In this document: piece after piece, positions 1 through 64,000 of the stretch | Numbering within the stretch: position 1 is the stretch's first letter | Layout of the letters: each line of letters opens with the position of its first letter | NCBI GenBank assembly: GCA_945874895.1 | Contig: CAMCIC010000015.1 | Location: 1-64,000, forward strand | Direction: 5' to 3' | Length of the DNA: 64,000 nt | From: Akkermansia muciniphila | GTDB taxonomy: Bacteria; Verrucomicrobiota; Verrucomicrobiia; Verrucomicrobiales; Akkermansiaceae | Notes under the pieces: generated by a model | Seen by the model: only the letters and a program-made list of their open reading frames with translations | What the model was told of the DNA's origin: nothing | Databases searched by the model: none | Made by a program: the position numbers and the translations under genes

Positions 1-318
1 AGAGGACTATCCTCGGAATATGCAACCGATGTTGGGGATGGATTGGCTTGCAAAGGAATTTGTGAGACAAGGGCACGTAAGATCAATCTTATGGTTGATT
101 CCAACTCAAAGGTAATGGCCGTAGCCAATACACAAGTTAAGAAGAACGCTTTTCTTGCCCATAGAGTTCATGGCATTTCCACTAACTCGCAAAGCTTTTT
201 GCTGAGCAATCCGAAATCACTGATCGTGAAGGAATCTTATCGATCACTCGCAATGCCGCAATATGCAGCAAATCCCGTAACATTCGACGCACAACCTATA
301 CTTCTCAATAGGTTGTGA
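1..318 (+). other. Partial open frame at the left edge, possible degraded transposase fragment
   Basis: The frame is open from base 1 to a TGA at 316-318, so any gene would begin outside the window. The segment around LMVDSNSKVMAVA followed by an ANTQ-like stretch loosely resembles the second Asp region of IS5-type DDE transposases (basic run, VD plus small residues, A-N). The rest matches nothing I recognise. No terminal repeats are visible. It may equally be a chance open frame in non-coding sequence downstream of the PEP-CTERM gene. Confidence 0.2.
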
Positions 319-327
319 GCATCGAGA

Positions 328-1089
328 TCAGCGATTGCTGCGATGACGACGGACGAGACCGCATCCCACGAAGACGGAAAGCAGAGCCAAGGCAGATGGC
401 TCGGGGATCGCTTCTGTCGTGCCAAAAGATATCGCGAATGCGGGGTAAGAACCGGGGCTGTTGGAGTAATTGGGGCCGTTGTTCCTGAAGGTATCGAGCA
501 TTGTGAAGCCGTTTGTCACGGTGTAGGCATTGTTTGTAGTGCCATCAGACAAACCTTGCAATCGTCGCAGGGCGACTGCGCTACCCGTGGCATTGTAGAC
601 AAAGAGGGCATACGCTGTGTTTCCTTGGAGCGAGTAGCCGGAGATGTTCGAGAGAAGAGTTGCGTTTAACTCTAGAACGAAGGGCGTGTTGGAAGTTGCC
701 GGCGTCGTAAAACTGACGGTGTCTGTCGCATACGCGGTGCTGCTTGCAACCGCTGAGTAGGCCGTTTCGTTGTCGGTTGCATGAAGCGCAATTTTGAATG
801 TTCCTGATCCCGACGCGGCACCGCTCGTTAACTCCAGATTGATCCAGTCGATATCGAAAGTTCCGGATGATCCGGTTTTAAAGGCGTAGCCAAGATTCGA
901 TGTGTAGGTTGCGCCGGTAGGGATCGATGAGCTACCATTGACGCTGGGGAGGGAGACATACGCGACGGTTGCGCCCAAGACTGGAGACACGAATGTGCCT
1001 AAGGTCATAAGCGAGACGGCGGCATTAGCAAATGCCGACCCACGAATGAAAGATGATGTCGACTTTTCTGGTGATGCATGAGATTTCAT
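328..1089 (-). CDS. PEP-CTERM sorting domain protein (secreted, surface-anchored)
   Basis: A 253-residue exported protein of unknown role. The first 45 residues form a long signal peptide with a basic start and a hydrophobic stretch ending near VLGA. The middle (about 45-220) is Ser/Thr/Ala/Gly-rich beta sandwich-like sequence of the 'choice-of-anchor' kind. The C-terminus has the full sorting signal: PEPSALALL, a hydrophobic helix, then RRHRSNR. In this family the signal is recognised by an exosortase and the protein is transferred to the cell surface or exopolysaccharide; no exosortase is in this window. It stands alone, 288 bases downstream of the BNR gene on the same strand. Confidence 0.85.
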   Translation of the reverse strand: MKSHASPEKSTSSFIRGSAFANAAVSLMTLGTFVSPVLGATVAYVSLPSVNGSSSIPTGATYTSNLGYAFKTGSSGTFDIDWINLELTSGAASGSGTFKIALHATDNETAYSAVASSTAYATDTVSFTTPATSNTPFVLELNATLLSNISGYSLQGNTAYALFVYNATGSAVALRRLQGLSDGTTNNAYTVTNGFTMLDTFRNNGPNYSNSPGSYPAFAISFGTTEAIPEPSALALLSVFVGCGLVRRHRSNR

Positions 1090-1095
1090 TGGATC

Positions 1096-1123
1096 AAAAT
1101 AGAGATGAGATTCGCAGTGGAAA
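1096..1123 (-). promoter_or_regulatory. Candidate promoter of the PEP-CTERM gene
   Basis: On the minus strand TTTCCA (1123-1118), a 16-nt spacer, then TATTTT (1101-1096). The -10 ends 6 nt before the ATG at 1089, so the message would be leaderless or nearly so; no Shine-Dalgarno is present. The -35 is weak. Confidence 0.4.
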
Positions 1124-1377
1124 ATGATCGAAGCATTTTGCTTGGCTTTTCTATGTGTTCACTCGGTGGTTGTCAAAAAAAAATACGATTTTTTTGGCGC
1201 GATATTTCTGAATGGCATGGCAGTAAGCGCTGACTTCTATGGTGGTATGAGGCAATTCAGTTGCGTATGTTAGGAAGGCATCCTCCTATGGTGCAAATCG
1301 CTTAGAAAACGGGTTTTTTGATTTCCCTGAAGGCTACGAAAAGCGATCATGCTTCGGCAAAGATCCGCGCACGGCGG

Positions 1378-4300
1378 TCACGGGCGAAGGAGTCTGATGC
1401 GATAGAAAGCTTTTCCTGCTGGTGGATTGGCATCGGTAAAAGTGCCGCCCTCCATGATTCCGAGATCATTCCACGTGCCGGATAAGTTTGTGGAGCGCTC
1501 TACGCGGAAACGAACACCCGGGGCGCTTTGCCAGTTCAGTGAGAGATTGTTTCCCGTGCGTTTCATCTCAGCGCGAAACATCGATCGTCCGCTGGCAGGA
1601 TGGAGTTGCAACAGGGATTCAACAAGATTGCTAGTGCCATCCGCATCGTAATCATCCTCCGCACGCTGTGCCAGATGACCGAAATGCGTCATTTCCCATG
1701 CGTCTGTCAGTTGGTCTTGGTCCGCATCATGGGAGAAAACAAATGCGGAGGGGCTGCGGGCGATGGAACTGATACGAACCTCGTCGATGGATCCTAAAAA
1801 AACCTCAGAGCTTCCTCCCGTGGATCGGGCTTCGTTGCCGATGGAGAAATCTCCTTGCATCGTGGCGGAGGTGAATTCCGAGGAAAGAGTTGCCGTGCCG
1901 ATCTGGTTGGCGATGGCCACTCCCGAGTCCAAGCGCGTCCAATAAAACCGAGTATTCTCTGCTTCACCAGCTTTTCCATCGTAGGTGATAGCCACATGAT
2001 ACCAGACATCGGTTGCAGCCGTGTGGACACCTTCCGCGGGAAGGGGAACGGATAGTGATTCTGTCGCGACGGCGAGTTTGATAAATTGCAACGTTGGTAA
2101 TCCGTTAGAAGAGGCAATACGGAATTGAAACACACGGTCTTCTGCAAATGATCCATCGCCGTCCATGCTTACAATCTGCCCCGGTGTGGTCCAAGTGCCC
2201 GGATGAATGTCAAAACGCACCATGGCCTCGATCGTGAAAGCTCCGTCCGGTCCGTGATACGCAAATGTGGGAGGTGTCTCTGGCGTGACGAGAGAGGATA
2301 GGGTGGATGCGTAAGTAACGATGCCCCGGTTGGTGGTGGATCCCGTATTGAAATTCACCGCGGTGCCAAAGCCGCTGGGCGCAGATTGTTGGGCCAATGC
2401 GCCATTGAGTTGGCCTTTCAACGAATGGGTAGCTTGGACCGCATTCGCAAATGGAGCGGCTGGTTCGTCGAAATGCCATAGATGCAAGGTTTCTGAATCG
2501 GGAAGGTAGGGCTGCGGTTGAGCTAAGTCGAATGTCACTTCTGTGAGACTATTCCACATGCTGGCGGTATTGCCATGTCCCACGTAGCGGATGTATCGTG
2601 CGGGAATATCCGTAATATCAAAAGTTTCCAACTCCAGGGACGTGCCGGAACTCATCGACCGTGAGAGCGCGGGAACCCAGGTGATGCCGTCCAGCGATGT
2701 CAGGATGTCAAATGTCGCTCTGCGCGCATTTCCCAAATAGAAGGCGAGAGCGATGGAACGCAGTCGGGCAATATTCGAAAACTCCCACGTGATGAATTCG
2801 CCATCTCCCAGCGCAGACCATCGGGTGGCTGTGCTTGCGTCGAGAGTATTCACGGGCAAATTGCCGTCGTGACTTGAGGCAGTGGCGCTGATGATGGGAA
2901 GTTTGACTGCGATGGCGACGACTGCGACGACGATGCGATCGGTCGAGACAACTCCTTCTTGGCTCGTGGCCTCGTACACGAGAGTGTGTGTGCCCACGGG
3001 CAGATCGATGGAATGTGAGGCTTGGATCGCAACCACATTGCCTTGATACAACCATCGCTGCGATGCTACGATCATGCCAGACGTGGATCCTACTTCGCCA
3101 TTCAGCGAGATGGACTGCGAGCCGTTGCCGTCGATGTCGATCAGGCGTTGATCCTGCCCCGCAAAGGCTTCGAAAACCGATCCTGTGGCGTAATCCAGCA
3201 CATGCAAAGGCACAGGTGTGGGCGTGCTGGAGGCGGGAGCGTCTTCCGAGATGAAAACAGACAGAACTCCGCTTTTGCGCAAGCGATCATGATCGAGACG
3301 CGGTTCCCCTCCGAAATTGCTTCCTGTTGTTGTGAGAACAGTCCAGTCCGTGTAATTTGTTGCAGCGGTAGCAGCGGCGATCACCAATTGTTTGCCTGAC
3401 CGATACACCGTGTAAATATCACCATTCGACAAAGTTTCCACATCGGGGCGCGAGCCCACTGGGTAGGTGACTGGTAGTCGCGAACCTGACCATGCACCTG
3501 TGGCGGGGTTGCGGAAATAGTGAAAGTAGGCTGTATCGCTTCCACTGAAGGGGCCGTCGCCCAGTGTCCATTCGAATCCCGGTTCCTGACGGCGGTGATA
3601 AACCAGAATGTGAACCCGACCTTGTTCGTCGACACATTGCGTTTGCTGGTTGATCAACTGTTGACGGCAGTCGAGGGGGATCACGACTGTGCCAGGTGTA
3701 TCCACCCGAATGCGCTGTCCGAGCGAGGTATCAGCGATGAGTGTGCCTGCATTGTTATACCACTTGACGCCACGATCGGGACTGTAGGCGTAGCAGACAT
3801 CGTGATTGGAGGCCACCACGCTTTCGCGCCATGTCCAGGTATAATGGAGCGTGCCATCGCTGGTAAAATCGAAGCCGTTGGCATACGCGTTGCGGCTGGT
3901 CGATGTGAAGCTACCGCCGTTATTGGAAAGTCCGGAATAGGTTCCATCCTTGATGGTAATCAAATTGGGTGAAGCGTAGTTTTCGGTGGACGATTGCCAG
4001 GATGCGAGCCAGTTCGAGCCATTGCTGGATCCACCCGTACGATAGTTGAATAACAGGGTGTTTTCCGGTGTGTTGATGAACATCGGATAGGTCACACTCG
4101 TGATGCTGCTGCCGGAGCTGGTGATCCAGTTCTGCTCCGCCATGATCTGAGAGGAATTCCATACCTTGTCCTCATGGGTGGTGAGTCCCGTAATGCTGCG
4201 TCGGTAGCGCAGGGCATTGCCATGATGATCCCACGACATATGCAGAACACCATCGGCTTTTGATATGCCAAGCGAAATGGTATTGTGCGTATCCCAGGCG

Positions 4301-4638
4301 CTTTCATCGCCATTGAGTTGATCGGAGCCCGTATCGAATTTCTCCCACGCTCCAGTGAACGGTCCACGTATGCTGCGGCGAGCAAGCAAGACATTTTGAT
4401 CCGTGCCTACGGTGTCATACCATGCGGTGTATTGCCAGCCGTTGTGGTAGACAAGGATATCGTTCTGAAACGCTGTTCCATTCATGGGACCGGCAAATGC
4501 CGTGCCGACCGGGCTCACCAGTGCCTTATCATCTACGACCGAGTCCGTTAGAAACACCAGCGGTGCTGGGGCGGCGAGACAGCTCATCAGAGAAACGATA
4601 GCGCAAACGGATGTCCTGACTATTTTTCGATCACGCAT
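1378..4638 (-). CDS. Large secreted BNR-repeat protein with discoidin, LamG and C-terminal Fn3-like domains (putative polysaccharide lyase or carbohydrate-active protein)
   Basis: From the ATG at 4638 (MRDRKIV, basic, then a hydrophobic signal peptide) the product is 1,086 residues; the frame is open back to 4734 and an ATG at 4662 is an alternative. Order: a BNR-type beta-propeller (about 35-500) with the family signature DTHNTISLGIS and HMSWDHHG; a PKD-like segment (about 515-595); a discoidin/F5-8C-like domain (about 600-735); a LamG/concanavalin domain (about 755-950) with VWYHVAITYDG; a calcium-loop stretch with DADQDQLTDAWE and DYDADGTSN; and a final Fn3-like domain ending FYRIRLLRP. 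The propeller resembles the BNR_4 group that includes ulvan-lyase-like proteins; the exact substrate cannot be read from sequence. Not operonic with the YHYH gene (about 200-nt gap). Confidence 0.75.
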   Translation of the reverse strand: MRDRKIVRTSVCAIVSLMSCLAAPAPLVFLTDSVVDDKALVSPVGTAFAGPMNGTAFQNDILVYHNGWQYTAWYDTVGTDQNVLLARRSIRGPFTGAWEKFDTGSDQLNGDESAWDTHNTISLGISKADGVLHMSWDHHGNALRYRRSITGLTTHEDKVWNSSQIMAEQNWITSSGSSITSVTYPMFINTPENTLLFNYRTGGSSNGSNWLASWQSSTENYASPNLITIKDGTYSGLSNNGGSFTSTSRNAYANGFDFTSDGTLHYTWTWRESVVASNHDVCYAYSPDRGVKWYNNAGTLIADTSLGQRIRVDTPGTVVIPLDCRQQLINQQTQCVDEQGRVHILVYHRRQEPGFEWTLGDGPFSGSDTAYFHYFRNPATGAWSGSRLPVTYPVGSRPDVETLSNGDIYTVYRSGKQLVIAAATAATNYTDWTVLTTTGSNFGGEPRLDHDRLRKSGVLSVFISEDAPASSTPTPVPLHVLDYATGSVFEAFAGQDQRLIDIDGNGSQSISLNGEVGSTSGMIVASQRWLYQGNVVAIQASHSIDLPVGTHTLVYEATSQEGVVSTDRIVVAVVAIAVKLPIISATASSHDGNLPVNTLDASTATRWSALGDGEFITWEFSNIARLRSIALAFYLGNARRATFDILTSLDGITWVPALSRSMSSGTSLELETFDITDIPARYIRYVGHGNTASMWNSLTEVTFDLAQPQPYLPDSETLHLWHFDEPAAPFANAVQATHSLKGQLNGALAQQSAPSGFGTAVNFNTGSTTNRGIVTYASTLSSLVTPETPPTFAYHGPDGAFTIEAMVRFDIHPGTWTTPGQIVSMDGDGSFAEDRVFQFRIASSNGLPTLQFIKLAVATESLSVPLPAEGVHTAATDVWYHVAITYDGKAGEAENTRFYWTRLDSGVAIANQIGTATLSSEFTSATMQGDFSIGNEARSTGGSSEVFLGSIDEVRISSIARSPSAFVFSHDADQDQLTDAWEMTHFGHLAQRAEDDYDADGTSNLVESLLQLHPASGRSMFRAEMKRTGNNLSLNWQSAPGVRFRVERSTNLSGTWNDLGIMEGGTFTDANPPAGKAFYRIRLLRP

Positions 4639-4646
4639 TGTTGATA

Positions 4647-4674
4647 GGAATACAATTGTCATTTTTTGACACAA
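4647..4674 (-). promoter_or_regulatory. Candidate promoter of the BNR-repeat gene
   Basis: Minus strand: TTGTGT (4674-4669), 16-nt spacer, TATTCC (4652-4647), then 8 nt to the ATG at 4638. This supports 4638 rather than the upstream ATG as the start and predicts a very short or absent leader. Confidence 0.45.
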
Positions 4675-4842
4675 TGAAAAGTCTAGATTTTTTCTGACGG
4701 TGTCATCGTCATTTGACCAGCAAGCCAAGCCCAAAAGCGGCGGTTCGTGACCTTGCAGTCATTTCTTCGCTTGCTCATTGGACTACAAATCCAGAGACGT
4801 CGCTAGATTTCACCTCAATAGGGGCAAGGGCAAGGGGTATCA

Positions 4843-7182
4843 TCAAGGTCCGGAGCGCGGGATGGTAACGGCATCTGTATTGAGGTCTGGTTTGGAATTC
4901 CATCTTGGTTTCCATCCGGTTTTTTCGATTCGAGTGCGGAAAATGACGGTGTTGTCGAGTTTCAGGTCATCGGTCCAAATGAAGGATGCCCCGGAGAAAT
5001 CGTGATCAAAAAAAGGTTTCTTTGGATCTACATCGTTTGTGCTGTATTCTTTGGCTTTTTTCCAAAGACTGTCGTCAAACGCCTCGCTCCACCAGTTTGC
5101 CGGTAATGGTTCCTGCATGACCAAAGGACGGTTGGTATCTCCTTTTATGGGGCCGTGGAAGAACGACTTCGCCTTCCAGGTGGCATTTGTCACCGTGCCG
5201 TCACCTAATTTCAGAATGAAGCCGCCGTCCCCGATGCTGTTGCCATATTCGAGCCCGGTCTTCGGATCCGCGTTGTCCTTTGCTAGGACGGCGATGGTCA
5301 TCGGATACTCTGGCAACACATCGACACTGACCACATTGTGGGGGATGAAGGGAATGGGGTCCACGGCGGCAAGGCGGCCGTTGATGTAGAGCATGAACCA
5401 GTTGTCAGCATAGACGGTAAGTTTGATCGTGTCATCCATGCCGGGTTTCACGAGTGCGGGTTCCGCGCCTCTGACTTCTGTGCCACGCGCTTCCGCTGAA
5501 CGACCTTCGCGGGCCTGGGGGCGGTTTTCCGGAGTCATGCCGTTGGGTGATGAGGAATCTATGCCACGTTGATGGATCACATTCAAGGATGCGCTGGCCA
5601 GAACCTTGCCCTGCATGGCGGAAAGCAGAACATCTCGATCCACTTCATCGGCCGCTTTGCCGATCGCCAATGGGGCGGAGAGCGCGTAGATCGTGATCAC
5701 ATAGGTTTTGGCTCCCGGTCCTTTGGAGTTCGGCGGTTCGTATCCGAGATTGCCCCTGAAGCCCGTGCCCAGTTTGCCGATGTCGCGCGCGTTTTTCGGA
5801 ATACCGTTGAGTGTGGCGGGGAGATCCCACATCGTCCAATAGTGCTTGATTTCACCATCCGGAGTTTCGTGATCCATGAGTAGGGCGTAACTTTTGGTGG
5901 CGGCGGGCGCACCCTTCCATTGCAAGGGCGGACTGACTCCCGCTCCGTCGCCCGTGCAATCGAGCGGAAGACGTCCGTCGTTTTTTACGTCGGTACTGCT
6001 GAGCACAAATTGAGCGTCTGGTTTTTTCATGGCATCCGCTCCGAAGCGTGAAGCCGCTTGCGAACGCGGACCCCGTGCCGGGCGTTGCGGATCGGCGTTG
6101 CCATCACGTCGCGCCGGGCGCTCGGCGCCACCGGGGCCCGGCCGTTCTTCGCGCGCGCCACCGTCCTCACCACCGTGCTGGCGAAGTTGATAGACTTCCC
6201 GTATCGTTCCAGCACGACCGTTTTGGAATTCGAACGGGAAGGTTCCATCTGCTAGGATCGCGTAGAGGACGGCGCGCTTATCACCGTCGCATTCGTAGGA
6301 AAGTTTGTAGCGGTTTTCGCCGATGGACTGGAAGCCGGTGATCTTCGCACCGCGCAGAGCCGGCAATGCCTCGCGCACGCTGTTCGCCCGTGGCTGTGGA
6401 TCCACCTGACCCTCGCGTTCCGTCACGACTCCGTGAAAGCCGCCGTTGACGTAAGGATAGTCCAGCGAAGCGTGATAGTGATATCCCAGTGTGGGCGACG
6501 TATGACCGCGGAAGGCATCAAGGCCCGTTGGCTTTGAACCGTCCGGCTCGGTCAGTCCGTAGATCGGATAGCCATCCAGTGCGAAAGCGATGGGCAGTTC
6601 TTTTCCCACGATGGTTTGCAAGTGCAGTGGTGCCGCATGATAGTGGTAATCATCGGCTCTGCCGCAATGACCGCCCCATTGATCGAGTTCACCAATCATG
6701 GCGGATATCTCACCGCGGTTGTTCTGGGGATTGAAAATCGGAATGCCATTGGCGGCGATGGCGATGGCACCGCGCAGAAAGCGCCCCTTGATGGAGACCT
6801 CCTCTTTGGCGGGCACCGGTGTAAGGGGAATGCGCCATGCGTTGTCACCCTTGTAGTTTTGGGGCAAAGGCACTTGCTGTTGCCAGGAGGTGATGCCGAC
6901 CATCACGTTGTGCCCGGGCAATCCGTTGCTTTCCACATACAGAAACTGTTCATCCCAACGCAGTCCCACCTTGGGAGAAAACCTGGCGAAGGAAGCCGAT
7001 TGTGCGGGAGCTCGCCCGGGCGTGTCAGGGACGGATGCCGCCGATCTCTTGTTGTTCTCCGCCGGTTGTGCGATCGTGGTAACATGGAAGTGGGATGGAT
7101 CCGACCATTCATGGCCGTTGACAGGGCAAAGGGCACCCCAAGAAAGGATCGCCGCAAGGGTTGGTTTCATCGTCTGATTCAT
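4843..7182 (-). CDS. YHYH-domain / PEBP (YbhB-like) fusion protein, last gene of the sulfatase operon
   Basis: About 779 residues from the ATG at 7182, which overlaps the sulfatase stop codon as ATGA (ATG 7170 is an alternative). A signal peptide is followed by a YHYH domain (about 55-345) with the eponymous motif twice, as DDYHYHAAP and LGYHYHASL, plus ALDGYPIYG; then a PEBP/Raf-kinase-inhibitor-like domain (about 385-545) with DHETPDGEIKHYW and ARDIGKLGTGFRGNLGYEPP; then an unrecognised beta-rich C-terminal domain (about 580-779) with VYADNWFMLYINGR that resembles a carbohydrate-binding fold. YHYH proteins are often found beside sulfatases in this phylum, but their biochemical role is unknown. 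A linker between domains 1 and 2 is Arg/Gly/Glu-rich and disordered. Confidence 0.8.
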   Translation of the reverse strand: MNQTMKPTLAAILSWGALCPVNGHEWSDPSHFHVTTIAQPAENNKRSAASVPDTPGRAPAQSASFARFSPKVGLRWDEQFLYVESNGLPGHNVMVGITSWQQQVPLPQNYKGDNAWRIPLTPVPAKEEVSIKGRFLRGAIAIAANGIPIFNPQNNRGEISAMIGELDQWGGHCGRADDYHYHAAPLHLQTIVGKELPIAFALDGYPIYGLTEPDGSKPTGLDAFRGHTSPTLGYHYHASLDYPYVNGGFHGVVTEREGQVDPQPRANSVREALPALRGAKITGFQSIGENRYKLSYECDGDKRAVLYAILADGTFPFEFQNGRAGTIREVYQLRQHGGEDGGAREERPGPGGAERPARRDGNADPQRPARGPRSQAASRFGADAMKKPDAQFVLSSTDVKNDGRLPLDCTGDGAGVSPPLQWKGAPAATKSYALLMDHETPDGEIKHYWTMWDLPATLNGIPKNARDIGKLGTGFRGNLGYEPPNSKGPGAKTYVITIYALSAPLAIGKAADEVDRDVLLSAMQGKVLASASLNVIHQRGIDSSSPNGMTPENRPQAREGRSAEARGTEVRGAEPALVKPGMDDTIKLTVYADNWFMLYINGRLAAVDPIPFIPHNVVSVDVLPEYPMTIAVLAKDNADPKTGLEYGNSIGDGGFILKLGDGTVTNATWKAKSFFHGPIKGDTNRPLVMQEPLPANWWSEAFDDSLWKKAKEYSTNDVDPKKPFFDHDFSGASFIWTDDLKLDNTVIFRTRIEKTGWKPRWNSKPDLNTDAVTIPRSGP

Positions 7183-8531
7183 GGGTTGGGTTTGCGTTTT
7201 TGTCTGCCACCGCGGTTTTCCACTGCGGCAGGATTGTAGGCCGGATTCGGTTGATCGGGGCAGGCAGCCTTGGTGGTCTGTTGCCACTTGTGAAGTTTCG
7301 ACAGCAGATCGGCGGCTTTGGCGGATTCGGTATCGGCAAGATCGTTGGATTCACCCGGGTCTTTTTCCAGATCGTAGAGCTCCACGGTTTTCGATTCGAA
7401 AAACTCGATCAGTTTCCATCGGCCCGAGCGAATGGCGCTGCAGGGACCGCCGCCTCCGATGTAGCAGGGGAAGTGCCAGAACAGATCGCGTGACAGCGAC
7501 GTTCCGTCACCGTGCAGGATGGGAGCGAGACTAGTGCCGTCGAGATGTTTCGCGGCAGCGCTGCCACACAGTTCCAACACCGTGGGAGTCCAATCCATGC
7601 TGAGTATGGGTTCTTTTGATACGGATGGTCGGATCTTTGGTCCGCGGATCAAGGTCGGAACGCGCAACCCACCCTGATACAGTGTGCTCTTTCCTCCTCG
7701 CAGTGGTGCCACCGTGCGACGTGAACCGCCATTGTCCGAGGTGAAGATGACATGGGTGTTGTCCTCCACACCGAGGCGTTTGAGGTAGTCCATCACGCGA
7801 CCGATGTTGGCATCCATCGCTTCCACTGTGGCCGCCAGTGCCGGATCTGTCCCGCCTTTGAGGCCTTGGTACTTTGCCAGCAGCTCGGGCTTCGGATCAA
7901 ATGGCTCGTGTACATCGTGGAACGCAATATAAAGAAAAAACGGCTTGTTCTTTGTTTGCTCCATCCACTTGAGCGCGGCATCAGTGAGAGCATCGGGCGA
8001 ATATTCGCCCGATGCGTTGCGATAGGCGTCTTTTTCGAAACCCAGCTGTTTCGGTTCGATGAAGACATCGAATCCCTGACCGGTCGGTGTGTTTGGACCA
8101 ATGCGACCCCGGCCCAGATTCCACATGCCGAACATACCCGTCGCATATCCTTCCGCGCGCAGCATTTCCGCGAGCGTGACGGATTCCTCCGGCAGCGCTT
8201 CGTTGCTCCGTGCCGCGAGAATCTTGTGATGGGGTGAGCCAGGCGCGTGGCGATCGTCCACCACCGTGTAGACGCCATGACGCGGTGTCCATTGTCCCGT
8301 GAGCAAACAGGCCCGTGTTGGCGCACAATTCGGCGCACTGGCGCATGCATCAGTGAAATGAACACCCTCGCGGGCCAACCGATCGAGATGTGGGGTTTTC
8401 ACCACGGAATTCCCCGTGAAGCCGGCGTCATTCCATCCCATGTCATCGGCGAGAATCAGCACCACATTGGGGCGTTCACCCGCATGCGCACAAGCGAGCC
8501 AGCCGAACAGCAATCCGAAAAAAAGTCTCAT
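7179..8531 (-). CDS. Secreted sulfatase (formylglycine type)
   Basis: 450 residues. A signal peptide (about 1-17) precedes the alkaline-phosphatase-superfamily sulfatase domain. Metal-binding D29-D30 lie in ADDMGW; the C-x-P-x-R site C69-A-P-T-R73 is where a formylglycine-generating enzyme would convert Cys to formylglycine; DNGG and RGGK near residues 265-285 supply further ligands. It should cleave sulfate esters outside the cytoplasm; the substrate (polysaccharide, glycosaminoglycan or other) is not readable. It overlaps the sulfatase upstream and the YHYH gene downstream by 4 nt each. No FGE gene is in the window. The C-terminal tail is Arg/Lys-rich (GGRQKRK). Confidence 0.9.
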   Translation of the reverse strand: MRLFFGLLFGWLACAHAGERPNVVLILADDMGWNDAGFTGNSVVKTPHLDRLAREGVHFTDACASAPNCAPTRACLLTGQWTPRHGVYTVVDDRHAPGSPHHKILAARSNEALPEESVTLAEMLRAEGYATGMFGMWNLGRGRIGPNTPTGQGFDVFIEPKQLGFEKDAYRNASGEYSPDALTDAALKWMEQTKNKPFFLYIAFHDVHEPFDPKPELLAKYQGLKGGTDPALAATVEAMDANIGRVMDYLKRLGVEDNTHVIFTSDNGGSRRTVAPLRGGKSTLYQGGLRVPTLIRGPKIRPSVSKEPILSMDWTPTVLELCGSAAAKHLDGTSLAPILHGDGTSLSRDLFWHFPCYIGGGGPCSAIRSGRWKLIEFFESKTVELYDLEKDPGESNDLADTESAKAADLLSKLHKWQQTTKAACPDQPNPAYNPAAVENRGGRQKRKPNP

Positions 8532-9982
8532 GGTTTGTTCTTTTTGATTTTACCGCCTTCCTTGGGGCCGCCTTTGCCTCCTTTTCTGGGTGCGGGGGCT
8601 TGGGTCGGATCGTAGTTGGTGTTCGGGGTCGGCATGGAGGCTCGCGTTTCCTGGAGCATCGTGCGCAGTTTGGCTTCAAGGCGGTCCGCCAGATCTTTTT
8701 TTTGATCCGCCAGATTGCTGCGCTCGCCCGGATCTTGTTGCAGATCGAAAAGTTTTCTGGTGCCGTCTTCATAGGAAAGGATCAATTTGAAATTGCCTTC
8801 GCGAATCGCCGATTGGGGGCTGTCCCCCTGATAATGGGGGAAATGAAACAACAGCGCGGTGTTATGTCGTGCCACGGGTTGGTCGAGTCCCGACAGCAAG
8901 GGCGCCAAATCACCGCCATCGATCGTGGCGGGAAGGGACTCCTTCGTCTGCGCCCATCGACAGATCGTGGGAAACCAATCATACGCCGCCACCGGTTGAT
9001 GGCACCATGAGCCTGCTTTGATGCCAGGGCCGCGAACGATGAAGGGCACGCGAATGCCGCCTTCTCCCAAGCCTCCCTTGCCACCGTGCAGTCCTGCCGC
9101 CGTGCCTTTCCCTCCTTTGCCACCACCACCGCCACCGCCACCGCCACCTCCGTTGTCGGCCATGTAAATCACATAGGTGTTTTTTTCCAGACCCAGTGCC
9201 TTGATCGCTTCTAGCAAACGTCCGACACCTGTATCGAGATCATAGGTGATGGCAGCGCGCGACGGATCGTGATGCATCGTGCCGCCGGGCTTGGCTTCGA
9301 AACGGGCAAGGCTGGATTTCATGGCATTTTCCGGCATGTGCAGGGCATGATAGGACATCTGCAGATAGAATGGTTTTCCTGCCTTGGTTTGCGCGGTCAT
9401 GAATGCCTTGGCTCGATCCGTCATGCCGAAGATGTCGACCGGATTCGGATCAACGAAAGGATCTGCGTCGCGGTTGCCGGTATCGCCGTCACTGACATCG
9501 AAGCCATGATGCTCCGGTCCTCCGCCTAGCAGATGCCATTTGCCGAAATGTGCCGTCGCATAGCCGGTGCGCTGCAAGAGTTCGGGGAAAGTCACTTCAT
9601 CCGCGCGAATCGCCTTGCGCGTTGATCCTTCGATCAGTTTATGACCCTCTTCCGCTGGGGCCGCCTTGGTCCATCCGAGCCGTGCGGGAAACATCCCGGT
9701 TTGCAGACTGATCCGGGTGGGCGAGCACACAGGGGCGGGGGAATAGCCATTCGAAAAACGCATTCCTTGAGTGGCAAAATTTGCCAAACTCGGTGTCTCG
9801 TAATAGTCGCTCTGCGAACCCGGCATGTCCGGATGCATGCGGGCGGAAAGTCCGTTCCAATCCTGGTCGTCGGAGAGCAATAACACGATGTTGGGTCGCG
9901 AGGTCGCCGTGGATTCGGCGGCCCGAAGCGGAGCGCAACAAACAAGGCCCAAGGCAGCCGGCAGGGTGATGAGTCGTTTCAT
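8528..9982 (-). CDS. Secreted sulfatase with an expanded glycine tract
   Basis: 484 residues, signal peptide about 1-21. Catalytic C86-S-P-T-R90 is the formylglycine site; D38-D39 are metal ligands; HFGKWHLLG and ADNG follow in the usual order. Where related enzymes have DNGG followed by a short loop and RGGKG, this one has Asn followed by eleven consecutive glycines and then a Gly/Lys-rich loop (GGKGG), encoded by a GGN repeat at 9119-9151. The C-terminus is again Lys/Gly-rich. Coupled by ATGA overlaps to the anti-sigma gene and to the second sulfatase. The two sulfatases are similar in plan but clearly diverged, so they probably act on different positions of one substrate (inference). Confidence 0.9.
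   Translation of the reverse strand: MKRLITLPAALGLVCCAPLRAAESTATSRPNIVLLLSDDQDWNGLSARMHPDMPGSQSDYYETPSLANFATQGMRFSNGYSPAPVCSPTRISLQTGMFPARLGWTKAAPAEEGHKLIEGSTRKAIRADEVTFPELLQRTGYATAHFGKWHLLGGGPEHHGFDVSDGDTGNRDADPFVDPNPVDIFGMTDRAKAFMTAQTKAGKPFYLQMSYHALHMPENAMKSSLARFEAKPGGTMHHDPSRAAITYDLDTGVGRLLEAIKALGLEKNTYVIYMADNGGGGGGGGGGGKGGKGTAAGLHGGKGGLGEGGIRVPFIVRGPGIKAGSWCHQPVAAYDWFPTICRWAQTKESLPATIDGGDLAPLLSGLDQPVARHNTALLFHFPHYQGDSPQSAIREGNFKLILSYEDGTRKLFDLQQDPGERSNLADQKKDLADRLEAKLRTMLQETRASMPTPNTNYDPTQAPAPRKGGKGGPKEGGKIKKNKP
9119..9151 (-). repeat. Eleven tandem GGN codons in the sulfatase gene
   Basis: Eleven consecutive glycine codons (GGA, GGT and GGC alternating) immediately after the AAC of the DNG metal-site motif. 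The trinucleotide tract is a likely slippage site; any change of whole codons keeps the frame. Confidence 0.9.
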
Positions 9983-10953
9983 GGTTCTTCAATGATGGTT
10001 CGTTCGGGTTCGTGATGACGTTGATGTTGAAACCAATCCGTGGGCAATGGATCGGAGGATTGAAGAATGATGGCGATGCTACGCGGACCACCATGAGCAC
10101 GAGGCAGCTGGCGCAGGATCATTCGTTGCAGGATTTCAGTGCACGGATCGAACCATACTTCGATTTCACGCGGCCCACCTTGATCGACCGAGTTTCGCGT
10201 TCCCGATAGTTTCCACAATCCTGAGGAAGTGCGATCCATCCATGAGAGCTGATACAGTTCTTTGAGTTCGTGGAGTTGGGTTCGCAGGTCGAGGAAAGCG
10301 ATGTCGCCTTTTCTTGTGAACATCGCCCGACTGAAACGATCCGGGTCCTTGCTCAGATGTAGGGGCTCATCACCGCGCATGCTCCAGCTTTGTTCGCCAT
10401 CTGCGCCCATCATGCGAACTTGGCCGTTTGGCAAGGATTGACGCAGCAGAAATTCTTTTTCACCACGGATCCACAGAGTCGCTCCATCCAGGTAGTTTGC
10501 CACGGGAAAGCGACCCCGGTCAGCGTGAGATGCAGACGCATCCTGCGGTGCTTCGATCACCTGAATCCGGTAGGTTCTGTCATGTGATTCGTCCATCTTT
10601 CCTATCAATTGATCAAGTGCGGCACCAGCTCTCGTGGGTAAAATGCTGAGAACAAATAGAGAGATGAGTAGCAAGGCGGCAACCGGCAGGAGGAATCGCT
10701 TCAATTGGTGGGAAAATCCTGCCGACGGATGCTCCAGGCGCTGGAAATAGGTGTTGGCATCCTTGGCAAAAGAACCGCTCCGCCCTTCCCTGGCTAACAT
10801 CCCGTGAAGGATCGCGCTATCGGCAAAACGACGACGGCAGTCTGCTGATGCGGCCATGAGGCGCAGCAGTTCGGCACGCTCCGCTTCATCAGCGATCCCC
10901 TGGATGACCCTCAAGGAAAGATCATCCACGGTGGTATCCGGATCTTCATTCAT
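9979..10953 (-). CDS. Anti-sigma-factor-like membrane protein with a LolA/RseB-like outer domain
   Basis: 324 residues from the ATG at 10953, which overlaps the sigma-factor stop as ATGA. Residues 1-75 are a cytoplasmic helical region (LSLRVIQGIADEAERAELLRL, ...RRRFADSAILHGML) of the kind that binds ECF sigma factors in Planctomycetota and Verrucomicrobiota. One membrane helix follows (about 90-110, FLLPVAALLLISLFVLSIL), then an outside domain (about 115-310) whose strand pattern (WIRGEKEFLLRQ, ADGEQSWSM, EIEVWFDP) resembles the LolA/RseB fold. RseB senses envelope signals upstream of sigma-E in E. coli; a similar sensory task here is inference. No catalytic motif seen. It precedes both sulfatases in the operon. 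Confidence 0.7.
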   Translation of the reverse strand: MNEDPDTTVDDLSLRVIQGIADEAERAELLRLMAASADCRRRFADSAILHGMLAREGRSGSFAKDANTYFQRLEHPSAGFSHQLKRFLLPVAALLLISLFVLSILPTRAGAALDQLIGKMDESHDRTYRIQVIEAPQDASASHADRGRFPVANYLDGATLWIRGEKEFLLRQSLPNGQVRMMGADGEQSWSMRGDEPLHLSKDPDRFSRAMFTRKGDIAFLDLRTQLHELKELYQLSWMDRTSSGLWKLSGTRNSVDQGGPREIEVWFDPCTEILQRMILRQLPRAHGGPRSIAIILQSSDPLPTDWFQHQRHHEPERTIIEEP

Positions 10954-11480
10954 CGTGCGTGGTCTGCCATGGTTTCGGAGATGCATGCCAGTAGTCCGAA
11001 ATGGATCTGCTTCAGCATTTTGTAAATGGCTACCTGTGATCGATTCCACTCGGTAGCAATCAGTTTGATCGGCTTTTCCTCCTGGTAGCGCATGCGCAAT
11101 ACGGCCCGTTGCTTTTCACTGAGTTTTTCGATGCACGAGCGCAGTGCATCCACGCGTTCATCTTGGTGGGCGAGACGCTCGGAGGCATCGTCTGCCAGCA
11201 TATCGATCATCTGTTCATCCAACTGCAATGGCTGTCGTTTTTGTTTGCGATACCATTCCTTCACCAACAATCTCGCGAATCCCATACCCCATGCCACGAA
11301 AGGGCGTCTGTCATCGTAGTCGGCAAATTTCAGCCACATCCTCTCGGCTAGATCTTGCATCAGGTCATCCGCCGCATGCGTGTCATGTACGAGGGAAATC
11401 AAAAATCCCTGGAGGGAGGGCAATGCAGTCACGAATTGTTTGGTAAACGTGAGATGGGGATCGGGTTTTGGTTTTCGCAT
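10950..11480 (-). CDS. ECF RNA polymerase sigma factor, Rhodopirellula/Verrucomicrobium type
   Basis: 176 residues. Region 2 (about 15-85) contains DDLMQDLAERMWLKF and the following aromatic-basic stretch; region 4 (about 108-165) has KLSEKQRAVLRMRYQEEKPI followed by a helix-turn-helix reading AIYKMLKQIHFGLL. Length and region 4 wording match the sub-family common in this phylum. It is the first gene of an operon with an anti-sigma-like protein, two sulfatases and a YHYH protein, so it probably controls this operon and perhaps other sulfatase genes in response to an envelope or polysaccharide cue (inference). Autoregulation is likely but no repeated promoter motif could be checked. Confidence 0.9.
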   Translation of the reverse strand: MRKPKPDPHLTFTKQFVTALPSLQGFLISLVHDTHAADDLMQDLAERMWLKFADYDDRRPFVAWGMGFARLLVKEWYRKQKRQPLQLDEQMIDMLADDASERLAHQDERVDALRSCIEKLSEKQRAVLRMRYQEEKPIKLIATEWNRSQVAIYKMLKQIHFGLLACISETMADHAR

Positions 11481-11587
11481 GAGAATTCATGCAGTATTGT
11501 CTCCAGACTGCTGAAATTAAACCAACGAAGAGGAAAAAAGTTCTGAAAATTTCTTTTCCGCGAACCGATGCGCCAAATCACCTCTGA

Positions 11588-12502
11588 TTACGAAGCGCAA
11601 GCCAGCGATCCAAGATGATGGTGGTCCGTGCCGCAGCAACCGCCGAGAATGGGAACCTCGTGCTGATGGTGGAGTTCCCGCATCTGCTGCGTCCAATCCG
11701 TCAGCGGATCGGCGAAGGTTTTTTCCGCACCATCGAGTTGGGTGACGTCTCGGGAAGACCCGTTGGCTTGGATGCCGATGAGACGCGTCAATTCTCCGGG
11801 TTGATAAGTGGAAAGAAGGAATCGCGGATGGGTGCAATTGACAAAATAGCCCAGCGGTCGATTTTCGTGAGAGTAGGCGGCATCCACGCGCTCCATCGCG
11901 ATCGGCAACGGCGTGCCGTCCAGAACTTTTCCGTCGATGCCGGTGCAGAAACTGAGAACATAAGGCTTGTCGGTTTGTGCCATCACGCGCGCGATGCCAA
12001 TGGCCTCATCAACCGAGGGCAAAGTCTGCGCGAGCAGGAAATCCGTATCTGTCTGCGCCAATGCCTCGATCTGAGGGCGATGAAAACGTTCCGCAGTGGC
12101 GGCATCGGGTGCGAGGTCGGGTCGATAACAATCACTACGAGGCCCCACCAGGGCACCGATGGCGATGGGTGGCTGATTGGCCGAAGTTTCGTCGCGCAGT
12201 GTTTTTATGAAATCCACGGTATCGCGCAGGATGGTGGGGGGCATGTTCGCGTCTGCGAGGCGTGAAGCATCGAGCCGCCAAGTAGGGGCGCATAACAGAA
12301 GGGGAAGCGCATGTGCTTTTGCAATTCCGATATACTGCCGATAGATCGCAGCCATCGCCTGTTTCGCCTCATCCGGTCCGTAGATCAGCGGGGTATGAAA
12401 CAGCGTGGGATGCAAGGTGATTCCGGACGTGCGACGCAGTCGTTCCGCTACGGCGCATTCAGCGAGGATGCGGGGTGATGATGCCACCATGTCTCGCATC
12501 AT
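11588..12502 (-). CDS. Homocysteine S-methyltransferase family protein
   Basis: 304 residues, TIM-barrel methyltransferase of the betaine/S-methylmethionine-homocysteine group. The zinc site is complete: NCTHPRF supplies the first Cys (about 220) and GGCCGTDHHH near residue 292 the other two. The family transfers a methyl group to homocysteine to make methionine; the donor is unknown here. The N-terminus starts at ILAECAVAERLRRTSGI, where relatives have a GxxGT start, so it may be slightly divergent. The ATG at 12502 overlaps the stop of the alpha/beta hydrolase gene, so the two are probably co-translated. Confidence 0.8.
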   Translation of the reverse strand: MMRDMVASSPRILAECAVAERLRRTSGITLHPTLFHTPLIYGPDEAKQAMAAIYRQYIGIAKAHALPLLLCAPTWRLDASRLADANMPPTILRDTVDFIKTLRDETSANQPPIAIGALVGPRSDCYRPDLAPDAATAERFHRPQIEALAQTDTDFLLAQTLPSVDEAIGIARVMAQTDKPYVLSFCTGIDGKVLDGTPLPIAMERVDAAYSHENRPLGYFVNCTHPRFLLSTYQPGELTRLIGIQANGSSRDVTQLDGAEKTFADPLTDWTQQMRELHHQHEVPILGGCCGTDHHHLGSLACAS

Positions 12503-13365
12503 GGCCGTGGTGTGGTTTTGTTTTTCAGCAGAACGCCGGTGATGAACGCTACAGTGCTAGTCGGGTCATCCAGTCCGTGAGGGTGGTGACCCGCGGCATG
12601 GTGGACCACGGTAATGGTGCCTCCCAGAGCCTGGTATTTTTTCTCCACGATCGCGGTATTTTCCGCGACGGGCACGACGTCATCAGTATCACCTACGACA
12701 TGATAGAGAGGAATCTTGTGCGTAGCGAGAATCTCTAACAACTCGTCATCCACGGCATTGCCGCGAAACGCCTTGGCATCCTCGTCAGTGTGCCAGCCAT
12801 AGAGTTTCTTTGCGTGTTCCCAGTCGGCTTTGCTACCTTTGCCTTTGCCCAGACCGCCGGGCCAGCTTTTCAAATCGCAAACGGGAGCATCGCCATAAAT
12901 GCCGTCCACACGATCCGGGTGGCGTGCGGCCCAGCGATAGGCCATGAACCCTCCGCGTGAGAGTCCGATGAGCACGGTTTTTTTCGCAAAGCCTTGTCGG
13001 ATCATCATCTCATAGAATTCATCCATCAGCTTGAGTTGCTCTTCACATCCGAGTCGGTTGAAGTCGCTGAGATGGGCATGCGAAATGCCGTGATCTTTCA
13101 GCAGTTGGGGCACGCCCGTGCGCGGCAGAAAGGCGGTGGGGAATTCCATGACCCATGTCCAAGGACGGCCGGTTGCTGGTTTTTCCGGCACCACCACCCA
13201 GGCATTTTTTCCGGAAACGGCGAAGACATGGCGTTGATGTCCCTGCCACTGATCAATGGTTTCGTTGGGGAAAGCCACCGGTGCTTCCTCTGCGTGGGCG
13301 GGAATGATGAACAGGCAGCAAAACAAAAGTCCGCTCAAGAAAGCGTGGGTAATCCGGGGAATCAT
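12499..13365 (-). CDS. Exported alpha/beta hydrolase (serine esterase-like)
   Basis: 288 residues from the ATG at 13365 (MIPRITHAFLSG). A signal peptide ends at AHA. The nucleophile elbow is GLSRGGFMAYRW (Ser near residue 135), the acid is likely in VGDTDDVVPV (about 230), and the catalytic His in HHAAGHHPHGLD (about 262). This pattern is seen in prolyl-oligopeptidase or acetyl-xylan-esterase-like hydrolases encoded near polysaccharide genes in Verrucomicrobiota. Substrate unknown. First gene of a two-gene unit with the methyltransferase. Confidence 0.75.
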   Translation of the reverse strand: MIPRITHAFLSGLLFCCLFIIPAHAEEAPVAFPNETIDQWQGHQRHVFAVSGKNAWVVVPEKPATGRPWTWVMEFPTAFLPRTGVPQLLKDHGISHAHLSDFNRLGCEEQLKLMDEFYEMMIRQGFAKKTVLIGLSRGGFMAYRWAARHPDRVDGIYGDAPVCDLKSWPGGLGKGKGSKADWEHAKKLYGWHTDEDAKAFRGNAVDDELLEILATHKIPLYHVVGDTDDVVPVAENTAIVEKKYQALGGTITVVHHAAGHHPHGLDDPTSTVAFITGVLLKNKTTPRP

Positions 13366-13425
13366 GATCTCGATACGATCCGGGGCCACGGATCTTGCGT
13401 GATTTTTTCATGCATCGGACAAAGG

Positions 13426-13460
13426 AACACCCTGCTCCGATGGCAACAGAGCAGGGTGTT
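13426..13460 (-). terminator. Hairpin terminator downstream of katG
   Basis: Perfect 12-bp stem (AACACCCTGCTC / GAGCAGGGTGTT) with an 11-nt loop, 24 bases past the katG stop. The following T-run on the minus strand is weak (TTCCTTTG), so efficiency is uncertain. Confidence 0.7.
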
Positions 13461-13483
13461 GACGGTCATCTATGTCGTGATGA

Positions 13484-15811
<2,328 letters not shown>

Positions 15812-15833
15812 TTATCAGATCGATTCAGCGCAC

Positions 15834-15926
15834 GCTATGCAGTTGCGGCTCTTTTCAATCTACTGCGTACTTGCGCTATGCTTCCAATGTTCATTTTGAA
15901 TGATTGCCATGCGCATGGTGCATAGC
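15834..15926. promoter_or_regulatory. Three GCTATGC half-sites between katG and oxyR, probable OxyR operator
   Basis: GCTATGC occurs at 15834-15840 and 15875-15881, and its reverse complement GCATAGC at 15920-15926. Start-to-start spacings are 41 and 45 nt. The third copy is part of the palindrome CATAGCTATG (15921-15930), which touches the oxyR -10; the first overlaps a likely katG -10 (TAGCGT on the minus strand). OxyR sites in E. coli are built from ATAG/CTAT half-sites, so the match is reasonable. Confidence 0.55.
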
Positions 15927-15932
15927 TATGGT
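15904..15932 (+). promoter_or_regulatory. Candidate oxyR promoter
   Basis: TTGCCA (15904-15909), 17-nt spacer, TATGGT (15927-15932), then 5 nt to the ATG at 15938. No Shine-Dalgarno. The -10 overlaps the CATAGCTATG palindrome, consistent with autorepression. Confidence 0.5.
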
Positions 15933-15937
15933 CTGGC

Positions 15938-16828
15938 ATGCGACACGAGATCCAATTTCAATTGCTCGAACAATTTGTGGTATTGGCAAGAACGAGGAAC
16001 TTCACCCGTGCGGCAGAGGAGTTGCATTTGTCCCAGTCGTCTCTGAGTCGTTCCATCCAACGTCTGGAGGAGCAGATCGGTCGCGCTTTGTTTGAACGAA
16101 AGCCGCGGGAAGTCCTACTTACCGAAGCGGGCGAACGGTTGTTAGAGCGAGGAAAATCCATCTTACGCGAGGTGGATGATCTGTTTTTTGAGTTATCTCA
16201 GGTAGGGTGCAAGGCAAGAGTCAAACTTGGTGTGATTCCTACGATTGCTCCGTATTTTTTGCCTGGTTTTTTAGGGCGATTCTGTCAAATCCATCCGGAC
16301 ATTGCGGTGACCGTGCAGGAGGATACTACGGAGCATTTGATTCGCCGGTGCGAGCATGGCGAGATTGACTTGGTGATTCTCGCACTGCCGATCGAGGCGC
16401 GTCACCTGCAGGTGGAGCCATTGTTCGATGAGGACTTGCTTTTGGTATTGCCTGCAGAGCACCCATTGGCGAAAACCAAAAAAGTCAAGCTAGAGGCCTT
16501 GGCGGATTATCCTTTTGTCATGCTGAACGAGGCGCATTGCCTAGCTGACAACATCGCCAGTTTTTGTCGTCGAAAATCGGTGCAACCCGTGACCATCGAA
16601 CGCACCAATCAGTTGATCACGATCCAGGAGCTGGTGGCCTTGGGGCATGGGGTTTCGATCGTGCCGGCCATGGCAAGAAAGATCGATCTCAGCGATCGAC
16701 GCGTATACCGATCTTTTGAGGGCGAAAAACCAAGTCGGACGGTGGCAATGATGTGGAACGATCATCGTCCGAGAGCGGAGGCAACGTCGTGCATGCTTCA
16801 GGCACTGCGCTGTTACCGAGGCGCATGA
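15938..16828 (+). CDS. oxyR: OxyR-type LysR regulator of the peroxide response
   Basis: 296 residues. Winged helix-turn-helix at 1-65 (NFTRAAEELHLSQSSLSRSIQ), then the LysR substrate domain. The two redox cysteines of OxyR are conserved: C201 and C210 in AHCLADNIASFC, nine residues apart as C199 and C208 in E. coli, where peroxide drives a disulfide. The downstream VALGHGVSIVPAMA also matches OxyR. Placement divergent from katG supports control of that gene. Confidence 0.9.
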   Translation: MRHEIQFQLLEQFVVLARTRNFTRAAEELHLSQSSLSRSIQRLEEQIGRALFERKPREVLLTEAGERLLERGKSILREVDDLFFELSQVGCKARVKLGVIPTIAPYFLPGFLGRFCQIHPDIAVTVQEDTTEHLIRRCEHGEIDLVILALPIEARHLQVEPLFDEDLLLVLPAEHPLAKTKKVKLEALADYPFVMLNEAHCLADNIASFCRRKSVQPVTIERTNQLITIQELVALGHGVSIVPAMARKIDLSDRRVYRSFEGEKPSRTVAMMWNDHRPRAEATSCMLQALRCYRGA

Positions 16829-16886
16829 CGATGAGACACTGTGCTTCTCCGCGTTGTTATCCCTGCGCTGGAGGGGCAAATTCTGG

Positions 16887-16923
16887 TTGCCACTACGGGG
16901 GGGGTCGGTTAGCCTGATGGCTA
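16887..16923 (+). promoter_or_regulatory. Candidate promoter and inverted repeat before the amidase gene
   Basis: TTGCCA (16887-16892), 17 nt containing a run of eight G, TAGCCT (16910-16915), then 15 nt to the ATG. The -10 lies in the inverted repeat TAGCC-TGAT-GGCTA (16910-16923), a possible operator. Confidence 0.4.
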
Positions 16924-16930
16924 CACAATC

Positions 16931-17944
16931 ATGGAATGCATCTCTGATTTCTGGAAACGTTCTCTATGCCGATGGATTTTGGCATGGGCGTTCACTTGGA
17001 GTGTTCAGGGGCAAGTGCAGTGGGATCTGATGCAACATGACGGTCGTGAGTATGTTTCGCTCAACAGCTTGAAGGCTTTCTACAATTTCCCATTGATGAA
17101 ACGGGAGGGAAATCAGGTCACAATGGAAGGGAAAAATCTCATCTTTAAGCTCAAGGTGGGGGATCAGGAGGTGACACTCAATGGTGTCAAATTCGTCTGC
17201 ACCTACCCGGTGATCGAGACGGCTGGGAAGATCAGCATTTCGCGCATCGATCTCTCCAAGCTCATCGACCCTGTGCTGCGCCCGAGTTACATCCCGAACG
17301 CAGGCGGCTTCCGCACCGTTGTATTGGATCCGGGGCACGGTGGCAAAGATGCGGGTGCGGTTAACGCCTACAACACTGAGAAAGCCTACAATCTGCGCGT
17401 TGCACAGGAATTGAGATCTTTGCTCACGGCCAAGGGGTTCAAGGTGATCATGACGCGCAGTAGCGATGTGTATCTTACTCTACAAGAGCGTGTGGATTTG
17501 GCTAATGCCGTCAAGGAGTCGGCGATTTTCATTAGCATTCATTTCAACTCCGGTGGTCGCTCTGCCCGTGGGGTCGAAACATTCACGCTTTCCCCTCAGG
17601 GAGTGGCTCATTACGGCTCAGGTCTAAAGTCGAGCGATTACAACATGCGCAATGGAAATGTACATGATTCTGCCAACGTGGCCTTGGCTACAGCGGCGCA
17701 TGGACAGGTCATCCGTCAGATTGGTAAGGAAAACACCTTTGACCGTGGAATCAAACGCGCGCGCTACAGCGTTCTTACCGGAGTCAAGCATCCTGCCATC
17801 CTTGTGGAAGGTGGCTTCATGAGCCATCCCTACGAAGCAAGGTTGATTGAGAACCCGAAGTATCTTTCCGCGGTGGCCCGTGGGATTAGTGACGCGGTGA
17901 CGCTCTATCAAAAAGCTGTAAGTTATCGCAAACCAGGATCCTGA
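16931..17944 (+). CDS. N-acetylmuramoyl-L-alanine amidase (Amidase_3)
   Basis: 337 residues. An N-terminal signal or anchor (about 10-27) is followed by a small beta domain resembling the copper-amine-oxidase-N type (about 30-120) and the zinc amidase domain (127-330). Zinc and catalytic residues are in place: H136 in DPGHGGKD, E150 in NTEKAYNL, H204 in SIHFNS, E293 in ILVEGGFMSH. It cuts the amide between MurNAc and the peptide stem in peptidoglycan, for daughter-cell separation or remodelling. It stands 75 nt upstream of the AsmA-like gene, both envelope functions. Confidence 0.9.
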   Translation: MECISDFWKRSLCRWILAWAFTWSVQGQVQWDLMQHDGREYVSLNSLKAFYNFPLMKREGNQVTMEGKNLIFKLKVGDQEVTLNGVKFVCTYPVIETAGKISISRIDLSKLIDPVLRPSYIPNAGGFRTVVLDPGHGGKDAGAVNAYNTEKAYNLRVAQELRSLLTAKGFKVIMTRSSDVYLTLQERVDLANAVKESAIFISIHFNSGGRSARGVETFTLSPQGVAHYGSGLKSSDYNMRNGNVHDSANVALATAAHGQVIRQIGKENTFDRGIKRARYSVLTGVKHPAILVEGGFMSHPYEARLIENPKYLSAVARGISDAVTLYQKAVSYRKPGS

Positions 17945-17988
17945 CCGGCGAGAAATCCTTCAAATCCTCCTATGAATCCACTCCTTGC

Positions 17989-18016
17989 TTGGTTTTTTCC
18001 AGCAAAATCATAGAAT
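17989..18016 (+). promoter_or_regulatory. Candidate promoter of the AsmA-like gene
   Basis: TTGGTT (17989-17994), 16 nt, TAGAAT (18011-18016), 9 nt to the ATG at 18026. Transcription would begin only a few bases before the start codon. Confidence 0.45.
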
Positions 18017-18025
18017 CCGTTGACG

Positions 18026-20767
18026 ATGGCTAGCTACTGGCGTTTGAAATTTTTCCGCAACTTGAAAACGACATTGTATGTGTCGGTGATATTGCTCGTG
18101 CTGACGGTGGTTTCCGCGCTTCTCTATTGGAATGCTACCGGCATGCCAAAGGCCTGGAGCCAAGCATTGGAAAAGGAATTGTCGAAGCATGGCATCGAGG
18201 CTACCATCAAAAAACTGCGCTATGTTCCATTGCGTGGCATTGAGGCAACGGAAGTGGAAGTGTTTGTCGATGAGACCCGCAGCAAGCGTCTCGCCTACTT
18301 GGAGCGCTTGGTGTTTGATCTCGACAAAACAAAAGCGATGCGCGGGATCATCCGTTTGACTCACATCGACCTTCTCAACGCGGAATTGCGTTTGCCTGTG
18401 GATCCGGATCAACCGGAGGGGGATGTGATCAATATCAGCAATCTCAACGGGCAGATTCTTTTATCGAAAAGCCGCAAGTTTGAGATCCGACAAGGAAAAG
18501 GCTTGATCGACGGAATCCAGCTGACGGTGGATGCGGTCATTTTGGGATTCCGTCCCATGCCCACCTACCAGGCAGCGGAACCAAGCGGTGGGTTGCACCG
18601 GAAATTCCTGCGCGAATTTGTCAAAGAAATCAATCAATGGCAATTGGACCCCGAGCATCCGCCAGAGTTGACCCTCAAGGTGGAGGCGGATGCAACAAAA
18701 TGGGCAGCCCTCAAGTGCCAGTTTGATTTTTCCTGTGCCGCCGCCCGTCGTGGTAAAATTCAACTCAAAGATGTTCATGCGTCGGGAAATGTGATTCACT
18801 CGTTGGTTTCCATTCACGAATTGGAGGGGAGTGACTCGCGTGGGAAGATCCGATGCGCTCTGGATTATGATCTCTCCACGCGCACCGGAAATTTCGATGT
18901 CGATTCCACGCTCGATGTGTTACGATGGATCGATGATCTTGCGGGACGTAGGTGGCTGGATGATCTCACGCTGACAGAAGCGCCCGATGTCCGTGTGCGC
19001 GGTCATTTTGCCGTGCCTCAAGACAAGCCTCTGATGCTTTCGATGCAAGGTCGCATGGCTGCAAACAAGGTGCTTTTCCGCGGCAACGCGCTATCCTCAG
19101 TCAGTAGCGATTTCTCCTACCGAGACGGCGACTTTTATTTCCGACAAATGTCCTTCAAGCACTCTGGCGGCGAGATGCGTGGGCACTTGCTACAGAAAAA
19201 TGGCAACTTAGGCATCCATCTTGAAGGTGATGTTCCTCTCACCTTCGCGCGGCCGTTCTATCGGGATTCGGCGATGGGCAAGGCTATCGAAAACATCGAG
19301 ACTCAAGGCGAACCGAAGATCTCGGCGCGGATCGATGCCCATTGGCAAAAGCGTGATTCGTATGTGATGGAGCATGTCACCGTGCGAGATATTTCCATCG
19401 ATCATCCTCGCGGCAAGCTCACGGGATCGCTGCGTCTGGAGGGCTCTCAGGTAGTCTATGAGTTGGAAAGCAGTTTCCCCGCCGAGATCTGGCAGCCATT
19501 TTTCGTGGGACAACCGCTGGAGAACATTCTGGGCGATTTTTCTGGCAATGAGAAAAGCCGCTATTGGGTCAAGCTGCAGGGCGCACTCGATCGCACGGAC
19601 CTGACGATTTGGAGTGTGGAGGGACAAGGCAGGGTGGAGAATGTCAGCTACCGCAAAGTGCCGGTTCATTCCTGCGCTACGACTCTGCGTCTGAATCAGC
19701 ATGAATTGCGTTTTTCTGATATCGCGGTGGACTTCGATTATAGCCAATATGATCTCCAAAAGGCCTATCAGGGGGGTATCCATGGTCCTGTTCAGGTCGC
19801 TGCTGTTACATTCGATCGCGGTCCTGGGATCGTGCAAATCCGGCAATTGCGAGGGAATGTGCATCCGGTTCCTCTGCTCAATATGTTCGCGCCCTCTATC
19901 GCGGATGCCTTGACCGAGTATCGTTTTCACGCGCCTCCTACACTCGCGGCTGAGGGGAACATCGACATCAGAAACCAAGGACGCACGCAGTTAAAAGTGA
20001 CCGTGCAAAAGGCTCCAAAACTCACATGGCAATTTCTGGGTGAACCTGTGGTCTTTTCCGATGTGTCGACCGAAGTTCAAGTCGACAGCCAGAAGGTTGT
20101 GCTCAATCGTCTCGCCGCTCAGGCTTTCGGCGGAAATTTTGCAGGAAACGTCCAAGTCTCCAATCATCGTGAAAAACGCTTTCATACAGAAATACGATGG
20201 AACTCGTTCCAAATGTCGGAGATATCGGAAATTTATAAGTTCGAGCAAAAAGGCTACGGCACTTTGACGGGAAGAATTTCTCTCGCGGGCATAGGTGGAG
20301 AAACGCAGACTCTCGAAGGTGAGGGGCTTTGTTCGCTGGAAAAGGGCGAGCTTTTCGCTGTTCCCGTGTTTGGCCCACTTTCGCCTGTTATTTCTGCGGT
20401 TTTGGCGGACCGCAGTGCTGGATTTGAGCGGGCGAAAGATGCCTTTTGTAATTTTACGATTCGCAAAGGGGTGATTCAGACGAACGACTTTGTTACTCAT
20501 ACGACCAGCCTCAAGTTCACAGGCAATGGCAATGCGGATCTCAATCAGAAAACGATCGACATGACCATCCGAATGAATGCGCGAGGATTATTGGGTATCG
20601 TCGTATTGCCGATTCAGCCCATTATCAAAGGATTGTTCCAGTTCCATGGCAAGGGACCTATGAGTAAGCCGAAGTGGGAGCATGTGATTTTTTCTTATCC
20701 ACCTGATCAGGAAGAGAATGTTCTTCTTCGTAACTTACCACTGCGCGCGTTGCGCATCAGAGAATAA
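18026..20767 (+). CDS. AsmA-like inner-membrane-anchored protein
   Basis: 913 residues from the ATG at 18026; an in-frame TTG two codons upstream is less likely. One membrane helix at about 18-40 (LYVSVILLVLTVVSALLYW) is followed by a long periplasmic beta-rich region with the AsmA/TamB-like repeating strand pattern, and a C-terminal AsmA-like segment (about 760-890) with KFTGNGNADLNQKTIDMTI and IIKGLFQFHGKGPMSKPKW. Members of this superfamily are thought to bridge inner and outer membranes and move phospholipid. It ends 6 nt from the convergent gene at 20774. Confidence 0.8.
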   Translation: MASYWRLKFFRNLKTTLYVSVILLVLTVVSALLYWNATGMPKAWSQALEKELSKHGIEATIKKLRYVPLRGIEATEVEVFVDETRSKRLAYLERLVFDLDKTKAMRGIIRLTHIDLLNAELRLPVDPDQPEGDVINISNLNGQILLSKSRKFEIRQGKGLIDGIQLTVDAVILGFRPMPTYQAAEPSGGLHRKFLREFVKEINQWQLDPEHPPELTLKVEADATKWAALKCQFDFSCAAARRGKIQLKDVHASGNVIHSLVSIHELEGSDSRGKIRCALDYDLSTRTGNFDVDSTLDVLRWIDDLAGRRWLDDLTLTEAPDVRVRGHFAVPQDKPLMLSMQGRMAANKVLFRGNALSSVSSDFSYRDGDFYFRQMSFKHSGGEMRGHLLQKNGNLGIHLEGDVPLTFARPFYRDSAMGKAIENIETQGEPKISARIDAHWQKRDSYVMEHVTVRDISIDHPRGKLTGSLRLEGSQVVYELESSFPAEIWQPFFVGQPLENILGDFSGNEKSRYWVKLQGALDRTDLTIWSVEGQGRVENVSYRKVPVHSCATTLRLNQHELRFSDIAVDFDYSQYDLQKAYQGGIHGPVQVAAVTFDRGPGIVQIRQLRGNVHPVPLLNMFAPSIADALTEYRFHAPPTLAAEGNIDIRNQGRTQLKVTVQKAPKLTWQFLGEPVVFSDVSTEVQVDSQKVVLNRLAAQAFGGNFAGNVQVSNHREKRFHTEIRWNSFQMSEISEIYKFEQKGYGTLTGRISLAGIGGETQTLEGEGLCSLEKGELFAVPVFGPLSPVISAVLADRSAGFERAKDAFCNFTIRKGVIQTNDFVTHTTSLKFTGNGNADLNQKTIDMTIRMNARGLLGIVVLPIQPIIKGLFQFHGKGPMSKPKWEHVIFSYPPDQEENVLLRNLPLRALRIRE

Positions 20768-20773
20768 CCACGA

Positions 20774-21592
20774 TCAGCAAAGTCTCACCATGTCTTTGAC
20801 AAATTGCCCCCAAAGGTAAAATAGTCCTCTGGTGCTGTAACAAAAGTATCCGTCTTGGGCGAATTCAATGATGCCATGATCGAGGTTGTGTTCGATCATT
20901 TCCTGCATTTCCTCCTCGATCATTTCCTCTAAGTGATCCGGATCGACGGGTTGCAGCGCATCTCCGTCGATGCGGCATTTCGTGAGGTGCTCACGATGGC
21001 TCTGCAAAATCTGGCGAAAACAGTGGCGCGTGCAGGGCACATGGTTCCAGAGAAATTTTTTGGGATACTTGAGAGTCGATGCGAAAGGATAGTTCGTGGT
21101 CCGCAGAACCTCGCCATCAAGAGCCAGCGAGGTGATGGAAACAAACGAGAACACCACGTCCGATTGTTCGCACAAACAAAGCGTGGCTACAGTTTTGTCC
21201 ACTGGATGAAAAAACAAGCGGTAGTGTTGTTTCATGCCCGACCACTCCCATCCGCAGTCTGCCGCGTGCTGGTAGCCTTCTCTTTCCATGGTCTCCACGG
21301 TTTCCTGCGCGTTGGGGAAAAACGCTGGATTGGGGCTTGCACGGTGACGCAACCGATTGTCCATGGGCAGTTTCATGTTTTTGACCCGAGTCAGCAGCTC
21401 CACCCATGGCAAAAAGAACCAAAGCGCGACTCCTACGGTTCCACCCCACCACGAATCTGTTAGAAAATAGAACAATGCGTAGCTCGCTACCAGAAAAGTG
21501 AGCGCACCCATCTTGCGCACCCAAGCCCTTCGCGCGGTGCGTAGGGCGATGGCAATCAGAAGTATTCCCAGAACGATCAGGCAGGCCCGCAT
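20774..21592 (-). CDS. Conserved-looking membrane protein of unknown function
   Basis: 272 residues; I do not recognise the family. Three hydrophobic segments near the N-terminus (about 3-17, 30-46, 50-68; FLTDSWWGGTVGVALWFFLPW) are followed by a soluble region of about 200 residues with clustered cysteines and histidines (HVPCTRHCFRQILQSHREH) and an acidic helix (DHLEEMIEEEMQEMIEHNLDHG). It lies immediately downstream of htpG on the same strand (95-nt gap) and converges on the AsmA-like gene. Confidence 0.6.
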   Translation of the reverse strand: MRACLIVLGILLIAIALRTARRAWVRKMGALTFLVASYALFYFLTDSWWGGTVGVALWFFLPWVELLTRVKNMKLPMDNRLRHRASPNPAFFPNAQETVETMEREGYQHAADCGWEWSGMKQHYRLFFHPVDKTVATLCLCEQSDVVFSFVSITSLALDGEVLRTTNYPFASTLKYPKKFLWNHVPCTRHCFRQILQSHREHLTKCRIDGDALQPVDPDHLEEMIEEEMQEMIEHNLDHGIIEFAQDGYFCYSTRGLFYLWGQFVKDMVRLC

Positions 21593-21687
21593 ATGATTGG
21601 TTAATGGAAGTAAGCTTTCAGGAGGAATCAGTAAAGTGGCACTGATGCTCCGGATTTTTCATTTGTCCAGTCGAGGACGCAGGAATG

Positions 21688-23517
21688 TCAGAGAATTTTC
21701 TCCAAAATCTCGTTCATGCGCGTGGCCAAGGCCTGAGGGTGCTCAACGAGCCCTGCCGAAAGCATGGCCTGATCCACAAGTTGCTGTGCGACCAAGGCAG
21801 CCACCTCCGGTTTTTCTGTGCGCAGGACGGAGAGTTTTTTCACCAAGTTGTGACGAGGATTGATCTCCAGCACGGGTTTTACTGTAGGAACTTCCTGACC
21901 CATAGCCTTCATCATCGCACGCATTTGCGGATTGGGAGCGTCCTCAGGCACCAATGCCACAACCGGACTTCCTACTAAGCGTTTGCCCGTTTTGACTTCC
22001 TTAAGTTGATCCGCCAGAGATTCCTGCCACCAGGTTTGCAAGGCATCGATTTCCTCAGCCGCCATGGATTCTCCATCCAGTGCGGTCTCTTCCAGTTCGA
22101 TGTCGGCCTGATCCGCGCGGACGAGTTTTTTCTCGCGATAGGTCGAGAGTGATTCGAAAACAAATTCGTCGACACCTTCGGTGAAGAACGCGACTTCGAG
22201 ACCACGAGCCTTGAAGGCTTCCAGATAGGGTCCGGATTCCATGACGGCACGACTGGTTCCTGCCAAGTAGTAGATTTCGTCTTGCCCGTCTTTCATGCGA
22301 GCCATGTAGTCGTCCAGCGAGCTCAGTGCATCGCCCTCGGTCATGGTGCTTTCGAAACGCAGCAACCCAGCCAATGTCTCACGATGTTCGTGGGAGCTGA
22401 CAATCCCTTCCTTAAGGAAGCGGGAGAATCCCAGATAAAACGCCCGGTAGGCATCGGCATCATCGACCGCTTTCTTTTCAAGGAATTTCAACAAACGCTT
22501 GGTGACAACCTGCCCGAGTTTTTTGACCAAGGCACTGTCCTGCATGGATTCGCGGGAAATGTTCAAGGGGAGGTCGGCCGAATCGATCACCCCGCGCACG
22601 AAACGCAACCACTCGGGCAGCAGGCCCTCAGGTTGGGGGTCGATCAAGACCCGTTTGCAGTAGAGGGCTACGCCGGGTTGCACAGGACCGAAGCCGAAGC
22701 GCTCTTGGTTTTCCTCTGGCAAAAACAATAATGCATGGATGTCCAGTGGGGCATCCGCTGTGAAGTGCATGGTAAAACGCGGTTTGTCCCATGCCTTGGC
22801 GGTAAAGCGATAGAAGTCTTCGTATTCCTGTTCAGACACGTCGTTCTTGGCCTTGAGCCAGAGTGCCTCCACCTGATTGACCCGCTCACCATTGAGCAGA
22901 ATAGGGAAGGCGACGAAGTTCGAGTATTTGTTCAGAAGTTCCTTGATGCGCGATTCTTTGGCGAACTCCGCATGCTCTTCTTTCAGGTGAATCACCATGC
23001 GTGCGCCACGAGCCTGTGCATCCACCTCCTCGATTTCATAGCCCTCGCGACCATCACTGGACCAACGCAGGGACGGGGCGTCGGCTCGCCAAGAATGGGT
23101 GAAGACATCGACCCGGTCAGCGACCATGAATACGCTATAGAAACCCACTCCAAATTGGCCGATCATACCGCCATTCTGCGTGCCTTTGTCCTGCAGATTT
23201 TTCAAAAACGCCTTGGTGCCGGAGTGTGCGATGGTGCCCAAGTTTTGAATCAATTCGTCACGGGTCATGCCGATCCCTCGATCGGCGATGATGAGTTGGC
23301 GATTCTCCTCGTCAGTTGTGATTTCGATCTGCAAGGGTTGATCGGCCTCATGAATGCCTGACTCCGTGAGTTGAATGAGTTTCAGTTTCTCCAGGGCGTC
23401 TGATGCGTTCGATACCAATTCGCGTGTGAAAATTTCACGGTCGGTGTAGAGAGAGTGAATGACGATATCCAGCAACTGTCGGACCTCGGCTTGAAATGAT
23501 TGATGTTCGCTGCTCAT
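21688..23517 (-). CDS. htpG: Chaperone protein HtpG (Hsp90)
   Basis: 609 residues from the ATG at 23517 (MSSEHQSFQAEVRQLLDIV, the canonical HtpG start). The GHKL ATPase domain shows RELVSNASDALEKL, DRGIGMT, GTIAHSGTKAF and GQFGVGFYS. The middle domain has RGVIDSADLPLNISRE, with the catalytic-loop Arg and the N-x-S-R-E motif; the C-terminal dimerisation domain is complete. It is a cytosolic ATP-dependent chaperone. The upstream region has a plausible sigma-70 promoter but no CIRCE element. Confidence 0.97.
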   Translation of the reverse strand: MSSEHQSFQAEVRQLLDIVIHSLYTDREIFTRELVSNASDALEKLKLIQLTESGIHEADQPLQIEITTDEENRQLIIADRGIGMTRDELIQNLGTIAHSGTKAFLKNLQDKGTQNGGMIGQFGVGFYSVFMVADRVDVFTHSWRADAPSLRWSSDGREGYEIEEVDAQARGARMVIHLKEEHAEFAKESRIKELLNKYSNFVAFPILLNGERVNQVEALWLKAKNDVSEQEYEDFYRFTAKAWDKPRFTMHFTADAPLDIHALLFLPEENQERFGFGPVQPGVALYCKRVLIDPQPEGLLPEWLRFVRGVIDSADLPLNISRESMQDSALVKKLGQVVTKRLLKFLEKKAVDDADAYRAFYLGFSRFLKEGIVSSHEHRETLAGLLRFESTMTEGDALSSLDDYMARMKDGQDEIYYLAGTSRAVMESGPYLEAFKARGLEVAFFTEGVDEFVFESLSTYREKKLVRADQADIELEETALDGESMAAEEIDALQTWWQESLADQLKEVKTGKRLVGSPVVALVPEDAPNPQMRAMMKAMGQEVPTVKPVLEINPRHNLVKKLSVLRTEKPEVAALVAQQLVDQAMLSAGLVEHPQALATRMNEILEKIL

Positions 23518-23543
23518 AAGGGTGTGAAAAGGTAAGTGCGGAA

Positions 23544-23571
23544 AAACTACCCAAGTTTCCTTATCGCGCAA
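23544..23571 (-). promoter_or_regulatory. Candidate htpG promoter
   Basis: Minus strand TTGCGC (23571-23566), 16-nt spacer, TAGTTT (23549-23544), leaving a leader of roughly 20 nt before the ATG at 23517. Confidence 0.45.
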
Positions 23572-23610
23572 GCATGCTTTTTGAGTTGGCGTAAAATGGC
23601 AACAGGCTCT

Positions 23611-23622
23611 CGCGCGCGCGCG
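23611..23622. repeat. (CG)6 alternating tract
   Basis: Twelve bases of strict CG alternation in the htpG / phosphodiester glycosidase gap. Such tracts can adopt Z-DNA under supercoiling. A CTCGCG (23609-23614) and CGCGAG (23638-23643) pair could also form a hairpin. Function unknown. Confidence 0.5.
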
Positions 23623-23670
23623 ATTGAGTTTGAATTTCGCGAGAAAAAGGAAGCCTCGCTGGGCATGGAA

Positions 23671-24408
23671 TCATCTTCTCTCCAAGACGAGGAAGTTTCG
23701 CACAGGTTTATTCCAGATGGCTCGGTAAGTGGCGGGTCCGCCAGTCAAGTTTGGGCTAATGTAAAGATCGGCGGAGGTTCCTCCATCGAGATTCAGTGCG
23801 GTAGCAATCGGAAAACCGCAGGGACTTTTGCCTGCGATGCATGCGGAGAGTTGGGCCAATGTGCAGGGTGAGGTTCGTGCGATCATCCACATCGTGCCAC
23901 CATCCCATGCGATGAAACAGCGCGCGCTGGTTTTGACATTCTCGAGCCCTACGAGTGCCTGCGAGTTTTCTGAAAGCAGCGGGCCTGCTTGAAGCAATTC
24001 CGTTGCGTTGAAGTTCGTTTTTTCGCGCCGCACGATGCCTGTTTTTCCTTTGGAGTCGAACCAGATCGCCGATCCGAGGGAAGAGGGATTGTTGCCACCG
24101 ATTTTTTTGCCGCGGCTGATCATTACGCCGAGAGGTTTTCCCTCGGGTGTAAAATAGCCGGCATTGATCGCCGCTATGCCGTTGATCGACTTCGCCGCCG
24201 CCTCGGCATTGACAAACAATGTGCCCGGTCCACTCGGTTGATCAATCAACCGCAATCGGTGTGAGCGGGCATCGAAGCAGACGGTTTGCAAAGTGATCTC
24301 TTCCAGCTTGATCACACGGTGCACCGGCGCGGTGGCTTCGACCGGCAGGGCGCGAGGTGCGGCGTGACTGACAGCAATGACAGTGATCAGTAGAAGGATG
24401 ATTCTCAT
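23671..24408 (-). CDS. Exported phosphodiester glycosidase family protein (NAGPA domain)
   Basis: 245 residues from the ATG at 24408 (MRIILLLITVIAVSHA, signal peptide). The NAGPA-type signature is present: AAINAGYFTPEGKPLGVMI and ATALNLDGGTSADLYI, with the conserved Asn, Asp-Gly-Gly. The human homologue uncovers mannose-6-phosphate by removing GlcNAc; bacterial members are thought to act on envelope or exopolysaccharide phosphodiesters. The ATG overlaps the stop of the MscS-like gene as ATGA, so they form a unit. Confidence 0.8.
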   Translation of the reverse strand: MRIILLLITVIAVSHAAPRALPVEATAPVHRVIKLEEITLQTVCFDARSHRLRLIDQPSGPGTLFVNAEAAAKSINGIAAINAGYFTPEGKPLGVMISRGKKIGGNNPSSLGSAIWFDSKGKTGIVRREKTNFNATELLQAGPLLSENSQALVGLENVKTSARCFIAWDGGTMWMIARTSPCTLAQLSACIAGKSPCGFPIATALNLDGGTSADLYISPNLTGGPATYRAIWNKPVRNFLVLERR

Positions 24409-26078
24409 GCCTTCAGTGGCTGATGAACGGTGAGCTGAGGAAATGGGATGACCCAATCATGTTCGTTTGCGGCATCCACGGCTCCGCGTTGCAGCATGCG
24501 TTGGATCATGTGGTATTGGGGAGCCAACTCACCGCTGACGCTGGCAGTGATTCGATAGTCCAAGGAGGATGCGGAGGCAGAGGCAAATTCCACTTGGACG
24601 GAACGGATCATTTCATGGCCAAATTCCTCGACCATGGTCTGGTGGATTTTTTTCTGCATGATGTCGGGAATGTCGGACGTGGCAATCGACTGGTATTGAT
24701 AGTCGAGGCCAAAGGTGGTCGATACAGAAAATTGTGGTGAGATGTTTTCGGGGTTTTTTGCCAAGAAAGTAAGGGTGGGATACGTTTTGTAAGAACCGCC
24801 TAATTTCACCAATACCACCTGTTCGGGGGTTTGCTGAACCACTTTTCCTATGACACCGTCATCGAGGATCACCCAGTCCTCGACTCGGCAGGGAAACCAT
24901 GGCTCTCCGGGCATGGAAGGCCGTGAATAACTGGGGAGCAGGGACCTAGCGGGCAATCGCAGGGTGGCGCCGTTGAGGTCGGGACTGTGCAATACACAGA
25001 AAAAATGAAGTGAATCGACCCGCCAAGGCAGACCGTTGTAGATGATGCGCTCGCCCTCACGAACAGTGCCGAGGTTGAGAATCAGTCGGATTTGTTCGAA
25101 GTAAGGCGGCAATGCCGTTCGAGAGGCCCAAGCGAGTCCGAGGAATAAGATGGATACCACCGTCAGCAACAACCAGTCGTTTCGGATGTAAAGTGCCAAT
25201 ACCATGGCGAAAACCGAGGCCAGGATGATGATAAGATTCGCAAGCACATCGACCAATCGAGCGGTGAGAGTATCGTGATACTTTTGATGGATGGGGCTGA
25301 TTTTGCGGATCTCTTGATAGAATCGACGCAAAAGAAAAAGAGTGAAGACCAGAGCCAGAACCGATATGAGCAGACTGAGGCCGCGGTTTCTCCAGAAATG
25401 AGCAAGCATGTTTGCCAACAGAGAAAAGACCGAGGGAGCGTTGCGCTTCCTGTCCTCGAGCTGCACGGTATTGTTGGCGAGCGAGGTCTCTGCCTCAAGC
25501 AATCGTTTCTCCCAGCTATTGCGAGCGCTGTTCAATTCTCGGGTGAGTTCCTCGGACTTGCTTTCCTTGATCAAGAGATCGATCTGGCTGACGGCGGATT
25601 TCGCCAATGCCCGTTTGCTGGTCCATTGGATGACTTGGGTTTTGAGGTTTTCAATTTCCCGCGGTTGGGCTGTTGCCTCACGTAGTTCCCGAATCGCTGG
25701 TTGGAAAATGTTTTTGAGCTCCTCACTCAGACTGACTGGCACATCATTCTGCGCATGGTTCTCATCAGGATTGATTCCGGTGGCTGTGGTATCGAAGGTG
25801 TTTTTAAGCTCTTTGATCTTCGCGGCCAAGCGATCTGTTTCCGTCGCAATGGCTTTTTTCTGTTCGTCTGTGGTGGCTTTTTTCAGCAAGTCACGCTGGT
25901 TGGTGCGTTCGTTTTCCAGACCGCGCATGGATTCGGTCAACACGCGCAAGGCGCGGATTTTTTCGCTTTCTATGGACTCTGCAGGAACAGAAACAGGTTC
26001 TTTGGGGGGGACGGCTTCTAGAGCGAGAAGCGGGCCACCCGATACGAGGAGCATGAAAGGAAATAACCAGCGCATCAT
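24405..26078 (-). CDS. MscS-family mechanosensitive channel-like protein
   Basis: 557 residues. Signal peptide (1-19), then a periplasmic coiled-coil region rich in Lys/Glu/Gln (about 35-215, KIRALRVLTESMRGLENERTN), as in the large MscK/MscM members. Membrane helices at about 232-250, 277-300 and 303-320 precede a pore-lining helix ending with PPYFEQIRLILNLGTVREGERI and the beta domain (VEDWVILDDGVIGKVVQQTPEQVVL), then the alpha/beta cytoplasmic domain. The pore helix is less Gly/Ala-regular than E. coli MscS. Protects against osmotic downshift in characterised relatives. Confidence 0.8.
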   Translation of the reverse strand: MMRWLFPFMLLVSGGPLLALEAVPPKEPVSVPAESIESEKIRALRVLTESMRGLENERTNQRDLLKKATTDEQKKAIATETDRLAAKIKELKNTFDTTATGINPDENHAQNDVPVSLSEELKNIFQPAIRELREATAQPREIENLKTQVIQWTSKRALAKSAVSQIDLLIKESKSEELTRELNSARNSWEKRLLEAETSLANNTVQLEDRKRNAPSVFSLLANMLAHFWRNRGLSLLISVLALVFTLFLLRRFYQEIRKISPIHQKYHDTLTARLVDVLANLIIILASVFAMVLALYIRNDWLLLTVVSILFLGLAWASRTALPPYFEQIRLILNLGTVREGERIIYNGLPWRVDSLHFFCVLHSPDLNGATLRLPARSLLPSYSRPSMPGEPWFPCRVEDWVILDDGVIGKVVQQTPEQVVLVKLGGSYKTYPTLTFLAKNPENISPQFSVSTTFGLDYQYQSIATSDIPDIMQKKIHQTMVEEFGHEMIRSVQVEFASASASSLDYRITASVSGELAPQYHMIQRMLQRGAVDAANEHDWVIPFPQLTVHQPLKA

Positions 26079-26134
26079 TTGATAGAGCGAGAATAATGGC
26101 GGGGATGGGAACCGTCAACGAGTTCCTTTGGTAA

Positions 26135-26168
26135 GAAAAATCCTGACCACGGCTGGCGCAGTCAGGAT
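26135..26168 (-). terminator. Rho-independent terminator of the Gld-like ABC operon
   Basis: On the minus strand an 8-bp stem (ATCCTGAC / GTCAGGAT) with a 13-nt loop is followed directly by a run of T. It lies 31 nt past the DUF4340 stop. Confidence 0.8.
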
Positions 26169-26199
26169 CAAGAAATCCAAAGAGTTCAGGGAGCTTAGG

Positions 26200-27429
26200 T
26201 CAGGGACCGTCGATGGAAACCGGAGGCGTCGTTGACTCGATTCTCCCATTGCCTGCTCCGGCGGATGCTGGATCGGCAGCGGGCTTGGCCAGCAGATCGA
26301 CGCGTGGTTTGAGGAGGGCATCGATCGTATACTTGGAAACCTCAAACACTCGACCATGGAAAGCTTGCTCGGTTTTGAGCTTTTCCTGAGATGATTGGAG
26401 TGATGCTCGGAATGTCTCCTCGGCCGCTTTGGCGTCCTCAGGTTTCTCCTCAGCGGGCTTGACTCGCGCGGTGGCAAATGTTCCCTCGACCTTGATCGTC
26501 ATTTGGAAGTTCTCTTCCGCAGGCGGAGGAGTTTCTCCAGGCTGTGCCAGAGCATCGGGAACTTTGACCGCAGGTTTCGCCAGCAATTGCAAGGTGTAGG
26601 TGAAACAATCCTTGGTGGTGATGGTAACGATGCGACGATCGCGAGATTCCTCGACCGTTTTTGTTTCCGTTGTGGCGACATCCTGGAAGCGTGCCGATGC
26701 GAGGACGGTCTTGAGCGAGGCGCTGGCATTGGTGTCGAGTTTTTCCTCGGGTTTGGCTCCGTCTAGAGAAAACTTTCCGTTCTCGTCAGCACGAGTGAGT
26801 TTCCATTCGATTTGCTCTGGTTTGCCAGCACTAGTGACGGCAATCGAGGTAATCTTTTCGACATTCAAGAACGTTTCGCTGAGCCAGTCCTTGGGATGGG
26901 ACGATGCGGTCGGGAAGCTCTCGCTGGTCACGTAAATGCCTGTTGTGTCCGCGGCATTTTGAATGTAGCGCCCGCCACCCGTGGAATCCTTGCCCAGGAA
27001 AATGGTGGCAGCGTTCGATTGGTCACCCTTGAGGAAACTCAGTTCGATGCCATGATCATCCTGCTTTTTCGCTGTCAAGTCCATTCCGAATCGTTTGCCG
27101 TAGCTTGGCCCCGCTTCGATCGCGTGATTGATTTTCACACTCTCGACAGTGCGCAACAAGTTGTTGATGTTGCTGAAATTTGCGGGGTAGTTGTTGCGTT
27201 CGGCAACGACCCAACCGTCGGGTGTTTTGTTGAGGGTGACCGAGTGTTCGGCACCTTTGATCTTGATGGATTTGACATCGTCCGCGGGAAACGCGCTGAG
27301 CAAAGTTTGGCCACGATGCCTTGCTGTTTGGGCTTCTCCGGTGTCACGGCTGCGGGATTTGATGGAGATCACACCTGCGGCGAGTATCGCAGCGATGGTC
27401 CACAAAATGATGACTGTTTTTTTCGACAT
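26200..27429 (-). CDS. DUF4340 domain protein, last gene of the Gld-like ABC operon
   Basis: 409 residues. N-terminal membrane helix (about 6-24, VIILWTIAAILAAGVISI), then a periplasmic domain with the DUF4340 pattern: DVKSIKIKGAEHSVTLNK, DGWVVAERNNYPAN, and GNSN-like repeats with LGKDSTGGGRYIQNA and DWLSETFLNVEKI. The C-terminal third is charged and Ala/Glu/Lys-rich. DUF4340 proteins accompany GldA/F/G-like transporters; their role is unknown. 36 nt after the GldG-like gene. Confidence 0.8.
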   Translation of the reverse strand: MSKKTVIILWTIAAILAAGVISIKSRSRDTGEAQTARHRGQTLLSAFPADDVKSIKIKGAEHSVTLNKTPDGWVVAERNNYPANFSNINNLLRTVESVKINHAIEAGPSYGKRFGMDLTAKKQDDHGIELSFLKGDQSNAATIFLGKDSTGGGRYIQNAADTTGIYVTSESFPTASSHPKDWLSETFLNVEKITSIAVTSAGKPEQIEWKLTRADENGKFSLDGAKPEEKLDTNASASLKTVLASARFQDVATTETKTVEESRDRRIVTITTKDCFTYTLQLLAKPAVKVPDALAQPGETPPPAEENFQMTIKVEGTFATARVKPAEEKPEDAKAAEETFRASLQSSQEKLKTEQAFHGRVFEVSKYTIDALLKPRVDLLAKPAADPASAGAGNGRIESTTPPVSIDGP

Positions 27430-27465
27430 AATGGATAAATGGCGATGGTTGTTGTTGAGAGTGAG

Positions 27466-29415
27466 TTAGCGGGCGCGAGAGGAACGGCGGCGCGAAAAGG
27501 CGACAGCCATCCCCGCGAACAATACGATGCTGGGCATTCCTAGGAGGTTAAGTGCGATGATGTGCGAGGACAGCGAGTCCTTGTCACGCTTTAAATCTTT
27601 GTATAAACCGCGAATTTGACGATTGGTCTCGGTGACTTCCTCGCGGAATTTCTTTTCTTCCGCCTCCATCTCTGGAGCCAGTCTCACATCGCGGCTGTTA
27701 TTGCGATCTGCAGCAATTTTAGCCAGTCGGTCTTGCGCAGCTTTCAGTTTCGCCTGAAGTTCCTGCTGCTTGTCCTGCGTCGTGCTCTCGGCTGCAGCCT
27801 CCATTTCTCTGATGAGTGTGAAGGGGCGGCGTATCGAGGCGCGACTGCGGGCACCGATGAGATCCGCCGATGAGGCAGCTTGGTCAATGATATTGAGAAG
27901 CAGGACTGAGTTGCCATTGTAGGGCATGGCTGCTTGCATGCCTCCCATGTTTTGGATGCGATACGCACCTTGGTTGGAAAAGGCATCGGTATCAGCAATC
28001 AGGAAGACGCTCGAGTCCGCTTTGCCCTCCTTGAGCCACTTGGATTCTTCCTTTTTGCTCTGTTCGGATTTCTTGTCGTCCTCATCGGGTTTTTTCTGGT
28101 CATCAGCCTCAGCGTCTTTTTTCTCACTGGGTTTGCCCTCGGGGAACGCGGTTTTGAATCGGCCCGTCAAGCGAGTTACCAGTTCGTAAGATCGGCGGTT
28201 GCCGATGGCGATGTTGCTGCTGAATTGAGATGCCTCCATAGCATCCACCAATCCAGATTGCACGGAAGACTTCACCAGTGAAGATGCTGCTAAGCCGTTG
28301 TTGCCTTGGTTGGTGATAGCACCAGGCAGGACGAAAAACAGATCGTTCAGATTCTTCGTAATGACGTCGGACTTATCCGGCATGGACTCCTTGGGCAGGC
28401 TCAGAATCGCGTAACCGGGGCGATTGCCTTGCAGGATCGTGCGATACTTGGCATCGGCCAATGTCTGGTTGCTTTCGAAGTTGATGTTCCATGCTGGCAG
28501 TAGGGTAGGCAAGGTCGAGGAAACAGGTGTTCCACCGCCACCGCCGCCAAACATCGGATTCCCACCCGCAGTGGCAGCGGCTTCGAAGGAATAGGCGTCC
28601 AGACAGGCAATGAGGGTGCCTCCGCGCAGGATGAACTGATCAAGTGCGAATTCGGTATCGGCATTGATTCCAGCGGGATGCACCAGCAGCAAGACATTGA
28701 CGTCATCTGGAATTTCCGTGGCTGCCATTTCCACATCGCGGATGTCATACATCTGCCCCAGTTGTTGCATCATCACCCAGCCCGGGTTTCCCTGTTGCCC
28801 GGGCATCATCGCCGGGCTGGGCTTGAGGTTGAGGGCGCTCATCACACCGATCACAGGTTTTTTAACCGCCGTCACTTCGCCTACAGCACGTGAGAGGTTA
28901 TACTCAAACATGGTTTCCTGTTCATCGAGCGACTGCGTATCGAAAGGATCGATGTTGATGCGTGTGGTCTGATCGAGGCAGGACACCGCCAGTCCCAACG
29001 AGACGTTCTCGTATTGATTGATGTTCTGCGTTTGGACGCCATCGAGATTTGCGGAGTCTTCGGCATCGGTATCCGGTTGCGGATCAAGGTTTTCCACACG
29101 CAACTTGCCGTTGGACAAGTTGACGTATTCCTTGAGAATGTCATCAATGCGGCGAATGAACAGCTTGGTTTCGCGGGGCAGGGCCTCGTTCTTTCGAGAG
29201 GCGTAGTAACGAATGGTGAGTGGTGCATCGAGTTTTGCCAAAATCGATTTCGTTCCCTTGGACAAAGTGTGAACTTGGTCTGCGGTGAAATCAGCTCCTT
29301 TGGTGCCGAAGGATGTGAGCGCTATGAGCCAGTTGGCCAGGAAGGCAATCAACACGAGTGCCGTGATGCCAAAGGCTGCGCGAACGACAGGATGTGTGGT
29401 TTTCAGGTGTTGCAT
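27466..29415 (-). CDS. GldG-like ABC transport auxiliary protein
   Basis: 649 residues. One N-terminal helix (about 12-34, AFGITALVLIAFLANWLIALTS), a large periplasmic region (about 35-610) and a C-terminal helix (LNLLGMPSIVLFAGMAVAFSRRR). The periplasmic part has the GldG/IFT52-like pattern DAPLTIRYYAS, IDDILKEYVNLSNGKLRVE, INPF-type DPFDTQ, and PAGINADTEFALDQFILRGGTLIACLD. A charged insert (about 430-470, Lys/Asp/Glu) and a coiled coil (about 560-600) are present. It works with the permease and ATPase encoded just upstream. Confidence 0.85.
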   Translation of the reverse strand: MQHLKTTHPVVRAAFGITALVLIAFLANWLIALTSFGTKGADFTADQVHTLSKGTKSILAKLDAPLTIRYYASRKNEALPRETKLFIRRIDDILKEYVNLSNGKLRVENLDPQPDTDAEDSANLDGVQTQNINQYENVSLGLAVSCLDQTTRINIDPFDTQSLDEQETMFEYNLSRAVGEVTAVKKPVIGVMSALNLKPSPAMMPGQQGNPGWVMMQQLGQMYDIRDVEMAATEIPDDVNVLLLVHPAGINADTEFALDQFILRGGTLIACLDAYSFEAAATAGGNPMFGGGGGGTPVSSTLPTLLPAWNINFESNQTLADAKYRTILQGNRPGYAILSLPKESMPDKSDVITKNLNDLFFVLPGAITNQGNNGLAASSLVKSSVQSGLVDAMEASQFSSNIAIGNRRSYELVTRLTGRFKTAFPEGKPSEKKDAEADDQKKPDEDDKKSEQSKKEESKWLKEGKADSSVFLIADTDAFSNQGAYRIQNMGGMQAAMPYNGNSVLLLNIIDQAASSADLIGARSRASIRRPFTLIREMEAAAESTTQDKQQELQAKLKAAQDRLAKIAADRNNSRDVRLAPEMEAEEKKFREEVTETNRQIRGLYKDLKRDKDSLSSHIIALNLLGMPSIVLFAGMAVAFSRRRSSRAR

Positions 29416-29433
29416 AGAATAGGTTGGTGAAAA

Positions 29434-30168
29434 TTATGCGCGTTTCGCGGAAAGGATGGCCGAAGTGCCTAACAAACAAGTGAAGATGACAGAGGCGAAC
29501 CAGACCATGTCTTGATAGCGGAAGAGTCCTCTTGTCAGGGAGCGAAAGTGGTCCCAAACTCCGAGCGAGATCAGGGCTTCGACGATAAAATCGACGCGGA
29601 ATTTGGTCAACTCACGGATGAGCGCTTCATAGCCACAGAGCACCATGAATGTGCAAATGGCCACGGAAACGATGAGGCAAACCACCTGATCGCGGGTGCA
29701 AGCGCTCACCAACATGGTGATCGCTAAGAACACGCAGCACGTGAGGTAGGAACCGAGGTATCCGGAGAAGATGCGCCAGTTATCCGGTTCTCCGAGGTAG
29801 TTCACAGTGATGATCAGCGGAAAGGTGAGAACCAGCGCGATCAGCCACACGATCGCTGCGGCAATGTATTTTCCGATGATGGCGGTCCATGGCGGAATCG
29901 GAAACGTGCCGAGCAATTCGAGCGTGCCGTTGCGCTGCTCGTCCGCCCAGAGTCTCATGCCCACGGCGGGAGCCAGGAGCATGTAAAGCCACGGATGCCA
30001 GAACAGGAACGACCACTCTAGATTTGCATCGCCCGCCAATATGAATGCCCCGAAGGTGAAGTTGAACAACAGGGAAATCAGCAGGAAGATCAGGATTATA
30101 GCGTAGGCCGTCGGTTGGGTGAAGTAGGAGACAAGTTCGCGTTTGAGAATGGTCCAGATGTGTTTCAT
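29434..30168 (-). CDS. ABC transporter permease (GldF-like)
   Basis: 244 residues with six hydrophobic helices (about 20-45, 55-75, 97-120, 137-160, 166-185, 215-240). Start MKHIWTILKRELVSYFTQPTAYAII is typical for ABC-2 permeases that face GldA-type ATPases. The first loop carries MRLWADEQRNGTLELLGTFPIP, the conserved ABC-2 coupling segment. In gliding Bacteroidota the complex is linked to motility; in other phyla it is widespread without gliding, so I do not infer motility. Confidence 0.85.
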   Translation of the reverse strand: MKHIWTILKRELVSYFTQPTAYAIILIFLLISLLFNFTFGAFILAGDANLEWSFLFWHPWLYMLLAPAVGMRLWADEQRNGTLELLGTFPIPPWTAIIGKYIAAAIVWLIALVLTFPLIITVNYLGEPDNWRIFSGYLGSYLTCCVFLAITMLVSACTRDQVVCLIVSVAICTFMVLCGYEALIRELTKFRVDFIVEALISLGVWDHFRSLTRGLFRYQDMVWFASVIFTCLLGTSAILSAKRA

Positions 30169-30190
30169 AACGAAAATGGATGGGTTCGAG

Positions 30191-30925
30191 TTACGCCGCG
30201 CTATGGGCTGAATCGTGGGTGGTCAGTTGACGGAACAAATCATGCAGCGAACCGCTGGGAGTTTGTTTCTTCAGTTCTTCGGGAGTTCCATCGGCGACAA
30301 TGCGACCGCGATCGACGATGACTGCGCGGGTGCAGGAAGCGTCCACTTCTTCCAGAATGTGCGTCGAGAAAAGAATCGTTTTGTTTTTCCCAAGCCGCTT
30401 GATGAGTTGTCGCACTTCGTGTTTCTGATTCGGATCGAGACCGTCTGTGGGTTCGTCCAGAATCAATACCTCGGGGTCGTGCAGCAACGCTTGCGCGAGA
30501 CAGGTGCGGTGACGATAGCCTTTGGACAGAGTGTCGATCGACTGCAGGGCGACGTTTTGCAGGAAACAGGTTTCGATGGCGCGCTCAACGGCTTCTTTCT
30601 TGGCATTGCCTCCGAGGTTGCGCACATCCGCGCAGAATTTCAGGAAGCCCATGACGGTCATGTCGTTGTAAAGCGGAGCGGATTCCGGAAGGTATCCGAT
30701 TTTTTCTTTGGCGCGGTAGGGATCATCGACGATGGAATGCCCACAGACCTTGGCATCGCCCGAACTGGGGGTGATGAAACCGGTGATCATGCGCATGGTA
30801 GTGGATTTTCCCGCGCCGTTGGGTCCGAGAAAGCCAAGAACTTCGCCGGGCTTGACCGTAAACGAGAGGTCGTTCACCGCGTATTTCGCGCCAAAATGTT
30901 TGGTTAAATGTTCAACTTCGATCAT
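30191..30925 (-). CDS. ABC transporter ATP-binding protein (GldA-like)
   Basis: 244 residues, one complete ATPase domain: Walker A GPNGAGKST (about 35-43), Q-loop near residue 80, signature LSKGYRHR (about 131), Walker B LILDEPTDG (about 153-161), switch His in STHILEE (about 190). First gene of a four-gene operon (ATPase, permease, GldG-like, DUF4340) with 18-36 nt gaps and a terminator at the end. Divergent from secG. Confidence 0.9.
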   Translation of the reverse strand: MIEVEHLTKHFGAKYAVNDLSFTVKPGEVLGFLGPNGAGKSTTMRMITGFITPSSGDAKVCGHSIVDDPYRAKEKIGYLPESAPLYNDMTVMGFLKFCADVRNLGGNAKKEAVERAIETCFLQNVALQSIDTLSKGYRHRTCLAQALLHDPEVLILDEPTDGLDPNQKHEVRQLIKRLGKNKTILFSTHILEEVDASCTRAVIVDRGRIVADGTPEELKKQTPSGSLHDLFRQLTTHDSAHSAA

Positions 30926-31072
30926 AAGAAGGATGGGTTGGATGTGAGAAGCGTCTCAACGTATCGCCTAGCGATGCCAATTTCGAATTTGTCTAAAAAT
31001 CCTGCTTTGTCAAGGGAGGGGATGCAGTCATGCGGGGGAGCCTGCTCTTGTAAGATTCTTGAAAACTAACCT

Positions 31073-31102
31073 TTACAAGTCAGAATTTGCCCCACATAGT
31101 CT
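31073..31102 (+). promoter_or_regulatory. Candidate secG promoter
   Basis: TTACAA (31073-31078), 18 nt, TAGTCT (31097-31102), then 7 nt to the ATG at 31110. No ribosome binding site is visible. Confidence 0.4.
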
Positions 31103-31109
31103 CGCGCCC

Positions 31110-31640
31110 ATGTCTATCCTTGGTATCAATTTTCTGAATGTCAGTATCACCGCATTGGTGGTGATCTACGTGTTTGTTTGCGTGTCCATGATTTTGCTGG
31201 TTCTGATGCAGCGCCCCAAACAGGAAGGTCTCGGTGCGGCATTCGGGGCCAACGCGACCGATCAATTGTTCGGCGCACGTACGACGAATGTCTTGCAAAA
31301 AGGCACGGTTTACATGGCAGTGCTGTTTTTCCTATTAACCCTCGGTTTGGCGATTTTGCTGCAAAAGAAAAATCAATTCGTTTCATTGGCTAAGACCCCA
31401 GCTGCAGCTGAGGCCGCTGCAGCACCTGCAGATGTTCCCGTCAAGAGCCTGAGCGAAGAGTTGCCCAAAGAATCGACCACTCCGGCCCCAGCGGAAGCAG
31501 AAAAACCAGCCGCTCCTACCGATCCTGCTGCACCCGAGAAGGCTGTGGAAGAGAAACCTGCCACTACTGAGAAACCAGTGGAAGAGAAACCTGCCACTCC
31601 GGAGAAACCAGCTGAGACAGACAAAACGCCCCAGCAGTAA
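31110..31640 (+). CDS. secG: Preprotein translocase subunit SecG with a long low-complexity tail
   Basis: 176 residues from the ATG at 31110; an in-frame ATG at 31059 would add 17 residues unlike SecG. Two membrane helices (about 10-30, 63-83) flank the conserved loop QRPKQEGLGAAFG and LFGARTTNVLQK. SecG assists SecYE in protein export. The usual protein stops near residue 90; here some 85 further residues are Ala/Pro/Glu/Lys-rich, containing two tandem 11-residue repeats (VEEKPATTEKP). Confidence 0.93.
   Translation: MSILGINFLNVSITALVVIYVFVCVSMILLVLMQRPKQEGLGAAFGANATDQLFGARTTNVLQKGTVYMAVLFFLLTLGLAILLQKKNQFVSLAKTPAAAEAAAAPADVPVKSLSEELPKESTTPAPAEAEKPAAPTDPAAPEKAVEEKPATTEKPVEEKPATPEKPAETDKTPQQ
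31545..31610 (+). repeat. Tandem 33-nt repeat in the secG tail
   Basis: Two adjacent 33-nt units (31545-31577, 31578-31610) differ at two positions and encode the repeat VEEKPATTEKP / VEEKPATPEKP. Confidence 0.85.
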
Positions 31641-31652
31641 CGCTTTGATTGC

Positions 31653-32849
31653 GTGACAAACGAGGATCCATCATCAGGCCGACCCGTGTGGGCACGGCCT
31701 GATCTCTTTCCGGCTTCTCCTCCCGAGAGCTGGGGCTACATGTCTGGTCAGAATGAAGCGACTCTCGTCGCTGACGAATCGGCTCTCCAAGATGTGATTC
31801 GCCTTGATGTGAAAGAATCCATCGCGCTCGTATGGACGCCGCGACTTTCTCATATGGAAGTCCCAGAAGCCGTGCCCGAACTGCACCTAGCACTTCAGGA
31901 ATCACGCACTCAGTCCTCGCGCCAGCAACTGGATCGCCAAACTCGTCAATTGCGGATGGGCTTGCTTTTGTTTTTCGCCTTCATGGCATACGCCACATGG
32001 GAAGTGCGTCAATTCCAGCAGACGTTCTCCCTCCTAGGATTGATTGTGGATGTATTGAGTACCTCGGTTCCGATCGGCTTGTTGTTCTTGTGCATGTTCT
32101 GGCTCATGCCTTGGTATGAGGCCAGGAAACGTTGGCGAGAAGTCCGCGCGTGGACGGCGGAGACCATGAAGGAGGCAGCCGATCTGGCACGCTTCGAAGT
32201 TTGGATCTCCTGGCAGAAAATTTTTGCCACCAAAGTGTTGATGGGGATCATTGCCCTCACGGGAGCTGTCCAAGTGATGTCTGGCAATCCTTTTGCCGCG
32301 GCACTGATCCGCGGCGGGACCGAGCGCTGGCGCTTGTTCACCGCTCCTCTGCTGCATGGCAATCTGCTGCATTTTATCATGAACGCCATGGGCTTGATGT
32401 ATCTGGGTCGTCGCATCGAGGCTCTGGCCCGCTGGCCCCAGGTGTTGATGGTGTTTGTGTTTTCCGCTTGGGTTGGGGGTGAGTGCTCCATGACGATGGG
32501 GAAGGGTATGTCGCTGGGAGCCTCAGGAGGGATCATGGGCATGTTAGGTTTTTTGTTAGTGTTTGAGACGAGACATGCCCAACTCGTGCCACGATCGGCG
32601 TGCCGCAGGTTGATTGCTGCTTTGGTTGGCACTGCGCTCATCGGGGTGATTGGTGTGCGCTTCATCGATAACGCCGCACACGCGGGTGGTCTCGTGGCGG
32701 GTATGGTTTATGCTTTCATCGTTTTCCCCCGTTCCTCCAGTGTTTTTCGTCCGCAAGCATCATCCGTGGATCGTGTTGCCGCGCTCATTTCATTCGGTGC
32801 CTTGGTTCTCGGCGCCTGGTGGGCCACGCAGGCCATGATGCGCTGGTGA
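31653..32849 (+). CDS. Rhomboid family intramembrane serine protease
   Basis: 398 residues from a GTG at 31653, 12 nt after secG, so likely co-transcribed. The first 190 residues hold two membrane helices (about 103-118, 136-153) and soluble linkers; the rhomboid core occupies about 193-395. Catalytic S291 sits in GASGGIMG and H343 in DNAAHAGG. The H-x-x-x-x-H-x-x-x-N motif is present as H235, H240 and N244 in HGNLLHFIMN. It cleaves membrane proteins within or near the bilayer; the target is unknown. Confidence 0.87.
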   Translation: MTNEDPSSGRPVWARPDLFPASPPESWGYMSGQNEATLVADESALQDVIRLDVKESIALVWTPRLSHMEVPEAVPELHLALQESRTQSSRQQLDRQTRQLRMGLLLFFAFMAYATWEVRQFQQTFSLLGLIVDVLSTSVPIGLLFLCMFWLMPWYEARKRWREVRAWTAETMKEAADLARFEVWISWQKIFATKVLMGIIALTGAVQVMSGNPFAAALIRGGTERWRLFTAPLLHGNLLHFIMNAMGLMYLGRRIEALARWPQVLMVFVFSAWVGGECSMTMGKGMSLGASGGIMGMLGFLLVFETRHAQLVPRSACRRLIAALVGTALIGVIGVRFIDNAAHAGGLVAGMVYAFIVFPRSSSVFRPQASSVDRVAALISFGALVLGAWWATQAMMRW

Positions 32850-32917
32850 TGATTCATGGCCAAGATCATGTCGATGGGTTCGTTTCACTACATTTCTACA
32901 CCTCACTATCAGATTCT

Positions 32918-33412
32918 ATGACTTCATGGTACTATGGCTCGCAAGGCCAACAACATGGTCCGATCTCTGAATCGGAATTACGCCGACTGCTCGCAGACGG
33001 CACCCTTACGCAGCAAACCATGGTTTGGCGCGACGGATGGGCAGATTGGAAAGTCGTGGCTGATGTCGGCGAATGGCAAACGTCTGCAGCGATCACTCCC
33101 TCTGTTCTTCCTTACGAGCCAAGCTCCTATGCAGTGCCCACTCAGTGCGGTTTGGCCATAGCCAGCATGATTTGTGGCATTGTTTGCCTGCTCACCTGCT
33201 ATGTTCATGGAATCGCGGCGATCCCTGCTGTGATCTGTGGCCACATGGCAATAAAAAAAATCCGTGAATCCGATGTGCCCATGGCAGGAAGGGGAATGGC
33301 GATTGCCGGACTGGTCACAGGATATCTCGGCTTACTGTTGCAAATTGCGATGCTGGTATTTTTGGCAGCCATCTTCTATCGTATGGTGCCTTCCATTCCC
33401 AGTCCGCCATAG
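32918..33412 (+). CDS. GYF_2 / DUF4190 membrane protein
   Basis: 164 residues from the ATG at 32918 (MTSWYYGSQGQQHGPIS). Residues 3-50 form a GYF_2 domain (WYY..G...GP......L...G.L...T.VW..GW..W), a peptide-binding module seen in many bacterial membrane proteins. The C-terminal part (about 72-160) has two to three helices with GLAIASMICGIVCLL and the G-R-G-M-AIAGLVTGYLG wording of DUF4190. Function unknown. Confidence 0.8.
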   Translation: MTSWYYGSQGQQHGPISESELRRLLADGTLTQQTMVWRDGWADWKVVADVGEWQTSAAITPSVLPYEPSSYAVPTQCGLAIASMICGIVCLLTCYVHGIAAIPAVICGHMAIKKIRESDVPMAGRGMAIAGLVTGYLGLLLQIAMLVFLAAIFYRMVPSIPSPP

Positions 33413-33451
33413 TTAGAGCCTCACTTTTTCCTCCTGAACATTCATGCAACG

Positions 33452-33853
33452 ATGCAGCACAGGCCTTGGACATGGCTGAGCATTCTGACGGTCATTGCGA
33501 CGATCGTGGTGATCATCACGCATGAGCGTTTGTTGGGGCTCATGCCGGCTTGTGAATGGTATCGCCGCACAGGATTCCTTTGTCCTGGTTGTGGTGGACG
33601 CCGCTGTGTGACCCTGTTGCTGCAGGGGAGATGGCTGGAAGCGATGCGAATGAATGCCTTGGTCATCGTCACGGGAATAGGGTTGTTGTATCTGCTGGTG
33701 AGAGGGACATGGCACGAGCATGGAAAATCGGAACGGGCGTTTGTCATGTCAACACGATGCGCTCTCATCGTGGTTGGATCGATCTTAGGTTTTTGGTTGT
33801 TGCGCAATCTGCCTTTTTTCCCATTTACATGGCTGGCTCCCGTTGATGCATGA
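33452..33853 (+). CDS. DUF2752 membrane protein
   Basis: 133 residues. Three hydrophobic segments (about 7-24, 68-84, 104-120) and the family motif GFLCPGCGGRRCV at about 41-53, where DUF2752 has CPxCGxTR. The Cys pair could bind metal or form a disulfide, but no function is known. It follows the GYF gene by 39 nt. Confidence 0.7.
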   Translation: MQHRPWTWLSILTVIATIVVIITHERLLGLMPACEWYRRTGFLCPGCGGRRCVTLLLQGRWLEAMRMNALVIVTGIGLLYLLVRGTWHEHGKSERAFVMSTRCALIVVGSILGFWLLRNLPFFPFTWLAPVDA

Positions 33854-33882
33854 ACTGATGGCGATATTTTTGCCACTTGCCC

Positions 33883-33911
33883 TTGCGCGTTGTTCGATGC
33901 AAGGCTAAGAC
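33883..33911 (+). promoter_or_regulatory. Candidate promoter of the cytochrome c biogenesis operon
   Basis: TTGCGC (33883-33888), exactly 17 nt, TAAGAC (33906-33911), then 6 nt to the GTG at 33918. Transcription would begin at the start codon. Confidence 0.5.
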
Positions 33912-33917
33912 AAAAGC

Positions 33918-34508
33918 GTGAAACGTATCCCATTTTTTCTGATGCTAGCTGCAGTCGCTCTGGCGTCTTGCAAAAAAACGCCCATGGAAGTGACATCGGC
34001 CGAAAAACGAGGCCGAACAACCAAGGATGCTGATGTCAAATTGTTCGCCACTGCCGATGAGCAGTTTCGAGGAAGCCCGGCCGCTTCCTTGGCGGATGCG
34101 CCTCCCGCTCATTGGCTGCAGAGACCTGCATCTCAGTTTCGCATGTTGAACTATGCTTTTGGTAGCAGTGGGAAAGGGGAGGTCTATGTTTCGAAGTCTC
34201 AGGGCTCTGTGCTAGACAACGTCAACCGCTGGCGCAAGCAGTTCGCACTACAGGAGCTCAATGCCCAGGAGCTCTCTGCTTTGCCCCAGTATCCGTTGTT
34301 AGGAACGGAGGCGGTGATGCTGGAGGCAGAAGGCGCTTACTCTGGTGGCATGGGCAAGCCGCCCGTCGATGGCTATGCGTTGGCCGGCATGGTCGCCAAG
34401 GTCGAAAACGATATCGTAACGATCAAAATGGTGGGCCCGAAAGATGAGGTGGAATCGGAAAAATCCAGACTTGCTGACTACGCGAAAAGTTTGAAGTCGA
34501 ATGAATGA
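33918..34508 (+). CDS. Lipoprotein of unknown function, first gene of the ResB/CcsA operon
   Basis: 196 residues, GTG start. Signal peptide with a lipobox LASC, lipidation at C18. The rest is soluble, with AHWLQRPASQFRMLNYAFGSSGKGEVYVSKSQG and GDVENDIVTIKMVGP-like text (VAKVENDIVTIKMVGP), which recalls small proteins seen before resB in other Verrucomicrobiota. The stop overlaps the next gene's ATG as ATGA. It may help cytochrome assembly, by context only. Confidence 0.75.
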   Translation: MKRIPFFLMLAAVALASCKKTPMEVTSAEKRGRTTKDADVKLFATADEQFRGSPAASLADAPPAHWLQRPASQFRMLNYAFGSSGKGEVYVSKSQGSVLDNVNRWRKQFALQELNAQELSALPQYPLLGTEAVMLEAEGAYSGGMGKPPVDGYALAGMVAKVENDIVTIKMVGPKDEVESEKSRLADYAKSLKSNE

Positions 34509-35800
34509 TTCATCGCTTGCCCTTCGTAGTCCACTCACCCCACAGCGACATGTCTGAAGCGCCCGAACGCGAACCTAGGAATTCATCCCCCCCTTCATGG
34601 AGCAGCATCGTGTTCCGTGTCTTTGCCGGATTCCCCTTGGCTGTGGCTCTCATGGTCATCTTGCTACTGCAGACCTGGCTTGCCACGTTGGAGCAGGTGG
34701 ACTATGGTTTGCATGCGACTCTGAGAAAATATTTCGATCCAGCCGCATGGTACATTTTGGGAGAACTTCGTTTGCCCTCGTTCATGGGTAGCAAGGCGTT
34801 GCTGATTCCCATGCCCGGTGGATACTGGGTGCTCGGTCTTTTCTTTGTCAATTTGTTGTTAGGCGGCATCGTTCGGGCGCGCAAGGGATGGACGAAAGTA
34901 GGGGTTTTGATTTCGCATGCGGGCATCTTGCTCATGATCCTTAGTTCCGGTGTCACCGAGATGACCGAAGAACGTGGCACCATGGATTTCTTTGAAGGAG
35001 AGAGCAGCAATGTCGCTCAAGATTATTACGAATACGTTGTGGAAATTTCCGAACGCACCAAGGGCATACCTGATCAAGTGCATGTGGTCCGCGGCGAGTA
35101 TCTGACGGACCTCGTCGGCTCTCCCGCTCCCATTCGCACCGTGCGCTTACCGGAACTGCCTTTCGACATGCAGTTTACTCGTTACTGCAAAAATGGACGA
35201 GTGATGTCAGTTCGTGAAATGGCTCCTGCTGCGGATACTGCGGTGGTAGATGGTTATTTCCTATTCGACCGCCCCTCCGATAAGAATGCCGAAATCAACA
35301 TCGCCGCCTGCTACGCGAAGGTTCTACCGCGTCAGGGAGAAGCACTGCCCAGTTTCATTCTCAGTGGTGATGCCTTTCATCCCCACACGGTTCGGGTCGG
35401 CGATCGAGTTTTTGTTTTCCAGATGCGCAAGTTCCTCTGGACCATGCCCTTTACGGTCCGCTTGGACAAGGCTACCGCCGAATATTACCCCAACTCCACA
35501 AAGCCCAAGCGCTTCGAGAGTCGTGTTACCCGCATCGAAAATGGCAGCGAGGCGAATGTGGAAATCAAGATGAACATGCCCATGCGCTACGAGGGCCTGA
35601 CTTTCTACCAGCGCATGATGGGTCGTGAAAATGCACAGGTCGCCAATTCACGACCCTACTCCCAGTTGGAAGTCGTACGCAATCCCGCCGACCAGTGGCC
35701 CAAGTATGCGCTCTACGTCGTGACATTTGGACTTCTGGTGCATTTTGTCATGAAGTTCGTCCTCTATGTGAAAAAAATCACGCGCACCCGGAAACTCTGA
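34505..35800 (+). CDS. resB: Cytochrome c biogenesis protein ResB (Ccs1)
   Basis: 431 residues from the coupled ATG at 34505; ATG 34550 (MSEAPEREP) is an alternative. Hydrophobic helices at about 38-58, 100-118, 127-147 and 405-425 enclose a large periplasmic domain. Typical ResB wording: FPLAVALMVILLLQTWLATL near the N-terminus, VGVLISHAGILLMILSSGV, and YQRMMGRE before the last helix. With CcsA it forms System II, which carries haem out and attaches it to CxxCH apocytochromes. Overlaps ccsA by one base. Confidence 0.88.
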   Translation: MIHRLPFVVHSPHSDMSEAPEREPRNSSPPSWSSIVFRVFAGFPLAVALMVILLLQTWLATLEQVDYGLHATLRKYFDPAAWYILGELRLPSFMGSKALLIPMPGGYWVLGLFFVNLLLGGIVRARKGWTKVGVLISHAGILLMILSSGVTEMTEERGTMDFFEGESSNVAQDYYEYVVEISERTKGIPDQVHVVRGEYLTDLVGSPAPIRTVRLPELPFDMQFTRYCKNGRVMSVREMAPAADTAVVDGYFLFDRPSDKNAEINIAACYAKVLPRQGEALPSFILSGDAFHPHTVRVGDRVFVFQMRKFLWTMPFTVRLDKATAEYYPNSTKPKRFESRVTRIENGSEANVEIKMNMPMRYEGLTFYQRMMGRENAQVANSRPYSQLEVVRNPADQWPKYALYVVTFGLLVHFVMKFVLYVKKITRTRKL

Positions 35801-37818
35801 TGATGGCTGAAATGAAATCCATGTTGTGGGCTCGCGTTGTCGCTTTCGGTATCATCGCCTCCATGCTCTTGTCTCTTTTCGTGTTCATGGTCATCGACAT
35901 GAACCCGAAAGGAAGTGTCGTAAAAATCAAGGGATACAAGCCATGGGAGCAGGAGACCCTCGATTTGATGAACCAGCTGCCTCTGCAGGATGGAGGGCGT
36001 GTGAAACCGTTTTCCACCCACGCACAGTTTACGATGCTGCGTTTGCGCGGTGATCGCAAAATCGAAATCGTTGGCGACTCGGGCGACACCCTATCCATCA
36101 AACCCACTGCGTGGATGATGGACTGTTTGTTTCGTCCCACTCTTGCAGTGGAAATGCCCACGTTTCGTGTGGATAACGGCGCGGCGATCGAGGCGATCGG
36201 TCTGAAGGCTCTCGGACGCCGCGATCGCTACAGCTACAAACAACTGGAAGAAGGTATCTCGAAATTGTTTGAACTAGCTCAGTCCTATGAAGGCATTGAG
36301 GAGAAACGTCGTGATGCCGTGCAAAAACAGGTCATTGATCTGGCCTACAATGTCCGTAGTTATCAATTCCTGATCGGCTACTTTGGCTTTGCTCGCGCAT
36401 CGATCGAAATGAAGGGGGCGAAGCCAGACGGTTCATCGGGTTTCGCGGATTTCAGCACGGTGATGGGAACAGCGCCGATGATTTCGAATTTGCTGAGGCA
36501 GAACCAAGCAACGGGCGAACCGATCCCTGCGAATCTACAGACTCTGCTCCAGCAGGTGCTAGATGGGGCGAACTATGCGAAATACGGTCTGGTATTGCTT
36601 CCTCCTAGCGATCCATCGAACAAAAATTGGCGCAGCGCGGGTGACCGCATCATGGATGTGATGACATCCAAAGCGGGCGATACCACAGAAGCTGTCCAGG
36701 AAATCAAGCTCATGGAAACGGCAGTCCGCTCGATTCAGGTATCTGAGGCCGAATTCCGCAATCAACTGCAGCCACTGGTAAAAAACATTTCTGATCGTGC
36801 CACACTGCGAGGGGAATACCGATCGATCGATGCGGAAAACCGCTACAATCGCAAAAATCTCATGCTCTACGCCATGATCTGGTTTTTGTTAGGACTTCTG
36901 GTGGCAGGGGGCTTTTGGTTTTTGCGCATATTCGAGGTTCCTCGATGGTTGCAAACATCGGCGAAGATTGCGTCGCTGGTCTGCACGGGTCTTGGTTTGC
37001 TCTACATGATCATCGTCATTTCGATGCGCTGCTACATCATGTGGCGTCCGCCCGTGGGAAACTTGTATGACACGATCATTTTCATTTGCACGGTCGCTGT
37101 GATCGTTCTGTTGCTGATCGAATGGTTCACAAAGGAAGCGATTGCCGCGACCCTTGCCGCGTTGATGGGATTGGCCTTGGTGCTTCTGGCTCGCCGGTTC
37201 GAAGTGGGCGATGCGAAGGATCACATGGATCCTCTGGTCGCGGTGTTGAATTCGAACTACTGGTTGACCACCCACGTGATTACGGTCACGATGGGTTACG
37301 CGGCAGGATTGATGACGGCGTTTTTGTCGATGACGTATGTTCTTCTTACGGGGCTCGGGCTCGGCAAAAACCTGCGCGCGCTACTGAAAATGGTGACCAC
37401 GGCGGCGTATGGCGGGCTTTGCCTTACCCTCTTTCTCTCCTTGGTCGGGACGGTTTTGGGGGGCATCTGGGCCAATGATTCATGGGGACGATTCTGGGGT
37501 TGGGATCCGAAGGAAAACGGCGCACTCATGATCGTGCTATGGTCGCTTATTATGCTCCACGCGCGCTTTGGCGGCCTGATCCGCGAATGGGGTTTTCACC
37601 TGATGTCGATCTTCATGGCTTGCATCGTATCGTTTTCCTGGTGGCACGTGAATTTCCTGGGCGAAGGTCTGCACAACTACGGTTTTACCTCGGGCAAGAA
37701 CTTCATTTGGTTTTTCTATCTGGCAGTCATGCTGACGATCCTTTTTGGCATAGTGCTTTGGGTCGTGGACCAAGTCAGAAGTTCTTCGTCCCGTGAGCAA
37801 AACGTGATATCATCATGA
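35800..37818 (+). CDS. ccsA: Cytochrome c biogenesis protein CcsA with an extra N-terminal periplasmic domain
   Basis: 672 residues from the ATG at 35800, which shares its A with the resB TGA. A first helix (about 11-35) leads to a 280-residue periplasmic region (about 40-345) not found in minimal CcsA, then eight or so helices. The haem-binding WWD-type motif is W566-G-W-D-P570 (GRFWGWDPKENGALM), and H-rich loops include WWHVNFLGEGLHNYG. Similar long N-terminal forms occur in Bacteroidota and Planctomycetota. Overlaps the next gene by 4 nt. Confidence 0.88.
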   Translation: MMAEMKSMLWARVVAFGIIASMLLSLFVFMVIDMNPKGSVVKIKGYKPWEQETLDLMNQLPLQDGGRVKPFSTHAQFTMLRLRGDRKIEIVGDSGDTLSIKPTAWMMDCLFRPTLAVEMPTFRVDNGAAIEAIGLKALGRRDRYSYKQLEEGISKLFELAQSYEGIEEKRRDAVQKQVIDLAYNVRSYQFLIGYFGFARASIEMKGAKPDGSSGFADFSTVMGTAPMISNLLRQNQATGEPIPANLQTLLQQVLDGANYAKYGLVLLPPSDPSNKNWRSAGDRIMDVMTSKAGDTTEAVQEIKLMETAVRSIQVSEAEFRNQLQPLVKNISDRATLRGEYRSIDAENRYNRKNLMLYAMIWFLLGLLVAGGFWFLRIFEVPRWLQTSAKIASLVCTGLGLLYMIIVISMRCYIMWRPPVGNLYDTIIFICTVAVIVLLLIEWFTKEAIAATLAALMGLALVLLARRFEVGDAKDHMDPLVAVLNSNYWLTTHVITVTMGYAAGLMTAFLSMTYVLLTGLGLGKNLRALLKMVTTAAYGGLCLTLFLSLVGTVLGGIWANDSWGRFWGWDPKENGALMIVLWSLIMLHARFGGLIREWGFHLMSIFMACIVSFSWWHVNFLGEGLHNYGFTSGKNFIWFFYLAVMLTILFGIVLWVVDQVRSSSSREQNVISS

Positions 37819-38756
37819 CGGTCGAGCGCAAACGGGGCGGTCTAGGCATCAAGTGGCTCATCGTCGGCATACCGATGTGGTTGGCTCTATCGGGTGGTGT
37901 GGGCCTGTGGTTGCATTTCCGCCAACAGGAAAGAGAAAAGCAGGATCATAAACACGCCTACCGCAAAGACATCGACGCGAAAAGCCTAGGGGATGATTTC
38001 AGCAAAATCATGGATGTGATCGGACCTCGCCACGACGACTTGGATGCATCGCGTCTTTCGCTATGGCGCATGGCATCGATGATCGAGGGGGCGATGGGCT
38101 TGAACAACATCGGCTACGAGGTCACACGAGCGGCAGGTGGAGAGGGCGATCGCATGTCCGCCCCCGTTCTGATGGCGGATGTGCTGCGTCGCAAAACCTC
38201 ACAGGAGATCTGGTTGATCGTTCCCTATGACTCGCCCTCTGCTTTGCCACGCGGTCAGGCCACCGCATCTTCAGTGGCGGTTTCTCTGGCAGCGGCGCAG
38301 AGCCTGGTGGGCAGAAAGCTCGAGCACAACATACGCTTTCTCTTTGTCCCGGCGGCTCATGCTGGCGAGGGGCCACGACGGGAAGCGGCAGCGCAAGTAA
38401 AACGCCTGATCGCAGTGCAAGGATCACCTCGTTTGGCACTCGTGATAGGCAGCATGTTGCATGAAGGAAAGTTGTCTTTGATTTCTCGTCAAGACGGGAC
38501 TTCAGTGGTGCATCAGTTGCGCGATCTTTTGTCAGACGCAGATGACGCAGCAATCTGCTCGCGAGAGAATAATGAATTTTCCCAGCTTCTTGCGGCCATG
38601 GAAATTCCCAGTGCGCATTTGTGCAAAAGGCCAGAATCGGCAATGACGGCCTTGCAGGAAGATGCCATGCCTGCGGCGAAAAATGTCATGGCGAGATCAG
38701 CAGAAGAACTGGTCTCCGTGCTTTTGCGATTGGGGGGAGAGTTGCAAAAAAACTAA
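37815..38756 (+). CDS. Degenerate M28-peptidase-like membrane-anchored protein
   Basis: 313 residues. One N-terminal helix (about 13-29, WLIVGIPMWLALSGGVGLW), then a soluble domain that threads like M28 aminopeptidases: IGPRHDDLDASRLSLWRMASMI, EIWLIVPYDSPS where M28 has HYD, and TASSVAVSLAAAQSL where M28 has DNASG, then LEHNIRFLFVPAAHAGEGP. The His and Asp metal ligands are replaced, so zinc peptidase activity is unlikely. ATGA overlap with ccsA suggests a role with cytochrome c assembly, otherwise unknown. Confidence 0.6.
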   Translation: MTVERKRGGLGIKWLIVGIPMWLALSGGVGLWLHFRQQEREKQDHKHAYRKDIDAKSLGDDFSKIMDVIGPRHDDLDASRLSLWRMASMIEGAMGLNNIGYEVTRAAGGEGDRMSAPVLMADVLRRKTSQEIWLIVPYDSPSALPRGQATASSVAVSLAAAQSLVGRKLEHNIRFLFVPAAHAGEGPRREAAAQVKRLIAVQGSPRLALVIGSMLHEGKLSLISRQDGTSVVHQLRDLLSDADDAAICSRENNEFSQLLAAMEIPSAHLCKRPESAMTALQEDAMPAAKNVMARSAEELVSVLLRLGGELQKN

Positions 38757-38849
38757 AAAATTCACTTGCCATACCATTGGTTCCTCCACTATCAATCCCC
38801 GCGCTCAGCGGAGCGCATCATCTGTTTTCACAGATGTTGATACGGAAAT

Positions 38850-38925
38850 GGGGTTTTAGCTCAGTTGGTAGAGCACTTGCATGGCATGCAAGGGGTCAGC
38901 GGTTCGAATCCGCTAAGCTCCACCA
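38850..38925 (+). tRNA. tRNA-Ala, anticodon GGC
   Basis: 76 nt with all four stems pairing: acceptor GGGGTTT/AAGCTCC, D stem GCTC/GAGC, anticodon stem CTTGC/GCAAG with loop ATGGCAT (anticodon GGC), T stem AGCGG/CCGCT with loop TTCGAAT. Discriminator A and CCA (38923-38925) are encoded. It reads alanine GCC and GCU codons. Confidence 0.95.
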
Positions 38926-39396
38926 TTTCCGAATCCCTTTGTTTTGCAAGGGATGGATAGCTGGTTGCCTTTGAGCATACCTTTCATGGGCGAGTTCTTG
39001 ATGGAATCGATCAGCCCACCATTGTGTCTGTCTGCGGTCCCAAAGGGACCATTCCTCCAAGCCCACGGAGAAACCGTGGGGAGAGCGTCATCCTCAAAAA
39101 TTTTCGCGTCCCAACGGGACGTTTCATCAGGGGCCATACGATGACCTTGCCACACGACGCGAGTGTTTCGATGAGGCGTCCCGTTGGGACGCAGTGGGTC
39201 TTTTTGGTTGATCTTTCCCACGGATGCTCCGTGGGCTGAAATCAATCGTCCTGTTAGGACGCTATCACATATATTCCGAGCAATGATCTAAAAGCCCATT
39301 TTTCTCATGCTAGGGCAAACTGCCAAGCACCATGTCCCTGTCCGATTCATGAATTCCGGACTTGCCGCTGGCTTCTTGCTATGACAGGAGGTGCTT
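38926..39396. other. Non-coding gap between tRNA-Ala and argA
   Basis: 471 bases with no supported gene. A 7-bp hairpin (38933-38954) close to the tRNA may end its transcript, though no T-run follows. The palindrome array at 39036-39261 fills the middle. Short open frames here are by-products of the palindromes. The last ~130 bases carry the argA leader and its ribosome binding site. Confidence 0.7.
39036..39261. repeat. Mirror-symmetric array of six palindromes (REP/BIME-like element)
   Basis: Six hairpins: A1 GGTCCC-AAA-GGGACC (39036-39050), B1 CCCACGG-AGAAA-CCGTGGG (39062-39080), A2 CGTCCC-AAC-GGGACG (39107-39121), then in opposite orientation A3 CGTCCC-GTT-GGGACG (39177-39191), B2 CCCACGG-ATGCT-CCGTGGG (39217-39235), A4 CGTCCT-GTT-AGGACG (39247-39261). 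Gaps are 11, 26, 55, 25 and 11 nt, so the array is two copies of an A-B-A unit in inverted orientation. A3 is the exact reverse complement of A2, and both are followed outward by TCATC. A-type stems differ by paired changes. Confidence 0.85.
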
Positions 39397-40470
39397 GTGC
39401 AAAACGACGTCCGAGCTGTGTTGCAATACGTTCCGCAATTCCGCGGGCGTCTTTTCTTGGTGATGATCGAGGCTGGTCGCTTGCCCGAGGCAGCGGTGGC
39501 GGAATGCCTGCTCGATATGGCGGCGCTCGAGGACGTGGGCGTGAAGATGGTCATTCTAGTTCTGGGGGGCGATGTCAAGGATCTGTATGACTGGAGCCTC
39601 GAGTGCGAAATCAAGGTCGCGCGCGCGAGAGAGTCCATTTCCAGTCCGCGTTTGCTCCAAGAAACTCGTGACATTCTTGGGCGCGGTCAGGTGCCAGTCA
39701 TCGATGCTACAGGTTTTGCGGCTTTGGATGACGCGGTGGTAGATCTCGTGATCGATCTCGGTGCCAGCAAGCTGATTGCCTTGCTGGAACACGGCATTCT
39801 TGTCGATGGCGCTCCCGTACACGCGGTTCGCGCGGCCGATGTTCCTTCCTTGACGAACGGTCGTTCGGTGGAGGGCCTCGATTTATTGGATCAGGCGGCT
39901 AAGGCCTGCTCGCGCGGCGTGCCACGGGTGCATGTGCTCGATGGTCGACAACAAGGCGTGCTCGTAGACGAGTTGTTTTCTAACGAAGGGGTTGGCACCA
40001 TGGTTCACGCGGATAGCTATCGCATCGTGCGTGAGTTGGCAGCCGAAGACATTCCTGAATTGCTCGGTATGATCGGTCGTTCGGTGCGGAGGAGCTTTCT
40101 GGTTCCTCGCAATTATGAGGAAATCGAGAGTCGCATCGAAGATTACCGCGTGATGCTTATCGACGACAACGTGGTCGGTTGTGTGGCCTTGCATCGCTAT
40201 CCTGAGGAAAATTGTGCGGAAGTGGCGTGTCTCTATGTCAAGCAGGCCCACGAGGGCAGGGGCTATGGCGCGGATCTGGTGCGACATGCGGAGCAAATGG
40301 CTGTAGCCCGCAACATTCCTCGCGTGTTCGCACTTACCAATCGTGCCGTGGTATTTTTCCGCGATCGGATGGGATACTCGGAGGTCGAGCCCGATCAGTT
40401 GCCCGCAACGCGAAAGTTGTTGTTAGAGCAGAGCGGTCGGCATTCCAAGATTTTTGACAAGTGGCTGTGA
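39397..40470 (+). CDS. argA: N-acetylglutamate synthase-like protein (amino acid kinase plus GNAT domains)
   Basis: About 357 residues. GTG 39397 is chosen because AGGAGG at 39386-39391 stands 5 nt upstream; the frame also has GTG 39391. Residues 1-205 resemble the acetylglutamate-kinase-type domain (FRGRLFLVMIEAG, LVIDLGASKLIALLEHGIL, RVHVLDGRQQGVLVDELF, GVGTMV); residues 215-357 are a GNAT acetyltransferase (ELLGMIGRSVRRSFLVPRN, VACLYVKQAHEGRGYGADLV, FALTNRAVVFFRDRMGY). This architecture makes N-acetylglutamate, the first step of arginine synthesis. The kinase half is shortened and diverged, as expected for a regulatory, non-catalytic domain. No other arg gene is adjacent. Confidence 0.8.
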   Translation: MQNDVRAVLQYVPQFRGRLFLVMIEAGRLPEAAVAECLLDMAALEDVGVKMVILVLGGDVKDLYDWSLECEIKVARARESISSPRLLQETRDILGRGQVPVIDATGFAALDDAVVDLVIDLGASKLIALLEHGILVDGAPVHAVRAADVPSLTNGRSVEGLDLLDQAAKACSRGVPRVHVLDGRQQGVLVDELFSNEGVGTMVHADSYRIVRELAAEDIPELLGMIGRSVRRSFLVPRNYEEIESRIEDYRVMLIDDNVVGCVALHRYPEENCAEVACLYVKQAHEGRGYGADLVRHAEQMAVARNIPRVFALTNRAVVFFRDRMGYSEVEPDQLPATRKLLLEQSGRHSKIFDKWL

Positions 40471-40557
40471 GTCAATCGATGCATGGTGAAAGTGACTTCG
40501 GATTCGCTCCTTATCTGCTTGCATCGCTGATCCATCCTGACAATCCTTCGAACACAA

Positions 40558-42177
40558 ATGATGATGTTGCTGCGCAATATAGGATGGATCGTTGTGGCAA
40601 TCTTGCTAGGTTCTTGTCAGCGCGAGACGCAAGTGCAGAGAGGAAATCGCGAAAAAATTCTCATCGTAGGGAATGCTGCTGATCCCAAATCCTTGGATCT
40701 TCACTTGGTGACAGGTGTGGTCGAGAGCAAAGTGATCTGTAGTTTGTTCGAAGGTCTCGTGGGTGATCATCCCAGCAGCGACACCGAGATGAGCCCCGGT
40801 GCGGCGACCCACTGGGAGCACAACGAGGACTTTACCGAGTGGGTGTTTCACTTGCGACCCTCGGCCAAGTGGTCAGATGGAGTGGCGGTGACCGCTCACG
40901 ATTTTGCCTTTTCCTACCAACGCATGCTTCACCCTGATATGGCGGCTCCTTATGTGGAAATGCTCTATTTTATCAAAAATGCGGAGGCTTTCAACCGAGG
41001 CGAGTTGCAGGATTTCACGCAAGTGGGAGTCAAGGTGATCGATGACCACACACTGCGCATCCAACTGCGCGAACCAGTTCCCTACCTACCTGGAGTAACG
41101 CGGCATTACACCTGGTTCCCTGTTCCTAAGCACGTGGTTCTCCAACACGGAAAAATGGCACAGCGCTTCACGCCCTGGTGCGAGGTGGGCAATCTCGTGG
41201 GCAATGGGGCGTTCATGCTGGAGTCATGGCGATTGAATGATCACATTTTGGTCCGAAAAAACCCTCATTTTTGGGATGCGGCGAATGTGAAGTTGAACGG
41301 CGTGAAGTTCCTGCCCATCGAAAACTTTTATACTGAGACACGAGCATTTCTCGCCGGACAACTTCACACCACCTATCAGATACCGCCCGATATGGTGCCC
41401 AAGTTGGAAAAGGAATACCCGCAGTTTCTGCGCAAGGAACCGTATGTTGGATCACGTTTCATGCGTCTCAATGTGACCCGACCAGGGCTGGATCAAGTGA
41501 AGGTTCGGGAGGCCATGGCATTGGCACTGGACCGCGAGTCCCTATGCCGCACGGTGCTCTTGGGTTTCGAGCCCTCGACTTCCTATTCGCCCCAGTTGGG
41601 TGACTACAAACCGGAGCCTGTCTTGAAATTCGATCCGCAGCGCGCCCGACAGCTCATGGCGGAGGCGGGTTATCCCGATGGCAATGGGTTTCCTCGGTAT
41701 TCCATTCTGGTAAGTTCTGGTGGAACACGCTCCACCAGCGAGGCGATTCAAGCGATGTGGAAAAAACATCTCAACATTCTTGTGGAAATCCGCGCCATGG
41801 ATCAGGCGTCCTACATTGAGGCCCAACAGAAACTGGATTTCGATATCGCCTTGGCGGGGTGGATCGGAGATTATCTGGACCCCACAACATTCCTACTGAT
41901 GTGGACCAAGGGCAACGGCAACAATAACACGGGATGGTCGAGTCAGGAATTCGAGTCCATGCTCCAACAGGCAGCCATGAATCCCGATCCCGCCTCTCGC
42001 TTGCGCACATTTGAAAAAGCTGAGAAACTTCTGATGCAGGAATTGCCCATCCTTCCTTTCGCATGGCAGGCTCGCAACTACCTCCACCACACGTCCGTGA
42101 AGGGATGGCATCCGCTGTTGCTCGACAATCATCCTTTTTCCGCTGTGAGCTTGGACGAAACTCCTGAAACACCATGA
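40558..42177 (+). CDS. oppA: Oligopeptide ABC transporter substrate-binding lipoprotein
   Basis: 539 residues. Lipoprotein signal with LLGSC, lipidation at about C20. SBP_bac_5 fold: NAADPKSLDLHLVTGVVES, GAATHWEHNEDFTEWVFHLRPSAKWSDGVAVTAHDFAFSYQRML, and a C-terminal lobe with GYPDGNGFPRYSILVSS. It binds oligopeptides in the periplasm or at the cell surface in characterised relatives. It overlaps the permease gene by ATGA. No OppD/OppF ATPases follow, so the energising subunits must be encoded elsewhere. Confidence 0.88.
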   Translation: MMMLLRNIGWIVVAILLGSCQRETQVQRGNREKILIVGNAADPKSLDLHLVTGVVESKVICSLFEGLVGDHPSSDTEMSPGAATHWEHNEDFTEWVFHLRPSAKWSDGVAVTAHDFAFSYQRMLHPDMAAPYVEMLYFIKNAEAFNRGELQDFTQVGVKVIDDHTLRIQLREPVPYLPGVTRHYTWFPVPKHVVLQHGKMAQRFTPWCEVGNLVGNGAFMLESWRLNDHILVRKNPHFWDAANVKLNGVKFLPIENFYTETRAFLAGQLHTTYQIPPDMVPKLEKEYPQFLRKEPYVGSRFMRLNVTRPGLDQVKVREAMALALDRESLCRTVLLGFEPSTSYSPQLGDYKPEPVLKFDPQRARQLMAEAGYPDGNGFPRYSILVSSGGTRSTSEAIQAMWKKHLNILVEIRAMDQASYIEAQQKLDFDIALAGWIGDYLDPTTFLLMWTKGNGNNNTGWSSQEFESMLQQAAMNPDPASRLRTFEKAEKLLMQELPILPFAWQARNYLHHTSVKGWHPLLLDNHPFSAVSLDETPETP

Positions 42178-43100
42178 TACGAAAACTTCTCAACCGCATC
42201 GTTCAGGGGATCATCGTTTTGTTTGTCCTATTCACCATGACTTTTTTTCTCTGCCGTGCCCTGCCCGGTGGACCCTATCAGAGCGAAAAGGCTATTCCTG
42301 AACATGTGAAACAGAAAATGATGGAGCAGGACGGCTACAATAAGCCGCTTCATCAACAATATCTTCTTCGTTTGAAGGGACTAGTCCAGGGAGACGCAGG
42401 TCTATCGATTCGACTTTCGGGTCGACCGGTGAACGATGTGATTGCGCAGGCTTTTCCCGTTTCTTTCCAGTTGGGTGTGGTTTCCATGATTCTCGCCCTG
42501 CTTGTGGGTCTACCTGCGGGTGTGATTTCCGCATGGAAAAAAAATACTTCCGTCGATTTCATAGTCATGGCAGTGGCGATGATAGGACTTTGTCTTCCAT
42601 CTTTCGTCATCGGCCCCATCCTCGCCGAATCGCTGGGTCGCCAGTGGCAAATTTTCCCAGTGATGGGATGGGATCCTGTTCTTCCATCGACATGGGTGCT
42701 TCCCATGTTGACCTTGGGCATGGTCTATGCGGCCTATCTCGCACGACTGACCCGCGCGGGCATGCTCGATACGCTATCGCAAGATTTCGTGCGCACCGCC
42801 CGCGCCAAGGGAGTGCCCATGCACCGCATTCTGATCCTACATTGTTTGCGCGGCGGTCTCATTCCTTCCGCCGCATACATCGGTCCCGCGTTTGCTGGAA
42901 TCATATCGGGATCGCTGGTGATTGAATCAGTCTTTCAGGTTCCCGGGCTGGGACGGCATTTCGTGAAAGCTATCGAAACCAACGATGTCAATGTCATCAT
43001 CGGCATCGCTCTGCTCTATGGGGGGCTCGTGGTCTTAGGGAACATCGCCTCCGATTTCCTTATCCTCTGGCTGAATCCCCGCGCGCGTTCACAATCCTGA
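42174..43100 (+). CDS. oppB: Oligopeptide ABC transporter permease OppB
   Basis: 308 residues. Six membrane helices; starts MIRKLLNRIVQGIIVLFVLFTMTFFLCRALPGGP, the standard OppB/DppB form, and contains the EAA loop with ARLTRAGMLDTLSQDFVRTARAKGVP and LHCLRGGLIPSAAYIGPAFAG. Forms the pore with OppC. 9-nt gap to oppC. Confidence 0.92.
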   Translation: MIRKLLNRIVQGIIVLFVLFTMTFFLCRALPGGPYQSEKAIPEHVKQKMMEQDGYNKPLHQQYLLRLKGLVQGDAGLSIRLSGRPVNDVIAQAFPVSFQLGVVSMILALLVGLPAGVISAWKKNTSVDFIVMAVAMIGLCLPSFVIGPILAESLGRQWQIFPVMGWDPVLPSTWVLPMLTLGMVYAAYLARLTRAGMLDTLSQDFVRTARAKGVPMHRILILHCLRGGLIPSAAYIGPAFAGIISGSLVIESVFQVPGLGRHFVKAIETNDVNVIIGIALLYGGLVVLGNIASDFLILWLNPRARSQS

Positions 43101-43109
43101 TTCATCGTC

Positions 43110-44081
43110 ATGTCACTTGTCATTCAGAAAGGAACTTCTCTGCGAGCCGATGCGATGCAGCGTCTCAAAAAAAACCGTGCCGCGGTAGTGGGGCTCTACT
43201 GTCTCGCCATCATCGTGCTGGCGTGCGTGATCCTACCATTCACTCCGTGGTTGGCAGATCCCAACGCGCAAGACCTGATCGATAAAAACCTCACGCCTTC
43301 CGCGCGCCACTGGTTCGGCACGGATCATCTGGGGCGTGATATCTTTTCGCGGGTTTTTTTCGGTGGTCGCATTTCCATCGCGGTGGCTGTGTTGACCACC
43401 TTTGTGGCCGTGACGATCGGTGTCACCTATGGTGCGATCTCCGGATACGCAGGGCAGAAAGTAGATGCCGGTATGATGCGACTCGTCGATGTCCTCTATG
43501 GACTGCCCTTCTTGGTAGTGGTGATTTTGCTAGGCAAAGTTCTGGAGGAGATGACCATGAAATGGTCGAACAAGATCGTCGATCTTCTCACAACGGATGG
43601 AGCCACCGCGGATCAAATCAACGAGATCCGCACAGCTGTGGAGCCATTGGTGACGATGGTGCCCTTGTTTCTTGCGATCGGAGCGCTGTCATGGCTGACC
43701 ATTTCTCGCATCGTGCGCGCTCAGGTGCAGAGCGTGAAAAAGTTGGAGTTTGTCGAGGCGGCGCGCTCACTGGGATTATCGCACTGGACGATTTTGTTCC
43801 GTCACATTTTGCCGAACTGCATCGGTCCCATCATTGTTTACACCACACTCACGATCCCAGGCGTGATGCTCTTTGAGGCCGTTCTGTCCTTTTTGGGACT
43901 CGGTCTCAAGCCCCCTAACAGTTCGTGGGGGGTGTTGATCAAGGAAGGATCGGACATGATGCTCACAAACTCCTGGTTGTTGTTTTTCCCGAGTCTCTTT
44001 TTTTCTCTCACCCTGTTGTCCTTGAATTTCCTTGGGGATGGTTTGCGTGATGCCTTGGATCCCAAGTCATCCAAGGATTGA
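43110..44081 (+). CDS. oppC: Oligopeptide ABC transporter permease OppC with an extra loop
   Basis: 323 residues. OppC/DppC form: LAADPNAQDL-like opening (WLADPNAQDLIDKNLTPSARHWFGTDHLGRDIFSR), helices and EAA loop with RSLGLSHWTILFRHILPNCIGP and LSFLGLGLKPPNSSWG. An insert of about 45 residues (about 150-195, EEMTMKWSNKIVDLLTTDGA...) separates two helices; shorter in most OppC. Last gene of the OppABC unit; the GH13 gene begins 37 nt later. Confidence 0.9.
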   Translation: MSLVIQKGTSLRADAMQRLKKNRAAVVGLYCLAIIVLACVILPFTPWLADPNAQDLIDKNLTPSARHWFGTDHLGRDIFSRVFFGGRISIAVAVLTTFVAVTIGVTYGAISGYAGQKVDAGMMRLVDVLYGLPFLVVVILLGKVLEEMTMKWSNKIVDLLTTDGATADQINEIRTAVEPLVTMVPLFLAIGALSWLTISRIVRAQVQSVKKLEFVEAARSLGLSHWTILFRHILPNCIGPIIVYTTLTIPGVMLFEAVLSFLGLGLKPPNSSWGVLIKEGSDMMLTNSWLLFFPSLFFSLTLLSLNFLGDGLRDALDPKSSKD

Positions 44082-44118
44082 CCCCGGTGCATCATCGATT
44101 TTGTTCAAAGAGAAAAGC

Positions 44119-45906
44119 ATGAGCGCCCGTTCCACTGCCAGACCTCGCATCTATCAATTGCTGGTTCGCACCTTCGGCAATAAAAACGAGACCCGCAAAC
44201 CCCATGGCACGATCGAGGAAAACGGTTGCGGAAAATTCGCTGATATCGATGACACCGTTCTCTTGTCGTTGAGAGCCATGGGCTTTTCTCATATCTGGCT
44301 TACGGGTATACTGGAGCAGGCTTCGACGACAGATTACCCGTGTCGCCCAGCCGATCATCCTGAGCTCGTGAAAGGCAAGGCCGGCAGCCCGTATGCGATT
44401 CGCGATTGCTATGATGTTTCGCCTGATTACGCGATCGATCCCGATCGCAGAATGGAGGAGTTTGATGATCTCATCCACCGCTGCCATGCTCATGGATTCT
44501 CTGTGCTGATTGATTTCGTGCCGAACCACGTCGCTCGATCGTATGTCTCTGATGTGCGTACGGAAAGATGCTTTGGCGATGAGGATGACAAGTCGGTTTT
44601 TTTTGATCGGGACAATCACTTCTTCTATCTTCAGACCTCCGATCCGGGGGGCGGGCCGCCATTGATTCTGCCTGTGTCGGGCGGCGGTTCAGCATATCAA
44701 GAGCAGCAGGGCCGAGTGAGCGGAAATAACGCTGTCCACTGGCGTCCGGGGCGCGACGACTGGTATGAGACTGCGAAACTCAATTATGGTCATGATTTTA
44801 CGATGGGTCGAAAAACAAGTCATTTGCCCCCGCCTGAATCACCTCTGGAATCCGTGCCGCGAACTTGGCGTTGGATGGATGAGGTGATTGCCTATTGGCA
44901 GGGCAGGGGTGTGGATGGCTTCAGGGTAGACATGGCTCATATGATCCCGATGGAATTCTGGCGCTGGTTGCTGCGGCGGGCTCAGGTCAGGCGTTGTGAC
45001 GTCTTTTTTATGGCGGAGGCCTACGACAATGATGCGGCCAAGCTCACGGACGGTCATGTGTTAGATGAGCTCTTGCACGCGGGCTTCGATGCGGTGTATG
45101 ATGATCCCATTTATGACTTGTTGATGGGGTTGTATGACGAAGGTAAGTGGTGCAATGATTTGGATGCGTTGACATTCACGGGCGACCGTTTCCATCGATC
45201 CCTCCGCTACGGCGAGAATCATGATGAAGTGCGGTTGGCAAATCCGCGCGAGTGGGGTGGTTGGGGCATGGGGGTTGGTCGTCCTGTATGCGCCACTTTG
45301 TTTGCCATGGGGCGAGGACCTATCATGGTCTATCATGGACAGGAACTGGGCGAGCAGGCGTGCGGCGATTCGGGTTTCGCCGGAGACAACGCTCGCACGA
45401 CGATTTTTGATTACGGTTCGATTCCTGCTCTGTGTGAATGGTATCGCGGTAAAGCGGGCCGTTTGTCACGGGAGCAATACGAATTGCGCGATTGGTATGG
45501 GAGGCTCATCCGTTTGATGGCAGAGCCTGCTTTCGAACACGGTGATTTTTACGGATTGAATTTCGCCAACCGCGATAACCCCTGTTTCGGCCGCATCGAT
45601 GGGGAAACGGTAAGCGGACATTGGATGTATGCGTTTCTTCGCCATGATCCTAGCTCAGGGCAAATCTTTCTCGTGGTCGTAAACTTTCATCCGCATCTAG
45701 CCATGAATGACGTTACAATCATCGTGCCCCCCGATGCTTGCGCTTCGTGGAAACGGGCGGATTGGTATGTGGGAATAGATAGGCTGCAAGAAAATCAATC
45801 GTATAATTCCTCCGCTCTCGATTGCAGTGGATGCAGTTGGTTCATAACGGAGATATTGCCCCTTTCTGCTCGATTGATCGAAATCAGTATCAATCCACAG
45901 AAATAG
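44119..45906 (+). CDS. GH13 family alpha-amylase-type glycoside hydrolase
   Basis: 595 residues from the ATG at 44119 (MSARSTARPRIYQLLVR). No signal peptide, so cytoplasmic. The (beta/alpha)8 barrel carries the GH13 residues: DFVPNHV (region I), GFRVDMAH with nucleophile D271 (region II), FFMAEAY with acid/base E300 (region III), ENHDE with D369 (region IV). A C-terminal beta domain follows (about 500-595). The subfamily is not clear, so it could hydrolyse or transfer alpha-glucans or trehalose-type sugars. It is close to oppC but functionally unrelated. Confidence 0.85.
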   Translation: MSARSTARPRIYQLLVRTFGNKNETRKPHGTIEENGCGKFADIDDTVLLSLRAMGFSHIWLTGILEQASTTDYPCRPADHPELVKGKAGSPYAIRDCYDVSPDYAIDPDRRMEEFDDLIHRCHAHGFSVLIDFVPNHVARSYVSDVRTERCFGDEDDKSVFFDRDNHFFYLQTSDPGGGPPLILPVSGGGSAYQEQQGRVSGNNAVHWRPGRDDWYETAKLNYGHDFTMGRKTSHLPPPESPLESVPRTWRWMDEVIAYWQGRGVDGFRVDMAHMIPMEFWRWLLRRAQVRRCDVFFMAEAYDNDAAKLTDGHVLDELLHAGFDAVYDDPIYDLLMGLYDEGKWCNDLDALTFTGDRFHRSLRYGENHDEVRLANPREWGGWGMGVGRPVCATLFAMGRGPIMVYHGQELGEQACGDSGFAGDNARTTIFDYGSIPALCEWYRGKAGRLSREQYELRDWYGRLIRLMAEPAFEHGDFYGLNFANRDNPCFGRIDGETVSGHWMYAFLRHDPSSGQIFLVVVNFHPHLAMNDVTIIVPPDACASWKRADWYVGIDRLQENQSYNSSALDCSGCSWFITEILPLSARLIEISINPQK

Positions 45907-45999
45907 TGAGAAAAATAATCTTGTAGAAACGGATGGATTCATGAACAAAAGCATAACATCTCCAATTTTATCGGGAGTGGAGTAACGAACGAATTTGAC

Positions 46000-46722
46000 A
46001 TGAAGAAAAAAATCATAGCGAAAGGCTCTGCCAAACCAAAAACGAAGACTGGAATCGATAAAACAAGTTCTCAGCCAGATTACAATTCATTGCTGCCATG
46101 CGAACAACTTCTGTGGAATAATCGCGAGTGGGCGAAGCAGGAAGCCGCTAACGATCCTGATTATTTCCACCGACTCGCTGATGTGCAATCGCCCAAGTTT
46201 TTGTGGATTGGCTGCAGTGATAGCCGCGTCCCGGCCGACCGTATCACTGGTACACAGCCCGGGGAGATTTTTGTGCATCGCAACATTGCGAACATGGTGG
46301 TTCATACCGATATCAATCTCTTAGCTGTATTGGAATATGCGGTGTTTCATCTCAAAGTTGAGCACATCATCGTTTGTGGACACTACAATTGCGGCGGTGT
46401 CAAAGCGGCCATGACTCAACACAATTTTGGAATCATCAACAAATGGATACGTAATATCAAAGATGTCTATAGGATCCATCGTGATGAAATTGACTTTCAA
46501 ACCAAAGAAGACGAGCGTCTGAATCGACTCATCGAACTCAATGTTCAAGAGCAGGTCATGAATCTTGCCAAAACGAGCATAGTGCAAAAGGCGTGGAAAA
46601 AACACCACCGCCCCCATCTACACGGATGGGTCTATGGTTTGGATGATGGTTTACTCAAACCGATCTGCGAGATGAGTCATCAGGATCATCTTGATCCGCT
46701 CTATGAGTTTGATGACCTATAG
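46000..46722 (+). CDS. Beta-class carbonic anhydrase
   Basis: 240 residues. Interconverts carbon dioxide and bicarbonate. Zinc ligands C72, H128 and C131 (CSDSR, CGHYNCGG) with the D74-R76 dyad. A Lys-rich N-terminal extension (MKKKIIAKGSAKPKTKTG) precedes the domain; helix LLPCEQLLWNNREWAKQ is the usual arm. Stands alone between the GH13 gene and prfB. Confidence 0.95.
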   Translation: MKKKIIAKGSAKPKTKTGIDKTSSQPDYNSLLPCEQLLWNNREWAKQEAANDPDYFHRLADVQSPKFLWIGCSDSRVPADRITGTQPGEIFVHRNIANMVVHTDINLLAVLEYAVFHLKVEHIIVCGHYNCGGVKAAMTQHNFGIINKWIRNIKDVYRIHRDEIDFQTKEDERLNRLIELNVQEQVMNLAKTSIVQKAWKKHHRPHLHGWVYGLDDGLLKPICEMSHQDHLDPLYEFDDL

Positions 46723-46799
46723 GCAGTCCTCTTTATTCCATCGCTGGTTTTCATTTACCTCTTGCCAAATCATTCGGTTTCCGCCACGTTCCGCGCGAC

Positions 46800-47940
46800 A
46801 TGTCCGAACTTCCTACTGCCGACCTCCTGTCGCTCGATGTCGATGGCCTTCGTAGCCGTCTCTCGAAGCTCAGGAGGTATCTTTGACATCCCTAGCCTTG
46901 AGAATAAAATCGCGGAGTTGGAGACTGCGATGTCAAATCCCGATTTTTGGAACAACCCAGAAAAAGCCCGTGAGGTGAATGCCCATGCAAGTGGGATGAA
47001 AAAGAAGGTGGAAACGTTTTTGTCGCTGGAATCACGCGCCGAAAATATCGATGCTGCCATAGCGCTGGCGAAGGAGTTCGACGATCTTGATACCGCCCGT
47101 GAGGCACAGTCTGAATTTTTTGCGCTCGATGATGCCATTACCTCTTTCGAATTGCTGACTTTGTTGAATCAGCCCAACGATGCTTGCAATGCCTACCTCG
47201 TGATATCCGCTGGCGCGGGTGGCACGGAGGCCTGTGATTGGGCGCAGATGTTGCACCGCATGTATTCCCGTTGGGCGGAGCGCAAAGGATTTACGGTTGA
47301 GACCCTCGACTGGCAGGATGGCGATGAAGCAGGATTGCGCTCGGCGACGATCAAGATCACTGGCGAATATGCCTACGGCTATTTGAAAAACGAACGCGGA
47401 GTGCACCGTCTCGTACGCATTTCTCCCTTTGATGCTGCAGGCAAACGCCACACCTCTTTTGCATCGATCGATGCCACGCCGGAAATTTCTAACGAGATCA
47501 AAATCGAGATCAACGAGAAAGACATCGAGATCCAGACCACGCGATCGGGTGGCAAGGGGGGACAGAACGTGAACAAGGTCGAGACCTGCGTGATTCTGCG
47601 TCACTTGCCCACCGGGATTCTCATCAGATCGTCCGCTTCACGAACCCAAGGAGCGAACAAGGAGCAGGCCTTTGCGATTTTGAAAGCCAAACTCTTTCAG
47701 ATCGAAGAGGACAAGCAGAAAGCCGAGTCCGAGCGTGCGTATGGCGAAAAGGGAGATGTTTCGTGGGGCAATCAGATTCGTTCCTACGTGTTCCAGCCCT
47801 ATCAGAAAATTGTCGATCTGCGCACGGGACAGGAAACGGGCAACATTCAACCCGTCATGGATGGTGATCTCGATGCATTCATTGAGGCGAAGTTGCGCGG
47901 CAAGGTTCGCGTCAAAGGAGCCAAAGACGAGGAGGATTGA
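46800..47940 (+). CDS. prfB: Peptide chain release factor 2 with programmed +1 frameshift
   Basis: 379 residues made from two frames: 46800-46883 (28 codons from the ATG, ending R-R-Y-L) then, after a +1 shift skipping T46884, 46885-47940 (D-I-P-S-L-E...). The SPF motif that reads UGA and UAA is in [12 protein letters not shown], and the catalytic GGQ is in [13 protein letters not shown]2 thus limits its own synthesis: when RF2 is scarce the ribosome shifts at the in-frame UGA. A bidirectional terminator follows. An unshifted reading would start only within the second frame and lose the true N-terminus. Confidence 0.95.
46872..46887 (+). promoter_or_regulatory. RF2 programmed frameshift site
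   Basis: AGGAGG (46872-46877), TAT, CTT (46881-46883), TGA stop (46884-46886) followed by C. The internal Shine-Dalgarno 3 nt from the CTT, and CTTTGAC at the shift, match the canonical prfB recoding signal. Confidence 0.95.
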
Positions 47941-47968
47941 GCCAGCGTCTCATTGCGATCCGAGGGTT

Positions 47969-49228
47969 TCAAAAAAGCGGCAGTTGCTCGGCATCTGCCG
48001 CTTTTTGCAGGAGAATGATCCGGTTCGTGTTCGTGCCTTTGCTGGCGTTGTCAACGCCCCAACAATTCGAGGTTTTGGTGAAATCCTGATCGTTGATGAG
48101 AACTGCGCAAGCTTGCAGTCCACTGGATTCAGCTGCGGGAAGAACGAGGTCTTCCAAAAACACTTTGCCATTGCGCACTTCTCCCACTTCAAAAGCCACG
48201 ATCCCCCCAGGCACGAGAATGCGCCGCAGTTCTGCAAACACCCGGCTCATGGCCTCTTGCCAAGCTTTTTCCGTGCGCCACTGCCAGATCGAAACCGCGC
48301 GGGAATCGATGCCGTTGAACCAGCAGCGAAGCCAGTTGTCCTTATCGTATTGAACAATGTCCAGAAAGGGGGGCGAGGTCACAACCAGAGCCACGCTTTC
48401 CTTGAGGATACCAGGTGTGTCGGCACAACTGGATGTGAGGCAAGCGGCTTTTTTGCTGATGCGTTGAAGATTCTTTTTTTCGTCGCGGCTCAGGTCCTTG
48501 AGTAGAGATGCGGATTTTTTGGTGATGATCGCTCGTATATCGCGTCGCGGCGGTAGTTGTTGGCGTTTTTCATTGATGCGGATCTGAGAAGCGATGGATA
48601 CGGCCTGGTTGGGTGGGAGCGTGTAGACAGAAAAAAATCCGGTTGAGTGCCCCGTCAGTCGGTTGGTTGCTACCATCCGAATCCAAGCATCGGTCTCGTC
48701 CAGCATTCCTGCTTTCTCTCTTTGCAAAAAATATTCCCTCAATGCGCAAACTTCGCGCAACGTATCAGGGTGGTAAAATACCAGCAAATCCTCGCGAATT
48801 TCCTGAGCGTGGCTGAGATCGATTTCCGCCAAACGTTGGTTGACTCGTGTCTGATCCACAGCGCGAAGGCGTGGCAGACAGAGTATAGCGGAGAGGGGAT
48901 TGATGTCGCAACCCACCGGAATGCGATCAAGCAAAGCGCTTTCTATCAAGGTGGTGCCACGCCCCATGAAGGGGTCGTAGACCCGCTCACCCGGTATCGT
49001 AAAGCGTTCGATGAAAAATCGTGGCAGTTGTGGTTTGAAGCATGCCCGATAGGAAACTTCGTGCAAGGAATGAGCGGCCCGCTGTTTTGATGTCCAGAAT
49101 TCATTGATATACACGGGCAGGGACTTGGTCCCATATGGCTTTTCCGTCACGATGGTGTTTTTGCCAAAAGTGTCGAAGGATTGCATTTCCTTATGAAAAG
49201 CTTCCACTTGGGCACGATCGCGCTGCAT
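47969..49228 (-). CDS. Solitary DNA methyltransferase (adenine-N6 or cytosine-N4 type)
   Basis: 419 residues. AdoMet-binding motif I D85-P-F-M-G-R-G-T-T93 precedes the catalytic S285-P-P-F288; a region of about 190 residues between them is where target recognition would lie (motif order I, recognition, IV). SPPF favours cytosine-N4 or adenine-N6 amino methylation. No restriction gene or other phage/RM marker is next to it, so a regulatory or orphan role is possible. A possible promoter, TTGACA (49265-49260) and CTGAAT (49242-49237), ends 8 nt before the ATG. Its last codons form half of a terminator hairpin. Confidence 0.8.
   Translation of the reverse strand: MQRDRAQVEAFHKEMQSFDTFGKNTIVTEKPYGTKSLPVYINEFWTSKQRAAHSLHEVSYRACFKPQLPRFFIERFTIPGERVYDPFMGRGTTLIESALLDRIPVGCDINPLSAILCLPRLRAVDQTRVNQRLAEIDLSHAQEIREDLLVFYHPDTLREVCALREYFLQREKAGMLDETDAWIRMVATNRLTGHSTGFFSVYTLPPNQAVSIASQIRINEKRQQLPPRRDIRAIITKKSASLLKDLSRDEKKNLQRISKKAACLTSSCADTPGILKESVALVVTSPPFLDIVQYDKDNWLRCWFNGIDSRAVSIWQWRTEKAWQEAMSRVFAELRRILVPGGIVAFEVGEVRNGKVFLEDLVLPAAESSGLQACAVLINDQDFTKTSNCWGVDNASKGTNTNRIILLQKAADAEQLPLF
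47972..48006. terminator. Bidirectional terminator between prfB and the methyltransferase
   Basis: Perfect 12-bp stem AAAAAGCGGCAG / CTGCCGCTTTTT with an 11-nt loop: GC-rich stem flanked by A and T runs, so it works for both strands. It lies 31 nt past prfB and within the last codons of the methyltransferase gene. Confidence 0.88.
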
Positions 49229-49363
49229 CGGCTGCGATTCAGGAGCGCGGCTGGTTTGCTGTCAAGAAAAGTCGGGCATTCCGGACTCGATGTCCGACAG
49301 AACAGAAAAATCCATTGATTTTTCCGCCATTTCAGTCTTTAACTCCCCTCCGACTTACCCATC

Positions 49364-51145
49364 ATGCGCACACATCACTGCAACCAACTCCGACTCTCCA
49401 ATATTGATGAATCCGTCACATTGATCGGATGGGTGAATTCTGCCCGTGATCACGGTGGTGTGATTTTTGCAGATTTGCGCGATCGCGAGGGATTGACCCA
49501 GGTCGTCTTTCGTCCAGAAGAAAACGCTACACTCGCGGAACTCTCTCACACGCTGCGCGATGAGGATGTGATCCAAGTCACAGGGCGCGTAGCGAAACGA
49601 TTGGAGGGCACCGTTAATGAAAAAATCGCCACCGGTGAGATCGAGATTGTTGCGACGGATCTGAACATCATCAACAAAGCTGATGTCTTGCCTTTCCAGT
49701 TGGACAAAGAACTTTCGAATGAGGATCTGCGTATGAAATATCGCTACCTCGATATCCGTCGTCCGCGCATGACTCACAATTTGCGGACGCGCCATCGGGT
49801 CACCAAGAGCACGCGCGATTTTCTCGACGAGCAAGGCTTCTGCGAGATCGAGACACCGATCCTTTCCAAATCAACCCCTGAAGGTGCAAGGGATTTCCTC
49901 GTTCCCTCGCGCCTGCAACCAGGGAGCTTTTACGCGCTGCCCCAAGCACCGCAGCAGTACAAACAGCTACTCATGGTAGGCGGCATCGAAAAATATTTTC
50001 AAGTCGCGAAGTGCTTTCGTGATGAGGATCTGCGTGCGGATCGTCAACCCGAGTTTACCCAGATCGATATCGAATCGTCGTTTGTGGGGCAGGAAGATAT
50101 CCTTGCCCTGGTTGAGGGACTGATCGGTCGCATTTTCCGCGATGCGAAAGGTGTGACCATCCCCACGTCCTTCGATCGTATGACCTGGCGTGAAGCCATG
50201 GACAAGTATGGCTCGGACAAACCTGATCGTCGTTTTGGCTATCACATCACCGATCTCGGAGCGGTCTTCGCGGATTCGACCTTCAAGGTATTTTCCGGAG
50301 CTCTGCAAGCGGGAGGTGTGATCAAGGCGATCAACGCAAAGGGTTTTTCTAACATCAGCACGGGGCAGGTGGAGGCTCTGACGCAATTGGCAATCCAGCA
50401 TGGAGCCAAAGGACTTGCTTACATTCAGGTGCGCGGAGAAACCGTTGATACGTGGCGCTCGCCCATCACCAAGTTCCTCTCAGAAACGGAGATCGCTGCG
50501 ATGAAAGAAGCGCTCAACATTGAGACTGGTGACTTGATTCTCTTCGGCGCCGGCCCCTGGGAGCAGGTCTGTGAAATCTTGGGTCGCGTTCGCCTAGCCT
50601 GCGCCGAAATGCAGAGCCTCTTGCAGGGCAATAGCGAACTGAATTTCCTCTGGGTCACGGAGTTCCCGTTGCTTGCATTCGATGAAGAGAGCAATCGCTT
50701 CGTCGCCGTGCACCATCCTTTCACACGTCCGATCAAGGAAGACGAAGACAAATTGCTCAAAGGCGAACTTTCGACCGATCTGCGCGCTAATGCCTATGAT
50801 GTGGTTCTGAACGGTCATGAATTGGGCGGTGGTTCGATTAGGATTCATGAAGCTCCGCTGCAATCGGCGATGTTCAAGGCTCTCGGTATTTCGGAAGAGC
50901 AAGCTGCTGAAGAGTTCGGTCATATTCTTGATGCATTCCGTTTCGGTGCTCCTCCGCATGGAGGTTTGGCGCTGGGGCTCGATCGACTCGTGATGTTGAT
51001 TTGCGGCGAGCAATCCATTCGTGAAGTGATCGCCTTCCCGAAAAATAACAAGGGCAACGATTTGATGAGCCAATCGCCAGCGGAAGTGGATCCGAAACAA
51101 TTGCGAGATTTGCGCATCCAGACTACTGCGAAGAAGCCTTCCTAG
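49364..51145 (+). CDS. aspS: Aspartyl-tRNA synthetase
   Basis: 593 residues, bacterial-type class II AspRS: N-terminal OB-fold anticodon domain (1-105, VTLIGWVNSARDHGGVIFADLRDREG), catalytic domain with motif 2 FRDEDLRADRQPEFTQIDIE and motif 3 GLALGLDRLVMLICG, and the bacterial GAD insertion between them (about 290-420). The end AFPKNNKGNDLMSQSPAEVDPKQLRDL is standard. Whether it is discriminating or also charges tRNA-Asn cannot be decided by eye. Confidence 0.97.
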   Translation: MRTHHCNQLRLSNIDESVTLIGWVNSARDHGGVIFADLRDREGLTQVVFRPEENATLAELSHTLRDEDVIQVTGRVAKRLEGTVNEKIATGEIEIVATDLNIINKADVLPFQLDKELSNEDLRMKYRYLDIRRPRMTHNLRTRHRVTKSTRDFLDEQGFCEIETPILSKSTPEGARDFLVPSRLQPGSFYALPQAPQQYKQLLMVGGIEKYFQVAKCFRDEDLRADRQPEFTQIDIESSFVGQEDILALVEGLIGRIFRDAKGVTIPTSFDRMTWREAMDKYGSDKPDRRFGYHITDLGAVFADSTFKVFSGALQAGGVIKAINAKGFSNISTGQVEALTQLAIQHGAKGLAYIQVRGETVDTWRSPITKFLSETEIAAMKEALNIETGDLILFGAGPWEQVCEILGRVRLACAEMQSLLQGNSELNFLWVTEFPLLAFDEESNRFVAVHHPFTRPIKEDEDKLLKGELSTDLRANAYDVVLNGHELGGGSIRIHEAPLQSAMFKALGISEEQAAEEFGHILDAFRFGAPPHGGLALGLDRLVMLICGEQSIREVIAFPKNNKGNDLMSQSPAEVDPKQLRDLRIQTTAKKPS

Positions 51146-51219
51146 GATTCTTTCGTGAGCTTTGCAACAAAGCCGTTATTCTCGTGCCACTCAGAGGGAT
51201 TCTTTTTGATCATTTTGTT

Positions 51220-51942
51220 ATGAAAAAACTACTTGGGGTGATCACGGCGCTTTTCTGTTCGATGGCTCTTGCGCAAGACGAGCCCACAGCCGAGCAAATC
51301 ATAGGCGGTGCGAAAATGTTGGCTGCATTGCAGCAAGCCGATCTGGAAGGGGACATGTGTCGTGGCCGTGACAAAGTTCCGGTCGCGTTGTTTCTTCGCA
51401 ACAAGGACATTCAGTTCCAATACTGGCAGAATCAAGCTTGGCAGAAATTCCACTTGCGCATGAATGATGACGTTTGCGATTTGTTTGAGATGATCAACGA
51501 GAAGCAAACCAATTTTCCTGCAAAGCGCTTGGCTACTCCGATCGCGGGCATGGATCTCTCCTATGAGGACCTAGCGATGCGTTTTTTTTATTGGAAGAAC
51601 CCCATACTCGAAGGTTCTGAGCGCGTAGGTGTCCACAATTGCTGGAAAATCCGTCTCAACAATCCAGGTCAAGGGGGTGCCTACCAAGTGATGTATGTCT
51701 GGGTTCATCAAAAATACGGCTCTTTCATGAAAATCGAGGGATTCAACCGTGAAGGACAAATTCTCAAGAGATTCGAAGTGATCGAGGTGATGAACATCGG
51801 AAAAAACGCCTCAGGCCAAGAAGTATACACACTCGAACAAATGGATGTCAGCACGATGAATCCTGCCAACGGTCGTGTGGCATCGCAGACCAAGTTGATT
51901 TTCCGCAAGCCCACCAAGGCTTCTCCTAAAGGACCGCGTTGA
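51220..51942 (+). CDS. LolA-like outer-membrane lipoprotein-sorting protein
   Basis: 240 residues from the ATG at 51220 (MKKLLGVITALFCSMALAQ, signal peptide). The half-barrel pattern of the LolA-like DUF17131 group is visible: VALFLRNKDIQFQYWQ, GMDLSYEDLAMRFFYWKN, RVGVHNCWKIRLNNP, YVWVHQKYGSFMKIEGFNREGQ. Such proteins carry lipids or lipoproteins across the periplasm. Follows aspS by 74 nt. Confidence 0.75.
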   Translation: MKKLLGVITALFCSMALAQDEPTAEQIIGGAKMLAALQQADLEGDMCRGRDKVPVALFLRNKDIQFQYWQNQAWQKFHLRMNDDVCDLFEMINEKQTNFPAKRLATPIAGMDLSYEDLAMRFFYWKNPILEGSERVGVHNCWKIRLNNPGQGGAYQVMYVWVHQKYGSFMKIEGFNREGQILKRFEVIEVMNIGKNASGQEVYTLEQMDVSTMNPANGRVASQTKLIFRKPTKASPKGPR

Positions 51943-53154
51943 TCACTGTGGCCCCTGTTTTTTGACTGTCTCCGCCACCCGCAGGGCGAGGGGTTTTTTG
52001 TCAGGTGGATGCACGTCAGGTTGATCCCACCCCAAATCCATGCTCACCACCCGATAGGCATGCGTCGTATTTTTGATGGCATTTTGCTGAGCCAGTCGAT
52101 ATTCAGGCCAATATTGTCGCAAGGGATCGTTGCCACCGATCCGAGGCAATTCTACGATGAAAAATGGCAGTTCAGGCTGACCGAGACCGCGTCGCCAACT
52201 CGTCATCAAATCTTGCAATAGGCGGGAATTCCATGCCATGTCGGGTATTTCCGCATTGGTTTCCCCTTGATACCAGATCACGGCGGTAAAGGGGAAATCT
52301 CGCCACCAGGAGATGCCTGATTGATAGAGAAAACCCGGTCGAAATGGGTGCGAAACATGCGCCATGTGACCGATCTGTTGCTTGGCTCGCTGTCGCGCCC
52401 ATGGGGAAATCTTCGGGTGCTCGATCCACGACTCACGGAGCAGATCTCGGTAGTCGGCGCGAGACTGCAACATCTCGGGGGAAATCCACGCTTCCGTCCC
52501 TGATCCGCCGACTGCATTTTCGACAATTCCCACAGGTCTCCCCGTATCTCGGATGCGTTGTTCAGCAAACCACCAAGCCACGGCGGATTGAGCCCCTCGC
52601 GCCTCAGGCTCATCGGTTTGCCAGGTGCCCTGAAAGAAATTTTCTTCACGAAGGCGATGCCGATCCCGCTCTTGAAATGCTTGCGCTGAAGTCGCCCATC
52701 CTGTGAGCGAGTGAAATCGCATCATGGGATTCGCAGGTCGTTGCAACTGTTCCTTGCCGTTGATCGCTCTCTGGAGCGGAAAATCCATGTTCGATTGACC
52801 GGAACAAAGCCACACCTCGCCCACCAGCAAATCGTGCAAAACCATTTGATCCTCACCACAGCTGATTTCCAAAGTCATCGGTTGGTGGTTCGCTTTCATG
52901 GCAGGAAGTTCCAACCTCCATCGACCATCTGGGTGGCAGATGGTCGTCTGGACAATTGCGCCGAACCGAACCTTCACGACGGATCCCGCTGATGCACGTC
53001 CGTGCAGTGGTATGACCACATCATGAGGCAGCACCATGTGGCTGGCGAAGGGCCGTGCGACCTCGAGCGCCTGGGCCGTGATCACGGTCCAGAGAATGAG
53101 CAGTATCGGATTGATGGGAGATTCATACGGGAATCTGCGAATGGCAGCAAGCAT
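51943..53154 (-). CDS. Secreted sialate O-acetylesterase-like SGNH esterase
   Basis: 403 residues from the ATG at 53154 (MLAAIRRFPYESPINPILL..., signal peptide). The N-terminal beta region (PFASHMVLPHDVVIPLHG) precedes the SGNH domain: nucleophile in WLCSGQSNMDFPL, oxyanion Gly/Asn in ENAVGGSG and WYQGETNA, and catalytic D-x-H in DVHPPDK. These enzymes remove O-acetyl groups, from sialic acids or from plant xylan. Convergent with the LolA-like gene, and divergent from nanA with 86 bp between. Confidence 0.87.
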   Translation of the reverse strand: MLAAIRRFPYESPINPILLILWTVITAQALEVARPFASHMVLPHDVVIPLHGRASAGSVVKVRFGAIVQTTICHPDGRWRLELPAMKANHQPMTLEISCGEDQMVLHDLLVGEVWLCSGQSNMDFPLQRAINGKEQLQRPANPMMRFHSLTGWATSAQAFQERDRHRLREENFFQGTWQTDEPEARGAQSAVAWWFAEQRIRDTGRPVGIVENAVGGSGTEAWISPEMLQSRADYRDLLRESWIEHPKISPWARQRAKQQIGHMAHVSHPFRPGFLYQSGISWWRDFPFTAVIWYQGETNAEIPDMAWNSRLLQDLMTSWRRGLGQPELPFFIVELPRIGGNDPLRQYWPEYRLAQQNAIKNTTHAYRVVSMDLGWDQPDVHPPDKKPLALRVAETVKKQGPQ

Positions 53155-53200
53155 GGGAAGTGGTTGTAAAAAAATACCAGTTGTCACCCGGATTCTCTGG

Positions 53201-53229
53201 TTGTGGTTGGATCGGAAGTTGGATATGGG
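53201..53229 (+). promoter_or_regulatory. Candidate nanA promoter
   Basis: TTGTGG (53201-53206), 17 nt, TATGGG (53224-53229), 11 nt to the ATG at 53241. It lies in the nanA / esterase divergent gap. Confidence 0.4.
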
Positions 53230-53240
53230 TTCTCTCACCT

Positions 53241-54173
53241 ATGAGTCTATCGCTTGCAGCTCCGTATCACTGTCTCGTTGCCGCACCCCACACTCCCTTT
53301 CATGCAGATGGTTCTCTCGCCCCGGAAGTCGTGGCTCTGCAGGCTTCTCATCTTTCCGCTCAAAACGTGAAAGCTGTCTTCATCACGGGAACAACTGGTG
53401 AATCGAGTTCGCTTTCTGTCGCGGAAAGAGTTCGCATGTATCAAGCATGGGCAGCGGTGGCAAAGGAGCATGGCATTCGCGTCATCGCCCATGTCGGTGC
53501 CAACGCTCTATGTGATTCATGTGAATTGGCAGCGGTGGCACAGGATCTGGGTTTCGATGCCATATCCGCTTTGTCGCCCCATTATTTCAAACCCTCTTCT
53601 GTGGAATCGCTGGTAGCCTGTTGTGAAAAGATCGCATCCGCGGCTCCATCTCTGCCATTTTATTTCTATCAAATTCCCGTATTGACGAACGTGCGCTTCC
53701 CCATGACAGATTTCCTGAAATTGGGAGCGGATCGCATCCCAAACTTGCGCGGCATCAAGTATACGGACCCCGATCTGGTGGGGTACCGCCGTTGCCTCGC
53801 TCTTGAGCCAGGAGGTTTTGATTTGCCCTGGGGCGTCGACGAAACATTGTTGGCAGCACTCGCTACGGGCGCACGCGGTGGTGTGGGCTCGACCTACAAT
53901 TTCATGCCGTCCCTAGCTCATGCCATCATGGATGCATACGAAGAAGACGAGATGCAAAAAGCTCGTGAATTACAATCGAACATGATCGCGATCATCGATG
54001 CCCTCGATGCCGTCGGGTATCTCGGCGCTGCGAAAGCGGTGATGGGTTGGTTGGGTGTTCCGGTCGGTCCGGCGCGCCTCCCACTCGGCAATCCCTCTCC
54101 TGATTCACTGTCCCGCTTGCGTGATCGATTGGAAGAGTTGAATTTCTTTCCGTGGACATGGACTCAAGCGTAG
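53241..54173 (+). CDS. nanA: N-acetylneuraminate lyase
   Basis: 310 residues from the ATG at 53241. DHDPS-superfamily barrel: GTTGE (50-54), Tyr in FYFYQIPVLTNV (about 143), Schiff-base K173 in GIKYTDPDL, and the NAL-specific GVGSTYNF. It splits N-acetylneuraminate into ManNAc and pyruvate. The following epimerase gene would use the ManNAc. Its 3' end is 5 nt before the epimerase ATG at 54179. Confidence 0.88.
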   Translation: MSLSLAAPYHCLVAAPHTPFHADGSLAPEVVALQASHLSAQNVKAVFITGTTGESSSLSVAERVRMYQAWAAVAKEHGIRVIAHVGANALCDSCELAAVAQDLGFDAISALSPHYFKPSSVESLVACCEKIASAAPSLPFYFYQIPVLTNVRFPMTDFLKLGADRIPNLRGIKYTDPDLVGYRRCLALEPGGFDLPWGVDETLLAALATGARGGVGSTYNFMPSLAHAIMDAYEEDEMQKARELQSNMIAIIDALDAVGYLGAAKAVMGWLGVPVGPARLPLGNPSPDSLSRLRDRLEELNFFPWTWTQA

Positions 54174-54178
54174 ATCAC

Positions 54179-55339
54179 ATGAAACTGGAGGATTTTTATC
54201 ATCAGCAGCTTTACGGAGACTGTCTTGCTTTTTGGTTTCCTCGTGCCGTGGACGAACAGCATGGGGGATTTCTTCATTGTTTTGATCGCGATGGTACCTT
54301 GGTAGATTCTGACAAATCAGTTTGGGCTCAGGGACGCATCAGTTGGATGCTGCTGACTTTATACTTGGAAGATGAACGCCGCCCTGAGTGGCTTGCTTGG
54401 GCGGAGAGTGGTTTGTCGTTTCTAGAGAAGCATGCGATCGATCAAGAGGATGGACGGATGTTTTTTCATGTCCAGCGGGATGGTCAACCCATTCGTAAGC
54501 GCCGTTACGCCTACAGTGAATCATTCGCTGCGATCGCTTATGCCGCCCATGCTGCTGCCACTGGATCGGATCGCTCGGCGGAACAGGCCAGGCATTGGTT
54601 CCATCGTTTCACGGAATGGAATTTCACCCCAGGCTTGATGCCGGCGAAATACACGGACGTGCGCCCGATGATCGGTCTAGGTCCGCGCATGATCACTCTG
54701 GTGACCGCCCAGGAACTTTCCTTGCGATTGGGTGATGATCCGCAATTGCGTGCTTGGATCGATCGTTGTATCGATGAAATTCGTAGCCTATTTGTCAAAG
54801 AGGACCTGCGCGTCGTCATGGAAAGCGTTACTCCGGATGGCGGTATTTGTGATCATTTTGACGGTCGACTGCTCAACCCTGGTCATGCCATCGAGGGCGC
54901 GTGGTTCATTTTGGAGGAAGCTCGTCGCCGTAACTCGTCAGATCTGTTAGATCTGGGATGTAAGATGCTGGACTGGATGTGGGAAAGAGGATGGGACAAG
55001 GAGTGCGGCGGCTTGTTTTATTTCCGCGATGTGTATGACAAGCCGATCCAAGAATACTGGCACGGCATGAAATTTTGGTGGCCTCATGATGAGGCACTGA
55101 TCGCAACTTTGATGGCATATCGCTTGAGTGGTCAGGATCAATACTTGCGATGGCACATGCAACTCAAGGACTGGAGCTTTTCCCATTTCGGCGATCCCGT
55201 GCATGGCGAGTGGTATGGCTATCTTCAACGCGATGGCAGCCTGAGCAGCGCATTGAAAGGATCGTTGTGGAAATCGTTTTTCCATCATCCTCGCGCCCTG
55301 TGGATGTGTCGCAACCTCGCGCGGGAGCTAGGAATTTAA
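54179..55339 (+). CDS. N-acylglucosamine 2-epimerase (AGE/RenBP type)
   Basis: 386 residues from ATG 54179 (MKLEDFYHQQLYGDCLAFW, the usual start of the family; ATG 54152 would overlap nanA). (alpha/alpha)6 barrel signatures: FWFPRAVDEQHGGF, KSVWAQGRISWML, RRYAYSESFAAIAYA, LNPGHAIEGAWF with the catalytic His, and FWWPHDEALIA. It converts ManNAc to GlcNAc, continuing sialic acid breakdown. Its stop overlaps the convergent DUF218 gene by 4 nt. Confidence 0.87.
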   Translation: MKLEDFYHQQLYGDCLAFWFPRAVDEQHGGFLHCFDRDGTLVDSDKSVWAQGRISWMLLTLYLEDERRPEWLAWAESGLSFLEKHAIDQEDGRMFFHVQRDGQPIRKRRYAYSESFAAIAYAAHAAATGSDRSAEQARHWFHRFTEWNFTPGLMPAKYTDVRPMIGLGPRMITLVTAQELSLRLGDDPQLRAWIDRCIDEIRSLFVKEDLRVVMESVTPDGGICDHFDGRLLNPGHAIEGAWFILEEARRRNSSDLLDLGCKMLDWMWERGWDKECGGLFYFRDVYDKPIQEYWHGMKFWWPHDEALIATLMAYRLSGQDQYLRWHMQLKDWSFSHFGDPVHGEWYGYLQRDGSLSSALKGSLWKSFFHHPRALWMCRNLARELGI

Positions 55340-55989
55340 CGCGGCACATACCTCGTGTAGCCAGCATCCATCAAATGATGGTAGGCATCATGCACAAGAG
55401 AAGGAATGATCTGCGCGGTAGACAGACCTTTGTCCGCATAGTCGATGATTCGGAAAAGATCGCCGACCATCGCGTGGATCAGATCATCCATACCGATGGA
55501 ATTGTTGGGATATTGATCCATGGGTATGGGCGGAGATGATACACGGAACGAGAGTTCAGGCCATTGCTTCTCGATGCTAGCCCGTGTTCGGCGCTCCATG
55601 TAGGGTTTTTGCAATACGATCACGTGCTTCGAGTCCAAGCTGTGTCGTGCCATCATCTCTCTTGAAAACAAAATATTTTCGCCAGTGTGTGTAGCATTAG
55701 GTTCGCAGTAAACGACCTCGTCTGGCACGCCATGCGTTTTGGCGCGGGCGGCAAAACAGGCTGCTTCTGTATCAGGCCAGTGTTCAGTCATGCGGCCTCG
55801 CCCGCCCGTAAACAAGATCCAAGATGCCATACCTCGATGGTAGAGTTCAGCCGCATGATCCGCTACTCTCAAATCATTGCTGCCAAAAACCAAAATCCCA
55901 TCGGCTGGCAAAAGAGGTTCATACAGCCTGTGATAATTCCAGAGCTCGCTGGCGGCCCGTATGATGGAGTGGTGAAGTGATGATGACAT
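55336..55989 (-). CDS. DUF218 (YdcF/ElyC-like) family protein
   Basis: 217 residues from ATG 55989 (MSSSLHHSIIRAASELWNYH); an upstream TTG at 56016 would add nine. DUF218 signature: ADGILVFGSNDLRVADHAAELYHRG, WILFTGGRG, TEAACFAARAKTHGVPDEVVYCEPNATHTGENILFSR, IVLQKPYMERRT. No membrane helix, like cytoplasmic YdcF. Relatives are linked to envelope or AdoMet binding; function unknown here. Confidence 0.8.
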   Translation of the reverse strand: MSSSLHHSIIRAASELWNYHRLYEPLLPADGILVFGSNDLRVADHAAELYHRGMASWILFTGGRGRMTEHWPDTEAACFAARAKTHGVPDEVVYCEPNATHTGENILFSREMMARHSLDSKHVIVLQKPYMERRTRASIEKQWPELSFRVSSPPIPMDQYPNNSIGMDDLIHAMVGDLFRIIDYADKGLSTAQIIPSLVHDAYHHLMDAGYTRYVPR

Positions 55990-56265
55990 CGAGATGAGGG
56001 TCAATTTTCTCAGCAAGGAAGAACGATCCTGTTCATCCAGTGCGAGGCCACGTATCGCAGTGAGACGGTTTTGATTCGAGGGAACAGCATTTTTCTAAAA
56101 AAAATCATAGCTCCGAAACGAATGAGAATCGATCGCAAAAAGATGCTAGTTTCGCGAAGCGCGGATGGGGGACATGTTGAAAGGTATAATTGTCAGACAG
56201 AAATCGAAAATGGGAATGAACTGGTAGGATCATAGAACCAGATGTATGTTTTTTTTCCACTTGGG

Positions 56266-56300
56266 TTGACGCTTCTGACGAGGTTGGTTAGCCTTAAGGC
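56266..56300 (+). promoter_or_regulatory. Candidate promoter and palindrome of the GntR/LacI-type regulator
   Basis: TTGACG (56266-56271), exactly 17 nt, TAGCCT (56289-56294), and 6 nt to the ATG at 56301. The palindrome GCCTTAAGGC (56291-56300) abuts the ATG and overlaps the -10, a good place for autoregulation. Confidence 0.5.
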
Positions 56301-57395
56301 ATGAATGCGAAAGAGTCACTGATTCCTCGTCGCCGTTCTCTTCTCCAAGAGTGTCTGAGGGTCATGCGCGCGCGTTTGCAGCAGGGGGAGTGGACGGATT
56401 TTCTTCCCGGTGAAAGAGTGCTCGCGGAGACGTTGCAGGTAGGACGTGATACCATCCGACTCACTCTTGCGGAATTGACGGCGGAGGGTTGGCTCGCACC
56501 AGTCCGCGGTGGGAAACGCAGGTCGATCTTGCGCCGTAAGATGACGCGTCGACCACTACTGCCCACGAGTTGGCGCATTGGCATGTTGTCGCCCTATCAG
56601 CTGGAGCGGATGTCGCAGACCATGCTCAGCGAAGTCGACCATGTCCGCAGCTTGATCGCCCAGAGAGGTGGTTTCCTGGAATTGCACGTGCCGCCTTGGT
56701 ATGACAGCAGGAATCCTGAAAGAAGGTTGCAGAAACTCATCGAAGCGAATTCTTATGATGCGTGGATTCTTCATCGTTCCAGTGCGGCGATTCAAAAGTT
56801 CTTTCAACAATCACGCATTCCCTGTTTGTTGCGCGGGCATCCTCATAGCGGTGTTGACCTTCCTCACATCGATTACGATTGGCGCGCCATTGCCCGCCAT
56901 GCCATGGGGGAATTATGGCGCAAAGGACACCGATCCATAGGGATTTTGCTTCCAGACGATCGGTTGCGCGGAAACATGGCAGCCCTAGAGGGGGCAAGGT
57001 CATTTGGAGAAAACGATGTGATTCTTCAAGAAATTTGGGAAAATGGCACGACCGACGGTCTCTTGCAATCCGTTCAATTCGCGATTTCCCAAGGCCCATC
57101 ACCCACGGCCTTTATTGCTTTGCGACCTCGTCAAGTGCTGAGCCTGGTGAGCTGGTTAGGCTCTTGTGGTCATCCCGTGCCCCAGCACTTCAGTCTGATA
57201 TCTCTGGCGGAAGAGCCTTTTTTTGAATTTATCGTGCCCAAGGTCTCGACCTATCATGTCGAGCCCAGTTCATTCGCTCGTAAGGTCGTCCGCCATTTGG
57301 AATTGTTGGTCGAAGGCCAGATCGGTGATCACGGCAGTTTGTTGCTGATGCCTGATTTTCTTGCCGGTGCCTCAGTCGGGAAAATTCCCTGTTAG
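56301..57395 (+). CDS. GntR-type DNA-binding / LacI-type sensor hybrid regulator
   Basis: 364 residues. GntR-family winged helix at about 12-80 (FLPGERVLAETLQVGRDTIRLTLAELTAEGWL), then a periplasmic-binding-protein-type sensor (about 90-355) as in LacI/GalR: WRIGMLSPY, DYDWRAIARHAMGELWRKGHRSIGILLPDD, PTAFIALRPRQVLSLVSWL, FSLISLAEEPFFEF, VSTYHVEPSSFARKVV. Such hybrids respond to sugars. Location beside nanA, epimerase and esterase genes makes an amino-sugar ligand plausible. Confidence 0.85.
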   Translation: MNAKESLIPRRRSLLQECLRVMRARLQQGEWTDFLPGERVLAETLQVGRDTIRLTLAELTAEGWLAPVRGGKRRSILRRKMTRRPLLPTSWRIGMLSPYQLERMSQTMLSEVDHVRSLIAQRGGFLELHVPPWYDSRNPERRLQKLIEANSYDAWILHRSSAAIQKFFQQSRIPCLLRGHPHSGVDLPHIDYDWRAIARHAMGELWRKGHRSIGILLPDDRLRGNMAALEGARSFGENDVILQEIWENGTTDGLLQSVQFAISQGPSPTAFIALRPRQVLSLVSWLGSCGHPVPQHFSLISLAEEPFFEFIVPKVSTYHVEPSSFARKVVRHLELLVEGQIGDHGSLLLMPDFLAGASVGKIPC

Positions 57396-57610
57396 TGATC
57401 CTTAGGCAATACAGCGACGATCCGAGCGACATCGAAGTCAAAGGGCGTTAACTCAACCGTGACTCGCATTCCGGGTTCGATCTGTTCCTTGAGATGAGTG
57501 GTGGAACGCGAGAAATGGGCGAGCGTTTTTTTTCCGTTCGGCAGAGATGCCTCGAAAATATCCGAATACGGAGCGAGTATGGTGGCGGTGGTGGTGATGC
57601 AGTTTTCCAT
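57392..57610 (-). CDS. Translation initiation factor IF-1 paralogue
   Basis: 72 residues from ATG 57610, exactly the usual IF-1 length. One S1/OB-fold domain: ATILAPYSDIFEASLPNGKKTLAHFSRSTTHL and GMRVTVELTPFDFDVARIV, which follow IF-1 (...LPNG..VLAHISG...GD.VTVELSPYDL..GRI). It lacks the RR and lysine run of canonical IF-1 at the C-terminus (ends LPKDH). Probably a second IF-1 or cold-shock-type RNA binder. 52 nt downstream of the recombinase gene; overlaps the convergent regulator by 4 nt. Confidence 0.75.
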   Translation of the reverse strand: MENCITTTATILAPYSDIFEASLPNGKKTLAHFSRSTTHLKEQIEPGMRVTVELTPFDFDVARIVAVLPKDH

Positions 57611-57662
57611 CAGTAGGGCGTGCTTAAGGTGTTTGTGGAATCCATGGGGCGGCGAGCATTTC

Positions 57663-58580
57663 TCATGAGGCTGAATCTTTGGCTCTGGGGTGGGCCGCAT
57701 CGTAGGCCTGGCGCAGCCTTTCGCGGGTGACGTGGGTGTAAATTTGCGTAGTGGATAAGGAGGCGTGCCCCAGCAACGATTGCACGCTGCGGAGGTCCGC
57801 ACCAGCATCAAGAAGATGTGTCGCAAAGGAATGCCGCAGTTTGTGGGGCGAGATTTGGAACGGAATGGAAGACTGCGAGAGATACTTCTTCAAGAGTAGA
57901 TCGATGGCCTGTTGAGTGATGCGGCTGCGTCTGGAGCTCAAGAACAGAGGACCCTGGGTGATGACCGCCGATTGCCGATAGCGTTGAATGGCCGCGAGCG
58001 CTGGACCACCGATCGGGATCATGCGCTCCTTCGATCCTTTTCCCAGCACACGCAGAGATTCGCTGAGAAAATCGACGTGCTCTACGTCCAACATTCGCAG
58101 TTCGGAAATGCGCAAGCCGCAGGAGTAAAAAAGCTCCAGAATCGCCGTATCGCGCGATGCCAACCATGCAATTTTGGGTTTTTCACCCTGAAGCTTGTTT
58201 GGCAAGGAGAGAAGTTCTTCCATTTGAGCGAGATTGAGCACTACGGGAAGTTTGCGCTCGGCTTTGGGGAGTTGGAGTGCTGCAACAGGGCTCTTGGCGA
58301 AGCCTCGGCGATGCACGAGATACTGGTAGAACGAGCGGACCGCAGCGAAGCGAAGCCGAATCGTCGAGCGTGCTGCGTTTTGTTTCATCATCGCGAATAA
58401 CCAACCGCGAAAATCATCGGAACTCGCTTCTCGCCAACCTTGAAATGTCGATCCCATGTGGTCTCGAAAACCAGCCAGCGCGGCTCGATAGTTACGAACA
58501 GTCAGGGACGATGCCGTTCGCTCGGTATCGAGGTAACGGAAAAAATCTTCTTCCCACGTGATTGTCTCGCGATCAGACAT
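57663..58580 (-). CDS. Tyrosine recombinase (XerC/XerD family)
   Basis: 305 residues. Core-binding N-terminal domain (1-105), catalytic domain (115-300) with R157 (CGLRISEL), K181 (GKGSKER), H246-x-x-R249 (HKLRHSFATH), H272 (LGHASLSTTQIYTHV) and Tyr281. Full-length with all five catalytic residues. Xer proteins resolve chromosome dimers at dif; nothing nearby looks like an integron or prophage. A chromosomal Xer is the best reading, with XerC and XerD not separable by eye. Confidence 0.9.
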   Translation of the reverse strand: MSDRETITWEEDFFRYLDTERTASSLTVRNYRAALAGFRDHMGSTFQGWREASSDDFRGWLFAMMKQNAARSTIRLRFAAVRSFYQYLVHRRGFAKSPVAALQLPKAERKLPVVLNLAQMEELLSLPNKLQGEKPKIAWLASRDTAILELFYSCGLRISELRMLDVEHVDFLSESLRVLGKGSKERMIPIGGPALAAIQRYRQSAVITQGPLFLSSRRSRITQQAIDLLLKKYLSQSSIPFQISPHKLRHSFATHLLDAGADLRSVQSLLGHASLSTTQIYTHVTRERLRQAYDAAHPRAKDSAS

Positions 58581-58597
58581 ATACTTGCTTGCTCATC

Positions 58598-58625
58598 ACG
58601 ATAGAGGCTCAGGTAACAGGGTCAA
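58598..58625 (-). promoter_or_regulatory. Candidate promoter of the tyrosine recombinase gene
   Basis: Minus strand TTGACC (58625-58620), 16-nt spacer, TATCGT (58603-58598), leader of about 10 nt to the ATG at 58580. Confidence 0.45.
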
Positions 58626-58772
58626 GTCATCATCAGAGAACCTGTCTCGTGACTTGGAATGCCATGGGGCAATCGTGCCTGTTTCGATTTCTGGGATGAT
58701 TGCCCATGTGTTGTGAACCAAGGTGTGCTTTTTTTGGATTGGAAATTTTTTCATCCATGACCATGGTGGTGC

Positions 58773-59708
58773 ATGGCAATCGTTCATTTTCAGCCGATGG
58801 CAATGGAACGCGTGTGGGGTGGCAGGATGTTGGAAACTCATTTCCAACGCCCGCTGCCTGATGATTCATCGCCCTTCGGTGAATCATGGGAAATGGTCGA
58901 TCGCGAGGAGGCTCAGTCGGTCGTGACATCGGGTGACTATGCGGGGTTGTCATTGCATGAGCTTTGGTGTTCGCATCGCGAACAAGTCTTTGGAAAGGAT
59001 CTTCCGAGCACCCATCGTTTTCCTTTATTGATCAAGATTCTCGATGCACGCGAGGATTTGTCGATTCAGGTTCATCCTCCTTTGCGCGTGGCGCTGGAGT
59101 TGAATGGCGAACCGAAAACCGAGATGTGGTATATTGCTGCCGCACAACCCGGTGCTCGATTGGTGGTGGGTCTCAAATCGGGAGTGACTGCGGAATCCTT
59201 TTCCCGCGCGATTGAAGAGGGCACGGTGGCCGAGCAGATTCATGAAATTCCAGTGCGTGAGGGAGATTCCATCTTCATTCCATCGGGCCGTTTGCATGCG
59301 ATCGGTGCTGGACTTGTCATTTTTGAAATCCAACAGAATTCGGATACCACGTATCGCGTCTTCGATTGGAACCGCCTCGGCCTAGACGGCAAGCCTAGGG
59401 AATTGCACATCGAGCCATCCATGGCGAGTATCGATTTTACGGACATAGAACCCGATATGGATTCGCCGAATGATTCAGTGATTGCGCATTGTGAACATTT
59501 TTTGGTGGAGCGCTTTGAATTGCAACAGGGACAAAGCATCGGCAACCTTCGTCAAGATCGATTCAGTCTCGTTCATGTGGTGGAAGGTCAAGTCAGGGAC
59601 GAAGACGGAAGAGTCTGGCCCGCTGGTACAACTCTTTTGATCACGGTGGGTGCTAGCGAATTGAGCAGTTTGGGAAATGCCACGTTGCTTCGTACAAATA
59701 TTCCGTAA
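58773..59708 (+). CDS. manA: Mannose-6-phosphate isomerase, class I
   Basis: 311 residues. Cupin-type isomerase: RVWGGRML, IQVHPP with zinc His/Gln, KTEMWYIA, IPSGRLHAIGAGLVIFEIQQNSDTTYRVFDWNR. Interconverts mannose-6-phosphate and fructose-6-phosphate for mannose entry or GDP-mannose synthesis. The compact length matches bacterial short-form ManA. Divergent from the recombinase gene. No clear leaderless promoter here, unlike its neighbours. Confidence 0.92.
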   Translation: MAIVHFQPMAMERVWGGRMLETHFQRPLPDDSSPFGESWEMVDREEAQSVVTSGDYAGLSLHELWCSHREQVFGKDLPSTHRFPLLIKILDAREDLSIQVHPPLRVALELNGEPKTEMWYIAAAQPGARLVVGLKSGVTAESFSRAIEEGTVAEQIHEIPVREGDSIFIPSGRLHAIGAGLVIFEIQQNSDTTYRVFDWNRLGLDGKPRELHIEPSMASIDFTDIEPDMDSPNDSVIAHCEHFLVERFELQQGQSIGNLRQDRFSLVHVVEGQVRDEDGRVWPAGTTLLITVGASELSSLGNATLLRTNIP

Positions 59709-59717
59709 AGCTGTCGC

Positions 59718-59745
59718 TTGCGCCTAGAGAAAATCGCGCTACCTT
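59718..59745 (+). promoter_or_regulatory. Candidate promoter of the membrane peroxiredoxin-like gene
   Basis: TTGCGC (59718-59723), 16 nt, TACCTT (59740-59745), then 6 nt to the ATG at 59752. Confidence 0.5.
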
Positions 59746-59751
59746 CCGCCG

Positions 59752-60699
59752 ATGAATCGATGCGATGGTGGACAATGCAAGGTCCCTTTTTGGATGCCCT
59801 TGGTGCTCTGTGTGGCGGGGCTGTATTGTTTGGCCTTTGCGGTTGTGACACTGGCTTGGCCGGATGAGGCTTATGCGAAAACGGGATTGGATGCATCGGG
59901 GCATCACATGTTGGTTCGGCTGATTGGAATGTTTTATTTGGTTTTCGGATGCAGTTATTTCCTTGCTGCGCGCGATCCCATCCGGCATTGGCGCATCGTG
60001 CTTTTGTGTGTGATCAAAATCTTGATCGTGTTGGCTGCGGGTTTTTACTCTTGGAGTAACGCATTGTTGGCGCCGCGGTTGATTCTGCTTTTGATCATCG
60101 ATGATCTGTTATGGTTGGTTCCTTTTCTTATGATTTTGTGGACTTCAGTGCAGGCTCATCTCGGTCGTCCGCCTCTCTATCAACAAGCTCTTACCACTGG
60201 TAAAGCGGCGGAGCAGTATCTGCTGTCCACTGGTGAGAGTCTTGCCGCAGCCGCTGATTCCCAACTGGTGGTGCTCGTTTTCCTTCGCCATTTCGGGTGC
60301 ACATTCACTCGGCAGTTGCTGCGTGGTTTGGAAATGATCGAGCAGCAGGCACTGGAGAGAAATGCACGACTTGTTCTGGTGCATATGTTACAGTCCGGTA
60401 AGGAAACTGCCTATCTCGGCGATAAAAGCGGCGTCGCCCGCATCGCTGATCCCTACTGTGAACTCTATCGCTCGTTCGGACTCGGCAAAGCGGGCTTCTG
60501 GGAATTGTTTGGTCCTCGCGTGTGGTTGCGGGGCATCATCGCCCTATTCCGCGGCTGTGGCGTAGGTCACCTTGCAGGCGATGGTCTGCAAATGCCCGGA
60601 GTTTTTCTATTCCGCCATGGCAAGATTGTCGCCGCGCAACCTGCGAAAAGTGCCGCTGACCTTCCCGATCTCGCGCAGTTGTTTGACCAGCGCGGGTGA
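59752..60699 (+). CDS. Membrane-anchored peroxiredoxin-like (AhpC/TSA 2 type) protein
   Basis: 315 residues. Residues 13-131 form four membrane helices (WMPLVLCVAGLYCLAFAVVTL, ..., LVPFLMILW); 145-312 is a thioredoxin-fold domain of the PRXL2/SelL kind, with VLVFLRHFGCTFTRQLL, VLVHMLQSG, PYCELYRSFGLGK and MPGVFLFRHGKIVAAQ. Relatives have a C-x-x-C (or Sec) at this site; here C183 is followed by T186, so the second cysteine is missing. Possible redox role at the membrane, single-Cys mechanism inferred. Confidence 0.75.
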   Translation: MNRCDGGQCKVPFWMPLVLCVAGLYCLAFAVVTLAWPDEAYAKTGLDASGHHMLVRLIGMFYLVFGCSYFLAARDPIRHWRIVLLCVIKILIVLAAGFYSWSNALLAPRLILLLIIDDLLWLVPFLMILWTSVQAHLGRPPLYQQALTTGKAAEQYLLSTGESLAAAADSQLVVLVFLRHFGCTFTRQLLRGLEMIEQQALERNARLVLVHMLQSGKETAYLGDKSGVARIADPYCELYRSFGLGKAGFWELFGPRVWLRGIIALFRGCGVGHLAGDGLQMPGVFLFRHGKIVAAQPAKSAADLPDLAQLFDQRG

Positions 60700-60807
60700 T
60701 GGCGGTTTCGTTAGATTTCATTCAACACGCTTAAATGACTTTTATCATCCGCACGAGATGAGAACAAGCAAGCGTGGTTGACGGGTCGGGGATCCAGCAA
60801 ACGCTCG

Positions 60808-62196
60808 TCAGTTTTTCACGGGTGAAGGGTAGATATTGCATTCAATGCGTGTGAAAGCATTCGAATCAAACTGAGCGGTTCCGAAATGCTGGCTGGTGCC
60901 TGTGATCTTTCCGTTAGTCGAGATGTTTTCCAAACGGAATGTGATGTAGCTGCCACTGGCGAACCATGCTCGTACGTCTCCATTTTGCAACAAACGCTCG
61001 TCATATTCCGAGGGGGCAAGCGCTAGTTTGCGAATGCGAGAAATCGGCAAGCGGATGTCGTTGAATCGTGTTTTGAGAGTGATTTCGTTGTTTTCGATTT
61101 TCTCCACTTTGCCGAGCACGATGTCACCATTGCGGAGAATGATGCGTTGTTCATCCTCTTTGGGATCGGGATTGTCAATCGGGCTCGATTTGGTGGCATC
61201 CTGTGAGCTTGGTAGCATGCCGTCCCACGCGGTGAGAAACATGCGAGAAATCTGTACTTTGTTGCCATTGCCGGAACTCTGGCGCAAGTGAATGCAGGAA
61301 CCAGAGAGAACGGGCTTTTCCACATCATTCCACTCCTGCACCAGCGTATCATCCGAATACAGTGCCATCAATCCGTTTGTGGTATCCACATAGAGACGCA
61401 TCTCGGACTTTTCCTTATTGCGAAAAGCCTGGTCGCGTTTGTATTCGCCGATCATGCCTCCGTTGCGCATCATTCCGCCCAGCGCATCCGCATGGGTCGA
61501 GCGCTTTTGCAGGTAGGATGTGCCGTTGTCCAGCATCAGAATGTAATGATTGTCGGGAGTCTCATCGGTGGCGCTGTCAGCACAGAAGAGGATCTGCAAG
61601 CTGAAACGGTTTTTCCACGACGCGGTGAAACGGAAACAATAGCGTTCGGGGATTTTTTTGAAGTCCTTGGCGAGAGAGCCGTTACCGCTGCCTGTATAGG
61701 AATTTTTTTCGTACGTCCAGGAATCATCGGGCAAAATATTCCATTCATCTGCCTGAAGCGGACCGGAATACACAGGCGGCGAAAGATCAGTGATTTCAAG
61801 GTCCTTGACCATATTGCGGTTCAGTTTCAATCGTCCCGCATACCAAGTATTGAGCAAAATGTGGTCCTGATTCACAGCCACGAGTTCACCTTCCATGATG
61901 TCGCCAGGAATGTTTTCGTTCTGTTGCCTCAAGTCAGGATTGAAACGGATGTGAGCGATGTGGTCGTGGTTCAGCACAGGCGAGGGTGCTTGTGGGAAAG
62001 TGAGATCTTGGATTTGATCAAGAAAAAAAGGAGTCTCTTGTCCCAGTGTGGTGGATTTGCCGAAGAGCAGACCGTTTTCCATGCGTCCGATTTGCGCCTT
62101 CAGTCGGTCGCCATTCGTAAAGTGCAGAACAGGCCATTCCTCCGCGGCATACAGCGAAGCGATCGAAAAAATGGCGCTGGTGAAGAGAAATTTCAT
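60808..62196 (-). CDS. Secreted protein of a three-gene related family, beta-strand modules plus LamG-like core
   Basis: 462 residues with a signal peptide (1-17). I do not recognise a named family. Residues 20-70 hold a module (LHFTNGDRLKAQIGRMENGLLF...) and 345-400 another (IILRNGDIVLGKVEKIENNEITLKTRFNDIRLPISRIRKLAL), sharing the plan NGD, G-x-V/I, then strands ending P-x-x-x-I-x-x-L. Between them (about 140-320) is a LamG/DUF1080-like sandwich (RYCFRFTASWKNRFSLQILF, NGLMALYSDDTLVQEWND). Last gene of the operon; 19-nt gap to the upstream gene. Confidence 0.75.
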   Translation of the reverse strand: MKFLFTSAIFSIASLYAAEEWPVLHFTNGDRLKAQIGRMENGLLFGKSTTLGQETPFFLDQIQDLTFPQAPSPVLNHDHIAHIRFNPDLRQQNENIPGDIMEGELVAVNQDHILLNTWYAGRLKLNRNMVKDLEITDLSPPVYSGPLQADEWNILPDDSWTYEKNSYTGSGNGSLAKDFKKIPERYCFRFTASWKNRFSLQILFCADSATDETPDNHYILMLDNGTSYLQKRSTHADALGGMMRNGGMIGEYKRDQAFRNKEKSEMRLYVDTTNGLMALYSDDTLVQEWNDVEKPVLSGSCIHLRQSSGNGNKVQISRMFLTAWDGMLPSSQDATKSSPIDNPDPKEDEQRIILRNGDIVLGKVEKIENNEITLKTRFNDIRLPISRIRKLALAPSEYDERLLQNGDVRAWFASGSYITFRLENISTNGKITGTSQHFGTAQFDSNAFTRIECNIYPSPVKN

Positions 62197-62215
62197 AGAC
62201 AGGAAATGGATGGGC

Positions 62216-63526
62216 TTAGGGCTTGCGCGAAATTTCAGAGATCAGGGAAGTCGCAATTTGAATTTCACCAAAAACCGGATGCTTCGCGTGCAGGGTGGAA
62301 TCGCTCAAGTAAAAGGAATCCACAAAAAACGTGCCCATCTCCTGCAGCTGGATGCGATAAGCAGGCGCTGGATTCTTGGGTTTTTCCCCAGCGAAGTAGA
62401 TGACAGCGACCTTCGATGCCGACAGTGGCTTGGGTGAGGGATCGTGCGGGTTTTCAAACAAGACCTGCGGATCTTTGCCCGGTTTGATCGACTTCAGAAG
62501 GCCCGAGGAACGGTTTGATTCAATATCGTAGAGCACATCGATTTTTGTGTCGCTCCGTTTTTCCATACGGGCTTCCGCAGTGGCAGAACCCCAAGTGGTG
62601 ATTTGGATATCGGTAATCGTGTGCTTGTCATCGCTGCCTGATGTGGAAATGAAGCTGATGATGTCACCCTTGGGCACCGGGCCTGTCTCCACTGGGTCAA
62701 TGATGTTGTTGCGCAGTGTTTTGCCATTCACGACCAATTGAAGCATGCGGTTGATGCGGTCAACGCGAATTTCCACTTGCATCCGGTCGTCTTCTATATC
62801 GTCTGGAGTCAGTTCGTTGAAGGTCGCGAGAGAAGTGTATTTTTTCGCCCCGGTGGATTGCCTTTTCAATTCCAGTCCGGCGTTGTTGAATTGTAGGAAA
62901 TAACAGTCCGCGCCTCCGTTGGCATCCGCGGATGTGGAGGCGAATAGGCACTTGATTCCAGCGTTGCCCGTCCATTCAACGCAAAACTGGAGGATGTAGC
63001 GATCCGGCAACGAAGCGAATTTGCGGTGGGTAGAACCCCACGCTATCGATTCGAGGCCTTTGTTGAATTTCCATGCTTTGCCAGTTTCCCACTCATTGGT
63101 GAGCGGTCCACGGTAGACAATCGTGTTTTCTCTCGTGCCGAAATGCAGTGCGTCGATCGCGCTACGATCTGCTTTCAGCTTCGCGGCCCATGGCAATTGA
63201 ATCGACAATTCTTTTTCATCGAGCAGTTCAATCTCGACCGGCATCACATCGCCATTTTTCAGATAGAGAGTAGAGTTGCATCCGCTCTGCGGATTTTCTT
63301 TTTTTTCGAACTGAATGCGTTCGCACTCCTTCTGAGAAAAATGCAATTTTTCGGGAGAGAGAGGGGAGCGGACGGTGATGATACCATCGGCGGAAATGCT
63401 TTCCACCTTGCCGGAAATTTTTCCATCCTTGCCGAGCGTGATGACATCGGCCCCATACGAGGACCCGAGTGACAGCATGCAGGCTACAATGGCGGGAATG
63501 GGGAAAAGGAAGTGGAGCAACTTCAT
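62216..63526 (-). CDS. Secreted protein of the same family, second gene
   Basis: 436 residues with a signal peptide (1-25). Two modules at the N-terminus (DVITLGKDGKISGKVESI and LYLKNGDVMPVEIELLDEKEL), then a sandwich domain (about 150-310: YILQFCVEWTGNAGIKCLF, DRINRMLQLVVNGKTLRN), then a C-terminal segment (YRIQLQEMGTFFVDSFYLSD). Its ATG overlaps the stop of the upstream gene as ATGA. Function unknown. Confidence 0.75.
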   Translation of the reverse strand: MKLLHFLFPIPAIVACMLSLGSSYGADVITLGKDGKISGKVESISADGIITVRSPLSPEKLHFSQKECERIQFEKKENPQSGCNSTLYLKNGDVMPVEIELLDEKELSIQLPWAAKLKADRSAIDALHFGTRENTIVYRGPLTNEWETGKAWKFNKGLESIAWGSTHRKFASLPDRYILQFCVEWTGNAGIKCLFASTSADANGGADCYFLQFNNAGLELKRQSTGAKKYTSLATFNELTPDDIEDDRMQVEIRVDRINRMLQLVVNGKTLRNNIIDPVETGPVPKGDIISFISTSGSDDKHTITDIQITTWGSATAEARMEKRSDTKIDVLYDIESNRSSGLLKSIKPGKDPQVLFENPHDPSPKPLSASKVAVIYFAGEKPKNPAPAYRIQLQEMGTFFVDSFYLSDSTLHAKHPVFGEIQIATSLISEISRKP

Positions 63527-64000
63527 TTGTCGGGTGTCAGTTGGATTTCCTGCTGATGGTCCATGATTTCCAAAAACGGATTCTCATCACTGAATTCGAG
63601 GCTCACGGCATGGTTGAGTTTCACATCCAATTGCTGGGCCAGAGGGTGATGGAGTTTCATGGCGAGTGGACCGGAGGACTGTGCCAATCCACTGATTTTA
63701 CCGGTAGGGTAGAAGCGTGCTGTGACGGTGCCTTCGGTTGGTTCTTTTTGATCGGCTTGCTGTTTTTTGGCAAATACGATCTCTGAGATTTCCGTGAGAG
63801 GAATCTCCAGCGCGCAATAAGCATTTTTGAAAAAAGCTACGTCGTCTTTGATCTCGGTGATCTCTCCAGAATAGCGGTCGGTGCCGTTGTTGAGGAGAAT
63901 GATGTCGCGTTTTTCGTGACTGAGGCTGTATGCACTGTCTTTGATCCCACTCCATTCGCTGATCACTACCTCGGATAAGCGGATCGCGCTGTTGCACTGG
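63523..64000 (-). CDS. Third family member, cut by the right edge
   Basis: The frame is open to base 64000, so the start is outside the window; the visible part is 158 residues. It contains the same module (DIILLNNGTDRYSGEITEIKDD...ALEIPLTEISEIVF). The final ~50 residues (LNHAVSLEFSDENPFLEIMDHQQ) are a separate tail. Stop overlaps the next gene by ATGA. Confidence 0.7.
   Translation of the reverse strand, partial: QCNSAIRLSEVVISEWSGIKDSAYSLSHEKRDIILLNNGTDRYSGEITEIKDDVAFFKNAYCALEIPLTEISEIVFAKKQQADQKEPTEGTVTARFYPTGKISGLAQSSGPLAMKLHHPLAQQLDVKLNHAVSLEFSDENPFLEIMDHQQEIQLTPDK

Follow-up and report, generated by a model that had tools for sequence, protein, structure and literature searches.

The locus and the six-hairpin element

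Between a tRNA-Ala gene and a 359-aa gene, the window (the whole 64-kb stretch of DNA analysed) carries six perfect hairpins at 39036–39261. They are of two kinds, A and B, and follow one another in the order A-B-A/A-B-A, with the right half an inverted copy of the left. The features of the region are:

38850–38925, + strand: tRNA-Ala (GGC), a neighbour outside the element, 110 nt before it
38999–39035, + strand: probable outer extension of the unit (TTGATGGAATCGATCAGCCCA...), common to three copies
39036–39050: outer A hairpin, left half, GGTCCC aaa GGGACC
39062–39080: B hairpin, left half, CCCACGG agaaa CCGTGGG
39107–39121: inner A hairpin, left half, CGTCCC aac GGGACG
39122–39128, - strand: head beside the left inner A and candidate guide motif, TTTCATC (GATGAAA on the - strand), conserved in the order's aligned half-units
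39122–39175, - strand: centre, remnant of the transposase element by alignment to the intact gene-carrying unit
39170–39175, + strand: head beside the right inner A, GATGAG, conserved in the aligned half-units
39176–39192: inner A hairpin, right half, GCGTCCC gtt GGGACGC
39217–39235: B hairpin, right half, CCCACGGA tgc TCCGTGGG
39247–39261: outer A hairpin, right half, CGTCCT gtt AGGACG
39217–39261, + strand: match of B plus outer A to Rfam RF01687, Acido-Lenti-1 (33 bits, cut-off 37, E 1.2e-5)
39391–40470, + strand: 359-aa gene, a neighbour outside the element, named argA in the preliminary description; orthologue in 9/9 congeners

The hairpins are separated by gaps of 11/26/54–55/24–25/11 nt. 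The inverted-repeat arms, on which the mirror layout put forward in the preliminary description depends, are borne out: 39037–39080 is 75% complementary to 39217–39260, and 39106–39128 is 91% complementary to 39170–39192. Hairpins of the same kind number 56 in the whole 64-kb window, six of them within the 226 nt of the element, and the folding energy of the element lies at z = -6.95 (RNA) or -7.19 (DNA) against dinucleotide shuffles, so that both density and folding are far from chance. About 38 nt outside the left outer A are common to the window copy, the first copy at C11 and a half copy at C21:44532; the unit may therefore reach to about 38999.

One arrangement recurs in half-units of the genus and of two genomes that are more distantly related within the order: outer A, a TTCAT head, AGCCC, B, a linker of 16–27 nt, inner A and the same head again. 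The heads of both A hairpins face the centre of the element and read TTCAT, or ATGA-K on the other strand. As both A hairpins of each half carry the same centre-facing head, the half consists of two A units of the same orientation with B between them and not of three unrelated hairpins.

The claim that stem substitutions are compensated holds within the window, where changes in one arm are matched on the other, and also in a sample of ten halves from five genomes, picked only by their position flanking a transposase gene. In these ten halves 95% of cells are paired and nine pairs have changed on both sides; there are 20 double-change cells against 5.8 in shuffles, with 0/500 shuffles as high, and sliding the partner by 1–3 columns lowers the paired cells to at most 46%. 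This covariation indicates that selection acts on the fold. A larger covariation table of 42 half-units was set aside as proof because its half-units had been selected for pairing.

Copies in the genome and their sites

The A palindrome CGTCCCNNNGGGACG has 18 exact sites in the 2.9-Mb genome against 1 for a reversed-pattern control, and the B palindrome 19 against 0. Three further near-full-length copies of the 226-nt element exist at ~87% identity, two at C21 and one at C11, and half or partial copies occur at C11, C21, C8, C7 and C13. At C21 near-identical copies form a tandem array of about four units with a copy of a transposase gene inside it. The copies are intergenic and few, tens and not hundreds, and occurrence of the element is patchy among congeners. 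The array is thus not unique in the genome, and relatives also hold copies, with covariation among them.

An occupied/empty comparison at the tRNA-Ala/argA site, proposed at the outset, gave no clean empty site that could be read, the two genes being neighbours in 0/9 congeners; their outer neighbours also vary in the four congeners examined in detail. The element sits at a synteny junction of its own genome (region 38757–39391), tRNA-Ala and the argA-like gene lying apart in 9/9 congeners. At the truA locus, half-units stand between the same two genes in the element's own genome (G000) and none in a congener (G003), a difference compatible with insertion although the flanking sequences have diverged too far for a target site to be defined.

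Several copies are associated with other sequences. In C11:4000–9000 (L022, positions 1223–3590) a half copy of the element and a full copy enclose an AbiE-like toxin–antitoxin pair. The pair comprises a 353-aa nucleotidyltransferase-like gene and a 202-aa gene, names that reflect a sequence impression, and CAGACAAATGATTTTC recurs at each of the two junctions, which gives the impression that a cassette was inserted into a tandem array. The copies at C7, C8 and C13 (L019, L020, L023) are nested in a further short repeat, AATGCCTTTAAAG... and GGACTGAAGTCCGCGCTCC, which looks like a second family of the REP kind. In two species some A hairpins (L208 in G009 C3; L209 in G008 C461) are interrupted at the same place in the stem by a second palindrome, roughly CAAGATCGCGTGAGGCTAGCCTTTTACGCG, which may be a nested element with the hairpin as its target.

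The gene-carrying unit and its transposase

The preliminary description reported no RAYT gene in the window, and the Y1 transposase gene indeed lies outside it, at C21. There, the ~55-nt centre of one unit is replaced by an intact gene for a 150-aa HUH/Y1 transposase (C21:46812–47261; L024:1313–1765), and A-B-A halves flank the gene at L024:1191–1274 and 1784–1867. The search for an IS200/IS605-like transposase gene that had been suggested thus led to one between two halves on another contig. In four congeners A-B-A likewise stands on each side of the closest transposases, which are 80, 63, 62 and 62% identical. Copies in the genome, a Y1 transposase between two halves and covarying stems together uphold the proposal of a composite REP-like mobile unit.

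The protein matches Pfam Y1_Tnp (PF01797, 87.5 bits) and the NCBIfam IS200/IS605 model (NF033573, 69.6 bits) and contains the motifs DHVH, WQ and YIENQEEHH; residues H55, H57, W95, Q96, Y115, H122 and H123 are invariant in 35 sequences. Its predicted structure (pLDDT 87) matches the TnpA proteins of IS608 and ISDra2 with E ~1e-8; the match to 4er8, the REP transposase of E. coli, is weaker (E 1.3e-4). No tnpB-sized frame was found inside the C21 gene-carrying unit; many IS200 elements are also without tnpB. The best named matches to the transposase include Verrucomicrobiota (Rubritalea, Haloferula and Verrucomicrobium) and also two Pyrinomonadaceae MAGs. A gene of this type is present as a single copy in the genome, which has two more PF01797 Y1 genes of a different type, at C5:203753 and C2:253587 (L025, L026), with frames of 353 and 245 aa.

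Alignment to the C21 unit accounts for the centre of the window copy. On the - strand, the gene leader TCGAAACACTCGCGTCGTG...ATG, whose ATG (39137–39135) corresponds to the former start codon, is joined directly to CCCCTGATGAAA, a sequence that in the intact unit begins ~10 nt past the transposase stop codon. Gene-less copies in two sister genomes (G008, G009) retain different remnants, including the gene's last codons. The junction of leader to post-stop sequence and the different remnants point to gene-less derivatives formed by internal deletion, an event that probably occurred more than once, and the window copy reads as a non-autonomous deletion derivative of the gene-carrying unit.

Transposase subclass 1.2 and palindromic flanks

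In the published classification, TnpA-Y1 subclass 1.2 is defined by Y---Q--HH and a median length of 148 aa, is entered as REP 'no' in Table 1, and is found mostly in Cyanobacteria and Bacteroidetes at low copy (Quentin 2018, PMC6006769). Judged by its sequence, the C21 transposase matches this subclass; membership here is assigned by motifs (DH[IV]H, WQ, Y---Q--HH) and a length of ~148 aa. The flanks of 108 relatives of the transposase from many phyla, all with Y---Q--HH (108/108), were then compared, an inverted-repeat flank being called where the 300-nt flanks scored above the 99th percentile of mismatched pairs and windows shifted by 1500 nt serving as control. Such flanks surround 57/108 genes against 0/143 shifted windows, and hairpins on both sides accompany 48/108 against 2/143; about half of the genes compared have no strong inverted-repeat flank. 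Palindromic inverted ends are therefore common in subclass 1.2 and have been overlooked in the literature searched. A scan across all phyla for outward-pointing B plus A gave 12 and 18/108 outward against 4 and 8 inward, with a background of 2 and 6/220, a weak signal that is only supportive.

Many subclass-1.2 genes of the order (L160, L163, L154, L156 and others) are accompanied by long arrays of direct palindromic repeats, with stem sequences that differ from the A and B stems. The hairpin type seems to be particular to each gene, which makes co-evolution of ends and transposase measurable.

Acido-Lenti-1

The half-unit could not be matched to a described family in the preliminary description; in part it does have one. 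The right-hand B plus outer A aligns to the full RF01687 model (1–46/46), both hairpins included. Against the curated cut-off of 37 bits the window copy scores 33, the best copy in its own genome 36.4 and copies in related genomes up to 51. RF01687 was described as a candidate structured RNA from Acidobacteria and Lentisphaerae (Weinberg 2010, PMC2864571) and is annotated in Rfam as an sRNA of unknown function; a 2026 paper notes that little is known about what Acido-Lenti-1 does.

Matches to the model occur in 41/57 relatives, above the cut-off in 30, with up to 81 per genome. Among the best 150 matches listed, 14 have a subclass-1.2 gene no more than 400 nt away, against 0.155 expected, and all 14 point outward, on the opposite strand upstream and on the same strand downstream. 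Two genomes, G005 and G037 (L138, L162), have a match on each side of the gene, and in G120 one inward-pointing match lies 303 nt from it. A Brocadiaceae record (L043) has a match above the cut-off 47 nt downstream of the gene; it is the single match at the Rfam gathering threshold in 20 subclass-1.2 loci, so that the ends of many members lie beyond the RF01687 model.

Gene and model also co-occur by genome. The fourfold counts are 38/3/3/13 in the 57 relatives (Fisher p = 1e-7) and 8/5/2/81 in 96 genomes of the phylum (p = 4e-7), and genomes outside the first set give p = 1.5e-5, all three values being overstated because the genomes are related. The exceptions are RF01687 without the gene in 3/57 and the gene without RF01687 in 3/57; in the 96 they are 2 and 5, respectively. 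Two genomes with ten or more low-score Y1 transposase matches (G097, G126) gave no RF01687 match at the threshold used. Acido-Lenti-1 is probably mobile DNA, and we infer that the family consists wholly or mostly of transposon ends and not of a free-standing small RNA.

Relation to known systems

The system is neither a GTAG REP nor a typical IS200 element and most likely works like REP/RAYT or a TIRtron. With REP/BIME and RAYT (Nunvar 2010, PMC2817692) it shares an HUH/Y1 gene between palindromes in inverted orientation, gene-less inverted pairs that are dispersed and in tandem, and a head beside the palindrome. It differs in that the element's aligned half-units carry an ATGA-K (TTCAT) head and no GT(A/G)G, in having three hairpins of two kinds per side, and in numbering tens, not hundreds, of copies; class 2 RAYTs have Y---NP, whereas the protein here has YIENQEEHH and Y---Q--HH is found in 108/108 genes compared. 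The preliminary REP/RAYT reading was accordingly right in essence, although the GTAG head is absent and the transposase is short and subclass-1.2-like, not a classical RAYT. The CGTC-tagged REPs of Di Nocera were considered because an A stem starts with CGTC, and were rejected: the CGTC is unpaired there and lies within the stem here.

TIRtrons (Di Nocera 2013, PMC3733652) also have a Y1 gene, TIRYT, between long terminal inverted repeats, some of which contain self-complementary tracts and some of which form repeat families; their published motif is GGGGWSAS (same source). Published TIRYTs fall into subclass 2.1 in 20/26 cases and otherwise into 2.2 and 2.5, none into 1.2 (Quentin 2018). Subclass 1.2 as published (PMC6006769) agrees with the present system in DH[IV]H, WQ, Y---Q--HH, ~148 aa and low copy, and differs in being listed as REP-less, whereas palindromic flanks are present here and common among the relatives searched. 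With IS200/IS605 (subclass 1.1; IS608, ISDra2) the likeness extends to the catalytic HUH and tyrosine and to the fold, whereas the present element ends in inverted arrays of palindromes and has gene-less derivatives; subclass 1.1 has Y---Q without HH and several near-identical copies, against HH and a single gene copy here. Acido-Lenti-1 (RF01687, PMC2864571) likewise has an 8-bp hairpin, a 12-nt linker and a 5-bp hairpin, but in contrast to its annotation, B plus outer A here makes up one end of an element that carries a transposase gene between two inverted ends, and an inner A hairpin is added to it. As in MITEs, the ends are those of an autonomous element whose coding region has been deleted.

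Mechanism and alternative explanations

The window element is best explained, with a probability of roughly 0.85, as a non-autonomous MITE/BIME-like element that arose by internal deletion from a transposable unit with a single gene, of the form [outer A-B-inner A]-Y1 gene-[inner A-B-outer A]; we infer that it is mobile. In IS200/IS605 and REP systems a dimer of the HUH/Y1 protein recognises hairpins in single strands and cuts where a guide defines the site. By analogy, the subclass-1.2 HUH/Y1 transposase would recognise the hairpins when their DNA is single-stranded, probably while it is being replicated, and the conserved ATGA-type head beside each A hairpin would act as the guide. The enzyme would cleave at the head with its tyrosine and join the ends, gene-less copies would be moved in trans, and tandem arrays may lengthen when a unit is amplified together with its flank. 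B is paired in all sequences and always stands beside the outer A, which suggests that it too forms part of the recognition site.

Three other explanations deserve weighing. The transposase and palindromes may have been domesticated for a host role, such as transcription end, mRNA protection or chromosome organisation, with little or no mobility left. The few copies and their intergenic positions, the one gene copy of the subclass-1.2 type in the genome and stems kept by selection would all suit such a role, and classical TnpA-REP is described as domesticated in PMC8266576. We nevertheless regard it as rather unlikely, given the C21 tandem array of near-identical copies with a gene copy inside, the patchy occurrence among congeners and the deletion derivatives with different breakpoints in different genomes. 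Alternatively, the hairpins could act as RNA, either as a functional small RNA, in line with the annotation of Acido-Lenti-1, or as a regulatory element, and their position near the transposase would be incidental. RF01687 is classed as an sRNA gene in Rfam, Weinberg 2010 (PMC2864571) graded it 'probably' an RNA, the 2026 paper considers copies beside protease genes possibly regulatory, and the element folds stably. An RNA is improbable, however, when units stand on both sides of the transposase gene and point outward, form tandem and inverted arrays, enclose deletion remnants of the gene and co-occur with it at genome level; the family also reaches tens of copies in a genome.

That a classical (class 2) RAYT encoded in the same genome moves the element as a classical GTAG REP/BIME is harder still to credit. 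The two other PF01797 genes at C5 and C2 could supply such an enzyme, and inverted palindrome pairs with a head motif have the expected form; yet the GT(A/G)G head is absent, and A-B-A flanks the C21 gene on both sides, as it does the corresponding gene of the subclass in four congeners.

Implications

The intact unit, the copies with the last codons and the leader-only copies, in the same and in sister genomes, lay out stepwise the passage from a transposon to a BIME-like repeat. A subclass listed as REP-less in the main classification gains palindromic ends and a testable function. It is reasonably probable that RF01687 as a whole is DNA and not RNA, the inverted ends of a widespread and so far REP-less class of Y1 elements, subclass 1.2, which would then form a second system of the REP/RAYT type in several phyla, marked by a head motif of its own and by ends of two hairpins. 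An orphan Rfam family that annotators still read as a regulatory RNA would thereby gain an explanation.
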